Source: Metallosphaera tengchongensis (GTDB lineage: Archaea; Thermoproteota; Thermoprotei_A; Sulfolobales; Sulfolobaceae). From it: DNA of 64,000 nucleotides. Of this stretch, positions 1 through 64,000 are shown in pieces. Position 1 is the first letter of the stretch. The number at the start of each line of letters is the position of its first letter. The translations under genes were made by a program, and so were the position numbers. Where the stretch lies: NCBI RefSeq assembly GCF_013343295.1, contig NZ_CP049074.1:911501-975500 (forward strand), written 5' to 3'. The notes below the pieces were generated by a model that had not been told where the DNA came from, did not search any database, and worked only from the letters and a program-made list of their open reading frames with translations.

Positions 1-57
1 TTACAAAATAAAATAAGAACTATTTTTATAATAAGATACTAAAAATATTTTAATCGG

Positions 58-516
58 CTAGGTACTAGCGCTTACTAAAAGTTCCGCCTTTGCTGGATCA
101 TACGCCCAGTTTTCGGGCAATATATTGGCTTTCTTATAATAGTATGCTAACCTTCTTATCTTCGATTCTATCTCCTCTAACCCCTTCTTTGCAGTTTTGT
201 CAGCGGGATATTCATTTAAGTGCCTCCTTACGTTAACAGCTCTTCTAATTAGATTAAACAGATCTTCAGGAATTTCTGGCGTCAATCCCTTTTCCCTTAG
301 ATACTGGTTCACCTTCTTCCCTACTATCTGCTTGGCTAACGGAACTCCGTATTGGTCCCTTAACACAATACCAATCATAGATGGGGTGTAACCCTTCTTA
401 GCTAATTCCATTATTAGCATTTCAACCTCTTCTCTAGAGAATCTAACCCACTTCGGTGACCCTGCCCTCGCAGGTCTAGTGGAATGAGAAGCGCCGTTGG
501 CTCGTCTTTTATTCAA
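58..516 (-). CDS. rps15: 30S ribosomal protein S15
   Basis: Small-subunit ribosomal protein of the S15P/S13e family, which binds the central domain of 16S rRNA. The 152-residue length is typical of the archaeal and eukaryotic form, with the extra N-terminal region (residues 1-60, rich in Arg and Lys) ahead of the helical S15 core ([13 protein letters not shown], then the C-terminal RRLAYYYKK). The start is TTG, preceded by GGGTGAT three bases upstream. It lies 19 bases after the upstream metE-like gene, so it is probably the last gene of the pcna3-metE operon. Confidence 0.96.
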
Positions 517-535
517 AGTATCACCCTAAACTTCC

Positions 536-1531
536 TCATTTAGATAGTGCTCCTGTCTTTTTAAGTTCTTCCCTTACCATCTCTACGCCCTTGACCATTG
601 AAACCATCTTAGAAAACGCTATGCTCCTTGGCAATAGCTTCAAACCACAATCTGGGTTTATCCATATCTTCTCCATTGGGAAGTATTCCATTAGTCTCTT
701 AATGTCCTTGTAAACCTCTTCTTCCGTCTCAACGTTTCTATTGTGAACGTCTATAACGCCTGCTCCAATCTCTTTTTCATAGCCAATCTCTTTAAAGAGT
801 TTTAAGGGTTTATAATTATAAATTTTCAATGCAAAATTTATTTGGTCAACCTTGAACTCATTCAGATATGGTGCTATAATTTTGTAATCTCCATAGCATA
901 TGTGTATCATAAGCTTGGCGTTTATTCCCTTTACTGACTCGTTTACTGCCTCAACAGCCCACTCCACTTCCTCTGGCGTAGAGTGAATTGCGGGTTCGTC
1001 CACTTGTATTATTTGCGCCCCAGCACTTACCAAATTTCTTATCTCAGAATTTATGGCCTTGGCCAAATCAAAAACCATTTCCTTTCTGTCCCTATAGTAT
1101 TCGTTATACGACCAATAGGCCATGGTATAAGGTCCCGTAATGGTCACCTTAAAGTATGGAGTGTAAGATATGTTCTTTGTGAACTGGACCTCATCGACAA
1201 GCATAGGTTGCCCATATTCCACCTTAGACACAATAGACGGTTTCCTGTAGTAAGCAGTTCCCCAAACCCTTACAGGCCCATAAAACTTGAAACCCTTCAT
1301 CCTCTCTGCAAAGAACTCAACCATCTCGTCCCTTCTAACTTCCCCGTCTGTAGGAACGTCTATACCTGCTATCTGATGATCTCTCATGACTGCTACTGCA
1401 GCGTCATTAAAGGCTTCCTGAAGCTCATCTTTCGCAATTCTTCCATTTTTATGTAGTGAGATTGCCTCCCTGAGCCACTTTGGTCTTGGATAGCTTCCTA
1501 TTACAGTGGTTGGAAGAGCGGGTAAATTCAT
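536..1531 (-). CDS. metE: methionine synthase, zinc-binding MetE C-terminal-type domain
   Basis: Cobalamin-independent methionine synthase core, transferring a methyl group to homocysteine. The 331 residues match only the catalytic C-terminal half of bacterial MetE. It opens with [10 protein letters not shown]. The expected zinc ligands are visible: His and Cys in IHICYGDY, the Cys in WINPDCGL, and the acidic IQVDEPA substrate segment. Archaeal single-domain homologues belong to the folate-independent Mes group; which Mes subfamily this is cannot be settled here, and the methyl donor is therefore unknown. The start codon overlaps the stop of the upstream paralogue by four bases (ATGA), indicating coupled translation. 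Confidence 0.9.
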
Positions 1532-2496
1532 TTATTTTCACCTACCTTCTTTAATAGTTTCAGCTTCCTTACAGCTATAATCTCAGGTATAAAGTCCATT
1601 GGTGCAGCATTTCCTATATATACTTCTTTGGCTCCTTTCTGGTATCCTTTTCCTACAATTCGTCTTATCGTACTTACTTTTTCCAATTTAGTGTTCCTTG
1701 TGTTTAATACTCCAAAGAAAACATTTTTGCCTTCTATTCTTCTGTAAACTTGCGCAATACTACCAAGGTTTTCTATTACATCAAACCCGTAAATGTCAAC
1801 AGGCAGCCCCAGGAAAAGATTCAATCTAGAGCTGATTATGTTAAAGTACGAGATTAGGTGTCTCTCCATATTGACCCCAGCTAACATCTCAGCATAAGCA
1901 TCTGTGAGCCTAGATAGGATAGCTCCCTTAATCCCTTTCTCGAAAAAGGACGGTTCGTGTATTTCCACAGCTTTCACTAAGTCTCCTAACGATCTGAGAA
2001 CTGAGTTGGTCTCCTTTGAATAGGCAAAGATAAGGTCTTCCTCCGTCTTATAGTACCTATTATCTGAAAGTCTGGCATAAGTCAGAGGACCTACTATGGG
2101 TATTTTTAGAACCCCCTCATAACCAGACTTTTTAACTAATTCCAAATCGTTTTCTACAATTTTCTTAAATTCTTCTGAAGAACCCTTAATTTCCTCTTTT
2201 ATTACAGGTTTCCTATAGTAAAAATTATTGTCAAAGAATCTCATTAATTCGCCTTTACTAGGACCTTTAATGTAGGAAAAGGTAATGTCCATAATGTCAT
2301 CCCATCTTAGAAGACCGTCTGTTGTATAATGGGCTCCAATATCCTTAGCGAGATTCAGAAAGCTAATTGTCCTTTTTGATATTTCCGAATCTAGAGTGGT
2401 CTTATCTATTTTCCCACTTCTATATCTAGAAAAAACCTTCCCTAGAGATATGGAACGTGGATAGCTACCTACAATGCTTATCTTAAACTTGATCAC
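1528..2496 (-). CDS. MetE-like paralogue lacking zinc ligands
   Basis: A second MetE-fold protein (322 residues, opening [10 protein letters not shown]) directly upstream of the catalytic one. The barrel signatures are recognisable ([28 protein letters not shown]), but the zinc positions are not. Where the partner has IHICYGD this protein has ISYFNII, and where the partner has NPDCGL it has IGNAAPMDF. It is therefore unlikely to bind catalytic zinc. By analogy with two-domain MetE it may be a separate N-domain-like partner that binds the methyl donor or holds the complex; this is inference. It overlaps both neighbours by four bases, so it is cotranscribed with pcna3 and the catalytic metE. 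Confidence 0.8.
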
Positions 2497-3230
2497 CCCA
2501 TTTGAGGAGCTAAGAGATACATTACACTACCACCGCTTTCCATATTAAATTCTAACTGTAGAGGTTTCTGCTCAGAGTAGAGCACATCAATAAATCCAGA
2601 CAGCCTGGTCAGGATTAAAACGTCATTAAGATACTCCGCAGAGTAACTGGAGGTTGAGGGCTTTTTCACTTCAATCTCCTGAAGACCCCCCATTTCTTTT
2701 GAGAATTCCACCTCTAAATCAACATTTCCCTTGGATCTCAACTTGAGACCTTCGTCCGAACCTTCCATTTCAACGGAGTCACTAACTGATGATATTTCGG
2801 AGATTGCCTTTTTAAACCCATTAGAAACAACCTTTGCCTTGACGTCAAAATTCAAAGATAGTTGAGGGATCTCCTGCAAAGGAACTTCAATGTTTCGGAT
2901 AACAAACTCTCTGCGAGGCTCTCCAAGCATTCTTATGGTAATCTCAGACATATCTGAAGACTCGAGTTCCAGCTTTTCTTTCCTCTTAGCGCTTCCCATC
3001 ACTTTTGTCATGTACTGCGTGTTGAAGCCGAACTTATACTCCTCTGGTACATCGTACTCTTCAAAGGCTTCCTTTGGAAAGTGTAACTTGATTAGAGATA
3101 TATGAGCTCTATCCACAGCTACTAGGCTTAATCCATCAGTTGAGAAATTAAAAGTAACTTCGTCTATGAGTTTTGATATAGCGTCAATCACAACCTTAAA
3201 ATCCATAGCGTTAACATAGGTCACTCTCAT
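2493..3230 (-). CDS. pcna3: DNA polymerase sliding clamp, PCNA3-type subunit
   Basis: Sliding clamp subunit of 245 residues. The sequence follows the Sulfolobus PCNA3 subunit closely: LVAVDRAHISLI, EYKFGFNTQYM, IRNIEVPLQEIP, KPLQLEFNMESGG and the C-terminal YLLAPQ. In Sulfolobus, PCNA1, PCNA2 and PCNA3 form a heterotrimeric ring that loads polymerase, ligase and Fen1 through different subunits. PCNA1 is also in this window (10753-11496); PCNA2 is not. The start ATG has GGAGG about nine bases upstream. It is the first gene of a leftward operon with the two MetE-like genes and rps15, an odd pairing of replication with methionine synthesis. Confidence 0.95.
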   Translation of the reverse strand: MRVTYVNAMDFKVVIDAISKLIDEVTFNFSTDGLSLVAVDRAHISLIKLHFPKEAFEEYDVPEEYKFGFNTQYMTKVMGSAKRKEKLELESSDMSEITIRMLGEPRREFVIRNIEVPLQEIPQLSLNFDVKAKVVSNGFKKAISEISSVSDSVEMEGSDEGLKLRSKGNVDLEVEFSKEMGGLQEIEVKKPSTSSYSAEYLNDVLILTRLSGFIDVLYSEQKPLQLEFNMESGGSVMYLLAPQMG

Positions 3231-3783
<553 letters not shown>

Positions 3784-3986
3784 ATATTAATATTATTTCA
3801 ATGACTATTTAAAGTTTACTCAACTTCGTTTGTTCTTGCATCTATTAAATTTTTCTGTAACTCTTTCAATGCATTTAATGTTATTATACAAGTCGCAGGT
3901 AGGCCATCGTATTTCAAAGGGTTATAATAATCGAATAGTATATCAGTGCACTAAGTATCAGCTTTGAAGCCCTAACGGTAAATAAA

Positions 3987-4083
<97 letters not shown>

Positions 4084-4107
4084 ACGATTATAATTCATTT
4101 GCCTACT

Positions 4108-4668
4108 TTAATCATTTACGGCTAAGACGATCGAATATCCCTTTGTGTTTTTTATGATATCAACTGTTGGGAAATAGTTCTTGAAAGTCTTTATTGCGTT
4201 ATTCTCTCCCTTATATAATACCATTTGAACGAAGCCTTTCCTCTCCAATTTCTCAACGCTCTGTTCCGCCAATGCAGTAAGCGTGTCCAATCCCTTGGAA
4301 AGAGGTGGATTGGAGTATATGGCTACAACCTTTTCGTTTAATTCTGAAAGTAGGTTGCTCTTGACGACCCTGACCCGATCCATTAGGCTGTACCTTTCGA
4401 CATTAAGAGTTGTAGCCTTAACTGCCAGGGGATTCACATCTAACATGAATACCTTGAGCTTGGGATTGGACAAAGCAATGTAAATCCCTATAGGACCGTA
4501 ACCGCAACCAACGTCTGCAATTGTTCCTGAATCTGGCAAAATTAGGTTTTCAAGAAGAACTCGTGTTCCAGTGTCCAGCCTCTTCTTGGAAAATAACCCG
4601 GGAAAGCTAACTAAACTAAGCGGTACGCCATTAACAACATCGGTTATTACAAACATCATTTTTTCCAT
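4108..4668 (-). CDS. class I SAM methyltransferase, RsmC/MTS-like small domain
   Basis: Single-domain Rossmann methyltransferase of 186 residues. The SAM-binding motif is IADVGCGYGPIG (about residues 50-61), followed by an acidic motif II (VFMLDVNPLA) and the catalytic-type motif IV NPPL, as in N6-adenine or N2-guanine methylases of the RsmC/MTS family. The substrate is probably RNA (rRNA or tRNA), which is inference. The first ATG lies inside the 3' end of cbf5. A second ATG, three codons on, overlaps the cbf5 stop as ATGA and is an equally good start. Being in the cbf5-rpl14e cluster supports a role in ribosome maturation. Confidence 0.8.
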   Translation of the reverse strand: MEKMMFVITDVVNGVPLSLVSFPGLFSKKRLDTGTRVLLENLILPDSGTIADVGCGYGPIGIYIALSNPKLKVFMLDVNPLAVKATTLNVERYSLMDRVRVVKSNLLSELNEKVVAIYSNPPLSKGLDTLTALAEQSVEKLERKGFVQMVLYKGENNAIKTFKNYFPTVDIIKNTKGYSIVLAVND

Positions 4669-5676
4669 GCCCTTGGGTAAACGTCCTTATCCATAAGTAC
4701 CCTTTCCGTTTTAACGACCTCGCCTTTTTTCCCCATACCCTCTGAGTCAACCAATGCCTTCCCGATAGCTATAGCTTCACCTTTACGCGTTATCAGACCT
4801 ATAGTATCTCCTTTCTTGAACTCCTGATAAGAGACGATACCGGGTGCCATTAGAGAAGAGCCGTAGGTTATGGAGTTGACCGCCTCATCGTCAACTATGA
4901 CCTTAGATAACCCGCAGAAGGCCATCTCCATAGGGATTAATATCTTCCTCAGTTCTTCCTCCTCTTTGCATTTATTGTATAAATATAGTGCTTCCGAAAT
5001 CTCCTGCAATGTGACCAGCTTATCCTCTCCGAATATACCAGACCTAGTCCTCCTCAACTCTCTCATATGTGCGCCGCAGCCCAGTAAGGTTCCCATATCA
5101 TGACATATCTTCCTCATGTAAGTCCCTGGCTCAGATGTAATCTTCATCAAAACCTCTCTTCCGCTAACTTCCAGAATGTCCAGCGAGTACACTGTTCTTT
5201 TCCTAACCCTCCTCTTAACAGAGGACCTTACAGGAGGTTTCTGATATATTGTCCCCACAAACTCGCTGGCGATTTTCAAAACGTCTTGTTCTCTGAATTC
5301 ACAATGCACCTCCATCAGACACATATACTCCTTCAAAGATCTTGTGACTAGATTCATTACCCTTGTGGCTTTCCCCAACCCAATGGGTAGAACCCCGGTA
5401 ACCTTGGGATTGCCCCGCCAATTCAGGCTCTAGGGTCCCACCGTGTCCCACCCTGTTGAGGTTAAACATGGTTTTTACCCAAAAAGCCACTTCGTGGCTA
5501 GTGGGACCCGGAGGTTTATCAACGTTCACTATGGAAGTGTTTATGAGCGACCTTATGTCTCTCTTATCTGGTGATGTACCGTACTCAGCCGTGGGTTCGT
5601 ATTCCCTGAAGACGATCCACCTTTTATTATGACCACAAAATTCATCTATCTTGTAAATAAAAGGTGAAAAACTCAT
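4656..5676 (-). CDS. cbf5: Cbf5 pseudouridine synthase, gene split by an mRNA intron
   Basis: Catalytic subunit of the H/ACA ribonucleoprotein (TruB family plus PUA), converting uridine to pseudouridine in rRNA and tRNA. Exon 1 is 5430-5676 and exon 2 is 4656-5410. After removing a 19-nt intron the reading frame is continuous at 333 residues and restores the catalytic motif GHGGTLDPKVTG, with the conserved Asp codon assembled across the junction. Later parts include EPGTYMRKICHD, RRTRSG and a C-terminal PUA domain (KKGDTIGLITRKGEAIAIG). Unspliced, the frame runs on as nonsense after TLEPELAG. Cbf5 introns are established in several Crenarchaeota. The start abuts the rpl14e stop. This is an intact gene, not a frameshift. 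Confidence 0.95.
5411..5429 (-). other. archaeal mRNA intron in cbf5, bulge-helix-bulge
   Basis: Reading the minus strand, the outer helix is GGGA / TCCC (4 bp) and the central helix is CCCT / GGGG (4 bp, one G-U). The two bulges have three bases each (AGA and CAA), and the inner helix is GCC / GGC with a six-base loop. Cutting each bulge between its second and third base removes AGCCTGAATTGGCGGGGCA (19 nt) and gives CTA-GAT-CCC (Leu-Asp-Pro) at the junction. The geometry is the canonical substrate of the archaeal tRNA-splicing endonuclease. Confidence 0.93.
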
Positions 5677-5967
5677 TCATATCACTGAAATATTTACCTT
5701 CACCTTCTCTTTCATGAAATCAGTCAGGTTTTGCTCTTTTATCTTAGCTTCGACCTTTTCGTCTGAAGCTCCCTTTTCAATCTCTATGGTTTTATCGGTG
5801 GGCTCTATGTGCATGATGTTGACCCTTCTTCTCTTCACTCCAGTTAAGTTCTTTGGACCTGTTATCAAGACAAAGTTGCTGTCAACTATGTCTACTACCA
5901 CACACTTACTTCCAGCTTCTCTTCCTGTTAATTTTACGCAGACCCTGCCTACTTCTATGACTGCCAT
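5677..5967 (-). CDS. rpl14e: 50S ribosomal protein L14e
   Basis: A 96-residue KOW-like protein of the archaeal and eukaryotic L14e family. It starts MAVIEVGRVCVKLTGREAG and continues with KCVVVDIVDSNFVLITGP and a RRRVNIMHIEP segment, all typical of the family. It lies directly upstream of cbf5 (stop and start adjacent) and 41 bases after the helicase gene, so the three are probably one leftward unit. Pairing L14e with Cbf5 is consistent with ribosome assembly. Confidence 0.94.
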   Translation of the reverse strand: MAVIEVGRVCVKLTGREAGSKCVVVDIVDSNFVLITGPKNLTGVKRRRVNIMHIEPTDKTIEIEKGASDEKVEAKIKEQNLTDFMKEKVKVNISVI

Positions 5968-6008
5968 ACAGAAACACCTGAGAAAAGTTCCTAATGTATA
6001 TTAAAAAC

Positions 6009-8732
6009 TTACTGCCAGTATTTCCTGTACCGGATAAACTTTCTCTCCTCTTCCATTAGGGTTTGATAAAAAGTGGCTTCTCCTTGCGAAAGAGTTCTCA
6101 TAATCCTTCCTAAATTCGAAGGGCCTACACCCCTAACTGCCAGGGCAACGAAAGCTATTTTACCGTAATTGGAAAATAGTGAAGAGATCAGGTTTAGGTC
6201 ATCTAACTTCCTCCTCTCCTTCCACGTTAACTTTTCTCCTTTGATATTTTTCCTTATCAGTTGAACGGCCTCCTCATCGTCAGTATAAGTTGAAGTTATG
6301 AAAATTGATCCGCATTTTGGACACCTCTCTGGTACGTCCTGAACCTTCATATTGGAATTCCATGCACAAAGTAGACATATCACCCGTATTTCTTTAGTTA
6401 AAAGTCTCCTCTTAAACACCTCCGTCATAATGGGGCCCTCATCTGAGCGCGTATAAGCCATGAGCCTCTCTAGGAATTCCTGAGCTAACGGAGAAGGAGA
6501 CGGTACTTCAATAACCTTCCAGGACACGCCATTCAGAAGTTCAATTATTGACAAATCGTGAAGTTTAAGCAGGGACTCCTTAATTGCTTCCTTTCCTATA
6601 ACTGTCTCTGAGTACGCCTTGAGTTGTAATTGTCCTAGCCTCATCTCGACGCCCTTATCTATCGCACCGAAACGCTGAGCTTCTATTAGGAGGGCCCACT
6701 TGAATTGTGGAGAATTAACAATATTTGATTCTATCAATCTTATTGCGATTTCTTCGTTTAGTTGTATTAATCTATTTAGAATATCAGTTACCTCTCCCTT
6801 GTTTAAAGGGGATATGGTGGTTATCACAACGTGATAAGAGTCTGACCTATACGATGACCTAATTCCCCTCTCTGCCAGCATCGCAGAAATTAGAGAGCCC
6901 AAGGTGTTATTTCCCTTTGTCCCGAATGGAGTATGAATAATTATTAAGTCAGAGTTGACCAACTCAACAATGATCTCGTTCTTGGTAGGAATTGGATAGC
7001 CTCTCCTCTTATATTCCTCAACCTTTTTCCTTATTTCATCAGTAGCATTGAGTGTAGAAGAAAACATTTCGGACAGATACTCATAAACCCTCATGGATAC
7101 CTCCTTTTCAACTGCTATGGCTTCCCCAAACCAACTTGGTAGGTCTCCCTTCTTGAGCTCGGTGGAGGAGACAAATACCTTACCCTCCTCTATTGATATT
7201 ACCTTCCATAGCCTTCCAGCAAGAATAAACACGCTATCTTGATCTAGAATCAAGACGAAGTCAAAATCTAAGTTTCCTACCTTCCTATTGCCATCGACCT
7301 CTATTACGGAATAAGTTAAGTTGGAATCTGGTATCATGTTTACTGAATAATAATACTTCCACGTCCTCCTAGATGCCTTTACGTAGTCTCCAGATTTCCT
7401 CACGATCCTCTCAGCCTCCAACTGAGAAATTACCTCATTTATTTCCTCCTCAGATAATGTTCTGAAGTATGGAGACTGACGAAACACCTCTAAGGCATCA
7501 CCTATCTTTACTGGACCTTCAATTACCATTCCTGCCAGCTGGTGGGCTAAAACGTCTAGAGGATTTTTCTCGACTTGAAGAGGCTCCAGATACCCTTCTC
7601 TGCTCAGCTCCGTTATAGCCTTGCACTCTAGAACGTCGTACAGGTAGTTTCCGGGTATCACAATCCCCTTCGATACCTTATTCATTGAGTGGCCACTTCT
7701 TCCAACTCTCTGGAGAAGTCGGGTAGCCTGTCTAGGGGACATATATTGAACAACTAGCGATACACTTCCAATATCGATTCCGAGCTCGAGACTAGATGTG
7801 GCTACTATCGCATCGACCTCCGACTCCTTAAATTTCCTCTCGATTTCTATCCTCACCTCCTTTGAGAGAGATCCGTGATGCGTGAACACCTTCAAGCCAT
7901 AAACGGTCTGAAGTTGATTAGAGAGATATTCCGCTGTTTCTCTCGTGTTAGTAAAAATTAATACTGGCTTATTATTTTCTATTATCTCCTTAAGCCTTCT
8001 AAGCCTGGCTAGAAGTGTTGGATCTATTTTGGATCTTATAGATCTTTCAACATCGTCTTGACTAGGTTCTGGTATTTCTATGGATATTTCAGTATCCTTC
8101 CTTCCGTCAACCTTGACAACTTCAACATCCTCGTTCAGGCTTAGGTAAGCCTTTGCAATATCGACATCGCTTATTGTAGCTGACAGGCCTATAAACTGAA
8201 TTCTGTCGTTGGAGAGTCTTTTTAGACGTTGAAGGACCACAGATAGCTCATAACCTCTCTTTTCATCCAGCATCTCCTGGAGTTCGTCTATGACTACCCA
8301 TCTTATGTTCCTAAATAACTGTTTCATTCTACGGTCTACGATCAGATATAACAGCGTCTCAGGCGTCGTAAGGAGAAGGTCGGGCGGATTTAAAACGACG
8401 TCTTTTCGCTCTTTTCTGGAGTTATCGCCGTGTCTAGTTCCCACTTTGATCTCAAAGGCCTCAGCAAGTCTTTTTAGCCTAAGCTCCAGATCCCTATTTA
8501 ATGCCCTCAAGGGCGTTACGTATAGAGCAGATATCTTCTTTGGTCTTTTCATGAACATGGAATAAAAGATTGGAATGATTGCAGCTTCCGTCTTTCCGTA
8601 TCCTGTTGGAGCTATAACTAAAGTGTGGAATCCCTTTATGATGCTCGGTATAGCCAATTTTTGGATAGAAGTTAGATCATTATAGCCCAGCGACCTTAAT
8701 TTAGATACGAATTCCTGGGACACTGATGACAT
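6009..8732 (-). CDS. Lhr-type superfamily 2 DNA/RNA helicase
   Basis: Large ATP-dependent helicase of 907 residues. RecA-like domain 1 has the Q-like TSIQKLAIPSI, Walker A APTGYGKTEAA, VTPLRALNRD, TTPETLL, the DExH box as DELQEM, and motif III GLSAT. Domain 2 has FTNTRETAEYL, SSLELGIDIG and motif VI QRVGRSGH. A winged-helix and Lhr-core-like extension follows, and near the C-terminus there is a four-Cys zinc site (CLLC...CPKCG). Lhr proteins act in DNA repair or RNA metabolism. It is divergent from the HerA-like gene, with 42 bases between the starts. Confidence 0.9.
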   Translation of the reverse strand: MSSVSQEFVSKLRSLGYNDLTSIQKLAIPSIIKGFHTLVIAPTGYGKTEAAIIPIFYSMFMKRPKKISALYVTPLRALNRDLELRLKRLAEAFEIKVGTRHGDNSRKERKDVVLNPPDLLLTTPETLLYLIVDRRMKQLFRNIRWVVIDELQEMLDEKRGYELSVVLQRLKRLSNDRIQFIGLSATISDVDIAKAYLSLNEDVEVVKVDGRKDTEISIEIPEPSQDDVERSIRSKIDPTLLARLRRLKEIIENNKPVLIFTNTRETAEYLSNQLQTVYGLKVFTHHGSLSKEVRIEIERKFKESEVDAIVATSSLELGIDIGSVSLVVQYMSPRQATRLLQRVGRSGHSMNKVSKGIVIPGNYLYDVLECKAITELSREGYLEPLQVEKNPLDVLAHQLAGMVIEGPVKIGDALEVFRQSPYFRTLSEEEINEVISQLEAERIVRKSGDYVKASRRTWKYYYSVNMIPDSNLTYSVIEVDGNRKVGNLDFDFVLILDQDSVFILAGRLWKVISIEEGKVFVSSTELKKGDLPSWFGEAIAVEKEVSMRVYEYLSEMFSSTLNATDEIRKKVEEYKRRGYPIPTKNEIIVELVNSDLIIIHTPFGTKGNNTLGSLISAMLAERGIRSSYRSDSYHVVITTISPLNKGEVTDILNRLIQLNEEIAIRLIESNIVNSPQFKWALLIEAQRFGAIDKGVEMRLGQLQLKAYSETVIGKEAIKESLLKLHDLSIIELLNGVSWKVIEVPSPSPLAQEFLERLMAYTRSDEGPIMTEVFKRRLLTKEIRVICLLCAWNSNMKVQDVPERCPKCGSIFITSTYTDDEEAVQLIRKNIKGEKLTWKERRKLDDLNLISSLFSNYGKIAFVALAVRGVGPSNLGRIMRTLSQGEATFYQTLMEEERKFIRYRKYWQ

Positions 8733-8774
8733 TAAGAAATATTATATCTTATTAATAAGTGCTCTATTAAGCGC

Positions 8775-10421
8775 ATGCGCTACACCAAGAGATATTTAAT
8801 ACTGGTCCTTGTCATAATAACTCAATCCATATCAGCTATATTTCTTCGAGACATAGTTCCAATCCCTTTATTTGGAACGCTAACAGAGCTCCTCTTATTT
8901 TCGTTATTTCTCTTCATGGACGGCGTTTTAGCCCCTCTTCTGTTGGACTCAGTAATAGCCAGTATAGCATTTCCACTGACAATTGTTACTATTCTAATTC
9001 TACTCCAAAGGGATCTAAGCCCTGAATATATACTTCTATATTATACTGGCCTAGCAGTAGCCATAAGTTTCCTAGTATTGCTCAGATCCCTATGGGAAAT
9101 AACGTCTAGGTCCTGGAGTAGAAGAGGATTAAAGGTCGACATTAGAAGTCTCTTACTGTCAACCATATTTGTTGTGGGCACTTTCCTTCTCTCCAAATCT
9201 CCCTTTCTCCTCATAGGATCAATAGTGGATTTGGTGCTTATTTCGTTTTTAAGAAACGTATCCATGATCCCCCTCTCGGCACTATCTTGGTTAGCTACAC
9301 CATACCTCTTATTACAGGAGCCCCAGCCGAGTAGTAAGGGACTATGTATAGGTGAAATAAAAATGAAACTATTGAGGAATCTAGTGCCTGGAATATTCCA
9401 AGGAAATTACAGGTATAAATGGATCCCCTCAGAAGGGGAGTATTGCGTAGACTACTCGAAGCTCAAAAATTACAACTCGACTATAGTGGGTTCTAGTGGA
9501 TATGGTAAGTCCACTGTAGCTAAGAAAATTGTTTCGAAACTTAATGCGAATTATATAATATTTGATATCCATGGGGAGTATTCCGATATTCCTGGAGAGA
9601 GAATAGATGTTTCAAAGACAAGTATAAACCCTCTCTCACTTTTTGGGAAATCCCCAAAGCAGCGATCGTTAGAGGTAGCTACAATGCTCAAATCAATTTT
9701 TAATCTCGGCAGTTTGCAGACCATGGAGATCTCAAACCTGCTACTGGAGGCATACGAGGAAAAGGGAATTTATGAGGAGGATCCAGACAGCTGGTTGTTA
9801 CGAACGCCAAACTTCAGGGACCTAATAATTCTTATCGAGAAAAAGAAGAGTTTGTATAATAATTCCCAAATGATTAACAGACTTGAGGGATTGGAGTCAT
9901 ATATTAGATTCCTTGACTCAAATATCTTTAATAGTGATTATAATTTCAATAAAATTTTCAATAATAAAATTATACTAGATTTTTCAAATATCTCTGTATC
10001 ATACATAAAATATATTTTAATAGAGTCTATTCTTAATTTAATTTTTAGTAGATTTAATGAGGAAAAATCTGATAAATTACGAAACCTTATAGTAATAGAC
10101 GAAGCACCGTTCATATTATCCAGAGAGAGCGGTAGAATGTTGGTGGATAGAATATTTGCTGAAGGGAGAAAGTTTGGTTATGGAACCATGATTATTTCTC
10201 AGTACTCCAAGGAATTAGATAAGGTTATAAATAACTCGGCAATTGTATTATCTCTAGGTATGAGAGAACCTAGCGAATTGGAGTATATGTCTAAGGTAAT
10301 TGGTGGAGAGCACGGCGAAGCGCAAAGGACCGTGTACGAGATGATTATGAGGCTTGAAAGAGGTTTAATTGCAACAAGAGATTTAACAACCAGCGATGTA
10401 ATAGTGTTTCGTCTAAATTAG
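8775..10421 (+). CDS. membrane-anchored HerA/VirB4-like ATPase
   Basis: The 548-residue protein has two parts. Residues 1 to about 175 contain five or six hydrophobic segments (for example LILVLVIITQSISAIFL and LSTIFVVGTFLL). A P-loop ATPase follows, with Walker A GSSGYGKST (about residue 238), the segment FDIHGEYSD characteristic of HerA/DUF87 ATPases, and Walker B LIVIDEAPF (about residue 438), then a sensor-like IISQYSKEL. Such ATPases usually form hexamers that pump DNA or protein. No NurA nuclease gene is adjacent. The downstream genes (a charged protein and pcna1) follow within a few bases, so a role in DNA translocation at the membrane is an attractive but unproven inference. Confidence 0.82.
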   Translation: MRYTKRYLILVLVIITQSISAIFLRDIVPIPLFGTLTELLLFSLFLFMDGVLAPLLLDSVIASIAFPLTIVTILILLQRDLSPEYILLYYTGLAVAISFLVLLRSLWEITSRSWSRRGLKVDIRSLLLSTIFVVGTFLLSKSPFLLIGSIVDLVLISFLRNVSMIPLSALSWLATPYLLLQEPQPSSKGLCIGEIKMKLLRNLVPGIFQGNYRYKWIPSEGEYCVDYSKLKNYNSTIVGSSGYGKSTVAKKIVSKLNANYIIFDIHGEYSDIPGERIDVSKTSINPLSLFGKSPKQRSLEVATMLKSIFNLGSLQTMEISNLLLEAYEEKGIYEEDPDSWLLRTPNFRDLIILIEKKKSLYNNSQMINRLEGLESYIRFLDSNIFNSDYNFNKIFNNKIILDFSNISVSYIKYILIESILNLIFSRFNEEKSDKLRNLIVIDEAPFILSRESGRMLVDRIFAEGRKFGYGTMIISQYSKELDKVINNSAIVLSLGMREPSELEYMSKVIGGEHGEAQRTVYEMIMRLERGLIATRDLTTSDVIVFRLN

Positions 10422-10433
10422 AGGTGATTGTTG

Positions 10434-10760
10434 ATGTCTTCATCTGATGATTATGAAGAAGAAAATGAGATTCAAAGCGCAGGATCAGAGGACGAGAAAA
10501 TCGAAACTGAGGATGAAGAAGACGGGATTCCAGCCTTATCTTTACAAGATATAGAACTCCTCACTAAAAATACAGAGGTGTGGTATAAGCTTATTTCAGG
10601 TAAGATAAGTTTAGAAGAAGCAGAGAAGGAGTTTAATAGCAACTTCTCATCTTACCAGACTAAGCCCGAACGGAGAAAGTCTAGATCTACAAAGTCTAAG
10701 ACCCAAAAGAAAGCTAAAAAGATGAAGAAGAAAAAGGAAGAAGAGGATAGTAATGTTTAG
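10434..10760 (+). CDS. small acidic-basic protein in the pcna1 operon
   Basis: This 108-residue protein was not recognised as a known family. Residues 1-35 are very acidic (runs of Glu and Asp). The middle has a short helical region (LSLQDIELLTKNTEVWYKL...ISLEEAEKEF). The last 35 residues are strongly basic (KSRSTKSKTQKKAKKMKKKK). The ATG at 10434 is preferred over two upstream TTG codons because GAGGTGAT sits five bases before it. The 3' end overlaps pcna1 by eight bases. The charge pattern suggests binding to nucleic acid or to a basic partner. A clamp-associated accessory role is inferred from context only. Confidence 0.75.
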   Translation: MSSSDDYEEENEIQSAGSEDEKIETEDEEDGIPALSLQDIELLTKNTEVWYKLISGKISLEEAEKEFNSNFSSYQTKPERRKSRSTKSKTQKKAKKMKKKKEEEDSNV

Positions 10761-11496
10761 AGCGATTTATAGTAGCTCAAAGGATTTTTACTATATAGTC
10801 TCTGCAATTTCCAGACTCACTGATAAAATGATATTAAATTTTACTGATAGCGGAATTAATAGTAAATACCTTACTGAAGATAAAGTTATGATGGGGGTTG
10901 TGGATATCACACGAGAGGCACTCGACGAATACTCCATAGAGAAACCAATTTCGGTGCAACTAGAACTAGGAGATCTAAAAAAGATACTTTCGAAGATGAA
11001 AGGAAGATCTAGTATAGAAATTTTAGAGACTGAGGGCGGTATAAGAATAATTGTTAGAGATGAAAGGAGTGGAACTAGAAGTAGTTTAAACTTGAAAGCT
11101 GATAAGGGAGAAGTCCAAAACATGAAGGAACCAGGGGTTTCACATAATGTAAACCTTAGTATAGACGGTGAAGTTCTAAGAACCCTTATAGATGAGGGAA
11201 TGCAGATCGGAGAGGAAGCAGAGATTAGGACCAAGGATCAGGCAGTGGAGTTCAACGTTGAGGATGCTGGTAAAAAATATGTAGCCTTACTGAGGCCAGA
11301 AAAGCCACTATCGAGGCTAGAGATAATTAGGGATACTGATTCCAGGTACAGCTTACCTGTTCTGGAAAAAATTACCTCGTCCTTATCTTTCTCTAAGGAA
11401 CTTGAGGTTGCGTTCGGATCAGGAATTCCGCTCAAGGTATCAGCGGTCTTAGAAAAAGGGGCTACACTAAGGTTCTGGGTTGCCCCAAGACTTTGA
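10753..11496 (+). CDS. pcna1: DNA polymerase sliding clamp, PCNA1-type subunit
   Basis: A 247-residue sliding clamp subunit that follows the Sulfolobus PCNA1 sequence: MILNFTDSGINSKYLTEDKVMMG, DLKKILSKMKGR, IIVRDERSGTRSS and the terminal RFWVAPRL. With PCNA2 and PCNA3 it forms the heterotrimeric ring; in Sulfolobus PCNA1 and PCNA2 dimerise first and then recruit PCNA3. The start ATG overlaps the previous stop, preceded by GAGGATA. The 3' end overlaps the convergent amidohydrolase by 35 bases. Confidence 0.95.
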   Translation: MFRAIYSSSKDFYYIVSAISRLTDKMILNFTDSGINSKYLTEDKVMMGVVDITREALDEYSIEKPISVQLELGDLKKILSKMKGRSSIEILETEGGIRIIVRDERSGTRSSLNLKADKGEVQNMKEPGVSHNVNLSIDGEVLRTLIDEGMQIGEEAEIRTKDQAVEFNVEDAGKKYVALLRPEKPLSRLEIIRDTDSRYSLPVLEKITSSLSFSKELEVAFGSGIPLKVSAVLEKGATLRFWVAPRL

Positions 11497-12568
11497 TCAG
11501 ACTTCCCTGTTCTTTAATCAGAGCTGAGTACTTGTTTACAGCCGACTCGAATCTTGAACTTACGTTAAAAATACCTGCAGTGATATACCTTCCCTCTTCT
11601 ATTGGATGTATCCCTTTGAAATTAATTGTTGAAGCCTTAAGAAGGTCTCTAGCCACATCGATACCTGGAGATAACCATCTTGAAATCAGGAGAGCAACCT
11701 CTAACTCTTTCCAGAGGTTATGATCGATCCAGCTCGCATTATCAGTCCCGATAAGAAGGTTCACATGGCTCTTCACCATCTCAGGGATGTTAGGTACTCC
11801 TGAAGAAAACCAAAGATTACTCCTGGGACATACCACCAATGGGATCCCTAGATCGGCTATTGTCCTGATTTCATCGTTACTTAAGTTCGTCCCATGAACT
11901 AGTATATTGGCTCTGAATAAAGATAACGCTAGTTTTAGGTCGTTATATAGATTTTGCCTAAGGTTCTCTGAGATATGAACTGCCCTTATCCGATCATTAA
12001 AGACCTTGGATATTAATTGCAATTCTTCTGGGCTGGCGGAGGAAACGCTACTTAAGCCATAGCCTGGTACTAGCTCTCGTAACTTAATTAGTCGTTCTTC
12101 TGTTACTTCCTCATCTAACCTACCCAAAGGGATGTAATTATTTGGATATTCAGTAAATATCCCTTTGGCTGCCAAAGCGCCAACTAAATCCAATTCCTTG
12201 AAATCTAGAACAATCATAACGCCAACTTCTAGGGATTTCTTGAGGAAGTCTCTGGTCGCTCTTTTCAGTTCATCTATTGATTTATTGATCAGCAACTCGT
12301 ACTTCTTACTATTTGGATCGCCTACTGCCTCTTTGAGGCTTAAGTTAGTCCCAAACTCTGGAATTAGTCCGTCAAAAGTGTGAACGTGAGCGTTTACGAA
12401 ACCTGGGATGAGAATCGAATTGGGGTAAATTTCCCCTTTACTTACCCATCCTTTCCCGATATGTTCTATTTTATCATTTTTTATTTCCAGATGAACCCTG
12501 TTGGCAAGTTCGAGCTCTTGACCTAGTAAGGCGTATTCTACATTTATCACTCTTGTAGTATCTTCCAA
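11462..12568 (-). CDS. metal-dependent amidohydrolase in the riboflavin cluster
   Basis: Amidohydrolase-superfamily enzyme of 368 residues. It has a small beta-sandwich N-terminus and a TIM barrel with the metal motif NAHVHTFD (HxH, near residue 60), then VHISEN and VHGTNLS (His ligands) and the catalytic Asp in GTDNAS. The best-known relatives are chlorohydrolase/deaminase-type proteins (TrzN, guanine deaminase and SAH deaminase group). Its start overlaps gch3 by 22 bases, so it is translated with a GTP cyclohydrolase. A role in processing a formylaminopyrimidine or other pterin- or flavin-like intermediate is a reasonable inference. No deformylase of the creatininase type is present in the window. 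Confidence 0.8.
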   Translation of the reverse strand: MEDTTRVINVEYALLGQELELANRVHLEIKNDKIEHIGKGWVSKGEIYPNSILIPGFVNAHVHTFDGLIPEFGTNLSLKEAVGDPNSKKYELLINKSIDELKRATRDFLKKSLEVGVMIVLDFKELDLVGALAAKGIFTEYPNNYIPLGRLDEEVTEERLIKLRELVPGYGLSSVSSASPEELQLISKVFNDRIRAVHISENLRQNLYNDLKLALSLFRANILVHGTNLSNDEIRTIADLGIPLVVCPRSNLWFSSGVPNIPEMVKSHVNLLIGTDNASWIDHNLWKELEVALLISRWLSPGIDVARDLLKASTINFKGIHPIEEGRYITAGIFNVSSRFESAVNKYSALIKEQGSLIKVLGQPRTLV

Positions 12569-13248
12569 ACTCCTCGCCTTTCCTTCCTTATCTCAGTCAG
12601 AGCCTTAGTGGCTTTCCTTAGGGCGTCCCTAGCATTGACTCCAACTCCAATCCCGACCTTAATCCTTGGATTGTTCTCTACGATAGAAGCTACTTGATCT
12701 ATCTCCTCCTCGCTAAGAAAAGCCACAATATTGTCTCCGCCCATATATTGAGCTACTCCTCCTAGATGATATGTAGTGGAGAGAATATCCATGTAGAACT
12801 TTTGCGCCTCGACAAAAGAATCGTATACATTGGTTCTAAATGTTAGATCTGTGAAACCGTTAAGGTCGAAGTGAGCTACGACTACATTTGAGTCAGGATA
12901 TGAATCTAGTCTGAACTGCCCAGGATCCAGATTTTTAACGCATTTATAGCCCTCTTCTTGTGCCTTTTGAGGGTTCTTACCATACCCTAAACAAGCCCTA
13001 ACAGCCACAGGAGAAAGTCTGGAGCTGTACCTCAAAAGGTTCATGAGGCTCGACTTCCTCAGTCCATCAGAAGGTATTAGCAAAAGATCATATCGCATGG
13101 GAAGGAGTATTCCTCCTATTTGCGAACTTCTCTCAAGAAGTTTAGACACTAACGAGTGTTGGCTTAGTTGGATCTTCCATTCCCTATCATTTCCAAGAAT
13201 CTCTGTCCATTCTCTATAGTTGTATAGCTCCAACACCAACATCTTCAC
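12547..13248 (-). CDS. gch3: GTP cyclohydrolase III
   Basis: Archaeal enzyme that opens the GTP ring to give 2-amino-5-formylamino-6-ribosylaminopyrimidinone phosphate, the first step of archaeal riboflavin and F420 precursor synthesis. The 233 residues contain the two cyclase-like halves of the family. Key motifs are [12 protein letters not shown] and [11 protein letters not shown], which carry metal-binding acidic residues, and [19 protein letters not shown] near the end. The start overlaps the ribH stop by four bases. It is upstream of the amidohydrolase and downstream of ribH. Confidence 0.93.
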
Positions 13249-13709
13249 TCGATAGTCACCTGCGACTCTCCCTTTTCCCTGTTCACCCTTATCCTCCTCA
13301 CCATCTTTACTGCAGACTCAACCGCCCTAGTCGAATACTCCTCGATCCTCTCTACTGCCTGCTCGTGGGTTGCACCAGGACCTATTATCCCTAGGGAAAC
13401 CGGTTTAGAATACTCCAGGGACAGATCCGAGACCAGTCTAGCAACCTGATTTCCTATCACTTCATCATGCTTTGTCTCCCCCTTAATTATGGCCCCAAGG
13501 GTGATGACGCAGTCTATATCGTTTCTTGAAAGTAATTCCTTAACTGCTAGAGGTATTTCAAAGGTTCCTGGCACCTTGAAAACCGCCTTTACCTCGGCTC
13601 CGAGGAACTTGGCGTGGGCTGTCGCCCTGTTGAGCATTAAATGAGTTATATCGTAGTTAAATTCGGCAACAACTATACCTATTCTAACCAATTGGTCCTG
13701 CATTTTCAT
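13245..13709 (-). CDS. ribH: 6,7-dimethyl-8-ribityllumazine synthase
   Basis: Condenses the pyrimidine with dihydroxybutanone phosphate to form lumazine. The protein is about 154 residues from the chosen ATG at 13709, which has GGGG just upstream. Typical elements are [13 protein letters not shown] at the N-terminus, [30 protein letters not shown] (with the catalytic His) and [12 protein letters not shown]. An upstream in-frame start at 13760 would add 17 poorly conserved residues that overlap ribC further. It probably assembles as the icosahedral or pentameric form common to the family. Confidence 0.94.
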
Positions 13710-14151
13710 ACCCCTGCCTAAGGCCTTTTCCAGCTTGTGCGGTAAGAGAATTTGGCCCATCCCTTACTAACTTGACGAGGTTTAGTGAATGTTTCCTTGC
13801 CCTATCCTCTGCAATCTTGACTAAACTCTCCTCATCCTCCGCTTCATCTTCATGAACTGTGACGTCAATTACATGCTTAGACGTTAGTATCTGAACGGTG
13901 ATCAAACCTATACTTGTTGCCAAATAGCTATATTTATCCAACTGTGACTTCCCCACCCATCCTAACGTAATCACGCCGTTGCAACCAGCTTCTATAAGCC
14001 TCTTGGCTGCCACAGGCAAATCCTTAATTCCTGGTACGGTATACCTCATTATCTTAGCGTCCCGGTCTTCAGCTCGAATTGTTCTTACGGCTATCTCACC
14101 CATATTGATCCTCGAAAAAGTAGTGTCAACCACTCCGTATACCCTTTCCAT
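13684..14151 (-). CDS. ribC: archaeal-type riboflavin synthase
   Basis: Dismutates two lumazines to riboflavin plus pyrimidine. At 155 residues it is the archaeal form, which is related to lumazine synthase and not to bacterial RibE. Features are [15 protein letters not shown] at the start, [34 protein letters not shown] and [21 protein letters not shown]. It shares one base with ribB upstream and overlaps ribH downstream, so it is translated within the same operon. Confidence 0.94.
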
Positions 14152-14816
14152 CAGGAACTCACCTCCTTCAGAATCTCCTTTCCCTCAATAAAAATGAACC
14201 CTCTGTACTTCGCAAAGTCCATGACTTTATCCTTCTTCATACTTATTCCCTCATCTAACATCTCTGCAAATACGACACTCCTCTCTAGCCCAAGTAGATT
14301 CATCAATTCTACTGTTAACTCAGTGTGTCCTTTCCTTCTTCCTATCCCTCTAGAAATCAGGAGAGGAACGTGTCCTGGCGAATAGAACTCCTGATAGAAT
14401 CTCTCCCTGAAATCGCTCCCTTTTTCATTAAGGCCTGTTATTATCTCATGTAAGGACTGGACTGTTAGTGCCCTGTCTCTGTCCGAAATTCCAGTAGTAG
14501 TTTTTACGTGATTAATCCAAAGGGAAAATGCAGGTTCGTCGTTGTATACAGGTTTTTTTACTAGTCTATCCAGTCCTTTTATTGATCTTAAAATTTCGAC
14601 CTGAAACGGCAGACCTAGGCTCTCTGCTTCTTTCATGCCTGTAGCATAGCAAATTAGACCACCTGCAACTGACCTGAGGGTTCTTATACTCTTCCAGCTC
14701 ACAGCTCCACCGTAAAAGACCATATCTACCTCCTCTTCCCTACCATCAAAGTCGTACACTAGAATGGGAAGACCGGATTCCAACTCCTTCTTTAAAACTG
14801 ATCGATTCAACATCAT
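14151..14816 (-). CDS. ribB: 3,4-dihydroxy-2-butanone 4-phosphate synthase
   Basis: Makes the four-carbon precursor of lumazine from ribulose 5-phosphate. The 221-residue protein has the expected motifs: LVYDFDGREEEVDMVF (acidic, metal-binding), TTGISDRDRALTV, SPGHVPLLISRG and the Glu-rich HTELTVELMNLLGL. It lacks any fused GTP cyclohydrolase II, which fits the use of GTP cyclohydrolase III in the same operon. It is the first gene of the riboflavin cluster; the upstream 36 bases to the next gene are AT-rich. Confidence 0.94.
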   Translation of the reverse strand: MMLNRSVLKKELESGLPILVYDFDGREEEVDMVFYGGAVSWKSIRTLRSVAGGLICYATGMKEAESLGLPFQVEILRSIKGLDRLVKKPVYNDEPAFSLWINHVKTTTGISDRDRALTVQSLHEIITGLNEKGSDFRERFYQEFYSPGHVPLLISRGIGRRKGHTELTVELMNLLGLERSVVFAEMLDEGISMKKDKVMDFAKYRGFIFIEGKEILKEVSS

Positions 14817-14851
14817 GTCTAAGAGTTCACTATGGTATAAAAGCGTATATA

Positions 14852-15334
14852 CTAATGTCTTTTAATAAGAGATATCACAAAGGATATTGTAATACTAATA
14901 ATTATATAAATAATATAATATAAATAATTATATAAATCGCTTCCATTAGCACCTGGAGTTCTTTGATGAAAGGAAAGATTGGAATAACTGGTACTATCAA
15001 AATATATGGTTGAGACGATATTAACAGTTATATTTGAAGAATTCATTATGATTTTAATTAAATATGTAGAATTAGAACTAAAGTCAAATATTGGCACAAG
15101 AACACTGGTAGAATTAAGTCTCTCATAACTAACGTTCCCACTAACGTTAATTATGTTCGTTGATGTTACCAGCAATACTCCATCTGAAAGGTTTAGAGCC
15201 TTAACCTGAGCTTTGGGGGTCACTATGAGGTTCACCTCAACAACCTGGTTTAGAGAATTGAAGTGGTAAGTGTAAACTTGAGACGTTGACGCAAAGAGGA
15301 GCATTAGAGTTAAGAATAAGGTTGATAGATGCAT
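14852..15334 (-). CDS. predicted secreted, membrane-tethered protein
   Basis: No family was recognised. The 160 residues begin with a signal-peptide-like stretch (LSTLFLTLMLLFASTSQVYT). The outer domain is rich in Asn and Ser with several N-glycosylation sequons (NLS, NVS, NST, NSS, NIT), and the chain ends with a membrane helix (YIIYIIISITISFVISLI) and a basic tail. This is the usual look of a type I exported protein in Sulfolobales, with the domain outside the cell. It is divergent from the membrane protein at 15378, with 43 bases between the starts. Confidence 0.65.
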   Translation of the reverse strand: MHLSTLFLTLMLLFASTSQVYTYHFNSLNQVVEVNLIVTPKAQVKALNLSDGVLLVTSTNIINVSGNVSYERLNSTSVLVPIFDFSSNSTYLIKIIMNSSNITVNIVSTIYFDSTSYSNLSFHQRTPGANGSDLYNYLYYIIYIIISITISFVISLIKRH

Positions 15335-15377
15335 TGTTATATAAGTATTTAAGTTACACCGTTATATACACTATAGC

Positions 15378-16130
15378 ATGTCGTCAGCGACTCCTAATCC
15401 TTATAACTGGAAATTTGCACTGATTAGTCAAACATATCTTGTAGTAATATCGATTGTTTTGGGATTCTATCCAAAATACTTCTTAATTGCATTCATAACT
15501 TACTTTATTGTAATGATGGGAATTACGTTTTCGATGACTTATAAGTCAAATCCCATGTTAAGGGACAGGAAATTAATGGTCGAGGTTGCTAACTCTAACA
15601 CACTTTATGAAGAAAAGAATGCAAATGATCTAATTACAAAGGACGAAGATTATCAGAGAGAGTACATGCAATTTGCTAAGAAAAACATGACTATGCTTTT
15701 CTCATATCTAATATACATAGTGGTGCTCTTCTTCGTTTACGGCTACATCTCAAAGTTTGCTTCCGCCCAGACAGATCCTTACTACAGACTAGGTGTGTAT
15801 CTGGTATACTTTGAGATAATATATCTTTTCGGATTTTTTGTCTATAGAAGGCTATTTAAACCCAGTATGATGTCAACTATGGCGCCCTTGAGTTACAAGG
15901 TAACTGAGAAAGGGATCATTGGGTCTGGTGGTATGTCGGTATTCCTTCATGCTAAACATCTGCTTAACTCTAACTTAATAGTAAATAAGGAAAAGAGATA
16001 TGTTGAGATAGACTCAGTAGAAGCTAAATATCCATACAAGATAAGGTTGTACGCTAAGGACTTAGATAAACTCTTAGATATGCTAGAGAGAGTTAAGAGG
16101 CTTGAATTAAAAAGACAATCTTCTTCTTAA
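15378..16130 (+). CDS. multi-spanning membrane protein, possibly DUF2208
   Basis: A 250-residue protein with four predicted membrane helices in two pairs: about residues 12-30 and 33-52, then 105-125 and 140-158. An acidic loop lies between the pairs. A soluble C-terminal domain of about 90 residues follows, rich in Lys and Arg and ending in a coiled helix (LDKLLDMLERVKRLELKRQ). It resembles the crenarchaeal DUF2208 membrane proteins, a recognition I hold loosely. The function is unknown. It converges on cbiA and overlaps its 3' end by 24 bases. Confidence 0.65.
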   Translation: MSSATPNPYNWKFALISQTYLVVISIVLGFYPKYFLIAFITYFIVMMGITFSMTYKSNPMLRDRKLMVEVANSNTLYEEKNANDLITKDEDYQREYMQFAKKNMTMLFSYLIYIVVLFFVYGYISKFASAQTDPYYRLGVYLVYFEIIYLFGFFVYRRLFKPSMMSTMAPLSYKVTEKGIIGSGGMSVFLHAKHLLNSNLIVNKEKRYVEIDSVEAKYPYKIRLYAKDLDKLLDMLERVKRLELKRQSSS

Positions 16131-17426
16131 TCTGGAAAAGTGAAGGTGAAGATAAGAAGCCAAGGTATCATTTACTTTTATACCATCATATCCGTTCTCT
16201 ATACCGTTTCCGTTCCTATACTTGAAAACGAATCTTTTTTCGTTCACATATTCTGGAAGTGACACATGAAACTCATGGCCATTAATAGTGTCCCCTCTAC
16301 GGGATATGAATGAGTCTTCTATGGTATCAGCTATTCTATAACCTAAAGTGAGTCTGCCTTGAAAAGTTATTCCAACATCCAGTAGGTTAGCTAATTGATA
16401 TTTTCTGCCGTTATATTCTAGATATCTAGAAAGGTACATTAGGCCCCCACATTCTGCGAGAACCTTTTTCCCATCATTTGCAGCTTGTTTTATCCATTTT
16501 GCTGTCGAGAAGGACTTTGATAACTCCTCGGCGTATAGCTCAGGATAACCCCCGCCCAGATAGATAAGATCTGCGTTCTCAACCTTCTCGTTAAGAATGG
16601 GGCTGAAAAATTTTAACTCGAATTTCTCCCCTAATATATCTAGATTCTCCTGATAGTAGAACGAGAATGCTGAATCATAGGCCACAGCTGCTATCCTTCT
16701 GCTTCCTCCCCTTCCGATAGGATTGGTGGGCTCTGCATGTTGGAAATCGGTTTTGATCGGTGATGCTTGGGAAGCTATTTCCATTAGTAAATCCATGTCA
16801 ATGTTAGTCTCTACATATTTGGATACGAGATTTATAGCTTCTTTAGCCTTGTCATACGTTTCCACTGTGAAAAGCCCTAAATGTCTTGATGGGATCTCCT
16901 GACTTAACTTAGGGATGTAACCTAGAGCTTTCACATCACGGAGTTTGTCCTTACAGTACAAATAATGCTTCTCTGAACCTATTTTGTTAAAGATTACGCC
17001 CTTCACATCAGCGTTTCCAAATTGCTTAAGCCCATAAATTACCGCCGCCGCTGTGGAGCCCATGGCTGAACAATCGATGACTAAGACTATCGGCGTTCCA
17101 GTAACTCTCGCCACTTCGTAAGTGCTATATTCGATGCCGTGGCCGTCATACAGCCCCATTACTCCTTCTATAACGGAAATATCGTAGCCTCTAGAATATC
17201 GAGCTAAAGACTCCCTAACTCCATCCTCACCCATCATGAATAGATCTAAATTTATGGAAGGTTGACCTGTGGCTATCTTATGATATCCGCCATCTATGTA
17301 ATCTGGACCTACCTTAAAACCCCTAACCTTAAATCGCTTCGATAGAGCCATCATTATACCAGAGGAGATTAAGGTCTTTCCCGAATTACTTCGATCAGAA
17401 GAAATGATTACCCTAGGTTGAATCAT
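16107..17426 (-). CDS. cbiA: cobyrinate a,c-diamide synthase
   Basis: ATP-dependent glutamine amidotransferase of cobalamin synthesis, amidating the a and c carboxylates of cobyrinic acid. The N-terminal dethiobiotin-synthetase-like domain has the P-loop ISSDRSNSGKTLIS, GPDYIDGGYH and VIEGVMGLYDG. The C-terminal class I glutaminase domain has YLGGGYPELY and the nucleophile Cys in LAECGGLMYL, with a late His (LASYLHLHFSR). The length of 439 residues is normal. No other cobalamin gene lies nearby; tRNA-Ser follows upstream. Confidence 0.93.
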   Translation of the reverse strand: MIQPRVIISSDRSNSGKTLISSGIMMALSKRFKVRGFKVGPDYIDGGYHKIATGQPSINLDLFMMGEDGVRESLARYSRGYDISVIEGVMGLYDGHGIEYSTYEVARVTGTPIVLVIDCSAMGSTAAAVIYGLKQFGNADVKGVIFNKIGSEKHYLYCKDKLRDVKALGYIPKLSQEIPSRHLGLFTVETYDKAKEAINLVSKYVETNIDMDLLMEIASQASPIKTDFQHAEPTNPIGRGGSRRIAAVAYDSAFSFYYQENLDILGEKFELKFFSPILNEKVENADLIYLGGGYPELYAEELSKSFSTAKWIKQAANDGKKVLAECGGLMYLSRYLEYNGRKYQLANLLDVGITFQGRLTLGYRIADTIEDSFISRRGDTINGHEFHVSLPEYVNEKRFVFKYRNGNGIENGYDGIKVNDTLASYLHLHFSRLRRRLSF

Positions 17427-17464
17427 ACAAAATTAGTCATAAAACAAGAGTATAAAACTTAAAC

Positions 17465-17562
17465 GCGCCGGGGGCGGGATTTGAACCCGCGCAGGGTTGA
17501 CCCCCACTGGCTAACCAGGAGATCACTCCAGGCCAGCCCCTTGGTCCGCTCGGGCACCCCGG
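17465..17562 (-). tRNA. tRNA-Ser(GGA) with 13-nt intron
   Basis: Same framework as the tRNA-Ser at 3987-4083: acceptor GCCGGGG / CCCCGGC, discriminator G, long variable arm, anticodon stem CTGGC / GCCAG. The 20-nt loop contains a 13-nt intron (TGATCTCCTGGTT) after position 37, leaving anticodon GGA. The bulge-helix-bulge has bulges AGT and TTA and a CTGG/CTGG central helix with two wobble pairs. It lies 27 bases downstream of rps10 and may be part of that transcript. Confidence 0.93.
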
Positions 17563-17589
17563 CACAGTTCAAAAGAAAAATCTAAAAAA

Positions 17590-17898
17590 TTAGATCAGTT
17601 GTATTTCGATATATACGTCTTCCGGAACCTTTACTCTCATTAATTGGCGCATTACTCTCTCGTCGGCTGATATGTCTATTATCCTCTTATGGATAGACAT
17701 TTCCCACTTCTCCCATTTCTTTCTTCCCTCACCATGTGGCAACCTCATCACAGGGACTTCCATTCTCCTGGTGGGTAGGGGTATGGGTCCTCTCATATTC
17801 ACTCCAGTCTTGTCCACTATAGCCTTTATTTGATTAACGACGTAGTTCAGATTCTTGACGTCGGTACTCCACAGCCGAATTCTAGCTTTATTTGGCAT
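17590..17898 (-). CDS. rps10: 30S ribosomal protein S10
   Basis: A 102-residue S10 protein with the family segments [40 protein letters not shown] and [16 protein letters not shown]. It closes the elongation-factor operon, 18 bases after tuf, the usual archaeal order rps7-tuf-rps10. tRNA-Ser(GGA) follows. Confidence 0.96.
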
Positions 17899-17916
17899 TA
17901 AGCTGCACCGCGCTTA

Positions 17917-19224
17917 TCACTTGATCTCAATCTTGGAGGGCTTCACGTCGTTTATTACTCCTACACCCACGGTTTTACCCATATCTCGCATTGCAAATCT
18001 TCCTAATGCCGGGAATTCGCTAAACTTCTCCGCGCACAGCGGCTTTATGGGTTTAAACTTAACTATAGCTGACTCGCCCTGTTTGATAAACTGTGGGTTC
18101 TTCTCGGCCTCTTTTCCTGTCTTTGGATCTAACCTAGATACTATTTCTGAAACTCTACAAGCAATACTTGCAGTGTGGATGTGAACGACTGGAGTATACC
18201 CAACTGCCAATGCAGTGGGATGCCATACAACTATAACCCTCGCCGTAAATTCGTCGGCAACAGTGGGTGGGTTAGTAGCATGTCCTACAACATCTCCCCT
18301 CTTGACATCCTTCTTGTCAATACCCCTCACGTTAAATCCGATATTGTCTCCAGGTTCCGCCTTCTCTAGCTTAGTGTGATGAGTCTCTATGGATCTGACC
18401 TCCGCGGATTTTCCTGCAGGCATAAACACTATCTTATCCCCAACTTTCATTACTCCGCTTTCTACTCTACCTACTGGTACTGTACCGACACCAGATATGG
18501 AGTAAACTTCCTGAATTGGTAGTCTTAAAGGTTTGTCCACTGGCTTTGGAGGGATCTCAAGCATGTCCAGAGCCTCCTCTAAGGTAGGGCCGTTGTACCA
18601 CTTCATGTTTTCCGATCTTTTGGTGACATTTTCACCAGTTATAGATACTATAGGTATAAACTTCACTTTACTCATATCGAATCCAAAGGATTTCATGAAC
18701 TTCTCTACTGTTTCCTTTATTTCGTTGTACCTCTTCTGGTCGTACGCAGGATCAGTCGCATCCATCTTAGTTATGGCTACGATAACTTGGTTAAGGCCCA
18801 TGGTTTTCGCAAGTATAATGTGTTCCCTTGTCTGTCCCTCGAGACTCATACCAGACTCGAATTCACCTTTCCTAGCTGATACTGCAAGTATAGCCGCATC
18901 AGCCTGGCTTGCACCAGTTATCATGTTCTTTACGAAGTCTCTGTGACCGGGAGCGTCTATTATAGTAAAGAAGTACTTCTTAGTCTCAAATTTCATAAAA
19001 GTAAGATTTATTGTTACACCTCTTTCTCTCTCTTCCTTTAACCTGTCTAGAAGGAAAGCGTATTTCTCTGATTCCTTACCAAGCTTCTTCGCGGCTTCCT
19101 CAGCTTCCTTTATTGTTTTTTCATCTAGGAAACCTCTATCCATCAACAGCCTTCCCACGAGCGTACTTTTTCCGTGATCTACGTGACCTATTACTATCAA
19201 ATTCAAATGTGGCTTTTGAGACAT
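17917..19224 (-). CDS. tuf: translation elongation factor 1-alpha
   Basis: GTPase that delivers aminoacyl-tRNA to the ribosome; 435 residues as in other Crenarchaeota. GTP-binding motifs are GHVDHGKST (G1), the switch region with [17 protein letters not shown] (G3), TKMDA (G4) and a late SIT box. The archaeal/eukaryotic insert [27 protein letters not shown] is present, and domains 2 and 3 follow ([15 protein letters not shown]). It sits between rps7 (54 bases upstream) and rps10. Confidence 0.97.
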
Positions 19225-19278
19225 CTAGCTCAACTCCTACCGACTTTAAAGACACTCAGTTAATAAAAGTTTAGCTAT

Positions 19279-19875
19279 TTATCTAGAGCTCAAGGCTATT
19301 CTTTCTGTCTCCTCTTTCTTCCTTATGGCGAAACTTCTAGAGTCACCGCTTGCGGCTGCTATTAACTCGTCAGCTAGAGCTTCCTCAATGGGCTTAGGAT
19401 TATTAAAGGACGAGGCCCTAGCACCATCAACTAGGTTTCTAAGGACTATATCGACTCTTCTTTGAGGAGAGACGTCCACAGCTACATAGTATACTATACC
19501 ACCATACATAATTCTAGTCACCTCTTCTCTAGGCGCAGAGTTCTCTATAGCCCTGACTAGAATTTGCAAGGGATTTTGCCCTGTCCTAGCTTGGACTAGC
19601 TCAAAGGTTGCCTTTACTATGTTATAAGCAAGTATCTTTTTCCCCTTATTCTTTCCTGGTCTCATCAACTCATTGATTAGACGTTCCACAACGGACACTC
19701 TAGCCTTTCCGAACCTTCTGTGTTCATGCCTACCACCTGAGTGAGGTAGATAGACTGGAACCAGAGATATGTACTTTTTCAGACTTGGATCCCTGATTTC
19801 CACTTTAGTATCCCACTTACCAAATATCTTTAGGTCCAGGTTCGATAATTCGTAACTATCCATATCCACACTCAC
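19279..19875 (-). CDS. rps7: 30S ribosomal protein S7
   Basis: A 198-residue archaeal S7 protein, nucleating the 3' domain of 16S rRNA. Motifs are [63 protein letters not shown] and [15 protein letters not shown]. In many archaea it directly follows rps12; here a gene on the opposite strand lies between the two, so it needs its own promoter, probably in the 75 bases upstream. Confidence 0.96.
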
Positions 19876-19950
19876 CGCTATTAGGATTTAACGGATTAAA
19901 TATCTATTCATGAAGGGTTTAATAGCCTTGATGAAATAATTTAGTATATA

Positions 19951-20391
19951 ATGATCGATCAAGATTTCATCAATGTAAGCAAGGTAGACGCTTTCATATC
20001 TCCTACCAGTGGAGTTCCTGTCATTGTGTGTTATCTAGAGGATGGGAGGGAATTCAATTTATTCTATGTTCCTCCAGATATAGTTAATGCAATTAATAAA
20101 CTAATGAAGAATGAATCAACAGATTTTAATCTATCTGAAAAAGCGAGACGAGAGACTGTTTACGACATAATATCATTCATACCCGAGATTGCAGAATACT
20201 TGGAGAAGAGGATCACTAAGGTAGTTATAGACGGGATACTAGATGACATTTACATCGCTACTGTTGAGTTGAACTTCGGCGGGCTAGTCATTCAGAAGAG
20301 GATGATTCCAAGCCACGCCATATATTTAGCCCTTCTCACTAACAAACCTATAAAGGTAAAAAGAGAGCTTGTAGAGAAATCTTCCGACTGA
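19951..20391 (+). CDS. bifunctional nuclease (BFN/DUF151) domain protein
   Basis: The 146-residue protein carries a BFN/DUF151 domain. Recognisable parts are the strand KVDAFISPTSGVPVIVCYLEDGRE, the central ITKVVIDGILDDIYIATVEL and the typical IPSHAIYLALLTNKPIKV, where relatives have a [ST]DAIALALR-like segment. Some members show nuclease activity; the archaeal role is not established. It is encoded against the ribosomal genes on both sides, with its stop only seven bases from the rps12 stop, splitting the usual rps12-rps7 pair. Confidence 0.8.
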   Translation: MIDQDFINVSKVDAFISPTSGVPVIVCYLEDGREFNLFYVPPDIVNAINKLMKNESTDFNLSEKARRETVYDIISFIPEIAEYLEKRITKVVIDGILDDIYIATVELNFGGLVIQKRMIPSHAIYLALLTNKPIKVKRELVEKSSD

Positions 20392-20398
20392 GATTAGA

Positions 20399-20839
20399 TT
20401 ATCTCACTGGTTTCTGCTTCTTTCCCTTATATAATGAGTCTAAGGATACCCCATTTACCATTATTACCTTAAACCTTACGCCCGGCAAGTCGCCCATAGA
20501 TCTACCTAAAGTACCTCCTATACCTGCAATTATAACTTCGTCGTGTTCATCAATAAAGTTTACGCCTCCATCACCGGGCACGAAAGCCGTTACTACCCTG
20601 CCATTTTTTACTAACTGAACCCTTACACACTTTCTCACTGCGGAATTGGGCTGCCTTGACTCTATCCCTACTTTCTCTAGAACAACTCCCCTAGCCATTG
20701 GGGCTCCTTGAAGAGGATCAAATCTCTTCTTCAATTGTAAAACTCTGGTTTTGAACCTTCTTTGGCTCCACCTAAACTTCAACCTTCTAAGTTTCAGCTT
20801 TCTCGCAGCGAAAATTCCTTTAGGAGACTTACCTGCCAA
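20399..20839 (-). CDS. rps12: 30S ribosomal protein S12
   Basis: Decoding-centre protein of 146 residues. The conserved core shows [47 protein letters not shown] and [14 protein letters not shown]. It is the last gene of the RNA polymerase operon, 11 bases after nusA. The basic N-terminal extension ([19 protein letters not shown]) is the archaeal form. Confidence 0.97.
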
Positions 20840-20850
20840 ACGGACACCTC

Positions 20851-21282
20851 TTAGCTAATGATCACCGAGTCTATATCCATGTATCTTTTTAAAATTATTT
20901 TGGCCCTATTGGCATTCCTACCCGCTTTACCAATAGCTAAAGCCTTGTCCTGAGGATCAACCGTGATATAAACTATCTTCCTTGAATTGCTATCAATAGT
21001 CTTTACGCTCCTAACTCTAGCTGGAGACATTAGATTCTTTATGAGATCCTCAAGATTATCACTGTATGCTACAACTTCAATCTCTTTTCCTATAATTTTT
21101 CTGAGTTTCTTTATATTAATTCCGCCTTTACCAATGGCCATTCCCATATTCTCTGGATCGACTAGAAATATTATTCTGTTGCTCTCCTCGTCAATTACAC
21201 AGTCCTTTACTGTAACTCTTGTGACATCTTGAAAAAGAGACATGTAACGCATTTCTTCTGGTGTTAACTTTATCTCAGGCAA
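20851..21282 (-). CDS. nusA: NusA-like KH-domain protein
   Basis: Archaeal NusA homologue of 143 residues that lacks the bacterial N-terminal and S1 domains and consists of two KH domains. The first shows [26 protein letters not shown] and the second [23 protein letters not shown], each with the GxxG loop. It binds RNA in transcription and possibly rRNA processing. The position between rpl30e and rps12 in the rpo operon is the standard archaeal arrangement. Confidence 0.94.
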
Positions 21283-21297
21283 AATTTTACCACCAAT

Positions 21298-21609
21298 TTA
21301 CTTATTTCCTAACTCCAGTATCCGGGAATCGCCAGTATCTTCTATTCCTATCGTAGAAATGAGGAAAGGCTTACCTACCAGAGTACCCAGTTCCCATCCA
21401 CTACCCTTGTATTCAACTACCGGAACTCCGCTTAATGATGCATAGCGCATGATATCCTCCTTTATATCGCTCCTTAGAGTAGAAGCTACTACTACTCCTT
21501 TCAACTTTCCCATCTTAAGCAATTTGATTGACTTGTCGCTTCCAAGTACCACTTTCCCTGTCTTGAGAAGAACTTTAATTTCCGATTCGAACGTTACTGA
21601 TTGTGACAT
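21298..21609 (-). CDS. rpl30e: 50S ribosomal protein L30e
   Basis: L7Ae-superfamily ribosomal protein of 103 residues (TGKVVLGSDKSIKLLKMGKLKGVVVAS, then IKEDIMRYASLSGVPVVEYKGSGWELGTLVGKPF). It lies six bases after rpoA2 and 15 before nusA in the polymerase operon. Confidence 0.95.
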   Translation of the reverse strand: MSQSVTFESEIKVLLKTGKVVLGSDKSIKLLKMGKLKGVVVASTLRSDIKEDIMRYASLSGVPVVEYKGSGWELGTLVGKPFLISTIGIEDTGDSRILELGNK

Positions 21610-21615
21610 TTCTTT

Positions 21616-25544
<3,929 letters not shown>

Positions 25545-25552
<8 letters not shown>

Positions 25553-28500
25553 TGGAATCACCATTTACAGGTACTTTATCGCCTAGAACGAGCCTGGGTG
25601 CAATTACCATACTCATTAGCTCTTGAAGTAGTAACTTAAATGCATATGAAATTACAACAGGATATAGGGTAGTTTTATCCCCATGTATCGGGCAGACATA
25701 CTTGTTCTTACTTCTGTCATACCAGCCCACATATCCACATTGTTCACATACGTAAACTGTAGCCCTATCGGAATTATCCAATAGTCTGTCCTTAATCAGC
25801 ATTGCGGCCCCATATCCAATTAAACAATCCCTTTCCATCTCCCCAAACCTTAGTCCACCCTCTCGTGCTCTACCCTCAGTAGGCTGCCTCGTTAGTATTT
25901 GGACAGGACCTCTACCACGTCCATGCATCTTGTCAGCCACCATATGATGTAGCTTCTGATAATATACTATCCCGAAAAGTATCCTACCCTTTAATTTCTC
26001 TCCTGTTCTTCCATCGTAGACGACCTCGGATCCATCAGTTAAATAGTTATGATCCAACAACTTCCTTTGAATCTCTTCTATAGGAATATTATAGAATGGC
26101 GTTGCATCTATAGGCTTACCAGAGGCAGCAACGTATTTCCCTGCTAAAGCTTCCATAATTTGACCTACGGTCATCCTTGACGGAAGGGCGTGGGGATTTA
26201 GAATTATATCAGGCACCAGGCCTTTCGTTGTGTAAGGCATGTCCACCTGTGGTATTAGCATTCCCACTACTCCCTTTTGTCCGTGCCTTGTTGCAAACTT
26301 ATCGCCAATTTCTGGTATCCTTAAGTCTCTAACTCTCACTTTTACTAACTTATTTCCCTCTGAAGTTTCAGTGACCAAAACTAAGTCTACGGTGCCTCTT
26401 TCTCCATGACGTGTTATTATGGATGTATCCCTTTTGGCCTGATCAGGAGATAGTTCCTTGAACTCCTGTAAAAACCTTGGCGGGCTGACCTTCCCAATAA
26501 GTACATCTCCACCTTTAACGTCAACCTCTGGTGGAACTATCCCGTTTGTTTCAAGAAGTCTGTAATAGTCCTTACCCTTATATCCCCTTACTCCAGCCTC
26601 AGGAAGGAGAATTTGATCTTCTTGCCCTCCAGGATATTTAATTTCTTCTGCCGAATACAATCTAAAGAACGTTGACCTAAACATACCACGTTCAACTGAT
26701 GATTTGTTCATTATAACTGCGTCTTCCATATTATATCCAGTATATGACATCAAAGCAAAAATTGCATTATTTCCAGCAGGCCTTTCAGTGTATCCTATGG
26801 CTTCTAAAGCTCTAGTTTGTACTATTGGCCTCTGCGGATAATGAAGAAGATGAGCCCTAGTATCTGTTCTAATTTGATAGTTTGCAGCGTAGAGACCTAG
26901 AGCTTGTTTAGCCATAGCTGATTGATACGTATTCCTGGGCGATTGGTTGTGTTCAGGATAGGGTATAATGGAAGCTGTAATCCCAAGTATGGCAGGAGTC
27001 CATATCTCCAAATGCGTGTGGTCCTTTGTGACGTCCTTAGGTTCTAGGGCTACATAGGCATTTTCCTCTTCCTCTGCATCAAGAAACTCTATTTTCCCCT
27101 CCTTGATTAAAGTGTCAAACGTTATTTTTCCTTTCTTAAGATTTTCTATATCTTCTTTGGTAGCCAAAGGTTTCCCGTTTTTAACGACGATTAGGGGCCT
27201 CCTTACCCTTCCGCTATCTGAATTAATGTAAACTTCATTGAATGTATCTGTGACTAAATGGCTCACGTTAATCTCGTCGCTTATCTCTCCCTCCCTTCTC
27301 TTCTCCCTGATCTTTTCAGCTAATTCTTTTCCATCTGGGTAATAACCAACAAGTCTACCGTTAAGTATAACCTTAGCCCACGATTCGTAGTCCTCTACAT
27401 TCTCCTCGCTATTTTTGACTTTCTTTATTACTTCTTCTATTGGTATGACTCCTAGATTATAGAGAACCTTCTCGACATTTTTCTCATTCACCCCTACAGA
27501 TATTTGGGCCAATAATGAGAGGTTTTTTACTAGTCCGCTATTTGGACCCTCTGGCGTCTCAAATGGACACATCCTACCCCATTGAGTTCCGTGAAGGTCT
27601 CTAGCTTCAAAGTTAGGTTGCCCTCTAGCCAATGAAGAAACGACTCTCCTTAGATGGCTTAACATAGATAGCCAGTTTGTTCTGTCTAAGAGTTGGCTTA
27701 CCCCTGTTCTACCGCCAACCCAATTTCCTGTAGCCAACGCATGCCTAACTCTCTCAGAAATTATATCAGGTCTAACTAAAGCGTTAATGGCCAGCCTTCT
27801 GCCTCTTATTTTAGATTTTTCCAATTGAAATACCAAGTCTTTCACAAAGGCCTTAAACGCTACCCTAAAGAGACTTGCGAAGAGGTCCCCTGCGAGTTTG
27901 AGCCTTTTATTTGCGTAGTGATCTTTATCATCAGGCGATCTCCTGCCAAGATGAAGTTCAATTAGTTTAGAGATAGCAAAGGCTAAATAGTACGCTTTGG
28001 CTATCCTGTCTGAAGGATTTGTACCTATATGTGGTAAGAAATACTTATCTAAGACCTGCTCTGCTTTCTGAATCCTCATTTCCTTCTTTTGACCTATAGC
28101 TACCCTATTTCCGATGAAGTCCAAAGCGTCCTCCTTGGTGTAAATTGAGCCTGCCTGCTCTAATGAGGGAAGAAGCTCATTTTGGATATCAACGTCCAAG
28201 GAAACAGCCAAGGTAATGTCCTGATCGGTTTCTAATCCCAAAGCCCTCATTATTATTGGAAAGGGAATCCTTCCTGGTACGGATGGGAAAGAAACGTGAA
28301 TTGTGGAATCCTTGAGTCTTTCAATAGTTATAGGAACTCTGTAACCTGATGTACTAGATATTATTTTTGCGGTGTGAGTTATGTTTGACCCCGCTTTCCC
28401 CACATCAGTTAACACTCTGTTTGTTGCCAAGTCCTCCTGAGTTACAATAACTCTTTCACTTCCATTAATGATAAAGTAACCCCCGGGATCCTTTGGATCC

Positions 28501-28919
28501 TCCCCTATTTCCACCAGTTTCTCTTGGCTGTAATCGGATGTGGGATCTGCAGTCGACTTTAGCATTATAGGTATGTCTCCGATATGAACTTCAACTGGAT
28601 CTCCCTCGATGTTGTTTTCAACGGGTATCATGGTGAGGTAAACAGGTGCTGAATAGGTCAGATTCCTCAACCTGGCTTCCATGGGAGTTATCTCCTTATC
28701 TCCTTTATCTGCCTCCCTAACCCTGGGTTTTCCAACCCTTATTTTACCTAACTTAATCTTTAGGCCAGGTATCTCAGTGGCAATTTCACCCTGCTCATCT
28801 ATTATCTCTTGAAGTTTATTCTTAATGAAGTCGTTGAAGGAGTCCAGGTGTTGCCTGACCAGACCTCTGGACTTAAAGTAAGCCTCTACTATAACCCATC
28901 TATCATCAATGGATAGCAT
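25545..28919 (-). CDS. rpoB: DNA-directed RNA polymerase subunit B
   Basis: Second-largest polymerase subunit, unsplit as is normal for Crenarchaeota (about 1124 residues). Marks are the N-terminal [78 protein letters not shown] and the C-terminal zinc site CEQCGYVGW...CPIHG. The ATG at 28919 has GGTGAG at a good distance; a TTG two codons earlier is less likely. It follows rpoH with a short overlap. Confidence 0.97.
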
Positions 28920-28921
28920 TT

Positions 28922-29179
28922 TCAACCACTCACCACGTATCTGTAAACTACAGACTCCTCTATCGTGTGACCTTTCCTAGTAATTTTTACTATATCACCA
29001 GGCCTAGCATTTATGGATCTCGCCATAGGATCGGAGGCCTTAATCCAAGGCAACTGCTCTGGCCCAATCCCGAGCTTCTTTAGAAGCTCATATGCCTCTT
29101 GAATCGAGAGAACTTCATGCTTAGGAACGAGAGCGTGCACCCTAGGATCTATCTTTTTAGAAGTTGAACGCATAACCAT
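28922..29179 (-). CDS. rpoH: DNA-directed RNA polymerase subunit H
   Basis: Archaeal homologue of the Rpb5 C-terminal domain, 85 residues: [19 protein letters not shown], the [27 protein letters not shown] core and VVYRYVV at the end. It is the first gene of the polymerase operon. Two in-frame ATGs (29179 and 29173) are possible starts; GGGTG lies close before the first. Confidence 0.96.
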
Positions 29180-29230
29180 TACACCCTAGTATACTAGGCA
29201 AACCACCATATGGAGTATGCTTATAAAAAT

Positions 29231-30523
29231 TTAAGCTATGCTAGACATCTGCCTTCTAGTTCTTTCAATTAGAGCTTTAGCGTTCTCAAACAGCTCCTCA
29301 TAAGTTTTTGTAACTCTAGCAACTCCCTGTTGAATAGCCCTCATTCCCACCGCTGACGCTACTCTCGGATAGATTTCCCACTCTGTCATCTTAGGAATGA
29401 TATAGTCTGCTGAAATACCTTTCTCTCTGACGTGACTGGCTAGTTCTCTCGCTGCGTCAATGACCATCTCATCTGTAATTGCTCTGGCCCTCACGTCTAA
29501 AGCTCCCCTAAAAACCCCTGGAAATATTAGGGAATTGTTTACTTGATTCGGAAAATCGCTTCTTCCAGTAGCAATTATCTTGGCGCCCGCCTCCTTTGCA
29601 TCCTCCGGCCATATTTCTGGAACCGGGTTTGCTAGGGCGAATATAACTGCGTTATCGTTCATTAGTCTTATCCACTCTTTCTTTATGACGTTCGGACCTG
29701 GCTTCGAGGCAGCTATGAGAACATCGGCCCCTTTAAACGCGTCATCTATAGAAATGTTATTGTCACCATTAGTTTCCTTCATCAGCTCATATTTCCAGGG
29801 ATTTTCGGTCTTCATTTTTTCGTAGTCATTTCTACTTTTATGAAGGACTCCTATAGAATCGATTAGTACCATATTCTTGTACGGTATACCATACTTGTTA
29901 AGAAGTCTGGCAGTGGCTATATTTGCGGCCCCGGTTCCAAAAAGGACAACCTTCACGTTATCTATCTTCTTTCCTGCCAGTTCGAGCGCGGTTATCAAAC
30001 CGGCTAACGTCGCACCAGCAGTACCTTGTTGATCATCATGCCAGACTGGTATATCCATTATTGCCTTGAGTTTCTCTAGGACGTAAAAACACTTGGGGGA
30101 TTCTATGTCCTCTAGATTCACTCCTCCGAAAGAGGGCTCTAATATCTTCACAGTCTCTACTATCTTGTCCACATCCTTAGTACCCACAGGCAATGGAACT
30201 GCATCCACTCCCCCTAAAAACTTGAAAATGAGAGCTTTGCCTTCCATCACAGGCATCGCTGCTTCAGGACCTATATCCCCCAGACCAAGAACCCTTGAGC
30301 CGTCTGTAATCACTGCTATGGCATTCCATCTATATGTATAATGAAATGAAAGCTCAGGGTTTTTCCTTATTGCTTGAGAAACAGCGGCCACGCCTGGAGT
30401 ATATAAAGCCGAAAAATCTTCCAAAGAATTAACAGGAACTTTCGGCATCATCTGTATCTTTCCTTTATATTTCTTCGCGATGTCCAAGGCTCTATCTTCG
30501 AAATTAGCTACCATACTTCCCAT
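29231..30523 (-). CDS. malic enzyme (malate dehydrogenase, oxaloacetate-decarboxylating)
   Basis: Converts malate to pyruvate and CO2 with reduction of NAD(P). The 430 residues contain [37 protein letters not shown], the metal and substrate segment [18 protein letters not shown] and the dinucleotide fold [17 protein letters not shown]. The short bacterial/archaeal form without a phosphotransacetylase domain fits the length. It is transcribed leftward, divergent from infB with 71 bases between the starts. Confidence 0.93.
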
Positions 30524-30594
30524 TCATCTCAGACTAAACTTGCTTAAAAATAATAGACATTATTTCATGTAGTAACTTAGTGTGGTGATTCTAA

Positions 30595-32388
30595 TTGTCT
30601 CAGTCAACTGTTAAGTTAAGACAGCCTATAGTAGTAGTATTGGGTCATGTTGACCATGGCAAGACTACTCTTTTGGACAAGATAAGAGGGACCGCAGTGG
30701 TAAAGAAAGAACCAGGGGAAATGACGCAAGAGGTAGGCGCTAGTTTTGTTCCGAGCAGCGTCATAGAAAAGGTCGCTGAGCCACTTAGAAACATTATACC
30801 AATAAAACTCGAGATTCCAGGACTTCTCTTTATAGATACTCCTGGGCATGAGCTCTTCTCCAACCTTAGGAAAAGAGGAGGGAGCGTTGCCGACATCGCC
30901 ATTCTAGTCGTGGACATAACTGAAGGATTTCAAAGACAGACCACAGAGTCTATTAACATATTGAAAGAAAGGAAGGTCCCTTTCCTGGTCGCTGCTAATA
31001 AAATTGATAGAATTCCTGGGTGGAGACCATTAGAAAACCAACCTTTCACCATTTCCCTAAAGTCTCAGTCTCAAAACGTTCAGAAATCTTTAGATAACTA
31101 TATTTACAAGCTTGTGATGCAATTAGCTGAGCTAGGCTTTAACGCAGAGAGATTCGATAGAGTAAAGGATTTTACGAAATATATCACTATAGTCCCAGTT
31201 TCAGGAAAGACTGGGGAGGGATTACCAGAGCTTCTAGCTTTACTTGCTGGCTTAACTCAGCATTACCTTAAGACAAGATTAAAAATTGCAGAAGGGCCAG
31301 CCAAAGGTGTAGTGCTTGAAGTAAAGGAAGAGCAGGGCTTAGGTCATACTATAGACGTCATAATATATGATGGAATACTAAGGAAAAACGACACTATAGT
31401 ACTGGGTGGTCTGAACGGAGTCATTGTTACCAAGATAAGAAACATACTATTACCTGCACCTCTACAAGATATGAGAGTTACAAAATCAGGATATAGAGCT
31501 ATTGATGAGATAGTTGCTGCAGCGGGAGTCAAAATTTCCGCGCCTGGTTTAGAGGAAGCTCTGGCAGGATCCCCGCTCTATAGCGTTGATACAGAGGATA
31601 GACTATCAGATGTCACCAAAACTATCTTGGATGAGCTTTCTAAGGTAAGATTTTCTAAAAACGACTCAGGAATAGTAGTTAAAGCCGATAGTTTAGGTTC
31701 CCTGGAGTCGCTAATAATGGGCTTTGAAAAAATAGGAATCCCTGTAAGAATGGCTGACATAGGGCCTATATCTAAAAGAGACCTAATAGAGGCAGAACTA
31801 TCAGCTAAGGAGAATGAGGAATTCGGAATAATAGCTGCGTTTAGAGTAAAGCCGTTGCCTGGCCTTGACACATCAAAAGTCAAAATTATTTATAATGATA
31901 TAATTTATCAATTGATAGATGAAACACAAAAATACATTGAAGATCTTAGGGAAAGAAGGAAGAGAAGGACATTGGACTCACTCATCCTTCCAGGGAAGTT
32001 GAAGATCTTGCCTGGATATGTGTTTAGAAGAAGCGATCCGGTTATAGTTGGAGTTGAGATTTTAGGAGGCGTAATTAAACCGAAATATCCCTTAATTAAA
32101 GAGGATGGTAAAAGGGTTGGAGAAGTTCTGGGAATTCAGGACAACAAGAAAAACGTGGAAAGGGCAACCAAGGGTATGGAAGTATCAATGTCCATAAAGG
32201 GAAATATAATGGTGGGAAGACATGTTCAGGAGGGCGATGTCCTTTACTCAGACGTACCTAAGGAAGATCTAGAAATTCTATTTAAAAACTATAAAGACTC
32301 CATTACCGAAGATATGATGGAAGTGGTCAAAGAAATAATAAGAATAAAGAGATCAGAAGATCCACTCTACGGTATCACTATCCAATAA
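30595..32388 (+). CDS. infB: translation initiation factor IF-2 (aIF5B)
   Basis: GTPase that promotes subunit joining, 597 residues as in archaeal aIF5B. Motifs are [17 protein letters not shown] (G1), [18 protein letters not shown] (G3) and AANKIDRI (G4), followed by the domain II barrel and the C-terminal domain ([23 protein letters not shown]). The start is TTG with GGTGATT four bases upstream, and a downstream ATG is absent for a long way, so TTG is well supported. The 3' end overlaps ndk by 11 bases. Confidence 0.95.
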
Positions 32389-32800
32389 TCTCGCTTGGAG
32401 AGAAGAATAGAGACATCTCCTTCTTAGCTTTTTCTTCGGCATCGGAAGCATGAATTACATTCTCACCCTTACTCATGGCTAGATCTCCCCTTACTGTTCC
32501 AGGTAAGGCCTCCTTAGGATCCGTTGCGCCTATCATTGTTCTCATAACCTTTACTACTTCATCACCTTCTATTACCATACATACAACCGGTCCTGAACCA
32601 ATATACTCAACTAAGTCGTTGAAGAAGGGCTTCCCAACATGCTCCTCATAAAGTTTATGCGCTATCTGTTTATCAATCCTTGTCATCTTCATAGCGACTA
32701 TTTTGAGTCCCTTTCTTTCCAACCTTCCAATTATCTCTCCAATTAATCCTCTCCTGACCCCATCGGGTTTTATCATTACAAATGTTCTTTGGAGGACCAA
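32378..32800 (-). CDS. ndk: nucleoside diphosphate kinase
   Basis: Exchanges phosphate between nucleoside tri- and diphosphates. The 140 residues have [33 protein letters not shown], the active His in NVIHASD and the [17 protein letters not shown] segment. It is downstream of rpl24e with one base between. The group rps28e, rpl24e, ndk, infB is conserved in archaea, here broken into divergent parts. Confidence 0.96.
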
Positions 32801-32801
32801 T

Positions 32802-32987
32802 TTACCTTACCCTCGAATATGATTCCGTCCACTTCAGCCTCTTTGGGTCTTTATGATATTTTAGCATATACTTCCTACATTTACTTGAACAGAACCAAAG
32901 AATACTTCCGTCATTTTTCACATACATTATACCGGTAGCCGGCGGTATTTCGCCACCACAGAAACTACATTTGTGGGAGGTAACCAT
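32802..32987 (-). CDS. rpl24e: 50S ribosomal protein L24e
   Basis: Small zinc-ribbon ribosomal protein of 61 residues. The zinc ligands are [13 protein letters not shown] and [10 protein letters not shown] (C-x2-C ... C-x3-C), followed by the basic [10 protein letters not shown]. It is divergent from rps28e with 76 bases between the two starts, containing a TATA-like GTATTTAAGT. Confidence 0.95.
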
Positions 32988-33063
32988 ATTGATCTAACCT
33001 AATTCTCAATATGAGTGAAGTATTTAAGTGAATTGCTGTGACCACTATATAAGGTAATGAAAG

Positions 33064-34343
<1,280 letters not shown>

Positions 34344-34349
34344 CCATGG

Positions 34350-35789
34350 ATGAACACAGAACCAAGAGCGAAAATTGGGCTTGAAGTCCATGTGCATATG
34401 ACTACTCTTAAAACCAAGCTATTTTGTTCCTGTTCATCCACCTATACAGACCTCGAGCCTAACACGGACCTCTGTCCTGTATGTTTAGGGCTCCCAGGGG
34501 CAATACCGGTCCTAAATGAAGAAGCTCTAAGAAAAGCATTGATGGCTACATTAGCTCTTAATTGCGAGTATCCAAGTTATCTCATATTCACACGGAAACA
34601 TTACTTTTATCCAGATATGGCTAAAAATTATCAAATATCTCAATACGATGGGCCAGGTAGTATGGCTATAGCCAAGAACGGTTACGTCATCATAGATAAC
34701 AAAATCATTAGAATAAGACGAATTAACATAGAAGAGGATCCAGCTAAGACCATTTATCCAACTGGCTCCATGCTTACGAGTACTTATACGTTATTAGATT
34801 ATAACAGGTCTGGAATGGGAATGTTAGAGATAGTAACTGAGCCTGATATTGAAACGTCTAGAGAAGCAAAGCTCTTTCTAGACAAGCTAAAGTCGATTCT
34901 GGAGCATCTAGAAATATGCGATTGTGACGTTGAAGGCTCAATGAGAGCTGACGTAAATATATCTGTGGAAGGTGGGGAGAGAGTCGAAGTAAAAAACGTT
35001 GGTTCCCCTAAGGACGTAAAGGACGTTATAGAGTATGAAGTAGCTCGGCAAAGAGCGGCTATACTCCAAGGCCAAAAAGTTACCAGAGAGACTAGGCATT
35101 GGGATTCAGCGAGAAGGATTACTGTTTCTTCAAGAGCTAAAGAAACCGATGAAGATTATAGATATTTTCCAGATCCTGATTTGCCCCCATATGAAATTAA
35201 ACCAAGTTACGTTGAAGAAATAAGGAAAACTCTCCCCGAACTACCAGACGCTAGAGTGGAGAGAATGATCAAACAGTACGGAATAAGTAGGTACAATGCT
35301 ACTGTTCTAGTTATGGATAAAGCTCTTGCTGACCTCTTTGAAGAAACAGGTAAAAAATATAAAAATTATGAAAAATTATCTAATCTTATAATAAACGATT
35401 ATTTGAGATGGATTAACGATAGAAATATGAAAATAACTGAGTCTAAAGCAACTCCAGCTCACTTAAGCCAGCTCATGGAGATGATGGACATGGGAACTAT
35501 AACGATTAAAATCGTGAAGGAAATACTTCCTAGAATTGTGTTAGAGGGTAAAATGCCAAAAGAGATCGTCGAATCAATGGATCTTACTACAATATCCGAT
35601 GAGAAGTTAATAGAGGATATTATAGATCAAACCTTGGCTAAGGAACCTGATGTCTATGAGAAAGCCAAGAGAGATCCAAAGGTTATCAATTACCTAGTAG
35701 GCGTAGTCATGAAAAACACCAACAAGAGGGCTGATCCTAAGATAGTAAATGAATTAATCAGAAAGAAACTTAACCTATTAGGTCAGTAG
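34350..35789 (+). CDS. gatB: aspartyl/glutamyl-tRNA amidotransferase subunit B
   Basis: Recognises mischarged Asp-tRNA(Asn) or Glu-tRNA(Gln) in the GatCAB complex. The 479 residues have GLEVHVHMTTLKTKLFC, the zinc-like CSCSSTY...CPVCLGLPGA, EEDPAKTIY, RYFPDPDLPP and a C-terminal YqeY-like tail. AGGTGA lies six bases before the ATG. gatA and gatC are not in the window. It follows cdd by six bases. Confidence 0.95.
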   Translation: MNTEPRAKIGLEVHVHMTTLKTKLFCSCSSTYTDLEPNTDLCPVCLGLPGAIPVLNEEALRKALMATLALNCEYPSYLIFTRKHYFYPDMAKNYQISQYDGPGSMAIAKNGYVIIDNKIIRIRRINIEEDPAKTIYPTGSMLTSTYTLLDYNRSGMGMLEIVTEPDIETSREAKLFLDKLKSILEHLEICDCDVEGSMRADVNISVEGGERVEVKNVGSPKDVKDVIEYEVARQRAAILQGQKVTRETRHWDSARRITVSSRAKETDEDYRYFPDPDLPPYEIKPSYVEEIRKTLPELPDARVERMIKQYGISRYNATVLVMDKALADLFEETGKKYKNYEKLSNLIINDYLRWINDRNMKITESKATPAHLSQLMEMMDMGTITIKIVKEILPRIVLEGKMPKEIVESMDLTTISDEKLIEDIIDQTLAKEPDVYEKAKRDPKVINYLVGVVMKNTNKRADPKIVNELIRKKLNLLGQ

Positions 35790-35866
35790 ATTGAATTTCA
35801 TCACTAAATTTTCAGCACTTAAGATCCCAATCATCCGTATAATTCAAGTGGAAGGTGGCTTATTAA

Positions 35867-36574
35867 TTGAATAGGGGTGTGAGCAAGGATAGGGATTTAA
35901 GGGACAGATTACTCGCGACCGACTTACTTAGAGAATTAAAGGCAAGTTACACTTACAAGGAACTGTCAAAAATATTAGGCTTACAGGAGAGTCTCCTTTG
36001 CAGATATGTTAATGGGACAACTGTTCCCAGCGAGCAACAAGCTCGAGATCTCATTGAAAAAATAAAACAAAAGAACTTTATTACCAAGTTCTTTTTGAAC
36101 AAAATTAAGACTTTTCCAGATTCGTTCATAGATACCTCAGAACTTCTTCATTACCCCAACATGTTAAGACTACTTTTAGAAGACTACTTATCAAAATACA
36201 GCGAAGTGAACAAGGTAGTAGGAATAGCAAACAATGGTATCCCATTCGCTACATTAGTTTCCGTTACCTTGAATAGACCGCTGATAGTAGTAAAGAAACA
36301 TCGAGACTCGGTCTATCTTGAATACTTGGAGGAGAGCCTCAGAGAGTCAGATAGCATAGTATCGAATCTATATGTTAGGAAATCCTTTATTTCTAAAAGC
36401 GATAAGATTCTAATTGTCGATGACGTTATGAAGACCGGAAAGACCATCATTTCTACAACTAAGCTAATTAGGAAAGGAAACGGATTAGTAAAAGGAGCTT
36501 TCGTGATGGTAACAGTAGGTAAAGCTCCTGTAAGTTTAGAAGATGTTGAAGTAGAGGCGGTATTTAGACTTTGA
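35867..36574 (+). CDS. HTH-phosphoribosyltransferase regulator (GfcR-like)
   Basis: A 235-residue protein with an N-terminal helix-turn-helix (TYKELSKILGLQESLLCRYVNG, about residues 29-50) and a C-terminal type I phosphoribosyltransferase fold carrying the PRPP loop LIVDDVMKTGKT. Relatives such as haloarchaeal GfcR regulate genes and do not synthesise nucleotides. The effector here is probably PRPP or a nucleotide, by inference. The start is TTG with GGAAGGTGG ten bases upstream. It heads a four-gene run ending in arfC, each gene overlapping the next by a few bases, so it may control its own operon. Confidence 0.8.
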   Translation: MNRGVSKDRDLRDRLLATDLLRELKASYTYKELSKILGLQESLLCRYVNGTTVPSEQQARDLIEKIKQKNFITKFFLNKIKTFPDSFIDTSELLHYPNMLRLLLEDYLSKYSEVNKVVGIANNGIPFATLVSVTLNRPLIVVKKHRDSVYLEYLEESLRESDSIVSNLYVRKSFISKSDKILIVDDVMKTGKTIISTTKLIRKGNGLVKGAFVMVTVGKAPVSLEDVEVEAVFRL

Positions 36575-37110
36575 CCGTGGCAAGGTTAGGAACCAACGTT
36601 TATTTAGTGGGTAGTAGAGAGCAAGGAAATAACGGGAATTCATATCTTGTGGGCTTCAATGAAGGTTTCGTAATAATAGACTCTGGGGGGATAAGTGACC
36701 CATTAAACGTGGCCAGAAATGTACTTGAGGTAGTTTCAAGGAAAGACTTGAAATATCTGATTTTAACCAGTTGCATCCCTGATGCCGCTGCAGGTGCAAA
36801 ATTCCTAGCGGAGACTTTGGGAGTTAAGTTATTGATACATGAATTAGACGCCAGCTGGGTAAGGAAAGGGAACTGCATGGGAATAGAATATCCTCCTGTC
36901 TCCCCCTTTATGGTTTTGAGAGGAAATATAGAAAAAATAGGGGATCTATTAATTCTACGAACTGGAACTCCAACCAAAGGCTCCATAATGACGATCAAAG
37001 GAGATTATCTTTTCTCAGGCTCATCTAGGATTTCGATTCTAGACACAAAAAGAATTAAGTATGTTTTCGGGCTTTATGAATACTCGAGGTCTAACAAACA
37101 TGGTTTTTGA
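36571..37110 (+). CDS. metallo-beta-lactamase-fold protein without the metal motif
   Basis: The 179 residues follow the MBL fold at the N-terminus (NSYLVGFNEGFVIIDSGG, then a helix and LKYLILTS). Where active enzymes have THxHxDHxxG, this one reads TSCIPDAAAGAKFL, so only an Asp remains and zinc binding is unlikely. The late region (LILRTGTPTKGSIMTIKGDYLFSGSS) resembles the MBL H-T-PGHTPGS block with the His residues replaced. It starts at TTG overlapping the previous stop (TTGA). The function is unknown; binding of a nucleotide or a structural role is possible. Confidence 0.65.
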   Translation: MTVARLGTNVYLVGSREQGNNGNSYLVGFNEGFVIIDSGGISDPLNVARNVLEVVSRKDLKYLILTSCIPDAAAGAKFLAETLGVKLLIHELDASWVRKGNCMGIEYPPVSPFMVLRGNIEKIGDLLILRTGTPTKGSIMTIKGDYLFSGSSRISILDTKRIKYVFGLYEYSRSNKHGF

Positions 37111-37270
37111 AGAACTATGTGGCTCGTGTTTTAGGCTTAAGTTAGTGAAGTTCTGCGAAATTAGAGAAATCAACGTGTGCCCGGATTGTTGCACTACTTG
37201 CAGACTTAGGGATAAGTGCGACTTAAGAGTATGGTTTTATACCTTGAGACCGCCAATTCCTAAACCATGA
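37100..37270 (+). CDS. small Cys-rich protein, predicted zinc binder
   Basis: No family was recognised. From the ATG at 37100 there are 56 residues with eight Cys: CGSC near residue 6, a lone Cys, then CPDCC and TTCRLRDKC, spaced as in paired zinc knuckles, and a proline-rich tail. It overlaps the MBL-fold gene by 11 bases and arfC by four (ATGA). The tight coupling suggests it works with one of these two, for example as a small partner subunit; this is inference. Confidence 0.6.
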   Translation: MVFEELCGSCFRLKLVKFCEIREINVCPDCCTTCRLRDKCDLRVWFYTLRPPIPKP

Positions 37271-37896
37271 GACCTTATGTTATCCTATCTAGCACAATGA
37301 CAATAGACGGAAGGTTAGCGTCTAGAGATTCATATAGTGAACTAAGTTGCCGGTATGACAAGGAAAGACAACACATTTTAAGGAGCGAAGTTGATGCCGT
37401 TATGGTTGGGGCAAATACAGCAAGGATAGATAATCCTAAATTGACGATTAAATATTCTATGGGCCAAAATCCTCTAAGAGTAATAGTAACAGCTTCTGGT
37501 AAGCTAGATGAGAATTTAAGGGTATTTGAGGTTCCACCACCAACTGTCGTGTACACAAAAAATCCAAAGGAATTAGATCATCTTGTAGAGAAAGGGGTTA
37601 AGATAAGAATTTTCTCTAAGACATGTGAAATTCTGGAGGATCTATATTCATTCTTTCAGGTTAAGAAGGTTATGGTTGAGGGTGGAGGAAAACTCAATTG
37701 GTCCCTCCTAAAGGAGAATTGCATAGACGAGATAAGGCTGACTATATCCCCTAAAATATTTGGGGCTGGAGTATCAGTTTTCGATGGAGAGGGATTTCCT
37801 GGAGCGTTATCCCCTACATTCAAACTGTTTTCTGCATATCTTTGCCAATGTAGAGAAGAAATAGTTATTACGTATAAAAAAATTAATAAAAAATAA
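37267..37896 (+). CDS. arfC: 2,5-diamino-6-ribosylaminopyrimidinone 5'-phosphate reductase
   Basis: RibD C-terminal-type NADPH reductase of archaeal riboflavin synthesis, reducing the ribosyl side chain to ribityl. The 209 residues include SSTMTIDGRLAS, DAVMVGANTARIDNP, LRVIVTASGKLDE, VMVEGGGKLNWSLL and the terminal EEIVITYKK. It supplies the step between the GTP cyclohydrolase III product and lumazine synthase, whose genes lie at 12.5-14.8 kb. Its operon partners (regulator, MBL-fold protein, Cys-rich protein) are not known flavin genes. Confidence 0.9.
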   Translation: MRPYVILSSTMTIDGRLASRDSYSELSCRYDKERQHILRSEVDAVMVGANTARIDNPKLTIKYSMGQNPLRVIVTASGKLDENLRVFEVPPPTVVYTKNPKELDHLVEKGVKIRIFSKTCEILEDLYSFFQVKKVMVEGGGKLNWSLLKENCIDEIRLTISPKIFGAGVSVFDGEGFPGALSPTFKLFSAYLCQCREEIVITYKKINKK

Positions 37897-37900
37897 TATT

Positions 37901-39646
37901 TTACTCCTGGAAGTATTTATAGGTCTGCTTGTATATTTCTCCCTTTTCAAGAGCACTTGCTACTCTTCTGTACTTCATGGCATCGCCTAGGCTATTCTCA
38001 CCATACTTCTTTATCCAATCATCTAGAGGTATCTGATATTCTCGTAATACTTTATCCCTGTAAAGGTCGTTAAGTACATTGTACGTGCAGAAGGGGATAA
38101 CTCTACCATCTGGAACTACATAATGTATGTCGCATCTCATTACCCTATTGATATCATAGTTATAGAGATCCATAAAGTGCATAGTTCCTAAGAACAATGT
38201 CCTATAGTGCCACTCTCCAAGTGCCTCGTAATTATGACTAACCACCACATTATAGAGCATCTTGTAAACGTCGAAGTCCTTAGGTCCCTTCTCCTTATCG
38301 ATGAACTTCCTGATGTTATAAAGAAGCTTCAACCCGACCCAATACTTGCTGGTCCCTTCTCTCAGTTCCTCAGACTTCTCCTTGAAGTATTCTAGTAATC
38401 CCTCTAAATCGATAAACTTGGATATAGGTATGAAGTGAGGTTCGTTGTCCTTCCATTCCACGTACACATAAGTACCTGCACCGCAACTTGGGTGATTGGC
38501 CATCTCAAACTGCTCCTTTCCTGTTAAGGCCTCCACGAGCCTGGAGAACACAACAGAAGTTCCTATGGGATACCAACTATCTCTGGTTATTTCTCCATCC
38601 GTTTGATCCTCAACGTTCTTCAGAACCTCTGGAATTGTTATCCTGAACTTAGCTCTCATGTTTCTCTTCATCATTCCCGTTAAACTCACAGGCTGGAAAT
38701 TGATAGCTCTTACGACGTCCATATTTCTGGCAGCAAACTTTACAATATTTCCTAGATCATGATCATTTACTGTCTTAATAACTGTAGGAACTAGAACAAC
38801 GCTGGTCATTCCTGCCCTTCTGAATACTTCTAAAGTATATGGAACCTCCCAATGGTTTTTAGGGTTAGTCTTTCTAGTAGTTCCGTCGAAACTCATGTAG
38901 ACAGTGTTTACTCCGGCTTCACGTAAAGCCACAGCGTATCTTACGGCCTTGTCTGGATCGCTCATATACATCTTGGCAAATGTACCACCCCAACTATTGA
39001 GTTGGACGTGTTTTACTCCAGATTCCCTCAATAGCTTAATTACCTCGATGATGTCTTCTCTAAGAGTAGGCTCTCCTCCAGTCACTTGGATAACCAAAGT
39101 TGTATCTTGCCTCTTAAGCTGATCCACCATGAACTTTATTTGCTCTAGGGTCGGCTCGAAGACATATCCAGCTTTCTCTGCGTAGAAGAAGCAATACCAA
39201 CAAGACAAATCGCATCTATTGGTTATTACAAGGTTAACCAAGGCTGAATGCTGATGATGCATTGGGCATAGCCCACAATTGTAGGGACATGGCGATTTCA
39301 AATCCACGTAAGGTACCTTCGGCCCCTTACCTTCATACTCCCAATAGTCGAACTTGTAATACATCCCTACGTCTCCGTAATAAAGGTCTTCAAACTCTCC
39401 ATGATCAGGGCATATTTTCCTAATATACATTTTTTCATTTTTCTCAAAAATTGTAGCAGGAAGCAGTCTGTAACATGCCGGACAAAGGGAGTGGGTAACT
39501 CTAATTAGCTTCTCATCTTCTGAAAGCTTAGGTAAGGGTCCGCCTATTTTAATATCCCTATCCCCAAACTTTACTACTCCGTCTTCAAACTTAGAAGGCG
39601 CTGGTAATAATCTAAAGCCATTACTCTTTTCCTCCACTTGAGCCAT
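37901..39646 (-). CDS. tes: tetraether lipid synthase, radical SAM
   Basis: Radical SAM enzyme of 581 residues matching the Tes family (MJ0619 type), which joins two archaeol chains by carbon-carbon bonds to form the membrane-spanning GDGT lipids. The radical SAM cluster is Cys145-x3-Cys149-x2-Cys152 (RCDLSCWYC). Further Cys groups are CPAC (55-58) with CPDHG (79), and CPYNCGLC (120-127); another pair (CDIHYVV...PFC) lies near the C-terminus. The extra clusters fit a multi-iron-sulfur enzyme. The [11 protein letters not shown] motif follows. It is expected in a thermoacidophile, acting at the cytoplasmic membrane. A role elsewhere is unlikely. Confidence 0.88.
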
Positions 39647-39712
39647 GCAGATCTAGTGATCAATTGTTAGCACTATATATAAGTCTATTCACCCAATAAA
39701 CGGGTTATTTGG

Positions 39713-40651
39713 TTAAAACCAACCTTTAAAATTGTCCCAGCCATGAATTTCTAACATTTTGGAGTTAAGAGTTATTGATTTGGATTCGATGACCTCACCT
39801 ATTCTAATGACATTCAACCCGTCGGATTTTGCAATTTCCTCAAACATTTTTGAATTCGGTTTCTTTACTACAAAAATTGTCTCATACTCTTCTCCGCTGA
39901 ACTTGAGTATATCCTCGATTCCATAGGTCCCATTATCAACCAACTCTTGAGTAAAGTCAATTAAAGGTATTTGGTGTAAATTCACGCCGTTTCCTAAGTA
40001 ATTAATCATTTTCTTCAAAGTAACCAATAATCCGTCACTGATGTCCGTTGAGAATGCGACAACCCCACAGGCCTTTTTATGTAATTTTATTAATGTCCTG
40101 TTAACAATAGGGTGCATCAATTTCTGTTTAGCTTCATTAAGGAGAGGGACTTTACCTTTAGAGGTATACCATAAAAATGCGTTAGTGGTGTAGCCTAACT
40201 TTCCTGTGATAAAAATTATGTCACCGGGCTCTGGCTTAGGTCTGTCATGGCATATGAGTTCCCCGCATCCAACAATATCTATCCAACCACTTCCATTGGT
40301 GGAGTTTGTATCCCCACCAACATAGGAAGATTCATAGTAGTCCGCTGCATCTTTAATCCCTTTCATTAACATTTGTGCTTCATCAACTTCCAGTTCAGGA
40401 TTCAAACCGACAGAGGAAAGAATAAATTTAGGAACCGATCCTGAGGAGATTAGGTCGCTAAAAGTTGCCACTACAGCCTTCCAGCCTATATCGTAAAGAT
40501 CCATGAATGGAAGAGTGTTACTTATAGGAAACCCATCTACTTTGAGTACAATACCGTCATGAACATAGACATCGAGATTTACATCAGTTGAGACATATCT
40601 TGAGATCACATCCTTGATGAAGCCATGTTCTCCAATCTCCTTTAATTTCAT
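39713..40651 (-). CDS. thiL: thiamine-monophosphate kinase-like (AIR synthase-related) protein
   Basis: PurM/ThiL-fold protein of 312 residues, probably phosphorylating thiamine monophosphate to the diphosphate. It has DIGWKAVVATFSDLISSG, YVGGDTNST, FITGKLGYTTNAFLWY, AFSTDISDGLL and FSGEEYETIFVV, as in ThiL. The first Gly-Asp-Asp motif is weaker than usual, so a related PurM-like activity cannot be excluded. The ATG at 40651 is used: a longer reading frame runs into tRNA-Thr, whose 3' end is at 40671. GGTGAT precedes the start. Confidence 0.85.
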   Translation of the reverse strand: MKLKEIGEHGFIKDVISRYVSTDVNLDVYVHDGIVLKVDGFPISNTLPFMDLYDIGWKAVVATFSDLISSGSVPKFILSSVGLNPELEVDEAQMLMKGIKDAADYYESSYVGGDTNSTNGSGWIDIVGCGELICHDRPKPEPGDIIFITGKLGYTTNAFLWYTSKGKVPLLNEAKQKLMHPIVNRTLIKLHKKACGVVAFSTDISDGLLVTLKKMINYLGNGVNLHQIPLIDFTQELVDNGTYGIEDILKFSGEEYETIFVVKKPNSKMFEEIAKSDGLNVIRIGEVIESKSITLNSKMLEIHGWDNFKGWF

Positions 40652-40670
40652 TATATCACCTAACGATAAA

Positions 40671-40756
<86 letters not shown>

Positions 40757-40953
40757 TAATCAATGATGTTAACAAATGATATTAATGCGTTACTGTCCTT
40801 TCCACTTGGTAAAACTGCCAACGGTTTTTTGGGAATTTAATTTTCACGTACTCTTCACAAAGCTATTTTTCCATATAACTTATGATTTCAAATTTCCCAT
40901 AACGCCTAGAGGATCGGTAAGAAAATTTCATAGCAATGCTTAAAACAAATTAC

Positions 40954-42306
40954 TTACCTCTCCACTTCCTTAACTACGGTCTCGTAATAGGCGATAGCCC
41001 TCCTTATTAATTCCTTGTATTCGCCTAAGTATTTTTGGGGGTTAAGAACCTCTTTTAGTTCATCATCGTTAAATAAGTTCTTTATGGTATCGTTATCCTT
41101 AGCGACCTCATACAACGTTTTATTTTCCGTTTTAGCTTCCCTAGACAGACGACTTACAATTTCATGCGCTTTATGCCTAGACATACCCTTTAGGGTCAAG
41201 TTGATCATAAGGCTTTCGGCCATATTTAGACCTTTTGTCAGTTGGAGATTTCTTTTTAATGATCCTGGATAAACTCTCAGGTTAGTTAGTAAATCATAAA
41301 AACTATCTAACATCTCATCCATTATCAGAAAGACATGAGGAATGATAAATCTCTCACTGGAACTGTTGGTCAGATCCCTCTCATGCCACAATGGAATATT
41401 CTCAAGCGCCGGTATCACCATACCCCTCATTAGCTTAGCTAATCCGCTTACTTTCTCCGCCGTTACTGGATTCTCCTTATGAGGCATTGTACTGCTTCCT
41501 ACCCTGTTACCTACACCCTCTGCAAGCTCCCCGATCTCTGGCCTCATGAGTTCGCGCACCTCTATGGCAAACCTATCCATTACTGAAGCCGCTATCGTCA
41601 TGTTACTAATCAACTCTGCAAAACCATCTCTGGGCGCTATCTGCGTTGATATGGCATGGGGTTCCAAACCCAACTCTTCCATAACTCGTTTCTCTACTTC
41701 AATTCCGTTACTTCCCCACGCAGCCATAGTACCCACAGCTCCGCTCATCTTGCCTAAAACTACTCTTTTCTCTGTCTCCAAAAGTCTCTCCAGTGCTCTT
41801 GACATCTCATACAAATAATTAGCCATTTTGAAACCCAAAGTTATAGGTACAGCGTGCTGCCCGTGAGTTCTCCCTACCATCACTTCGTCTTCATATGTAA
41901 TACTATACTCCTTTAATTTTTCTAATATTCTTCTGATCTTTTTCTTTATTACGCTCAACGCGTCCTTGACGATAAGAGCGTTGGCCGTATCCACAATATC
42001 GTAACTAGTGGCCCCAAAGTGAATGAACCTGCCAGAGTCCCCTGATTTCTCTGCTAGAGCTACTACCATTGCCATAACATCGTGTCCTAACTTGCTCTCT
42101 AGCTCATCTATTTCTTCTATTCGAAGACTCTTCGAAGCTTCCTTGACTTTCTGAACATCTTCCTTTGATACATATCCTAGGTCACTCAATGCGTTCAAAA
42201 TTGCTAACTCTACTCTTATTCTGTACTGGAGTGACGACTCTCTCGTAAATATCCTCTTCATCTCTCCGCTTCCATATCTCCAATCTATTGGACATACAAT
42301 ATCCAT
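40954..42306 (-). CDS. purB: adenylosuccinate lyase
   Basis: Cleaves SAICAR to AICAR and adenylosuccinate to AMP. From the ATG at 42306 the protein is 450 residues. Signatures are [30 protein letters not shown] and the fumarase-family [15 protein letters not shown] (catalytic Ser loop). The longer frame to 42357 would enter the shared promoter of the divergent purP gene and is not used. The divergent arrangement purB-purP-purP-purA groups the late purine steps. Confidence 0.95.
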
Positions 42307-42369
42307 ATTCTTTGAGAGCTCAGAGAAGCTTAAAATAATACCTCTTCTCAAAAACACTTGTTGCTCAAA

Positions 42370-43368
42370 ATGTCTATTATTACCCTAGCTAGCCACTCCT
42401 CTCTTCAAATACTTCACGGAGCAAAGAAGGAGGGATTCCAGACCGAAATAGTAGTGGATAAAAAAAGACAAAGCTTCTACAAAAGATTTCCCTTTATTGA
42501 TAAATTTCATGTCTACTCCAACGAGGATGAAGCCGTCTCACTTATCAATAATATACAAGACTCTATTTTTATACCGCACGGTAGTCTTATAGAGTATATA
42601 GGGATGGAGAGAGTCTCTAAAATAAGGATCCCCATTTTCGGGAACAGATCTCTCTTTCCTTGGGAGTCTAATCAAGAGAAGAAAATGAAATTGTTAGAAT
42701 TGAGCAAAATCAAAACCCCCACCAGGTTCAGTGACCCGGAAGAAGTTGATAGAACAGTGATAGTGAAACTTCCTGGAGCTAAGGGTGGGAAGGGGTATTT
42801 CGTAGCTAGGAGCAAGGGGGAGGTGAAGGATGGAATAAGGAGGTTATTGGACAAAGGAATGGTAAATGACCAAAGGGAAATAATAATCCAGGAATATGTG
42901 ATCGGAATTCCTATGTACTTCCAGTTTTTCTATAGTCCGATCTTTCGTAGGGTGGAATTAACTGGAATAGATATAAGGTACGAAACTAACATAGATGGTC
43001 TGAAAAGGCTTCCCTCATGGATCTCTCAGGAACCCTCTTTCGTGGTAGCAGGTAATATCCCGGCTGTAGCTAGAGAAAGTCTTCTACCTGCAGTGTTCGA
43101 CTACGCCGAAAGCTTCGTAGCAACGACCAGGGAAGTTGTACCCCCAGGGATTATAGGACCTTTCTGCTTAGAGTCAATTGTTACTGAAAACCTGGACGTG
43201 ATAGTGTTTGAGTTCTCAGGTAGAATCGTAGCGGGGACGAACTTATACATAGATGGAAGCCCCTACAGCTGGCTCTATTGGGATGAACCCATGAGCGTTG
43301 GGAGAAGGATATCTAGAGAAATAAAACTTGCAAAGGAAAACAATAGAACCAGTGAGGTGACCACATAG
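42370..43368 (+). CDS. purP: formate-dependent AICAR formyltransferase PurP, paralogue 1
   Basis: ATP-grasp enzyme forming FAICAR from AICAR, formate and ATP, replacing the folate enzyme of most organisms. The 332 residues open [21 protein letters not shown] (PurP hallmark), with the intact Gly-rich ATP loop [46 protein letters not shown] and [12 protein letters not shown]. The ATG at 42370 is used. It starts 63 bases from purB with a TATA-like TTAAAATAAT between. The next gene is a paralogue and begins in the last base. Confidence 0.93.
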
Positions 43369-44411
43369 TGAGGATCGCTTCCGTAGCCAGCCACTCGGCC
43401 CTAGACGTTTTTGACGGTGCAAAGGATGAGGGATTTTATACAGTAGCACTTTGTAAGAAAGGTAGAGAAAGACCTTATATTGAATTTAAAAGGGTAGTGG
43501 ATGAATGTATTATACTCGATGATTTTAAAGAAATTATCACGGACAAGGTTCAAAGCAGACTACTACAGCAAGACACTCTGATTGTCCCTAATAGAAGTAT
43601 GGCAGTTTACCTCGGTTACGACGCAATAGAATCAATGAGAGTCAAATTCTTCGGGAACAGAATGATGCTTAGATGGGAAGAGAGAAGTGGAGATAAGAAT
43701 TATTACAAAATTCTTAAAGAAGCTGGAATAAAATATCCAAAAATAATAAAACCGGAGGAAATTGAGGACCCTGTTATTGTAAAGTTACCTGAGGCTAGGC
43801 GTAGAGTCGAGAGGGGATTCTTTTTTGCATCTGACTCTGAAGATTTCAAGCAAAAGCTCCAAAAACTAACCAAGGACGGTGTAATAGATGAGGAAAGCGT
43901 AACTAAAATGGTAATAGAGCAATTCATATTCGGAGCGTACTTTAATGTAAACTATTTCTACTCACCCATATTTGATAGAGTGGAGATAATTAGTGTGGAT
44001 AGAAGAATTCAGAGTGATTGGGACTCCTTTTACAGATTACCCGCAGAAATACAAATCAAACTCAAAAAGTATCCAAGGCTTATCGAAGTTGGTCATGAAC
44101 CTGCTACTATTCGCGAGAGTTTACTGGAAAAGCTATTTGACGCAGGATACTCGTTTGTCGAAGCTACGAAGAAACTTGAAAAACCTGGTATAATAGGACC
44201 TTTCACCTTACAATTGGCAGTTACCCCAGATCTAGACATAGTTGTCTTTGATGTAGCGCCTCGAATTGGAGGAGGAACCAATGCGTACATGGGGATAGGC
44301 AGTCAGTACTCCAAACTTTACTTTGGGAAACCTATCAGCTTGGGTAGAAGGATAGCAATTGAGATTAAGGAGGCCATAATCAAGAGAGAGCTGGACGTTA
44401 TAGTAAGCTGA
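43368..44411 (+). CDS. PurP paralogue 2 with altered ATP loop
   Basis: A 347-residue PurP-family protein ([21 protein letters not shown] at the start, [56 protein letters not shown]). It differs at the nucleotide loop: [12 protein letters not shown] in paralogue 1 becomes [14 protein letters not shown], losing the glycines. It may use another substrate, form a hetero-oligomer with paralogue 1, or be poorly active; none of these is shown. It starts with GTG sharing one base with the previous stop. Confidence 0.85.
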
Positions 44412-44546
44412 TTTATAATTATAAAATTTTAGTAATTCTAGTAACAATCTCTTTCAGTTCTATACCAATGTTAAGAATTATAATTATAGAGTATTGACTC
44501 GAGACATTTTTATACCATGAAGTATCACTAATCAAAACGGTGTTTA

Positions 44547-45560
44547 ATGCTCGATATACTCGTTGGAGGTTTTTACGGAGATGAAGGCAAAGGAAAAATA
44601 GCCTCTTACCTTGGTCTCATGGGAGGATACACAGTTTCAGTTAGAACTGGTTCCATTAATGCTGGTCACACAGTGAAATATAACAGTTCTACTTGGAAAA
44701 TTAGAATAATCCCGTCCGCCTTCATTAATCCTAAAGTAACCCTGGCAATTGGACCTGGAGCTCTTACAAGTGTGGAACAGCTGAGAAAGGAAATGATTGA
44801 AACTGGCTCCAGTGAAAGAATAGTAATAGATAAACATGTAGGTATTATTACAGAAGAAGAAATCCAGGAAGAGAGGAAAGACGAACATTTAATGAAAACC
44901 ATTGGAAGCACTGGACAGGGAGTGGGAATGGCTGAAGCAAAGAGAATCCTAAGGAAATTAAAATTGGCAAAAGATTTTGAGGAATTAGAAAAATACATTA
45001 CTGATGTACCTCAAATGCTCTTAGAAAGATTAGACGCTGGAGAAAGAATTATGGTTGAGGGTACTCAGGGGACCTATCTTAGCTTATATCATGGTGAATA
45101 TCCATACGTAACTAGCAGGAACACAACGGCCAGTGGTGTGCTGAGCGAGGTAGGAGTGGGACCAAAGTACGTTGGTCAAATTATAGTTGTTTTTAAATCG
45201 TTTGTCACTAGGGTAGGCGAAGGCTATCTAGAAAATGAACTCACGCCAGAGCAGGCTGAACATCTTGGATTGCTTGAAAGAGGAACGGTTACTGGTAGGG
45301 TCAGAAGAGTATCTCCTTTCAATACACCTTTGGCAAAGAAGGCAATAAGATTGAATTCAGCTACTCAGGTTGCCATAACGAAACTAGACGCTATATTTAA
45401 GGACGCTAAGGGGATTAAAGACTATTCTAAACTTCCGAGAGACGCACGGCTATGGATAGAAGAGCTTGAAAGTGAACTAAAGGTTCCCATAACCCTAATC
45501 GGTACAGGGGAGGATGCAATCGAGACCATTGATCTTAGAAGCGAGAAAATAGGTGATTGA
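44547..45560 (+). CDS. purA: adenylosuccinate synthetase
   Basis: Joins IMP and aspartate using GTP, the first committed step to AMP. At 337 residues it is the short archaeal form. The P-loop is [57 protein letters not shown] and the late TKLDAIF follow. A TATA-like TTTTTATACC lies 35-40 bases upstream. The end overlaps the start region of the FAD oxidoreductase. Confidence 0.95.
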
Positions 45561-45561
45561 A

Positions 45562-46965
<1,404 letters not shown>

Positions 46966-47441
46966 CCAATTGAGTCACAGGAATATGTAATGATAAAGTG
47001 TTCCTATTAAGTTTCGGCCAATGTGTCCTGAAACTAAGATCTTTTTGATCTAAAATGTTTACTGATATTAAATATTTTATTATTTTAAAAATATTAATTG
47101 TAGGCATTAAATCAAATTAAATTGAAGACATTTTCGGATGACCGAATCTACATGAGGAACTGAATAGTCTAACCCATAATCTTTCTTTATACTTTTCAGT
47201 GTTCTACATTATTTGGAAAAATTTCGCATAACATCCACTGTCTTAATTGAAAATATCTGATAGTAATCCCTAAACTTGATAAAATAATCCGAAAATAATG
47301 GATACTGTTAGGCAATACAGAAGAGATATCATGACTTTAAAGAAATTGGCATGAAATTTCCGTTGTGATACACCTTTCTGTATATTGCTTAGCCTGTCTT
47401 GAGACACAAAATTCTTATATATTATTAAATCTTCTACGCTA
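46966..47441. other. AT-rich intergenic region, no gene seen
   Basis: A 476-base gap between the FAD oxidoreductase and pheA on the same strand. No plausible coding frame was found. It contains a small perfect hairpin AGATC-TTTTT-GATCT (47037-47051), which could act as a terminator or RNA stem, and a long AT-rich stretch (about 47060-47120). The pheA promoter lies at the right end. Confidence 0.5.
47415..47424 (+). promoter_or_regulatory. TATA box of pheA, leaderless start
   Basis: TTATATATTA centred about 23 bases before the pheA TTG codon. The usual archaeal distance from TATA to transcription start places the transcript at or within a few bases of the start codon, so the mRNA is probably leaderless. 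No ribosome-binding site is visible. Confidence 0.6.
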
Positions 47442-48260
47442 TTGGTTGATCCAAATGGAATTTACTTCTTAGGACCTAAGGGTAGTTTTTCCCATGAAGC
47501 GTCATTAAACATGTCCGGTTTGCATGTGGAAGCAAAGTCTATATCTGAAATATTTGAGAAGGTTGCCAATGAAGGCTCGATTGGGGTAGTACCAGTAGAA
47601 AATACGTTGGAAGGCCCAGTCAATGAGACCCTGGATAACTTGTATAAATGGAATGGAGTATTTGTAAATTATAGAATCGATATGAGAATAAAGCTGGTAT
47701 TGGCTGTTAGAAATGGAACTAGGCTAAGTGATGTAAAGAAAATATATTCTCACAGTCATGCGATCCACGAGGCAAGGAATACCCTGAGCAAAATGGGTCT
47801 GACCAATTTCATACCAGTGGAAAGTACATCAAAAGCTGCTCAATTAGCTTCGGAGGAACGAGACTCTGCAGCTATTTGCTCAGAATTTGCTGCAAATATA
47901 TATGGACTGAAGTCAGTATTGAGCGGAATAGAGGACGGAGTTAATATAACAAGGTTTCTTGTAATATCAAAAAACTACACGTCTATTGGGGATCGAACAA
48001 TCGTCCTATTCACAATTCCTGACGTTCCAGGCGCCCTATACAAGGTTTTAGAAAAATTTTATATATATAATATTAATTTGTCCATGATTTATTCTAGACC
48101 TACTAAAATAGTTCCGTGGAACTATTACTTTTACCTAGAGTTTGAGGGGGATGTGGACACCGCGGAAAAGCTGGGTTTAGTTAGAGAGCTAAAGGAAGTT
48201 ACAAATGAGCTCAAGATAAGAGGTAGTTACAAAATGCTTAACAGTGTAAAACACGATTAG
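47442..48260 (+). CDS. pheA: prephenate dehydratase
   Basis: Converts prephenate to phenylpyruvate in phenylalanine synthesis. The 272 residues contain YFLGPKGSFSHEA, VPVENTLEGPVNETLDNL, the catalytic Thr-Arg-Phe (DGVNITRFLVIS) and a C-terminal ACT domain (VLFTIPDVPGALYKVLEKF) for feedback by phenylalanine. No fused chorismate mutase is present. The start is a TTG with a TATA box at the leaderless distance. Confidence 0.92.
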   Translation: MVDPNGIYFLGPKGSFSHEASLNMSGLHVEAKSISEIFEKVANEGSIGVVPVENTLEGPVNETLDNLYKWNGVFVNYRIDMRIKLVLAVRNGTRLSDVKKIYSHSHAIHEARNTLSKMGLTNFIPVESTSKAAQLASEERDSAAICSEFAANIYGLKSVLSGIEDGVNITRFLVISKNYTSIGDRTIVLFTIPDVPGALYKVLEKFYIYNINLSMIYSRPTKIVPWNYYFYLEFEGDVDTAEKLGLVRELKEVTNELKIRGSYKMLNSVKHD

Positions 48261-48404
48261 TAAATTCTTTTCTTTTTAAGAACGGTGCGACTTATAAATA
48301 TAATCATTACTCTATACCAATTCAGCGTCTCTCTAACCTTACAATTGACGAAAAACCACGGCCTATAGGACGTAGAGGAAGTCAGTATAATACTAGGAAG
48401 GAGT

Positions 48405-49370
48405 TTACATGACTATCCCTGGCTTTAGGTTTTCAAGACTGTAAAGTAGCATATAACTCCTTGCTCCGGTTATCCGTATAGCATTGAGCGATGCCTCCCT
48501 AATAACCTGCTTATCCCTTCCATGTAACATACAGTAGCAAAGGTAGTCCCAACGTTTGTTGCTTTCCCTTAGCACAACATGGGTTGCCTCGTGGAGGTTG
48601 TCAGCAATCCTTGTACAAGAGTCCTCAATATTCTCCGTATTTATTAATAGCATGGCGTTCTCGTTTATTCCTACCTTGTCACCGTTCAATGTTGCGCCGT
48701 AATCCTTTATTACATGCTTCTTTCTCAACTCCTGAAGTAAATCCACTAGTTCCTCCTCAGTGTATGCAAACTTTTCAGCTAGATGTTTGAATGGTCTCTC
48801 TGTGATTGGCAAAGGAAGCGATAAGGCTTTCAAAAATTCCATGTTTAAGCCCAATTCCTCGGCAGTAGGAATCTTATCAGGGGTTCTCTCACTCTTGCTC
48901 CATGATATCCCCCTAATAATATCATACTTTACAGCTAACTTTAAGTTCTTTTTAGAGAAAAGAATAACATAATCCTCAGCCCTAACATCTTCCATTAAGT
49001 CTCTAACCCTACGTTCTAGAGATTCTTTAGAATCTGCTTTAAGGACATACCATACATTATATCTAGGATGATTCCTTACGAAGTTATGTGTAAGTTCCCT
49101 GATATGAAGGGCTTCCCTCCTAAATTTCTCTAAGTTTTCTAGAGGAATGGAGGCTGCAATTAATGCGCCTTCCATCCCCTTAGACCTAAAATTTACATAC
49201 ATTCCTACTCTCTTGATCACTTCAGCGTCAATAAGTGCCGTAGTCTGGCTTATTACATAATCTTGAGACATTTTCAGTTTATCAGCTATTACTTGAAATG
49301 GGTTCGTAGTTAACGGAAAATTATACTGAAGTTCCATCAAAAGGTTTGCCTGGTTGTTATCGATATTCAT
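48405..49370 (-). CDS. ahbAB: fused siroheme decarboxylase AhbAB
   Basis: Two Lrp/AsnC-like halves in one 321-residue chain, as in siroheme decarboxylase, which removes two acetate carboxyls to give didecarboxysiroheme in the alternative heme pathway. The first half ends with THNFVRNHPRYNVWYVL and the second with ATHVVLRESNKRWDYLCYC, corresponding to the conserved His/Arg/Asn segments of AhbA and AhbB. Each half starts with a winged helix. In most organisms AhbA and AhbB are separate genes. A transcriptional regulator of the Lrp type is the alternative, but the paired motifs favour the enzyme. Confidence 0.8.
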   Translation of the reverse strand: MNIDNNQANLLMELQYNFPLTTNPFQVIADKLKMSQDYVISQTTALIDAEVIKRVGMYVNFRSKGMEGALIAASIPLENLEKFRREALHIRELTHNFVRNHPRYNVWYVLKADSKESLERRVRDLMEDVRAEDYVILFSKKNLKLAVKYDIIRGISWSKSERTPDKIPTAEELGLNMEFLKALSLPLPITERPFKHLAEKFAYTEEELVDLLQELRKKHVIKDYGATLNGDKVGINENAMLLINTENIEDSCTRIADNLHEATHVVLRESNKRWDYLCYCMLHGRDKQVIREASLNAIRITGARSYMLLYSLENLKPGIVM

Positions 49371-49429
49371 AAAATATATTCTACGGGTGGAAGTTAAAAA
49401 CCTGACCTAGTTGCAAATAAATAGGGTTC

Positions 49430-49523
49430 TTAAATTTGACCTCCTCCTTGCCTTAAAGGCCGAGGGTTCTGCCACGGTCTAAAGCATTACTCTCCTTTAC
49501 GGGATTTACTCCGTTGGATGAGA
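49430..49523 (-). other. possible IS200/IS605 right-end remnant
   Basis: Downstream of the tnpB remnant, a G/C-rich segment (CCTTGCCTTAAAGGCCGAGG, 49447-49466) and the following GAGG/CCTC-type repeats resemble the right end and guide-RNA region of IS200/IS605 elements. A related segment occurs near 3405. No intact left end was seen. Confidence 0.3.
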
Positions 49524-50335
49524 CTAAGAAGGAGAGGGCTTTTTCAGCTTGTCTAGTATTTTCTTTATTCCCGAATTTATTATGTTCAGAGGACCGTTGA
49601 CGTCGCTGTCTAGTCTGTGACTTAAAGGACAAGTGGCCATCCCCCTAGGCTTCCTCTCGGTCTTAATGCCGTGGAAAGCACAGGATCTTGAGGTGTTATA
49701 CTCAACCACCCTTGAGGTGTTATACTCAACCACCAAGGATGTCTCTATACCATACCGGTGGAGCTTGTACATTATAGCATGGACAAGTTTACGGTAAGAC
49801 CAGATGTTCACGGTGAACCTGGTGCCCTTGTCCTGGGAGATGGAGTAAGGGTGCCTACGTAGACTGTTGAAACGCCTAGTCGCCATAACATCTTAGCTGG
49901 GTCTGAAGCTAAAGTCCTGTAGTAGTGAAGGAGTCTACGGTAGAGCTCCATAAATACTCTTTCCCTTTCCTTTAGCACTTCATCTCTAGCGTTAAGTCCC
50001 TGGATCTTTTCTGCTTCTCTTTAGCTTGTCTAGTTCAGCCGTCTTTTTCTGGAAGTAGAAGTAGTCTGGCTTTACAGTAGAACCACGGTAAAATAGGACA
50101 GTTCCATCGTTGACTACAACTGTTGCTAACATGTTTACACCAAGGTCTATGGACACTACCTTATCACCTTTAGGTGTCTCGACCTGAACCTTGTCCCTTT
50201 CACCGTGGACGATGAGGGAGCCCTTAATTGGCTTATTACTCTTCTTAGCAGTGACCCTCCCAACGTCTACATGGATGCAAGCCTAGAACTTGTTCCCTTC
50301 AATATGTATCTCTAGCCTAGGAGTATATGGAAAAT
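49524..50335 (-). pseudogene. tnpB: degraded tnpB of an IS200/IS605-type element
   Basis: Remnant of a TnpB RNA-guided nuclease. Conceptual translation in pieces gives KGSLIVHGERDKVQVETPKG, VVSIDLGVNMLATVVV (the RuvC-I segment with its Asp) and near the end the zinc-finger and RuvC-III region (CPLSHRLDSDVNGPLNI). It is broken by a stop at 50283-50285 (a TAG in the segment before ACIHVDVG) and by frame changes around 50000-50015 and 49850-49880; the N-terminal third is missing. A 24-base tandem duplication at 49687-49734 repeats eight codons (VVEYNTSR). No transposase gene tnpA is present. It can no longer make a functional protein. Confidence 0.85.
49687..49734 (-). repeat. 24-bp tandem duplication inside tnpB remnant
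   Basis: Two perfect head-to-tail copies of 24 bases (49687-49710 and 49711-49734). The duplication is in frame and sits just before the zinc-finger Cys of tnpB, so it is probably a slippage product after or during decay. Confidence 0.95.
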
Positions 50336-50516
50336 TGTTTAAAAACTTTAACCCCACCTTTAAAGCCAAGGTTTGTCTTTCTATTATCAGTGACGAGCTG
50401 ATTATATAGTTTATTAAAATTTTATAGAGAATATATAACTTAATATTAAGTCAACTGAAACAATTTTTACATAAGTTTTGATCCAGTAAAGTTATCACTT
50501 TGTCAGTTTATGAAAC

Positions 50517-51728
50517 TCACTCCACTAATTTGACTTCAATATTTTCGTTTTGAAGATCTACAATAAACTTCCCTAAGACTTCTTGCTCAGCAACCTCGAA
50601 CATAACGTATATCTTCGTGTATCCTGGCAGAACATCGCTACTTACCCTATCATGGATAACGTCTATTATGTTACCTCTTATCTGCGCAATATGGCTTAGA
50701 ACTCTATTGAGATAGCCAGGTTTGTCTGGGACAATAACTCTAGCTTTTACAATTCTTTTACTTTTATAAAGTGTTTTGTCTATAATTCTAGCTAGCAACG
50801 ACATATCAATGTTTCCTCCACTTAAGACGACCATCACTTTCTTGTCCCTTATATTCACTTTTCCGCTTAACAAAGCTGCCAGAGAGGAGGCGCCTGCAGG
50901 TTCCACTACCGCCTTATTTCTTTCCATCAATAATACCAGGGCTGAAGCAATTTCATCATCGTCCACAAGAACTATATCATCTACATAATTTGAAATAATA
51001 TCAAAGGTTAAATTAGAGGGAGATTTGACTAAAATTCCGTCTGCAATGGAGTATGACGGTTCTATTTCAGTTAGCCTTCCTAGATCTTTGGAGATCTTCA
51101 AGGACGGAGAGGCATAAGACTGTACTCCTATTACCTTGATATTATTACTAACTTCCTTCAACGCTAGCGATATTCCAGATATTAGTCCTCCACCCCCTAT
51201 GGGAACCACCACTACATCTGGTTTCTCTTTGGCTATTTCTAATCCAAGCGTCCCCTGACCTGCAATAACGTATGGATCATCGTAAGGGTGAACCAATGTT
51301 AGATTTCTCTCTCTTATTAATTCCTCAGCCTTTTTCATGCTTTCGTGGATATACCTACCGTACAGAATGACCTCGGCTCCATATCCCTTCGTCGCCCTGT
51401 ACTTTGACACAGGTGCTGTCTCGGGCATCACTATAACTGACCTGATATTAAGTGACATAGAAGCGTAAGCAACTCCCTGGGCATGATTCCCAGCTGAAAC
51501 TGCAATGACCCCTTTCTCTCTTTCCTCTTGCTTCATGTTCAAGATCTTGCTAAACGCTCCCCTAACCTTGAAAGAGCCTGTCTTTTGAAGGTTCTCCAGT
51601 TTCAAGAAAACTTGAGATCCAGTCATCCTCGAAAAAGTGGTTGAGTGATCCACTGGCGTTTCGTGAATGTAAGGGCTTATTAGCTCTCTAGTTTTGCGAA
51701 TATTTTGCTGAATTTGTTTTATTTCCAT
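50517..51728 (-). CDS. ilvA: threonine ammonia-lyase
   Basis: PLP enzyme deaminating threonine to 2-oxobutyrate for isoleucine synthesis or catabolism. The 403 residues have the PLP lysine segment [38 protein letters not shown], the VVLSGGNID phosphate loop and a single C-terminal ACT-like domain ([20 protein letters not shown]). The short regulatory domain resembles the TdcB/archaeal form. It is 26 bases downstream of the HIT gene start region on the same strand and may be cotranscribed with it. Confidence 0.92.
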
Positions 51729-51754
51729 CAGGAAAACCCTGCCTTCATCATTTA

Positions 51755-52264
51755 TCAGCGATCGAAGACCTCTTCACCACATATAGATGAGGTTCTCAAT
51801 TTCTTATATGTTTCATCTAATGTCTCAGGAAGAACTTTGGTGTCCCCTATAACAGGCATGAAATTAGCATCACCGCTCCACCTAGGAACCACGTGAACGT
51901 GAACGTGTTGATCTATACCTGCACCTGCGATTCTTCCTATGTTTATTCCAACATTGAATCCATCGGGAGAGTATATCTCCCTTAGGACTTTTAATGCCCT
52001 AGAAGTAAAGGCGAATATCTCCATTGCTTCATCCTTCTCTAACAATTCGAGCGAAGGTAAGTGCCTATAAGGCACTACCATCAAATGGCCTGGATTGTAT
52101 GGATATTTATTGAGAATTATAAACGACTTCCTCCCCCTACAAACTAACAAGTTTTCCTTATCCATTGTCTCTTGAGTTACCCTACAGAATAAACAACCTT
52201 CCTGTTTACCCTTGGATGCATCGGCGATGTACTTAGACCTCCAAGGAGCCCATAAATGATCCAT
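51755..52264 (-). CDS. HIT family hydrolase (Ap4A phosphorylase-like)
   Basis: A 169-residue protein with the histidine triad [10 protein letters not shown] near residue 120 and a zinc-like N-terminal CLFC. The start [13 protein letters not shown] is the common opening of Ap4A-type HIT proteins. The substrate is probably a dinucleoside polyphosphate or AMP-linked compound, by family. The ATG at 52264 is preferred to 52273 because the GAGG overlaps the earlier ATG. It lies between radA and ilvA. Confidence 0.88.
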
Positions 52265-52304
52265 GTTCCTCATTAATCTGAAGTGAAGGACTATAAAGCT
52301 GTTT

Positions 52305-53279
52305 TTACTCTTCGGCGTCCCTTATGCCTGTATTAGTTATGCTGAAAACCACCTCTCCTTCTGGGAGATGAGGTGCGTCAACCATCCTGGCTATCCTTCT
52401 ATTTCCTCTACTTTTCTTTATTTGAACTCTTATTCCCGGCACGTGGTATAACGTGTGCCCACCTACTGCTACTGTGGGATCGCCATAAAACATGTCAGGT
52501 CTAGCCATAACTTGGTTAGTAACTATTACTGCTAGGTCATATATTTCCGCAAGCCTAACAAGTTGATGAAGGTGCCTGTTTAATTTTTGCTGTCTAACTG
52601 CGAGGTTTTCTCTCCCTGAATACTCAGCCCTGAAGTGAGAGGTAACTGAATCCACTACGATCAGCTTGATACTCTCGTCCCTCGCTATGATATCTTGTAG
52701 TTCCTCAACTATGGCAATCTGATGGTCAGTATTAATGGCTCTGATGCTCATGATGTTCTGGAGTACTTCTTTTGGATCCAAGCCTATAGCTGATGCCATG
52801 GCCTTTATCCTTTCTGTCCTGAAGGTACCTTCAGTGTCTATATATAACGCTTTTCCAGACAATCCTCCCTTCTCGGGGGGAAGCTGGACGTTAACGGAGA
52901 CTTGATGACAGATCTGAGTTTTCCCTGAACCGAACTCCCCGAATAGCTCGGTCATGGTCCTGGTCTCTATTCCACCCCCTAGCAAGCCATCCAAAGCCTG
53001 GCTCCCTGTGGTTATCTTCTTTACGTTGGCTCTCTCTTGTTCTATTTCTAGGGCCGTTTTGAACCTTATATCTAGCGCATCTCTAGCCTCCTTAATTATT
53101 CTCTGTGCTGTTGTTAACGGTATTCCAGCAGCTGTGCTTAGATCCTGCGGCGAGGCGACAGCGATTGACTCCAATGTTGAATAACCTGCCTCCGTAAGTT
53201 TTCCCAATAACGCTTGTCCAACTCCAGAAAGATCTTTAATGGTCTTGATCTTTTTCTTCTCCTCTACCTGGTCTGCCAT
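52305..53279 (-). CDS. radA: DNA repair and recombination protein RadA
   Basis: Archaeal Rad51/RecA-type recombinase, 324 residues. An N-terminal helix-hairpin-helix domain (about residues 12-70, [14 protein letters not shown]) is followed by the ATPase core with Walker [16 protein letters not shown], Walker [16 protein letters not shown], and the L2 loop region ([20 protein letters not shown]). It forms filaments on single-stranded DNA for strand exchange. It is transcribed leftward, 65 bases from the PUA-protein gene end. Confidence 0.97.
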
Positions 53280-53344
53280 TTCTTATCACACTCAATCTTC
53301 TAATTCATACTCATTAAACCATAACAATAAATACTTATCCTATA

Positions 53345-53854
53345 CTATCCTCCCTCCCTTAAATACCATCCTATATCTAATTCTGGTATTATCTCCGTTT
53401 CATTTCCTAACTTCCTTAGCTTCAAGAAAGCTAAGAAGTCCCCTCTCTTGTCCCGAAGTAGGCCCCGCCAGAAAGAGTAGCTATCTTTGATAATTACAGT
53501 TTTACCATATAGCACCTTGCTCGCTAAAGCTTCAGGAAGATGTATCACGTTGTGACATGCCTTCACCATGTATTGACCTAAAGGCAACATGGGAACAACT
53601 TTTCGTTCAGTTACCATTAGCAAAGGTATTCCCAACTGGCTCGGTTTTGGGATTTCCGATAACCCGACCTTCTGCTTGATGATATCAGGAACTTTTCCGT
53701 TGAACCCGTATATAATTCCGTTAAGTTTATAAAAGTTAAATGAGTATAATTCTGTTATTTCTTTACAACCATAGATTAAACCTATGGTGTGTAGTATTGA
53801 TTTAATGGCTCCTAAGTCAACTTCCTCAAAATCTATTCCTTTCTTATGGAACAT
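53345..53854 (-). CDS. PUA-domain RNA-binding protein, Nip7-like
   Basis: A 169-residue protein with a C-terminal PUA-like domain (PMLPLGQYMVKACHNVIHLPEALASKVLYGKTVIIKDS region) and an N-terminal alpha-beta domain. It resembles Nip7 or UPF0113-type ribosome-biogenesis proteins; the exact family is not certain. Its start overlaps the 3' end of the RNA m5C methyltransferase gene by 22 bases, so both are probably made together and may act on the same RNA. Confidence 0.65.
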   Translation of the reverse strand: MFHKKGIDFEEVDLGAIKSILHTIGLIYGCKEITELYSFNFYKLNGIIYGFNGKVPDIIKQKVGLSEIPKPSQLGIPLLMVTERKVVPMLPLGQYMVKACHNVIHLPEALASKVLYGKTVIIKDSYSFWRGLLRDKRGDFLAFLKLRKLGNETEIIPELDIGWYLREGG

Positions 53855-54846
53855 ACAAAGAATCCCTCCATCCCGTTGGAGTGAGGATATGTTCTAATGC
53901 AGTCCTCTATCTCACGCTCAAACTCTATTCCCTTGTACACCGTTAGGCCCCTCTCTGCAGGAAAACCGCTTATCCTCTCTATTTTTGCATTCATATATTT
54001 TACAACAAAATTTACAACAAATTCGTCTTCTTCAGGGGCTACACTGCATGTAGAATATACTAGTCTTCCACCTCTCTTTAGCGCTTTGTACGCTGAGACC
54101 AGAAGCTCTAATTGAGTCTTTAGAAATTTCTTTAAATCTTCTGGTTGGGTCCTCGTCTTTCTAAGAGGATCAAGTGGCATTAAACCTTCTCCTGAGCATG
54201 GAGCATCCAGCAAAATCTTGTCAAAGGATAATCCTAACCTAAGTACATCTTCACCATTCATCTGAAACAGAATAGTGTTAGCTACACCTAACCTGGACAA
54301 GTTAGATTTTATTTTTTGTATCCTTCTCTGGTTTTTTTCAAGTCCTATTATCAGACCCCTATTTTTCATCAACTGGGCCATATGGGTTGTTTTGCCCCCT
54401 GGTGAGGACGCCATATCTAGAACTATATCCTCTTCGCTGGGAGATAGAACCTCGGGTGGTATCAAAGAGGCTTTTCCTTGAATATAATAGAACCCCTTCA
54501 TGTATTCCAAGGTAGCTCCTAAAGAGGGTCTCTCAGGGGATTTCTTTACCTCATAGCCAAATTTACTCCAACCAATTTTTGAGAGCGAAAATTTTCTTTC
54601 GCTTAATAAATCGACTAGTTTGTCACAGTCGGTTTTCAAGGTGTTGCACCTCACCACTTGTTTCAGCGGTACCGAGCAGGACGAAAGGAAGTCCTCTGTT
54701 TTACTTCCCAGAAAGTTTAGGTACCTATCTACCATGTAACTTAGTACACCGTACTTCTCAGCTAGTTTTTCCTCTTCTTCTCCGATTTTATAGGAAAACA
54801 GCTTTTCCTCATTCTTTTTTAGATAGTACTCAATCCCATTCACCAT
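53833..54846 (-). CDS. RNA 5-methylcytosine methyltransferase (NOL1/NOP2/Sun family)
   Basis: Methylates C5 of cytosine in rRNA or tRNA. The 337 residues show the SAM motif LDMASSPGGKTTHMAQL, IGLEKNQRRIQKI, the catalytic PC in LDAPCSGEGL and the second Cys in YSTCSVAPEEDE, both needed for C5 chemistry. The N-terminal region carries a substrate-binding helical part. The start ATG is directly adjacent to the ATG of the divergent CYTH gene with no bases between. Confidence 0.9.
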   Translation of the reverse strand: MVNGIEYYLKKNEEKLFSYKIGEEEEKLAEKYGVLSYMVDRYLNFLGSKTEDFLSSCSVPLKQVVRCNTLKTDCDKLVDLLSERKFSLSKIGWSKFGYEVKKSPERPSLGATLEYMKGFYYIQGKASLIPPEVLSPSEEDIVLDMASSPGGKTTHMAQLMKNRGLIIGLEKNQRRIQKIKSNLSRLGVANTILFQMNGEDVLRLGLSFDKILLDAPCSGEGLMPLDPLRKTRTQPEDLKKFLKTQLELLVSAYKALKRGGRLVYSTCSVAPEEDEFVVNFVVKYMNAKIERISGFPAERGLTVYKGIEFEREIEDCIRTYPHSNGMEGFFVCSIRKE

Positions 54847-55380
54847 ATGACCGATGTTGTAGAAAGGGAGATAAAAGTAAAACTAACAATAGATCCTGAA
54901 GCGTTCCTTAATACCCTTCTAAAGGAAGGCTACACTTATGAAGGAGAGGAAATTCATGAGGACATATACTTGAATGGCGAGAACAAAGATTTCAGGAAAA
55001 CTGATGAAGCACTTAGACTTAGGTTAGTGAACGGTCGAGCTGAACTCACATATAAGGGACCTAGACTAGGAACCAAAAGCAAGTCTAGGGAGGAGGTCAC
55101 AGTTACCCTGGACGATAAGAACGGGATGCTTAAAATACTTGAGAAATTGGGGTATAGAGCAGTCTTCACCATAAAGAAGAGAAGGAAACTCCTGAAAAAG
55201 AACGGATTTACGGTTTGTATAGATTCTGTAGAGGATCTTGGAGACTTCCTTGAGATTGAAGGGATCAATGTATCGGAGGATGAGTTGATGAACTTCTTTA
55301 ACAACTTTAGAGAAAAATTTAAAATAAAAGGAGATATAATATATAAATCATATCTTGAAATGAGGGTAGGAAAAAGTTGA
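54847..55380 (+). CDS. CYTH-domain protein (class IV adenylate cyclase-like)
   Basis: A 177-residue CYTH (CyaB-thiamine triphosphatase) protein with EREIKVKL at the start, EALRLRLVNGRAELTYKGP, KSREEVTVTL and FTVCIDSVEDLGDFLEIEG. These line the catalytic tunnel with acidic and basic residues. Members act on triphosphate groups (cyclase, thiamine triphosphatase or RNA triphosphatase); the substrate here is unknown. The ATG starts immediately next to the divergent gene. The stop overlaps the next gene (TTGA). Confidence 0.85.
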   Translation: MTDVVEREIKVKLTIDPEAFLNTLLKEGYTYEGEEIHEDIYLNGENKDFRKTDEALRLRLVNGRAELTYKGPRLGTKSKSREEVTVTLDDKNGMLKILEKLGYRAVFTIKKRRKLLKKNGFTVCIDSVEDLGDFLEIEGINVSEDELMNFFNNFREKFKIKGDIIYKSYLEMRVGKS

Positions 55381-56183
55381 CAGTAGCAATATTAACTGAC
55401 TTTGGTGCCTCAGACAATTACAATGGAGTTATGGAGGCTGTAATTAAGAAGTTTAATAGACATGTAGATATAACATATATTTCTCCCAATGCTAAGAATT
55501 TTAACGTAATTGCTGGCTCATATTTGCTATATACATCCTACAGATACTTCAGAAAGAATACGATCTTTCTTACTGTTATAGATCCTGGAGTTGGAACCAG
55601 TAGGAAGGCGATCATAATCAGAACTAACAACTATCACTTCGTTGGACCTGACAATGGAGTCCTTTACCCCGCCTCGATCGAGGATGGAATTATAAGTGCA
55701 GTAGAAATAAGTAATAGGAAAATTTATCTCGCCAAAGAGATATCAAACACCTTCCACGGAAGGGACATCTTTTCCATCACAGCAGCTTTGATTTCCTTGA
55801 AGGTCCCGTTGGACACGTTCGGAAACCAGCTTAAAAAAGAGCAAATCCAAAAATTAGATTTAGGGTCATATAGAAACAACGAGAAGATCTGCACCAAAGT
55901 GCTTTACGTTGACCATTTTGGGAACGTAAGCCTTGGGATCAAAAACGTAAAGGTCAAGCAAGGTCAAATGGCAGAGATTGAGACTGGAGGAAAACGCTTC
56001 GTTGTGTTAACTGCTAAGACCTTTCAGGACAGCGAAAAAGACCTCCTTCTATACAGAAATGGTTACGGTTTTCTTGAACTAGGATTAAATAAGGCAGATG
56101 CCTCAGTAGTCCTTAATGTGAAAGAAGGTGATGAGATCTGCGTAGAGCAATCTATCCTGGAAGATTTCAGCCCTTTCATTTAG
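55377..56183 (+). CDS. S-adenosylmethionine hydrolase (DUF62 family)
   Basis: SAM hydroxide adenosyltransferase family (268 residues), splitting SAM to adenosine and methionine in characterised members. Motifs are [46 protein letters not shown] and [14 protein letters not shown] start overlaps the previous stop. Its 3' end overlaps nadM (56138) by 46 bases in another frame, so the three genes CYTH-DUF62-nadM are translationally linked. Confidence 0.9.
56127..56132 (+). promoter_or_regulatory. Shine-Dalgarno for the CTG start of nadM
   Basis: GGTGAT inside the DUF62 coding sequence, five bases before a CTG codon at 56138. It matches the ribosome-binding sites used elsewhere in this window (for example infB, rpoA1, rps15), which supports CTG as the initiation codon. 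Confidence 0.65.
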
Positions 56184-56659
56184 GGCACCTAAGTGTAGTC
56201 AAGTGGAGTTTGGAGAGAGTAGATGAACTTATCATCTTGATAGGGAGTGCTCAAGAGAGTCACACTCTGTCCAACCCCTTTACCGCTGGCGAGAGAGTAG
56301 AAATGATTAGGAAAGCAATGAATAATGAGGGAATTCCTGGAGATAGATATTACCTTATCCCCATCCCCGACATTCTCATGAATAATGTTTGGGCTTATCA
56401 CGTAAGGATGTACGTTCCCAGTTTCCAAACCGTTGTGGCCAGAAACCCATTGGTTCTGAGGCTTTTTAGGGAGGCTGGAAACGATATTTTAGTTCCACCC
56501 TCCTTCCAACGGGAGAAATATAATTCAACTTTAATAAGAAAGTACATCATAACCGGAGAGGAATGGAGCGACCTTGTCCCCAACGAAGTCTATACTTTCA
56601 TAAAAAGTATAAAAGGTGACGAAAGATTAAGGGAAATAACAGGTACTGATAAGAGGTGA
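56138..56659 (+). CDS. nadM: nicotinamide-nucleotide adenylyltransferase with CTG start
   Basis: Makes NAD from NMN and ATP. The frame reads [20 protein letters not shown] from a CTG at 56138, giving the complete nucleotide-binding motif [10 protein letters not shown], then the [20 protein letters not shown] segment. Total length is 173 residues, normal for archaeal NadM. The first ATG- or TTG-type start downstream of the motif would delete the active site, and the only candidates upstream are CTG or a stop (TGA at 56132-56134). The GGTGAT five bases ahead makes CTG the best choice. It overlaps the DUF62 gene 3' end and is followed by the thioesterase. Confidence 0.9.
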
Positions 56660-57585
56660 AATGTTTGTATAGGACTGAGACGTTCTATAACGTTTTTCCT
56701 TGGCATACAAACCACTTTGGCTCTCTCCATGGAGGAATATACATGAGTTGGCTAATCGACTCCGCTGGGATATTAATGTCCAGTGTTAGCCAGGGGAATT
56801 ATCTTTTGGCCTCTGTGGATTACCTTTACTTGGTTAAGCCCGCTAGAATTGATGATGTAGTCAGAGTAATAGCCGAAGCCAAGGCCTCCTGGAGGAGCTC
56901 GGTCGAAATCGAGGTTAGGGGATGCATAAAGAGAAACGGAAAGGAAGAGCTTGGTGCCATCGGTCTTATGAGTTACGTGGCAGTGGATGAAAACGGCAGA
57001 CCTAGACCCATAAAGGCTGAGATACCGTCCAATCCCGATGCTGAGCTCAGGAGAGCAAGGAGGTTGGAGAGGAAAAAATTAACCGCAGAGGATACATCGG
57101 AACTTCTCCCCGGCATGACCTTTGGAAGGAGTTACATTAGGACAATTTACCCTGAACATGGGTTTACTAATGGGATACTTTACGCTGGAAAGATGTATAC
57201 CATGCTTGACGAAGCGTTGGCCATCGTAGCAAAACTCTATTCCAAGGGAAACACCTTCACCGCTAGTGCAGGAGCTGTGGACTTTCTCAACCCTGTGAGG
57301 ATAGGAGATATCTTGGAAATCCAGGGGGCCATAGAGTATACTGGAAATACATCTCTTGATGTAGGGGCTAAGATATTCGCTATAAATCACTTCAGAGGCA
57401 CTAAGACTTTAGTGGGAAGAACTGTTTTCTCATTCGTTGCCATAGATGACCAAGGAAAGCCCAGACCAATTAATAAGCTTGAACCAGCATCGGAATACGA
57501 AAGGAGAATCATGGAAATGAGATTGAAGGAAAGGGAGGAAAGAATAAAGATAGGGAAGACACTTCAGCAGCGGGAGTGCCAGTGA
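56656..57585 (+). CDS. double hotdog acyl-CoA thioesterase
   Basis: Two hotdog domains in 309 residues: [22 protein letters not shown] (residues 17-38) and later [23 protein letters not shown], each followed by a beta sheet ending in [12 protein letters not shown] and [12 protein letters not shown]. This is the YciA/BFIT-like arrangement hydrolysing acyl-CoA. Starting with GTG it overlaps nadM by four bases. It converges on the DUF99 gene with a 22-base overlap. Confidence 0.85.
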
Positions 57586-58091
57586 CCCACAGTCCTACCT
57601 ATAACGTGGGCCAACCTGATTGGTTCTGGATACTTAGAGACTAATTGATACCTCTCTATTATTCCCTTGGCGTACCTAAGTTCTAGGTCGGACTCTATAT
57701 ACACCGGTCCGTTCCTTGTTTCAATTCTTACTAAGTTCTTTATGAAGTTTAGTATAATCTCCTTCCTTCTATCATGGAAATGTTTTTCCAGGGCTAGCTC
57801 TACCTTTTGTAGATTAGGCTTCCCTCCATAAAATAGAATGTAGTTCCTCCTAGGTACAATATAATTGAAACCGGCGTAAGTAATTCCGTCAAATATTGTT
57901 GTAACCCCCCAGCTAATCCTCTCAAACACTTCAGTGCCGTCATCCCCGTCAACTGTAATGAAGTCTATCTTCACGTCCTTAAAGTACAGGTCTTCATAGA
58001 GGGTTACAATAAGGGGAGCCTTTCCTCTCCTTCCCTTATAGGAAAGGGGGAAGAAACCGTCATCTACGCCAGATATCAACAAATCTCTCAT
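57564..58091 (-). CDS. DUF99 family protein
   Basis: A 175-residue archaeal protein of the DUF99/UPF0215 type with the opening [30 protein letters not shown] and a His/Arg-containing end ([11 protein letters not shown]). An endonuclease V-like fold has been suggested for the family; activity is not known. It overlaps orc1-1 by 32 bases and is therefore probably translated from the same message. Confidence 0.75.
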
Positions 58092-59250
58092 CGCTCTCCA
58101 ACAAAGCCTTAAGAACTATGTTACTGTCTACAGCTAACGTAACTTCCTTAGTTTTTCCATACCTACCCCTATTAACTACCTTGGCTGAAATTATTCCCAG
58201 CATATCCAACTCATTAATAATATCACTAGCCCTCCTTTGAGTGACGAATTCAGATCCTGTAAAGAGGGCCTGGCCCTTATAGATCTCGTAGATCTCTCCA
58301 GTAGTCAGACTGTCATGTTTAGATAACCCCTTTAGAATAGAGAGGAGGACTAACTTAGAGTGAAATGGGAGAGTTGCTATGACCTCGTATACCCTATCCC
58401 TCTCAATTTCTATTCTGGCCTTCTCAACTTCCTCATGAGAAACCTCCCTTTTTTTCTCCCTCTCCGCAATCTCTCCAGAAACTCGAAGTAGATCTAAGGC
58501 CCTTCTGGCGTCTCCGTGGTCTCTGGCTGCAAGGGCTGCGCAAAGCCTTACTATGGAATCTGAAATCACCCCCTCTCTGAAGGCCATGTTAGCTCTCTTC
58601 TTAAGTATCTCTTCCAGCTGGTCAGCATTATAAGGAGGGAAGACCAACTCTTCCTCACCAAGGCTACTCCTTACTCTAGGATCCAATCCATCAATAAATT
58701 TCACGTCATTAGTTATACCTACAATGGACACCTTGCTTTTATGTATGTCATAGTTGACCCTAGTTAATTTGTACAAGATGTCGTCCCCATGTTTTTTAAC
58801 CAGTGCGTCTATTTCATCCAAAACTATAATTATGTTTTTATCAGTCCTTTCTAATAATTTCACTATTCTCCTATAAAGCTCAGCTGTTGAGAGCCCTGTA
58901 AATGGGACCTTGTTCCCCAATATCTCAATGATATCTGCCAAAATCCTATACGGTGTATCACTCTGCCTAGAATTGACATATATGTAATCAAAATTTTTAA
59001 TTTTCTTCTGAAGATTTGCCAAAACATATTTAGCTACAGCCGTCTTTCCTGTCCCGGTCAACCCATAAATAAACGTATTACTCGGTCTTTCCCCTCTGTA
59101 TAACTGAACTAAAATACTAGCGAGCTTCTTAATCTCATTTTCCCTATGCGGGAGTTCCTCAGGGACGTAATCAGGAAGAAGGTACTCTCGATTTTTGAAT
59201 ATGAAGGATTCCCTTACCGAAGACAGCACTTCGTCTATTATATCACTCAT
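58060..59250 (-). CDS. cdc6-1: origin recognition protein Orc1-1/Cdc6-1
   Basis: AAA+ initiator of 396 residues matching the Sulfolobus Orc1-1 (Cdc6-1) protein: [13 protein letters not shown], Walker [11 protein letters not shown], Walker [11 protein letters not shown], sensor 1 GITND, the initiator-specific [20 protein letters not shown] and the C-terminal winged helix ([21 protein letters not shown]). It binds ORB elements in the adjacent origin and loads MCM. The origin lies directly upstream of its start, as in Sulfolobus. Confidence 0.96.
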
Positions 59251-59320
59251 ACACTAGGTTGCTTCAACTAGAGACACTATAAACGTTAGTGCCTGTTTAA
59301 TTATAACCGGGGAGTAAAAC

Positions 59321-59342
59321 ACCCCTCTATTTCCACTGGAGA
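59321..59342 (-). repeat. ORB1 origin recognition box
   Basis: On the minus strand the core reads CTCCAGTGGAAATAGAGGGG, matching the Sulfolobus ORB consensus (dyad plus G-string). It is identical over 22 bases to ORB2. Confidence 0.88.
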
Positions 59343-59361
59343 ACCTAAAGAATTCTCATGG

Positions 59362-59383
59362 ACCCCTCTATTTCCACTGGAGA
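59362..59383 (-). repeat. ORB2 origin recognition box
   Basis: Identical over 22 bases to ORB1, spaced 41 bases from it, about four helical turns, so Orc1 would bind both on the same face. Confidence 0.88.
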
Positions 59384-59471
59384 GCATAATCTGTCAAGGT
59401 TTGGTTAGTAAGGGAGAGTTTATCGGTTTGTATAAAGCGGAACTTAGACAGAGTCTAGGCCAGACATAGGA

Positions 59472-59495
59472 GTTTCCACTGGAAACTGAGGGGTA
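59472..59495 (+). repeat. ORB3 origin recognition box, inverted
   Basis: Plus strand GTTTCCACTGGAAACTGAGG followed by GG and T. The dyad GTTTCC-act-GGAAAC is perfect. The orientation is opposite to ORB1 and ORB2. Confidence 0.88.
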
Positions 59496-59523
59496 GATCT
59501 GCCCTACTGTGTGACCATGCGTA

Positions 59524-59535
59524 AATTTATAAATT
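59524..59535 (+). promoter_or_regulatory. TATA box of tRNA-Ala
   Basis: AATTTATAAATT centred 27 bases before the tRNA, the expected archaeal distance. Confidence 0.6.
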
Positions 59536-59555
59536 GAAGAGGTTGATGTATTAAT

Positions 59556-59629
<74 letters not shown>

Positions 59630-59894
59630 CTAAAGATGTTTATTTCACAATTAATTTTGGGTAAAAACTAGTTAATACTTAACCTAAAGCCTAGGCTAGA
59701 CTTGACGATATTTATATATCGAAATTATGTGGCTACAGAAGGAGAATTGATATATAACGTAGTCAACCTCGTTAAGGTGGAGATTGGAAAGTATACTCAC
59801 ATTGTTCCTCTTCTTTCTCAACTTGATCTTGGATCCCACAATAAGAGTTAAGGAGGTAAAATGGAACTATAGTTCTTCTGAAGTAATGTCCACC

Positions 59895-61127
59895 TCATTG
59901 TATCCAAAAGATAGGCCTAGTTAGGTGCCTGTACTTCCTAGTCTGATAAAGTCCCAATGAAAGTTTCCTGTCGACCTCTCTAACTTGCTTCTCACCATGA
60001 AATCTGAAACCACAGCGCCTGCATCGAAAACCCTTCCCTCTCCCCAAAGATTCAGAGGAACCGTTGCAGGTGGGACATTTAGGGTTTAGATATACTAGGT
60101 CCCTCTTCAGATCGATGACTTCCATCCTCTCAGCCTCCAAAATTAACCCGAATTTTCTCGAGGGCTTTAATGCACCATAGACCCTGATTACGTCTCCGGT
60201 CTTAAGCAGTCTTGATGCGGCATTTAACTCCCCGGTTTCTTTGTAAACAATAACTGGAACTTTATCTGTAATAATTTCACTGTCTCCGCCCTCCAACACT
60301 CTCGTAGACTTTACAACCAACTCTTCTCCTCCACTTTGATAGGGATGGGAGCCTAGGATCTTGAGATGGTCATCGGATCCCTGATTTGTCCTGAAAATTA
60401 GATATCCTTCGATTTCCTCATTAAACCGTAACATTTGGACTCCCTTTAGCAGTATGTCCGGTTCAGTTCCTCTTAGTCCGAAAAAGACCGGGTCTTTACC
60501 GTGGGATAGAATCATAGGTGATTTCTCCACATAGTCAACGTTGGCGTAGACCTTAGGGAAAAACCTTTCGTCGTACTCTACGAGGGAGTTTAGATCCAAG
60601 TCCCGCCTCCTCTCCCAGTTGGTCTCTTTCCTGTAAGTCAGTAGCTCAAATGTCCCTTCTGTACCTTGAAATCCAATTGCTGCGAGGGATCCTATAACTC
60701 CTCTTCCTCCAATCCAAGAGATTTGGAATTTGTTCAAAACTATCTTAAGATACTCAGGAGTAACCACGTCTGAAACGGCTTTCCAGTAAAAAGAATTCAG
60801 GGATTCCCTATTTCCCCTTACTACGGCGACTCCAGGAGACCTCTTATAGAGCGGTCCCTTAGATATCTCATGAACGTAGCTAAGTGATTCGTTCCAGATT
60901 ATATCGAGAAGTTCCTTTTGATCCCTATCGGTCTCTATGGTTAAGGAGACCGCAGCGTTCCCTCTGGTTTTCCAAGGTATATTTGGGTTTAGCCTGACCA
61001 GGTTGGGATACCCAACCAACTTCACGTTCAATTTCTCAAGCTTTTTGATAAGAATAAATGAAAAATGTGTTGTACAGCCTCTTTCTGGGGAGTCGTGGTC
61101 GTCAATACCTATGTAATACCTGCTCAT
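59895..61127 (-). CDS. tiaS: tRNA(Ile2) 2-agmatinylcytidine synthetase
   Basis: Modifies C34 of tRNA-Ile2 with agmatine so that it reads AUA. The 410 residues begin YYIGIDDHDSPERGCTTHF (catalytic acidic motif), then IPWKTRGNAAV, GGRGVIGSLAAIGF, an OB-like domain and a C-terminal zinc ribbon (CPTCNGSS...CRRCGFRFHG). The gene is downstream of the RAM-domain gene by 11 bases. Confidence 0.93.
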   Translation of the reverse strand: MSRYYIGIDDHDSPERGCTTHFSFILIKKLEKLNVKLVGYPNLVRLNPNIPWKTRGNAAVSLTIETDRDQKELLDIIWNESLSYVHEISKGPLYKRSPGVAVVRGNRESLNSFYWKAVSDVVTPEYLKIVLNKFQISWIGGRGVIGSLAAIGFQGTEGTFELLTYRKETNWERRRDLDLNSLVEYDERFFPKVYANVDYVEKSPMILSHGKDPVFFGLRGTEPDILLKGVQMLRFNEEIEGYLIFRTNQGSDDHLKILGSHPYQSGGEELVVKSTRVLEGGDSEIITDKVPVIVYKETGELNAASRLLKTGDVIRVYGALKPSRKFGLILEAERMEVIDLKRDLVYLNPKCPTCNGSSESLGRGKGFRCRRCGFRFHGEKQVREVDRKLSLGLYQTRKYRHLTRPIFWIQ

Positions 61128-61138
61128 CTTAGTTCAAT

Positions 61139-61399
61139 CTATTTCTTTTGAACCTTGCCTTCCATAATAATCATAGTAAGGGTTGATCTAACCTTAGGCA
61201 ACTTTCTGATATTATTACTAATAAAGTTCCTCAAACTATCCATGTCTGGTGAATCTAGCTTAGCTACAATATCATAAACTCCGTATACTATGTACGTCTC
61301 TGATATCTCGTTCATACTTTTCAACTTATTATACACCTCTTCCTCTCCTCCAGGATCTGTATTTATGAGTACGATCGCGGTTACCAAGTTCTTTCCCAC
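61139..61399 (-). CDS. stand-alone RAM (Lrp/AsnC ligand-binding) domain protein
   Basis: From the GTG at 61399 the protein has 86 residues, only the effector-binding RAM domain of Lrp/AsnC regulators (VLINTDPGGEEEVYNKLK, EISETYIVYGVYDIVAKLDS, RKLPKVRSTLTMIIME) without a DNA-binding part. The longer frame upstream to 61624 lies against tsr3 and is not real. A TATA-like TTATAA is 22-27 bases ahead, so the transcript is probably leaderless. Such proteins can pair with full-length Lrp proteins. It is upstream of tiaS. Confidence 0.75.
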   Translation of the reverse strand: MGKNLVTAIVLINTDPGGEEEVYNKLKSMNEISETYIVYGVYDIVAKLDSPDMDSLRNFISNNIRKLPKVRSTLTMIIMEGKVQKK

Positions 61400-61442
61400 A
61401 AGTTTTAATAAATATAAAGTTATAAGAACTTTACGATACTTA
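61400..61442. promoter_or_regulatory. 43-bp bidirectional promoter
   Basis: Between the divergent GTG start of the RAM gene and the TTG start of tsr3 only 43 bases remain, containing AATATAAAGTTATAAG (61411-61426). It can serve as TATA box in both directions at leaderless distance. No ribosome-binding site is seen for either gene. Confidence 0.55.
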
Positions 61443-61952
61443 TTGTCTATCTTCGTTTTAGAATTTGGGGAGGACGATCCTTCTAAATGTACTGGTAGGA
61501 AAATGGTAAGACTAGGTCTTGCGAAGAAGGTTGATAGGCCTAGAGGGATCGTCCTAAATCCAGTTTCCGACAAGATCTTATCTATGGAAGACAAGGAGAT
61601 AGTGTTAACCAAGGGACTGTCCATCTTAGATTCTTCATGGAACAGATCTGAGGGATCGTTCTTCCAGAAATTTCTTAGGAACGGGAGAAGGCTTCCAATC
61701 CTTTTTGCTGGAAACCCTGTTAACTACTTCAAACCCTATAGGCTCTCGTCCTTGGAGGCCTCCATAGCATCATTTTATATCATTGACGAGGTGAATTTTT
61801 CTCTAAGGCTAGCCTCAGTTATGAAGTGGGGCAGGACCTTTCTTGAGATAAATAAGGAACTATTGGAGGCTTACAGAGGGAAAAAGGAGTCAGACATAGC
61901 CGAGGTTGAGAGGGAATTTTTGGAGAAGGTAAAGGGGGAGCCACAGCAATAA
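61443..61952 (+). CDS. tsr3: 16S/18S rRNA aminocarboxypropyltransferase
   Basis: Adds the aminocarboxypropyl group from SAM to a pseudouridine-derived base of small-subunit rRNA. From the TTG at 61443 the protein has 169 residues: FVLEFGEDDPSKCTGRKMVRLGLAKKV, LNPVSDKILS, LDSSWNRS, RRLPILFAGNPVNYFKPYRLSSLEA, all Tsr3/DUF367. A frame upstream to 61290 would overlap the RAM gene and is not used. The stop reaches the 3' end of the RNase P RNA gene on the other strand. Confidence 0.9.
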   Translation: MSIFVLEFGEDDPSKCTGRKMVRLGLAKKVDRPRGIVLNPVSDKILSMEDKEIVLTKGLSILDSSWNRSEGSFFQKFLRNGRRLPILFAGNPVNYFKPYRLSSLEASIASFYIIDEVNFSLRLASVMKWGRTFLEINKELLEAYRGKKESDIAEVEREFLEKVKGEPQQ

Positions 61953-62241
61953 CCCAGCTTCTGTATTGGGGGATTTGGCTTTGCGTATTTGAGGAGTCAC
62001 CTTGACCTATCTCCTCCTCGACTTGCTCAAGGGGAGATCCGCCGTTTCAACCCTCCAATGACGTCTCCCACGTCCCATCTCGTCACCGAGATTGAGACCA
62101 GTGTTCATCTTCATTTCGCCAGTGGAGGGTATCGTTTCTGTGCGGTTGTCGTAGGGGCTACCCACGTCCCTCATGGGACTCCCCCTAGGCTAGAGGCTGG
62201 AGTTTCCTCAGTTTCCCGTAACCCCCTGCTGGGCTCCCAAC
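61951..62241 (-). ncRNA. rnpB: RNase P RNA
   Basis: RNA subunit of RNase P, cleaving tRNA 5' leaders. On the minus strand the ends pair as P1 (AGCCCAGC near 62228-62235 with GCTGGGTT at 61951-61958). The conserved CR-I is GAGGAAACTCC, and later come ACAGAAACGATACC and AGGGTTGAAACGGCGG, matching universal RNase P RNA blocks. Total near 291 bases. It lies in the antisense orientation to tsr3 and starts right after the HTH-CBS gene. A 3' end at the AGAAGCTGGG is a guess. Confidence 0.85.
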
Positions 62242-62795
62242 TACTTTCTTGATAAGTACCCTATTAAATCGCTTCTGGTTATGATTCCTACCGGAATTAA
62301 ATCTCCCTCAACCACCAAGGTTACTGAATGTTTAGTGAGGAGCTTCATTATCTGACTTATGGGTGTTGAAGGACTGACAAGTGGAGGGAGTGGGGCCATA
62401 ACGTCTGATGCCCTAAATCCCTTGGACGAAGGAAGGGCTAGTTTTCTCATGAGTATGAAATCGTAAATCATCCCCACTAGTTTGTCATGGGAGTTCACTA
62501 CAGGTATTTGAGATATGTTATGCTCTTCCATCATGGTTACTATGTTTCTTATAGTTTCGCTGGTCTTTACGCAAATCACTGGTCTATGCATAATATTCAC
62601 AGCCGAGTCGTTAACTTCTACTAACGGAACAAGTTCATCTAAAATCTTCTTTATAATGGATAGCTTTGGGTCTATCTTTCCTGACTCTATTTTTGCAATA
62701 AGCGACTGAGACACTCCTACTCTCCTAGCTAACTCGTACTGAGTTAGACCAGCCATCTCCCTCATTTTTCTGATATCAGAAAAATTAGGAAACAA
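62241..62795 (-). CDS. HTH-XRE and CBS-pair regulator
   Basis: A 184-residue protein with an XRE-type helix-turn-helix (MREMAGLTQYELARRVGVSQSLIAKIESGK, residues 11-40) and two CBS modules (VKTSETIRNIVTMMEEHNISQIPVVN and VSPSTPISQIMKLLTKHSVTLVVE), which bind adenosyl ligands. It probably senses ATP, AMP or SAM and controls nearby genes, which is inference. It is upstream of rnpB and downstream of sec61-beta by ten bases. Confidence 0.85.
   Translation of the reverse strand: MFPNFSDIRKMREMAGLTQYELARRVGVSQSLIAKIESGKIDPKLSIIKKILDELVPLVEVNDSAVNIMHRPVICVKTSETIRNIVTMMEEHNISQIPVVNSHDKLVGMIYDFILMRKLALPSSKGFRASDVMAPLPPLVSPSTPISQIMKLLTKHSVTLVVEGDLIPVGIITRSDLIGYLSRK
62261..62270 (-). promoter_or_regulatory. 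TATA box for RNase P RNA
   Basis: GATTTAATAG centred about 25 bases before the likely RNA start, inside the 3' end of the HTH-CBS gene. Confidence 0.5.
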
Positions 62796-62805
62796 TTTAG
62801 GTGAC

Positions 62806-62979
62806 CTAAGGTGGAATTATTTTAGTTACAGCCACGATCACTGCTACCAGGATCACGCTACCTATTATTACATAGATAGGGTCAACTTTGTACTTCTCGT
62901 GTTCCTCTTCATAGTACCTTATTAAACCGGCCATTGACATCATAGGCACGTTTTCTTTCTTCTTCTTACTGGAGGGCAT
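62806..62979 (-). CDS. secG: protein translocase Sec61-beta subunit
   Basis: A 57-residue tail-anchored subunit of the SecYE translocon. It begins MPSSKKKKENVPMMSMAGLI, then RYYEEEHEKYKVDPIYV and a single membrane helix (VIIGSVILVAVIVAVTKII). The short basic N-terminus, the GLIRYYEEE motif and the C-terminal anchor are characteristic of archaeal Sec61-beta. The start follows the GGGP synthase stop immediately (TAGATG), so the two are translated together. Confidence 0.85.
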   Translation of the reverse strand: MPSSKKKKENVPMMSMAGLIRYYEEEHEKYKVDPIYVIIGSVILVAVIVAVTKIIPP

Positions 62980-63744
62980 CTAACTCACATTAACTTTCTG
63001 TATCGACTCTATTATTTTTATTGCTCTTTCGCTATCGCTTTCAATTATATTTCCAGTTACTATGGCCTTAGCACCAGCTTTGACTAGTTCAGTAGCCCTT
63101 TCAGGGGATCTTATTCCTCCTCCAACTATTAGATTTATCCCAGAAGAGCTCGATACAATCCTAATCATGTCTGGCCTAACTGTCTCCGGAGCTCCAGAAC
63201 CTGCCTCTAGGTATAGATACTCCATTCCCATGTACTCTGCTGCTAAGGCGTAGGCTAGGGCCAACTCCGGATTGTCATATGGTATTACTCTGGCTCTTCC
63301 TATATGGGCAGCAGTTCCACCGTGCCCAACAATCAGGTAACCTGTTGGAATGGCCTCCAATTTGGCTAGTTTGACTATTAAGGATGCAGAAACTTGAGCG
63401 CCTATTACGTAATATAAATCATCTGAATTGAGGAGTGACATGAAGAGTAGGGCATCAGCTTTCTCAGTTATTAGGTTAATGTTACTTGGGAAAATTATCT
63501 TCGGTATATCGTAGTTTCTAAGAACGGTTAAGGTTGCGTCCATTTTCTCCTTAGAGACACCTAGCGTTCCTCCTATGAGAAAAGCTGAAGTTCCTGCTTT
63601 ATACAGTCTAGAAGTTACCCTATCCAGTAGATCTATGTCTGTGACTTTCTCAGGGTCAATTAAAGAAAAATGAATTGGATGACCATCCTCAATTAGTTTC
63701 TGAAGATAGTTCGCTACCTTTCCCTTCGTCTTCATTGCCTTCAT
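62980..63744 (-). CDS. geranylgeranylglyceryl phosphate synthase
   Basis: First step of archaeal membrane lipid synthesis, joining glycerol-1-phosphate and geranylgeranyl diphosphate. The 254 residues have [63 protein letters not shown] and the phosphate loops [14 protein letters not shown] and AIVTGNIIE. The start overlaps the elf1 end. An ATG three codons later (63735) is also possible. This is the crenarchaeal long form. Confidence 0.95.
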
Positions 63745-64000
63745 TCACTATATGCTCTCCATCCTCTTTTATTTCCAACTTTCCCTCTAGATAGAGGTCA
63801 ATGAATCTACCATAAGCGTTGGCTTCGTCATAAATAGAAGGTATTTCTAATTCGGTTTTCAGACCACAAGAACCGCATCTTATCTCAGCCATTTTAGACC
63901 TGGAGTCCTTATCCTCGAACTCCACTGTAATCGATATCTTACCACACCTAGGACATTCAAAGGTCTTGGGAAGCTTAGGTTTCGCTCTTACTATTTTAGT
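63689..64000 (-). CDS. archaeal Elf1-type transcription elongation factor, partial
   Basis: The 5' part lies beyond the window. The visible frame has [20 protein letters not shown] and later RCGSCG, giving the two CxxC pairs of the Elf1 zinc domain, then an acidic C-terminal tail. The frame is open from 64000 with no stop. Its end overlaps the GGGP synthase start by 56 bases, implying coupled expression of transcription and lipid genes. Confidence 0.75.

Follow-up and report, generated by a model that had tools for sequence, protein, structure and literature searches.

A probable oriC1 in Metallosphaera tengchongensis and a conserved dyad that may be associated with Sulfolobaceae replication origins

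Anatomy of the origin region

The interval between the orc1-1 and tRNA-Ala genes of Metallosphaera tengchongensis raises the question of whether it is oriC1, the main origin of the chromosome, and whether all of its parts belong to described classes of origin element. As an origin it is ordinary and of a well-known type; the part of the locus that deserves specialist attention is a dyad beside ORB1. The window, meaning the whole stretch of 64,000 nucleotides that was analysed, is G000:C1:911501-975500 of one 2,176,897-bp contig, and three ORBs sit in it between orc1-1 and tRNA-Ala, arranged as follows:

58060-59250, minus strand: orc1-1 (cdc6-1), 396 amino acids, AAA+ protein with a C-terminal winged helix (Pfam, TIGR02928 and PDB matches)
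59277-59289, minus strand: TATA-like sequence, putative orc1-1 promoter (inspection of the sequence by eye)
59304-59317, minus strand: conserved dyad TTACTCCCCGGTTA adjoining ORB1 (also written TTWACTCCCCRGTWAA or TAACCGGGGAGTAA)
59321-59340, plus strand: ORB1, its G-string facing orc1-1 (same as ORB2 through 59342)
59362-59381, plus strand: ORB2 (same as ORB1 through 59383)
59384-59472, no strand: central segment separating the facing ORBs (42% GC), where MCM may be loaded
59426-59436, minus strand: ucm, putative UBP site, TTTATACAAAC, also read as GTTTGTATAAA (10 of 11 positions as in the published ucm)
59475-59494, minus strand: ORB3, opposite in orientation to ORB1 and ORB2 (59473-59494 with its full dyad)
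59556-59630, plus strand: tRNA-Ala(GGC), conserved neighbour of oriC1 (ARAGORN)
60225-60238, plus strand: weaker copy of the dyad, TAACTCCCCGGTTT, one mismatch, within tiaS, beyond the origin as seen from orc1-1

The ucm, the dyad on the ORB1 side and its weaker copy in tiaS are absent from an earlier note on this DNA, much of which otherwise stands. The adjoining gene is orc1-1 as that note had it, one of three orc1 genes in the genome: its product has Pfam Cdc6_C and Cdc6_lid and TIGR02928 matches, and aligns over its full length with S. solfataricus Cdc6-1 (PDB 2QBY_A, E 1e-162). ORB1 (59321-59342) and ORB2 (59362-59383) are indeed identical over 22 bases and start 41 bp apart, ORB3 does face the opposite way, and tRNA-Ala lies on the far side. 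A central segment is present between the 22-bp units of the facing ORBs, at a length of 89 bases rather than the 88 given. This segment is not AT-rich (42% GC, versus 41% for the window).

The ORB pattern ACCCCTCWRTTTCCASTGGA has exactly three matches in the 2,176,897 bp, all at the origin, and allowing up to three mismatches adds two scattered sites, no more than the three such sites of the reversed control; the cluster is thus not due to chance. A looser ORB pattern was uninformative genome-wide, its count being equal to that of the control, and cumulative GC skew within the window takes no clear turn at the origin.

The ucm, a published essential origin motif, lies roughly halfway between ORB2 and ORB3 and differs at one position from the published 11-mer, which was compared via the oligonucleotides of PMC12141716. 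The protein expected to bind it is encoded in this genome: a UBP query from S. acidocaldarius, located in a scan of the stretch where Saci_0847 should lie and matching the published UBP structures (PDB 9EFD/9EFE/9EFF, E 1e-41), has an orthologue at G000:C1:894879-895190 (57% identity). A perfect copy of the ucm 11-mer (ATTATACAAAC) at positions 9850-9860 of the window (minus strand), far from the origin, probably belongs to a larger set of UBP sites across the genome.

Reading of the region as oriC1

Several ORBs including a facing pair, an adjoining orc1-1 gene and a ucm between ORB2 and ORB3 in a genome that encodes UBP are what is looked for in a Sulfolobales oriC1. In S. islandicus, firing of oriC1 needs each of ORB2, ORB3 and ucm; Orc1-1 recruits MCM, UBP binds ucm and contacts MCM, and the duplex unwinding element (DUE) tolerates mutation outside ucm (PMC12141716). 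The sites, their order and polarity and the genes are established here, and from the likeness of this anatomy to that of S. islandicus, where the loading and release steps were shown or proposed (PMC12141716), the course of binding, loading and firing can be sketched. Orc1-1 from the adjoining gene would bind each of the three ORBs as a polar monomer; the facing ORB2 and ORB3 would recruit MCM hexamers to the central segment; UBP on the ucm midway between them would help MCM to leave the origin, so that replication proceeds in both directions; and the dyad, at its near-fixed register beside ORB1, would be the binding site of a host protein. The region is almost certainly to be explained in this combined way, as an Orc1-1-dependent oriC1 with a UBP-aided bidirectional start and a putative host-protein site in the dyad.

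The AT-rich duplex unwinding element of a Sulfolobales oriC1 was not found in the central segment (42% GC). AT-richness was not taken as defining for oriC1, given the range among Metallosphaera origins (24-43% GC in the central segment, with 43% in G009, similar to the segment here) and the tolerance of the DUE in S. islandicus. The lack of AT-richness would suit an ORB-bearing regulatory stretch of orc1-1 with no active origin, but such an interpretation is highly improbable, because the locus has every element that S. islandicus requires in vivo (ORB2, ucm and ORB3), with order and polarity unchanged. The locus thus offers a clean Metallosphaera case of an oriC1 that has a ucm and lacks an AT-rich central segment, which agrees with the DUE sequence being largely dispensable outside ucm.

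The oriC1 regions of Sulfolobus and Saccharolobus (S. islandicus, S. solfataricus and S. acidocaldarius) likewise have three ORBs (ORB2 and ORB3 as a facing pair on either side of ucm), an adjoining orc1-1 and an encoded UBP, but their central segments are very AT-rich, whereas here the GC content is 42%, ORB1 and ORB2 are spaced by 41 bp and all three ORBs are exact to the consensus. The oriC-1 of Sulfodiicoccus acidiphilus, annotated independently in the same place (PMC6647314), shares with the present origin its ORBs (ACCCCTCTGTTTCCACTGGA), a UCM, a position upstream of cdc6 and the dyad, but differs in that ORB1 and ORB2 are about 61 bp apart and no tRNA-Ala was found within 1.5 kb.

Conservation of oriC1 across the Sulfolobaceae

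By comparison, the identity of the region as oriC1, which the earlier note had proposed, is well supported. The orc1-1 loci were taken from 30 of the 31 family genomes and 29, that of Sulfodiicoccus acidiphilus among them, were scored for layout; 28 of these 29 have an origin with ORB3, ORB2, ORB1 and the dyad upstream of orc1-1. The layout, with two direct ORBs, one inverted ORB and the ucm midway between the facing pair, is conserved over about 10 genera, and the ucm was called in 27 of the 28 origin loci (that of G001 would need more than one mismatch). In the remaining locus (L040), of Sulfolobales archaeon HS-7 (G004), the 1 kb upstream of orc1-1 was found to hold neither an ORB nor a ucm or dyad, which suggests that its oriC1 was lost, moved or diverged.

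ORB1 is the best kept of the three, while ORB2 drifts to five mismatches and ORB3 to four. Spacing of ORB1 and ORB2 varies from 39 to 70 bp among the relatives, so phasing is not conserved and the argument that the two sites occupy the same helical face fails. The tRNA-Ala gene, within 1.5 kb of the origin in most loci, is a family trait and not peculiar to this genome. Short ORFs resembling the N-terminus of SSV1-type integrases reach or enter tRNA-Ala on its outer side in six loci (L014, L024, L025, L026, L031 and L032), and the sole one tested, in L031, matches Pfam PF07935 (E 1e-26); such ORFs running to or into the gene suggest that integrating elements use the tRNA-Ala beside oriC1 as an attachment site.

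Position and distribution of the dyad

With an incomplete locus holding ORB1 and the dyad (L039) added, 29 origin-bearing loci could be compared for dyad register. In all 29, the dyad stands in one orientation or the other, with slight variation, on the orc1-1 side of ORB1. In 27 loci its start is 5 bases past the ORB1 GGGG and in one 4 bases past it; in the last (L015) it has the same position with one mismatch outside the regular expression. The switch of CCCC and GGGG between copies was considered as an invertible spacer and rejected, being merely the whole site in either orientation.

Each family genome has between 1 and 37 copies of the dyad core (TWACTCCCCVGTWA), whereas the reversed control occurs 0-1 times. 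Among 189 listed exact copies of the dyad in 30 genomes (G017, whose list is incomplete and which holds an integrated conjugative plasmid, being left out of the count), 103 are no farther than 6 kb from orc1-1, orc1-3 or whiP, where about three are expected: 26 near orc1-1, 33 near orc1-3 and 44 near whiP, with about one expected for each. None of the 189 is in the neighbourhood of orc1-2. Nominal P values for this clustering overstate its significance, since related genomes are not independent, but the spread of the dyad across about 10 genera stands independently of them. Members of the whiP family were identified from their position beside ucm and from winged-helix matches; the one in G020 starts a few bases past the published Sulfodiicoccus oriC-2, which is directly upstream of whiP (PMC6647314).

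M. tengchongensis itself has seven exact copies of the dyad. Two dyads of this genome outside the origins (L076, position 3125; L079, position 3204) are upstream of long ORFs that by inspection resemble GH15 glucoamylases. Outside the Sulfolobaceae but within the same order, copies number as many as 16 in genomes of two families, f6 and f4, with none in the controls; six f6 genomes (G045, G079, G102, G064, G086 and G092) have 6-16 copies each.

Both oriC2 and oriC3 are flanked by dyads at about 0.5-2 kb. At oriC3 of most genera, ucm has one dyad about 1.1-1.2 kb to its left and another about 0.9-1.4 kb to its right. The left dyad is within a coding gene, where it encodes LTGEL, and nearly all of 24 sequences from 24 genomes use the codons TTA-ACY-GGG-GAG-TTA (exceptions are TTG for the first leucine in four g11 genomes, and GGG in place of GAG in the genome of the window), while neighbouring leucine codons vary freely. 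For seven genera all to have GGG, GAG and TTA, the nominal P is about 1e-11 under codon usage of the same genes and assumed independence, a value that serves as a guide only, as the genome of the window departs at one codon and the lineages share history. The constraint on this dyad appears to act on the DNA. At oriC2 of M. tengchongensis, both dyads are past the ends of genes, in gaps between convergent genes.

Possible roles of the dyad

We tentatively read TTWACTCCCCRGTWAA as an undescribed origin-associated element of the Sulfolobaceae, at which one host protein might act at oriC1, oriC2 and oriC3 and at sister sites on plasmids, and rate this at a little under an even chance. If it is true, the dyad protein would be a common mark on, or a coordinator of, three origins that each depend on an initiator of their own, and a real dyad of this kind would be a testable handle on the near-synchronous firing of origins with Orc1-1, Orc1-3 and WhiP.

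The dyad might instead be an operator in the orc1-1 promoter, serving a regulator or auto-regulation and not the origin. It is just upstream of the TATA region of orc1-1 in nearly all loci, another copy in this genome precedes a gene that by inspection is GH15-like, and in M. yellowstonensis (G010, L016), where the whole block from the ORBs to tRNA-Ala is flipped with respect to orc1-1 and has dyads at both ends, the promoter keeps a copy although the origin has been inverted away from it. The copy beside ORB1 in that genome moved along with the origin, however, and the coding position at oriC3 and the convergent positions at oriC2 mean that the dyad is not simply an operator, which leaves this reading unlikely. 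The same inversion, bounded by dyads on the segment from ORB1 to tRNA-Ala, would suit a recombination hot spot at which origins moved as dyad-bounded cassettes (compare the extrachromosomal-capture model), as would the dyads that frame orc1-1 in G008 and G009 and the 12-22 near copies, mostly TAAACTCCCCAGTTTA, on pNOB8, pKEF9 and pHVE14. Motifs of this sort on conjugative plasmids have been called recombination motifs. Scars would decay, yet the oriC3 codons are nearly unchanged in 24 genomes and the register with ORB1 is near-invariant; with its sequence under constraint the dyad is not obviously a scar, and a single inversion was observed. The bounded inversion and the plasmid copies allow for a recombination role, but the hot-spot account as a whole is rather improbable.

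Two described palindromes are also to be compared with the oriC1 dyad. According to PMC3718332, which cites Robinson 2004, palindromic C2 and C3 sequences occur at oriC1, and the dyad might be one of these, bound by Cdc6-2 or Cdc6-3. As described, they are, like the dyad, palindromic non-ORB elements of oriC1. The same paper reports oriC2 and oriC3 to be without C sequences, whereas dyads flank both, and no dyad is near orc1-2 itself; the identity is on the whole rather improbable. The sites of SegB (TCTAGASTCTAGA; PMC12284271) resemble the dyad as rare palindromes clustered near segAB and the oriC1 region, but differ in sequence and are mostly inside genes. The part of the window from 48.5 to 60.0 kb holds no match to TCTAGASTCTAGA with up to three mismatches, and a role of the dyad or origin as a centromere-like SegB site was rejected on this ground.

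Dyad-like sequences on plasmids and viruses

Near matches to the dyad number 22 on pNOB8, 15 on pKEF9 and 12 on pHVE14 (controls 2, 1 and 0, respectively), most of them in the sister form TAAACTCCCCAGTTTA. This plasmid motif and the dyad have in common a ACTCCCCAGT core and palindromic A/T flanks, but the outer flanks differ and each plasmid has many copies. Exact TAAACTCCCCAGTTTA is absent from 19 of the 31 genomes, and its chromosomal occurrence is patchy and often clustered, as expected of integrated elements. A stretch of G017 (L080 and L081, G017:C1:2690000-2729000) with 13 exact copies of the dyad core, many as GTTTACTCCCCAGTAAAC, is apparently an integrated conjugative plasmid. PlrA/ORF80 of the pRN plasmids was considered as a candidate binder of the dyad; on pRN1 the end of orf80 holds a single weak copy. 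When the origin was compared with plasmids by BLAST, the matches listed covered the tRNA part only. The exact dyad is present in 37 viral stretches; two of the viral contigs that have it are presumably ATV and STSV1, and most of the other matches may be due to chance.
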